A DNA stretch of 5,504 nucleotides from a bacterium (GTDB lineage: Bacteria; CG2-30-53-67; CG2-30-70-394), in assembly GCA_024278555.1 (NCBI GenBank), contig JAJRSX010000083.1, positions 1-5,504 on the forward strand, in the 5' to 3' direction. Positions 1 through 5,504 of the stretch are shown piece by piece. The number at the start of each line of letters is the position of its first letter. Position 1 is the first letter of the stretch. A model generated the notes under the pieces. It was not told the DNA's origin and did not search any database. It worked only from the letters and a program-made list of their open reading frames with translations. The position numbers were made by a program, and so were the translations under genes.

Positions 1-150
1 CCCGAGGAGAAACCATGCCTGCCCGTCGTTTGGGTTTCCCTTGCAAACCTTGCGGAGCAGTACTTCCGCACGCCGAAAATCCCGATCTTGCAGAGCTTGG
101 ATCGCCTCCTCCTTCTTCCGTGAAAGGCTCCGAACCTTGGGTTTCATCAT
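1..150 (-). CDS. TPR-repeat protein, N-terminal fragment (runs off window edge)
   Basis: Reading the minus strand from an ATG at 150-148 gives 50 uninterrupted codons to the window edge, beginning MMKPKVRSLSRKKEEAIQAL. Residues about 10-42 have the helix-turn-helix pattern of a TPR unit (EEAIQAL, then FRRAEVLLRKV, then a Pro/Asn-rich turn). The next unit starts with AWFLLG. It aligns by eye with the N-terminus of the upstream sulfotransferase (GEAIALFRAGDLEGARRACR, ending WLLLG), so the two are probably paralogous. It lies 51 bp downstream of that gene's stop on the same strand and is probably in the same operon. The second ATG at 147-145 is an alternative start. The ribosome binding site is weak (GAGATGAG next to the ATG). 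An ATG at 155-153 is out of frame and hits a stop after two codons. Whether the missing C-terminus is a sulfotransferase, a glycosyltransferase or only TPRs cannot be seen. Confidence 0.75.
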   Translation of the reverse strand, partial: MMKPKVRSLSRKKEEAIQALQDRDFRRAEVLLRKVCKGNPNDGQAWFLLG

Positions 151-201
151 CTCATCTCACGGCGACGAAGGAAGCGTCTTCCTCCGGTTCGGCACCCCAG
201 G

Positions 202-1842
202 TCACGAGACCTCCTCTGCATAGCCGAAGGCCTCCACAAATTGCGACAAGGTATCCAGCACACCCTCCATCTCACCGCGATAGCTCCGCCACCGACCCAC
301 CGCCTGCCGGTAGATCGGCGAGGCGACACCGCTGTAGCTCGGCGTCCTCACCTCGTGCTCACCCGCCTGCTCGTAGAAGCGCAGGACGCGGTCGTCCCAC
401 GGAAGCCCAACGAACTCCAGCAGCGCACGCGCCCGCCCCTCCGGATCCGCCACGAGATCCTCGTAGCGCAGCTCGAAGAAGGGGTTGGTGATGAAGGAGC
501 GGTAGTGCATCCATAGCTCCATGACCGCCTTGTACAGGCGCGCCGTTCGCTCCAGATCGAGAAAGTTGACATTCGCCTGGTTCAGGTGAAAGGACTGCAT
601 GAAACAGCTCAGGCAGACGTCTCGCGGATCGCGGATCATCACCACCACCGGGGCTCGGGGGAAGAAGCGCAGGAGGTAGCCGAGGTCGATGATGTTGAGG
701 GGCAGCTTGTCCAGAAGCCTTTGCCCCTCACCCACGGGACCCACCATCTCGCCCACCAGCTCCCAGTAACGGCGGCGCACGCGGGTGAGCGCCTCCGGAG
801 CGACGTCACAGAGGTCCCACCCGGTCTCCAGGGGGCGGCCGAGGAGGCTCGGAAGCTCTCCCACCAGGCGGGCGAGAAGGGGTTGCTCGTCGTTCGCCGC
901 CGCCCCGGGATGCGACGCCAGGACCTGCTCCACGAGCGTCGTCCCCGAACGAGAAAAGCCGACCAGGAGCACCGGTGAGTCCACACCGTCATCCGGCTCC
1001 TCCGCCGCCCACCCCTGGGTAGTGTTCGCGTCGAAACAGATGCGGCGGTTGTCGATCACGTGAAAGATGTGGTCAACGTCCACCTTGTCGCGATCCACCG
1101 TCGCCTCCAGGGCCCGGTTCCCCGCCTCGAAGGCCGCGAATGCCTCGCTGTAGCGCCCCATACGATCGAGGACCTTGCCCAGGTCGGCACCCGCCGCCGC
1201 CCGCAGCTGCGGCGAGCTCTCCCCGGCGAGGATCCGCTCCAGCCCCTCCCGGGCCGCCTCCAGGTTCCCCGCCCGCCGGTCGATTCTCGCCAGCAGCAGC
1301 GCCGCCTGGAGGTGGCCGGGGTGGAGCGCCAGGGCCCCCTCCACCTCCACCCGCGCCTCGTCGAGCCGGTGCATCTGCTCGAGTGCCGCGGCGAGCTGCG
1401 CCCGGAGGTGCGCGGAGTCGGGAAAGAGGGCGATCGCCTCCCGCAGGGCCGCCTCGGCCTCGCGAAACCGCGCCAGTTTCAGGAGCGCCTCACCGAGGCC
1501 GTGATGGCAATCCTGGTGGTCCGCCTCCTTGGACAACCCGGCCTGGAAGGCCGCCACCGCCGGCCCGAACTGGAAGAGGTCCATATAGGTCCGGCCGAGG
1601 GCGGCGTCCGCATCCGCAGAGCCCGCATCCATCCCGGCGGCCCGGCGGAGGCTCAGGAGCGCCTCCTGGCGCTCACCCAAGCCGCGCTGGCAGAGGCCGA
1701 GGAGCAGCCACCCCTCCGCGTCCTCGGGCGACTCGGCACAGTGGCGCCGGCACGCGCGCCGGGCCCCCTCGAGGTCGCCCGCCCGAAAGAGGGCGATCGC
1801 CTCTCCCTTCCCGTCTACACCGCCGTTCACCGATCCCTCCAT
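202..1842 (-). CDS. TPR-domain sulfotransferase (Sulfotransfer_3-like), 546 aa
   Basis: Predicted cytoplasmic enzyme transferring a sulfuryl group from PAPS to an acceptor bound by its TPR array. Residues about 11-245 form seven TPR-like units with a regular 34-residue period (starts near 11, 42, 76, 110, 144, 178, 212). Residues about 289-545 are the sulfotransferase domain. The 5'-phosphosulfate loop is GFSRSGTTL (295-303), followed by EQVLASHP. DKLPLN is at 378-383, and the 3'-phosphate motif VVVMIRDPRDVCLSC is at 399-413. RYEDLVADP (459-467) and the C-terminal Y/W-rich helix (RWRSYRGEM) are also typical. Glu319 in the NDEQ segment could be the catalytic base, by analogy with tyrosylprotein sulfotransferases (inference). 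There is no signal peptide or membrane segment. I chose the ATG at 1842 because GAGGGAG lies just upstream and TPR-like sequence begins soon after. A GTG at 1992 would add 50 residues with no recognisable domain. The acceptor is unknown. The gene is divergent from the TPR-GT41 gene and upstream of another TPR gene. Confidence 0.93.
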   Translation of the reverse strand: MEGSVNGGVDGKGEAIALFRAGDLEGARRACRRHCAESPEDAEGWLLLGLCQRGLGERQEALLSLRRAAGMDAGSADADAALGRTYMDLFQFGPAVAAFQAGLSKEADHQDCHHGLGEALLKLARFREAEAALREAIALFPDSAHLRAQLAAALEQMHRLDEARVEVEGALALHPGHLQAALLLARIDRRAGNLEAAREGLERILAGESSPQLRAAAGADLGKVLDRMGRYSEAFAAFEAGNRALEATVDRDKVDVDHIFHVIDNRRICFDANTTQGWAAEEPDDGVDSPVLLVGFSRSGTTLVEQVLASHPGAAANDEQPLLARLVGELPSLLGRPLETGWDLCDVAPEALTRVRRRYWELVGEMVGPVGEGQRLLDKLPLNIIDLGYLLRFFPRAPVVVMIRDPRDVCLSCFMQSFHLNQANVNFLDLERTARLYKAVMELWMHYRSFITNPFFELRYEDLVADPEGRARALLEFVGLPWDDRVLRFYEQAGEHEVRTPSYSGVASPIYRQAVGRWRSYRGEMEGVLDTLSQFVEAFGYAEEVS

Positions 1843-2050
1843 GGCTCCCTCACTTTCTACGAAACGACCACCGACCACACCGAAAAGAGCAACGGCGGGT
1901 CGATCGCGACCGCGCCGTACGATACCGGCCGTGACACCACTCCCTCGCCGCCCTGGCACCGGATCCTCGGCAACCCTATCATCTTTCGTCACCCGGATCC
2001 CATCGACTTAGCGCGGCCGCGCCCTCGCGTACCTCTCTCACACGACCGCC
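1843..2050. other. Divergent intergenic region between the two TPR-enzyme genes
   Basis: These 208 bp separate the starts of the sulfotransferase (minus) and the GT41 gene (plus), so promoters for both should lie here. I found no convincing -35/-10 pair or correctly spaced -24/-12 element on either strand. An imperfect palindrome GGTCGATCGCGACC sits at 1898-1911, and two similar CGGATCC-containing stretches sit near 1962 and 1993. The 3' part is open in frame with the sulfotransferase from a GTG at 1992, so part of it could be coding if that start is used. Confidence 0.5.
1845..1851 (-). promoter_or_regulatory. Ribosome binding site of the sulfotransferase gene
   Basis: The minus strand reads GTGAGGGAGCC directly before the ATG at 1842. 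The GAGG core is about five bases from the start. This purine-rich stretch decides between the 1842 start and the longer GTG start at 1992, which has nothing comparable. Confidence 0.6.
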
Positions 2051-3727
2051 ATGGCCAGGACCTCCCCCCGCCTCCAGCGGCGCAAGCAGCAGGCGCTCCA
2101 GCTCCTGCGCCAGGGGAGCTATCCGGAGGCGGCGAGCCGGCTCACGGCCCTCTGCACCAAGCTCCCACGCGACCCCGACCTGTACGGCGCCCTCGGCCGG
2201 GCATGCACTCACCTCGGCCGTCTCGACGACGCCGTGGCCAGCTACCGCCGCGCGGTGAAGCTCCTCCCGCGCCACTGGAAGCCCCACGCCGACCTCGCCT
2301 GGGCCCTCCATCTGGTGGGTCGCGAGGAGGAGGCCGTGGATCAGGGCCGGGAAGCCGCGCGTATCGAGCCGGACCGCGCCGACCTCTGGGACAACCTCGG
2401 GATCTACCTCTGCGCCCAGGGCCGCATCGACGAGGCCATCGACCACCACCGCAGGGCACTGGAGCGCGATCCGGGGTTCTACCGCGCCCGCTCCAACCTC
2501 CTCCTCACCCTCCATTATCAGAACGAGGTCGACCCGGCGGCGCTCCTCGCCGAGCACCGCACATGGGGCGAGCGCCACACCCTGCCCTCGCCGCACCCTC
2601 CACACCGCAACCGCCCCGACCCCGACCGCCGCCTGCGCGTCGCCTACCTCTCCGCCGACCTCAGGACCCACTCCGTCGCCTACTTCCTGGAGCCCATCCT
2701 CACCCACCACGACCCCGAGGAGATCGAGGTGTGGTGCTACTCCACCCGCCCCGGAGGCGATGCCACCACCGCGCGCCTCCAGGATGGAGGCCACCGCTGG
2801 CGTGGGCTCGCCGGCCAGCCCGCGGAGGCGATCGCCCGCCAGATCCACGCGGACCGCGTCGACATCCTGGTGGAGCTAGGAGGCCACACGAGCAGCGAGA
2901 TCCTCCGGGCGTGCTCCCTCGGCCCCGCCCCGGTGCAGGTAACCTACCTCGGCTACCCCGACACCACGGGGGTGCCCGCCATCGACTATCGGCTCGTCGA
3001 CGGCACCACCGACCCCCCGGGATCGGACCGGTGGGCGACGGAGGAGCTCGTACGCCTCCCAGGCTGCTTCCTCTGCTACCAGCCCTCGCCCGAGGCGCCG
3101 GAGCCGGCGCCGCTGCCGGCAGGACGGAAGGGACATGTTTCCTTCGGCTCCTTCAACAACCTGGCGAAGATCAACGAGGGGGTCATCGCCCTCTGGGCCG
3201 AGGTGGTGCTCGCCGTCCCGGGGGCTCGGCTCCTGGTCAAGAACCCCTCCCTGGACGACCCCGCCACCCGTGACCGCTACGCCCGCCTCTTTCAGGAGCA
3301 CGGCCTCTCCGCACGGCAGGTCGAGCTGCGCGGCCGCCTCGATCGGGTCGCCGACCACCTCGCCCTCTACGGCGAGGTGGACATCGCCCTCGACACCTTC
3401 CCCTACAACGGCACCACCACCACCTGCGAGGCCCTCTGGCAGGGTGTCCCCGTGGTCACCCTCGCGGGCACACCCCACATGGCGCGCGTCGGCGCAAGCC
3501 TCCTGCAAGAAGCCGGCCTGGAGGAGTGGGTGGCGGAGCGCCCGCAGGACTACGTGGCCACGGCGGTCCGCTGGGCCGCCGACCTCGACCGGCTCGCCCA
3601 CCTCCGTGCCACCCTGCGCGAGCGGCTGCGCAACTTCCCCCTCCTCGACGGCGACGACTTCACCCGCCGCCTCGAGGCGACCTACCGCGACCTGTGGCGG
3701 CGGTGGTGCACCGAGACGACGGATTGA
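2051..3727 (+). CDS. TPR-domain GT41 glycosyltransferase (OGT/SPINDLY-like), 558 aa
   Basis: Predicted cytoplasmic O-linked glycosyltransferase of family GT41, relatives of which move GlcNAc or fucose from a nucleotide sugar to Ser/Thr of proteins. Residues about 8-143 contain four 34-residue TPR units. A fifth linker unit (RARSNLLLTLHYQ, 145-157) is characteristic of the SPINDLY group. The catalytic part spans about 194-556. It shows RLRVAYLSADLRTHSVAYFL (194-213), with His207 at the position of the conserved OGT active-site His, and DILVELGGHT (271-280). VQVTYLGYPDTTG (295-307) and FGSFNNLAKIN (365-375) follow, with Lys373 matching the OGT nucleotide-binding lysine. DIALDTFPYNGTTTTCEALW (444-463) binds the donor. 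No signal peptide is visible. The ATG at 2051 is the only start before an in-frame TAG at 2009, although it has no clear Shine-Dalgarno sequence. Donor and acceptor are unknown. The neighbouring TPR-sulfotransferase suggests a shared modification pathway. Confidence 0.94.
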   Translation: MARTSPRLQRRKQQALQLLRQGSYPEAASRLTALCTKLPRDPDLYGALGRACTHLGRLDDAVASYRRAVKLLPRHWKPHADLAWALHLVGREEEAVDQGREAARIEPDRADLWDNLGIYLCAQGRIDEAIDHHRRALERDPGFYRARSNLLLTLHYQNEVDPAALLAEHRTWGERHTLPSPHPPHRNRPDPDRRLRVAYLSADLRTHSVAYFLEPILTHHDPEEIEVWCYSTRPGGDATTARLQDGGHRWRGLAGQPAEAIARQIHADRVDILVELGGHTSSEILRACSLGPAPVQVTYLGYPDTTGVPAIDYRLVDGTTDPPGSDRWATEELVRLPGCFLCYQPSPEAPEPAPLPAGRKGHVSFGSFNNLAKINEGVIALWAEVVLAVPGARLLVKNPSLDDPATRDRYARLFQEHGLSARQVELRGRLDRVADHLALYGEVDIALDTFPYNGTTTTCEALWQGVPVVTLAGTPHMARVGASLLQEAGLEEWVAERPQDYVATAVRWAADLDRLAHLRATLRERLRNFPLLDGDDFTRRLEATYRDLWRRWCTETTD

Positions 3728-3983
3728 AGCCGCCTTCTCGCATCGAACCGCCCCCTCCGCCCCCTGCAAACCACCGCCCGCTCCCCACCCGAGAGGGGGG
3801 CGCCCCCATCCGGCCGCATCCGCGGTTCCAACAGCGGTCCCGAGGGGGAGCCACGGATGGCCACAGCCGCAGACAGATCTCCCTCCCGCAACCCCCGTGG
3901 CTCCACGTCGCCCCGTGGCCACTCACCCCGTTCGGAGCCATCGGGGATACCCCCCTCCTGCCGCCCCCACCACTCGTGCCCCG
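3728..3983. other. GC-rich spacer, no convincing gene
   Basis: About 250 bp between the GT41 stop and the terminator of the convergent PEP-CTERM gene. The plus strand is markedly C-rich. Reading frames here give only Pro/Arg/His-rich low-complexity translations with no family resemblance. It holds an inverted repeat, GGAGCCACGG (3847-3856) with CCGTGGCTCC (3895-3904), enclosing 38 bases. A loopless palindrome GGGGGCGCCCCC lies at 3796-3807. No plus-strand terminator with a T-tract is visible for the GT41 gene. Confidence 0.6.
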
Positions 3984-4024
3984 GTGCAAACGCAAAGAGG
4001 CGCCCGGGTCGCCCCGGGCGCCTC
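3984..4024 (-). terminator. Rho-independent terminator of the PEP-CTERM gene
   Basis: A perfect 12-bp GC-rich stem, GAGGCGCCCGGG (3997-4008) with CCCGGGCGCCTC (4013-4024), closes a 4-base loop. On the minus strand it is followed by TTTGCGTTTG, a moderately T-rich tail. It starts 33 bp downstream of the PEP-CTERM stop codon. On the plus strand no T-tract follows, so intrinsic termination of convergent GT41 transcripts here is less likely. Confidence 0.8.
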
Positions 4025-4057
4025 CGTGATCGTCAGCCGATCAGGCTGTCGCCCCGA

Positions 4058-4618
4058 TTACGCCATGAACTTCCGGCGCAGCCCCACGAGGCCGAGGAGG
4101 CTGGAGCCCACGAGGGCCATGGACATGGGCTCGGGAACGGCAGTGAGGTTGACCGTCCCCGCGAAGCACGGCGAGAAGCCGGTGAACGGGCCCGCGGTCA
4201 TCTTGGTCCCGGGGATGCCGTCGGCGTCGGAGTCCAGGGTGGTGAAGGTGGAGTCGATGCCATTGCCGTTGTCGGTGATGTCGGCAACCACGACCACCGG
4301 GATGCTGGTGGTGGCGCCCCAGTCGAAGGGAGCCTGCGAGGTGTAGGTGCCATCACCGTTGTCGACGAGAGTCGCGTCGTGAGCCGACCACAAGAAGCCG
4401 AAGAAGGGCGTCGGCGAGGTCAGGTTGTTGGTGACGGCGCCGGGCACCATCGTGCCGGTGACCACGGCGGAGCCTCCCACGACCGCGCCGGTCGGGTCGT
4501 ACATGGTGAACGTGCCGCTAAAGGCACCGGTGCCGGTCAGCCCGGCGGTACCCGCCTGCGCGCCCGCCGCCATGCCCATAACGAAGGCGACTGTTGCCAA
4601 ACTCTTGATCCACTTCAT
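4058..4618 (-). CDS. PEP-CTERM sorting-domain protein, 186 aa
   Basis: A secreted protein predicted to be processed by an exosortase (EpsH/XrtA type) and released to, or anchored at, the outer surface. Residues 1-22 are a signal peptide (MKWIKS basic start, hydrophobic core, AQA before the predicted cut). Residues 161-164 are VPEP. A hydrophobic segment (about 165-180) and a basic RRKFMA tail complete the tripartite PEP-CTERM signal. The mature part (about 23-160) is rich in Gly, Thr, Ser and Val and very poor in Lys and Arg. It has Asp/Gly-rich turns (DNGDGTY near 86-92; DSDADGIPG at 129-137) that could bind calcium, and a single Cys at 151. The start is set by the signal peptide and the excellent ribosome binding site. 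The frame stays open 24 codons further upstream, but that stretch hides the signal peptide and is unlikely. The gene is a single unit with its own promoter and terminator. No exosortase gene lies in the window. The specific role is unknown; PEP-CTERM proteins generally accompany exopolysaccharide, biofilm or floc formation. Confidence 0.93.
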   Translation of the reverse strand: MKWIKSLATVAFVMGMAAGAQAGTAGLTGTGAFSGTFTMYDPTGAVVGGSAVVTGTMVPGAVTNNLTSPTPFFGFLWSAHDATLVDNGDGTYTSQAPFDWGATTSIPVVVVADITDNGNGIDSTFTTLDSDADGIPGTKMTAGPFTGFSPCFAGTVNLTAVPEPMSMALVGSSLLGLVGLRRKFMA

Positions 4619-4624
4619 AGTACT

Positions 4625-4632
4625 ACCTCCCT
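4625..4632 (-). promoter_or_regulatory. Strong ribosome binding site of the PEP-CTERM gene
   Basis: The minus strand reads AGGGAGGT, then six bases, then ATG at 4618. This near-consensus Shine-Dalgarno sequence fixes the start at the signal peptide rather than at the upstream in-frame ATG at 4690. Confidence 0.85.
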
Positions 4633-4641
4633 CTGCAGAGG
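4630..4641 (-). promoter_or_regulatory. Palindrome touching the ribosome binding site in the leader
   Basis: CCTCTGCAGAGG is a perfect 12-bp palindrome. In the transcript it could form a 4-bp hairpin whose 3' arm overlaps the first bases of the AGGGAGGT Shine-Dalgarno sequence. The stem is short, so any effect on translation is uncertain. Another small hairpin (CCAGG/CCTGG) lies further up the leader near 4660-4675. Confidence 0.3.
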
Positions 4642-4751
4642 AGTTAAAATTGAGAACCCAGGACCACCCTGGATCCCCGAAGCTTGCCAAAGTTGAGTTT
4701 CCCCCTCAGGGTCCGCCCGCCTCCAGCGCACAACAAACTTGATTGGGGTAT

Positions 4752-4767
4752 AGCAATTCCGATGCCA
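4752..4767 (-). promoter_or_regulatory. Sigma-54 (-24/-12) promoter of the PEP-CTERM gene
   Basis: The minus strand reads TGGCATCGGAATTGCT, matching the RpoN pattern TGGCAY-N5-TTGCW with GG and GC dinucleotides at the correct spacing. The predicted transcription start is near 4741, giving a leader of about 120 bases. PEP-CTERM genes are known to be under RpoN and PrsK/PrsR control in floc-forming Zoogloea. The IHF-like site and upstream dyads support an enhancer-dependent promoter. The transcription start itself is inferred. Confidence 0.72.
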
Positions 4768-4819
4768 GACCCGCCACGCTGGGTCATACTTTCGTCATGA
4801 TATCCGTTTTTTCCTGCTA

Positions 4820-4832
4820 TATCAATATCTTA
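4820..4832 (+). promoter_or_regulatory. IHF-like binding site
   Basis: TATCAATATCTTA fits the IHF consensus WATCAR-N4-TTR at every defined position and sits in an AT-rich stretch of otherwise GC-rich DNA. It lies about 80-90 bp upstream of the predicted start, between the -24/-12 element and the dyad sites. This is where IHF typically bends DNA to bring a sigma-54 activator to the polymerase. Short degenerate consensus, so moderate confidence. Confidence 0.5.
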
Positions 4833-4877
4833 GGCCACCTCCACCGCCCTCGACCGGGAAAATCGGGCCGCGGCGCG

Positions 4878-4892
4878 GTCTCAGGAAGAGAC
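4878..4892. promoter_or_regulatory. Dyad operator copy 1 (promoter-proximal)
   Basis: GTCTCAGGAAGAGAC: perfect GTCTC/GAGAC arms around five bases. One of three copies of the consensus GTCTCA-N3-TGAGAC upstream of the PEP-CTERM promoter, centred about 144 bp upstream of the predicted start. Proposed activator-binding site (inference). Confidence 0.45.
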
Positions 4893-4976
4893 AACATTTT
4901 TTACACACCCGCCAAGTTGGCTGATTCGACGTGAGAGATCCTGCGATAACCGCTTACGGAATAATGGTTTTTCCAA

Positions 4977-4991
4977 TTCTCAAAATGAGAC
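4977..4991. promoter_or_regulatory. Dyad operator copy 2
   Basis: TTCTCAAAATGAGAC: TCTCA-N3-TGAGA with one mismatch in the outer arm relative to GTCTCA-N3-TGAGAC. Its centre is 23 bp, about two helical turns, from copy 3, as expected for paired dimers of one regulator on the same DNA face. Confidence 0.5.
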
Positions 4992-4999
4992 CCCGGACT

Positions 5000-5014
5000 G
5001 TCTCACTCTGAGAT
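5000..5014. promoter_or_regulatory. Dyad operator copy 3
   Basis: GTCTCACTCTGAGAT: TCTCA-N3-TGAGA again, with only the outermost base off. It lies about 266 bp upstream of the predicted start, within the usual range for sigma-54 enhancer sites. It is followed directly by a separate 6-bp hairpin (GGTGGT/ACCACC, 5015-5031). Confidence 0.5.
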
Positions 5015-5194
5015 GGTGGTTTTTCACCACCCTGTGGGCGGCTGCGCCGTCCACAAGAGGCGGCCGCCACGCGCCCGCCAAATACGACGTAACCATTTGT
5101 CGTAACAAGAGGTTATCCCGAGGAGATGGCCCGGCGCGGAGACCGCCCCGCGCACCGCACCCCCTGCCGCCCGGCGCCACGGGCCCGATGAAAT
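5015..5194. other. Non-coding stretch with small inverted repeats
   Basis: No gene is supported here. It contains a hairpin GGTGGT-TTTTC-ACCACC (5015-5031) lacking a T-tract on either side. An inverted repeat TACGAC/GTCGTA (5083-5088 and 5099-5104) encloses GTAACCATTT, a motif resembling the GTTACCATT core of the direct repeats that follow. The rest is very GC-rich. Confidence 0.5.
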
Positions 5195-5247
5195 GGAAAC
5201 CGGAGTTACCATTAAAACCCGCCCAAACGGAAACTGGAGTTACCATT
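5195..5247. repeat. Two direct repeats, GGAAACYGGAGTTACCATT
   Basis: The 19-bp unit occurs at 5195-5213 and 5229-5247 with a single C/T difference, start to start 34 bp. The spacer (TAAAACCCGCCCAAAC) is unlike the unit. The copies look like a dispersed intergenic repeat or remnants of mobile-element ends; no transposase is present. Confidence 0.7.
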
Positions 5248-5264
5248 TATCCGTGGGGGGAAAA

Positions 5265-5289
5265 CCACGAAGGGCACGAAGACCGCGAA
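5265..5289. repeat. Nine-base periodic intergenic repeat
   Basis: Units CACGAAGGG, CACGAAGAC, CGCGAAG recur with a nine-base period. I recognise this ACCACGAAG-type sequence as a common intergenic repeat in many bacteria. Its translation (HEGHEDREG) is an artefact of the period. Function unknown. Confidence 0.6.
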
Positions 5290-5458
5290 GGAGAACAGCT
5301 CAACGCAAACTCCGGGGTCAGGCTTGCAAACTTGCAAGATCACACAAAAGGCTCTGAAAGCAAACTCCGGGGTCAGGCTTGCAAACTTGCAAGATCACAC
5401 AAAAGGCTCTGAAAGTAGGATCGAAAGAAGACCACGGAGGCGAACAGCTCAACGCAAA
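5278..5458. repeat. 32-bp direct repeats flanking an inserted block
   Basis: Positions 5278-5309 and 5427-5458 match at 29 of 32 bases and share the perfect 17-mer GAACAGCTCAACGCAAA (5293-5309, 5442-5458). The offset is 149 bp. Between them lie two 55-bp tandem copies and a short tail. The arrangement suggests a duplication or insertion within an older periodic repeat. Confidence 0.75.
5305..5414. repeat. Perfect 55-bp tandem duplication with palindromic core
   Basis: Copy one (5305-5359) and copy two (5360-5414) are identical and directly adjacent. Each contains GGGGTCAGG followed by CTTGCAA-AC-TTGCAAG, a 7-bp inverted repeat with a 2-base centre (5323-5338 and 5378-5393). From memory, GGGGTCAGGCTTGCAA resembles REP-like extragenic elements linked to RAYT transposases; a search would be needed to confirm this. 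No transposase is in the window. Confidence 0.85.
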
Positions 5459-5481
5459 GGCGCGAAGATGCCAAGGCGCAA
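5451..5481. repeat. Eight-to-nine-base periodic intergenic repeat (GCAAAGGCG type)
   Basis: AACGCAAAGG, CGCGAAGAT, GCCAAGG, CGCAAAGG succeed one another with an 8-9-base rhythm. This AACGCAAAGGCGC pattern is a familiar bacterial intergenic repeat. It continues directly from the second 17-mer direct repeat and appears non-coding. Confidence 0.55.
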
Positions 5482-5504
5482 AGGGGGGAATAATTGGGGA
5501 GGAG

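Follow-up and report, generated by a model that had tools for sequence, protein, structure and literature searches.

The inverted repeat GTCTCA-N3-TGAGAC, here called D, is very likely the upstream activating sequence of a sigma-54 regulon, as its enrichment, its positions, its conserved spacing and its phasing on the DNA all indicate. This regulon would comprise exported PEP-CTERM proteins, an XrtA-type exopolysaccharide (EPS) operon and other secreted proteins. The fuller explanation, a D regulon with the regulator encoded on contig C33 (L029) as its reader beside PrsR, is in our judgement slightly on the probable side. The window analysed here, a stretch of 5,504 nucleotides, is the whole of contig C52 in a genome of 3.06 Mb and 211 contigs. 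The PrsR of this genome shares 86% identity with that of the MAG Nitrospirae bacterium CG2_30_70_394, and this match, together with the small size of the phylum, suggests that the genome belongs to the lineage that bears the name CG2-30-70-394 from genus to phylum in GTDB (PMC8728215), with Ca. Omubiota as an alternative phylum name (PMC11382960). A scan of the genome collection with PrsR returned two relatives only. The comparison set from the phylum consisted of eight genomes, namely the window's own, its congener G007 and six of a sister family. No relevant literature on the sequence of D was found.

Three copies of D lie in the window at positions 4878 to 4892 (GTCTCAGGAAGAGAC), 4977 to 4991 (TTCTCAAAATGAGAC) and 5000 to 5014 (GTCTCACTCTGAGAT), exactly where an earlier note on this DNA had placed them. 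The note had also given all three the same arms; the dyad pattern stood, but the copies are not exact, as each has one arm mismatch to GTCTCA-N3-TGAGAC (e.g. a right arm AGAGAC in the first and a left arm TTCTCA in the second) and none of the three is perfect. The third copy is spaced 23 bp from the second and 122 bp from the first. A sigma-54 promoter of the form TGGCAT-N5-TTGCT, recognised by consensus, lies on the minus strand (4752 to 4767, TGGCATCGGAATTGCT); the three copies are located upstream of its -24 element at distances of ~125, ~224 and ~247 bp, and the end of the nearest copy is ~110 nt away from that element. These distances agree with the 144-266 bp from the predicted start that had been proposed. 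The predicted target is a gene for a protein of 186 aa (4058 to 4618, minus strand) with the C-terminus VPEPMSMALVGSSLLGLVGLRRKFMA, and a match to TIGR02595 above cut-off for the coding sequence 4618-4058 identifies it as PEP-CTERM, bearing out the PEP-CTERM sigma-54 promoter described earlier. TPR-sulfotransferase and TPR/O-GlcNAc-transferase-like genes stand beside the PEP-CTERM gene at 202-3727 of the window, and contig C83 (L019) has a comparable trio, there accompanied by three related PEP-CTERM genes, hinting at modified surface proteins.

Seen by itself the window is unconvincing, with four matches at three or fewer mismatches against 1.8 expected in a loose scan. This count near expectation and the mismatch in every copy would suit inverted repeats that arose by chance or belong to a repeat element, a highly improbable origin that the genome-wide counts refute for the full set of sites: allowing one mismatch, 30 D sites were found in the window's own genome versus a single one for a reversed-pattern control, and 27 versus 0 in the congener. 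Exact sites numbered 7 and 12, respectively, against no control hits, and none occurred in the six sister-family genomes. Moreover, the centres and flanks of the sites are variable while the sites themselves are conserved in orthologous promoters, which likewise speaks against a repeat. The base preferences of all sites give the consensus YGTCTCA-N3-TGAGACR, and the position-weight model for D was trained on the same sites that it scores. A repeat-like feature of another kind is present at 5306-5415, where a 55-bp unit (CAAACTCCGGGGTCAGGCTTGCAAACTTGCAAGATCACAC...), present as a tandem pair, resembles a dispersed repeat.

The sites are concentrated where a sigma-54 activator would be expected to bind. 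At least 20 of the 30 in the window's genome are located ~80-260 bp upstream of -24/-12 elements, against 0.31 expected from 113 such elements, and 10 of the 30 fall into the upstream windows of 17 PEP-CTERM genes, where 0.1 was expected, both expectations being rough because sites were treated as independent. The dyad is thus over-represented before PEP-CTERM genes and -24/-12 elements, as it should be if the earlier note was right. The PEP-CTERM targets reside on C4, C26, C48 (twice), C52, C56, C83, C91 and C116. Further targets are an XrtA-type EPS sugar transferase on C79 (passing TIGR03025 while staying under the cut-off of TIGR03013), a CXXCH cytochrome on C27, and exported proteins of PKD-domain and lipoprotein-like types. 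One match at C83:8949 (L208 2450) falls within a predicted ORF whose first part reads as a PEP-CTERM-like paralog; this match is probably a chance occurrence. All promoters in this analysis are consensus-based, and the data come from draft genomes of two species.

Conservation was a second expectation of the earlier note, and D is indeed kept at equal distance in orthologous promoters of the congener. Before the EPS sugar transferase, D is found at 166 and 123 bp from the -24 element in both species. The distances in the own genome and the congener are 113 and 113 bp for C81/C20, 79 and 78 bp for C175/C78, 218 and 220 bp for C58/C98, 182 and 182 bp for C116/C112, 238 and 236 bp for C27/C138, and 148 and 148 bp for C48/C118. 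The only strongly conserved blocks in C81/C20 are D and the -24/-12 element, and these two are likewise the standout blocks in C58/C98. For the window gene and its promoter, a search for a one-to-one ortholog in G007 yielded only partial paralogs. Neighbouring D sites are spaced by 22-24, 32-33, 43-45, 99 or 122 bp, corresponding to a period of ~11 bp (R 0.77, 15 pairs, approximate p 1e-4, with some pairs orthologous and hence not independent), as would be seen if dimers were bound on a single DNA face. D thus shows what is typical of sigma-54 upstream activating sequences, i.e. location 80-260 bp upstream, genome-wide enrichment and same-face pairing at a period of 11 bp. An NtrC-family enhancer-binding protein (EBP) would bind as dimers at one to three D sites in helical phase and, by looping to the sigma-54 polymerase at -24/-12, would activate transcription.

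For some D sites, the usual upstream location relative to a -24/-12 element does not apply. One is found 61-64 bp upstream of the C33 kinase-regulator operon in both species, as an island of conservation. Another precedes an XrtA-type EPS export gene (C151/C68; TIGR03027) just ahead of its start and is kept in the congener (L205 near 1995), and a third on C143 (L204 near 1959) is located downstream of a perfect sigma-54 element, ahead of sat (ATP sulfurylase/APS kinase). D may also be active from start-proximal positions. These three conserved sites (C33, C151, C143), which lack upstream sigma-54 geometry, and the presence of another dyad (H) and of the classical PrsR box beside D in some promoters would also fit a protein other than an EBP, i.e. 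a repressor or an architectural co-factor bound at D over promoters whose activators bind elsewhere. We consider this improbable, given that in several promoters (C81/C20) no upstream element other than D is conserved, that its spacing and phasing are typical of EBP sites, and that sigma-54 promoters need an EBP (PMC4641369).

If D is indeed an activating site, its reader has to be sought among the ~26 candidate sigma-54 activators of the genome. The enhancer sites of NorR, GTCA-N3-TGAC, offer a formal parallel, with a three-fold array and a TCA-N3-TGA centre as in D. However, D requires the longer GTCTCA arm and does not have NO genes as targets. In the genome, no protein was found to reach the cut-off of the NorR family (the best candidate, L040, scored 375 versus 476), and NorR was therefore rejected as the reader of D.

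PrsR is the candidate put forward in the earlier note, which had proposed a PrsR-like sigma-54 activator. The sigma-54/PEP-CTERM side of that proposal gained from enrichment and conservation, while PrsR as the reader lost ground, as its classical box differs from D and occupies separate positions. A bona fide PrsR is present (TIGR02915, 580 bits versus a cut-off of 502.6), next to PrsK and exosortase A on C106. Motif 1 of Haft et al. 2006, for which PrsR was proposed as the reader, was described from Proteobacteria only as a 17-nt box that ends in TTTACA, located ~63 nt upstream of the sigma-54 motif with 32-92 nt between the two (PMC1569441). Many upstream regions of PEP-CTERM genes fitted no known box in the same study (PMC1569441). 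Further, DVUA0057, the PrsR-type NtrC-family regulator of Desulfovibrio vulgaris, bound PEP-CTERM promoters in DAP-chip (PMC3333781). The form of the box used here, TGTCGR-N5-YTTACA, is motif 1 as deduced from plasmids of Vibrio alfacsensis and D. vulgaris, where TGTCGATATATTTTACA and TGTCGGGTTTTCCGACA were read, and not from the published logo; TGTAAA-N5-TTTACA was wrong as a rendering of motif 1, since the boxes in these plasmids differ from it.

Much is common to the classical box and D: both are inverted-repeat-like, sometimes repeated, built on a GTC-N9-GAC frame, and found upstream of -24/-12 elements and PEP-CTERM genes in genomes encoding PrsK and PrsR. They differ in sequence, one being a 17-mer ending in TTTACA and the other GTCTCA-N3-TGAGAC, and in location, the box having a mean distance of 63 nt from the promoter motif, counted from the end of the box, and D lying farther away at 80-260 bp. 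Moreover, the two coexist here as separate elements. The window combines a sigma-54 motif, a downstream PEP-CTERM gene, and PrsR and PrsK in the genome with the lack of both a 17-nt TTTACA box and the 32-92 nt spacing, and no classical box scored upstream of its promoter. Likewise, the DVUA0057 regulon (PMC3333781, PMC4641369) resembles that of D in joining sigma-54 PEP-CTERM promoters to a PrsR-type NtrC-family regulator, but its promoters carry boxes of the TGTCGG-N5 type and not D.

In both genomes of the window's genus, the classical box and D share promoters but occupy distinct positions in them, the box mostly 81-118 bp from promoters whose D is distal (183-259 bp); D sites without a box are usually proximal (80-170 bp), a two-class pattern that was spotted after the fact. 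In the sister family, a first scan of PEP-CTERM loci gave few sigma-54 promoters and no box, while an exact search of the genome G001 revealed pairs of classical boxes 76 bp apart, 90-190 bp upstream of PEP-CTERM promoters. On contig C109 of G001 (L278/L280), two boxes with this spacing precede a PEP-CTERM gene directly behind prsR, in a host outside the Proteobacteria.

PrsR itself might read D, either because its preference moved away from the classical 17-bp box or because it reads both, in which case the C33 operon would be one more target. We regard this as possible but rather doubtful. Consistent with it are the complete PrsR/PrsK/exosortase A set, the targets (PEP-CTERM genes, an EPS sugar transferase and a D-bearing export gene), which are those that PrsR controls elsewhere, the differing PrsR recognition helix in the sister family that lacks D, and a D promoter adjoining prsR in the congener. 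Half-site variants of the congener, GTCGCA, are similar to TGTCG, the classical half, and a single protein reading both sequences would explain the shared GTC-N9-GAC frame and the few hybrid sites such as TGTCGGAAATCGAGACG. However, the classical box is retained at separate conserved positions alongside distal D, so that something still reads it, and this weakens PrsR as the reader of D. The contig with prsKR has no D while the C33 operon does. The recognition helix of PrsR in the window's genome, SRPTLHHLL, combines residues of both box-linked PrsRs (TRPTLYHLL in Vibrio, SRVTLHDLI in G001) and thus falls within the range of PrsRs found with the classical box. Judged by this helix, PrsR most likely reads TGTCGR-N5-YTTACA.

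With PrsR on its own box, D would be read by the C33 response regulator (L029) acting beside it, an assignment that we see as evenly balanced. L029 follows an HDOD-GAF-PAS histidine kinase in the operon that carries D. Its identity with the congener's version reaches 93%, the highest value of all EBPs compared, the recognition helix is unchanged, and no reciprocal ortholog of L029 was detected in G005, the single D-free genome of the sister family that was fully compared. This restriction to two species discriminates little, because about a dozen other EBPs are distributed in the same way.

D is not the only dyad in these control regions. Directly beside the third copy of D lies dyad H (5015 to 5031, GGTGGTTTTTCACCACC, GGTGGT-N5-ACCACC), which recurs beside D at PEP-CTERM promoters on C48, C26, C83 and C116 and, in the congener, on C118, C112 and C99; only the strict pattern is notable, since a looser form is common elsewhere. 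Another dyad, G, is represented at 5194 to 5211 (TGGAAACCGGAGTTACCA, one mismatch from TGGAAA-N6-TTTCCA) and, 34 bp farther on, at 5228 to 5245 (CGGAAACTGGAGTTACCA). This pair is more than 420 bp away from the PEP-CTERM gene of the window and may serve it or a gene past the end of the contig; pairs with equal 34-bp spacing are found ahead of PEP-CTERM promoters on both C84 and C125. One of these pairs lies ~250 bp from the start of a REC-less, single-domain EBP (L049, C84:10020-11097), which probably reads it.

PEP-CTERM/exosortase systems are common. To our knowledge, what has been learned of their regulation comes almost entirely from predictions in Proteobacteria and from two experimental studies, and we are aware of no cultures of the phylum to which the window belongs. 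As a tentative proposal, its PEP-CTERM proteins might be chosen by separate sigma-54 activators with dyads of their own (D, possibly with the C33 regulator, the classical box with PrsR, and TGGAAA-N6-TTTCCA, probably with L049), which promoters mix in a fixed order with D distal and the PrsR box proximal. If true, this would amount to a combinatorial code for exported PEP-CTERM proteins that, as far as we know, has not been described for exosortase systems. With a defined operator (~20 promoters per species, two species) and named candidate regulators, the question of the reader becomes testable in vitro.
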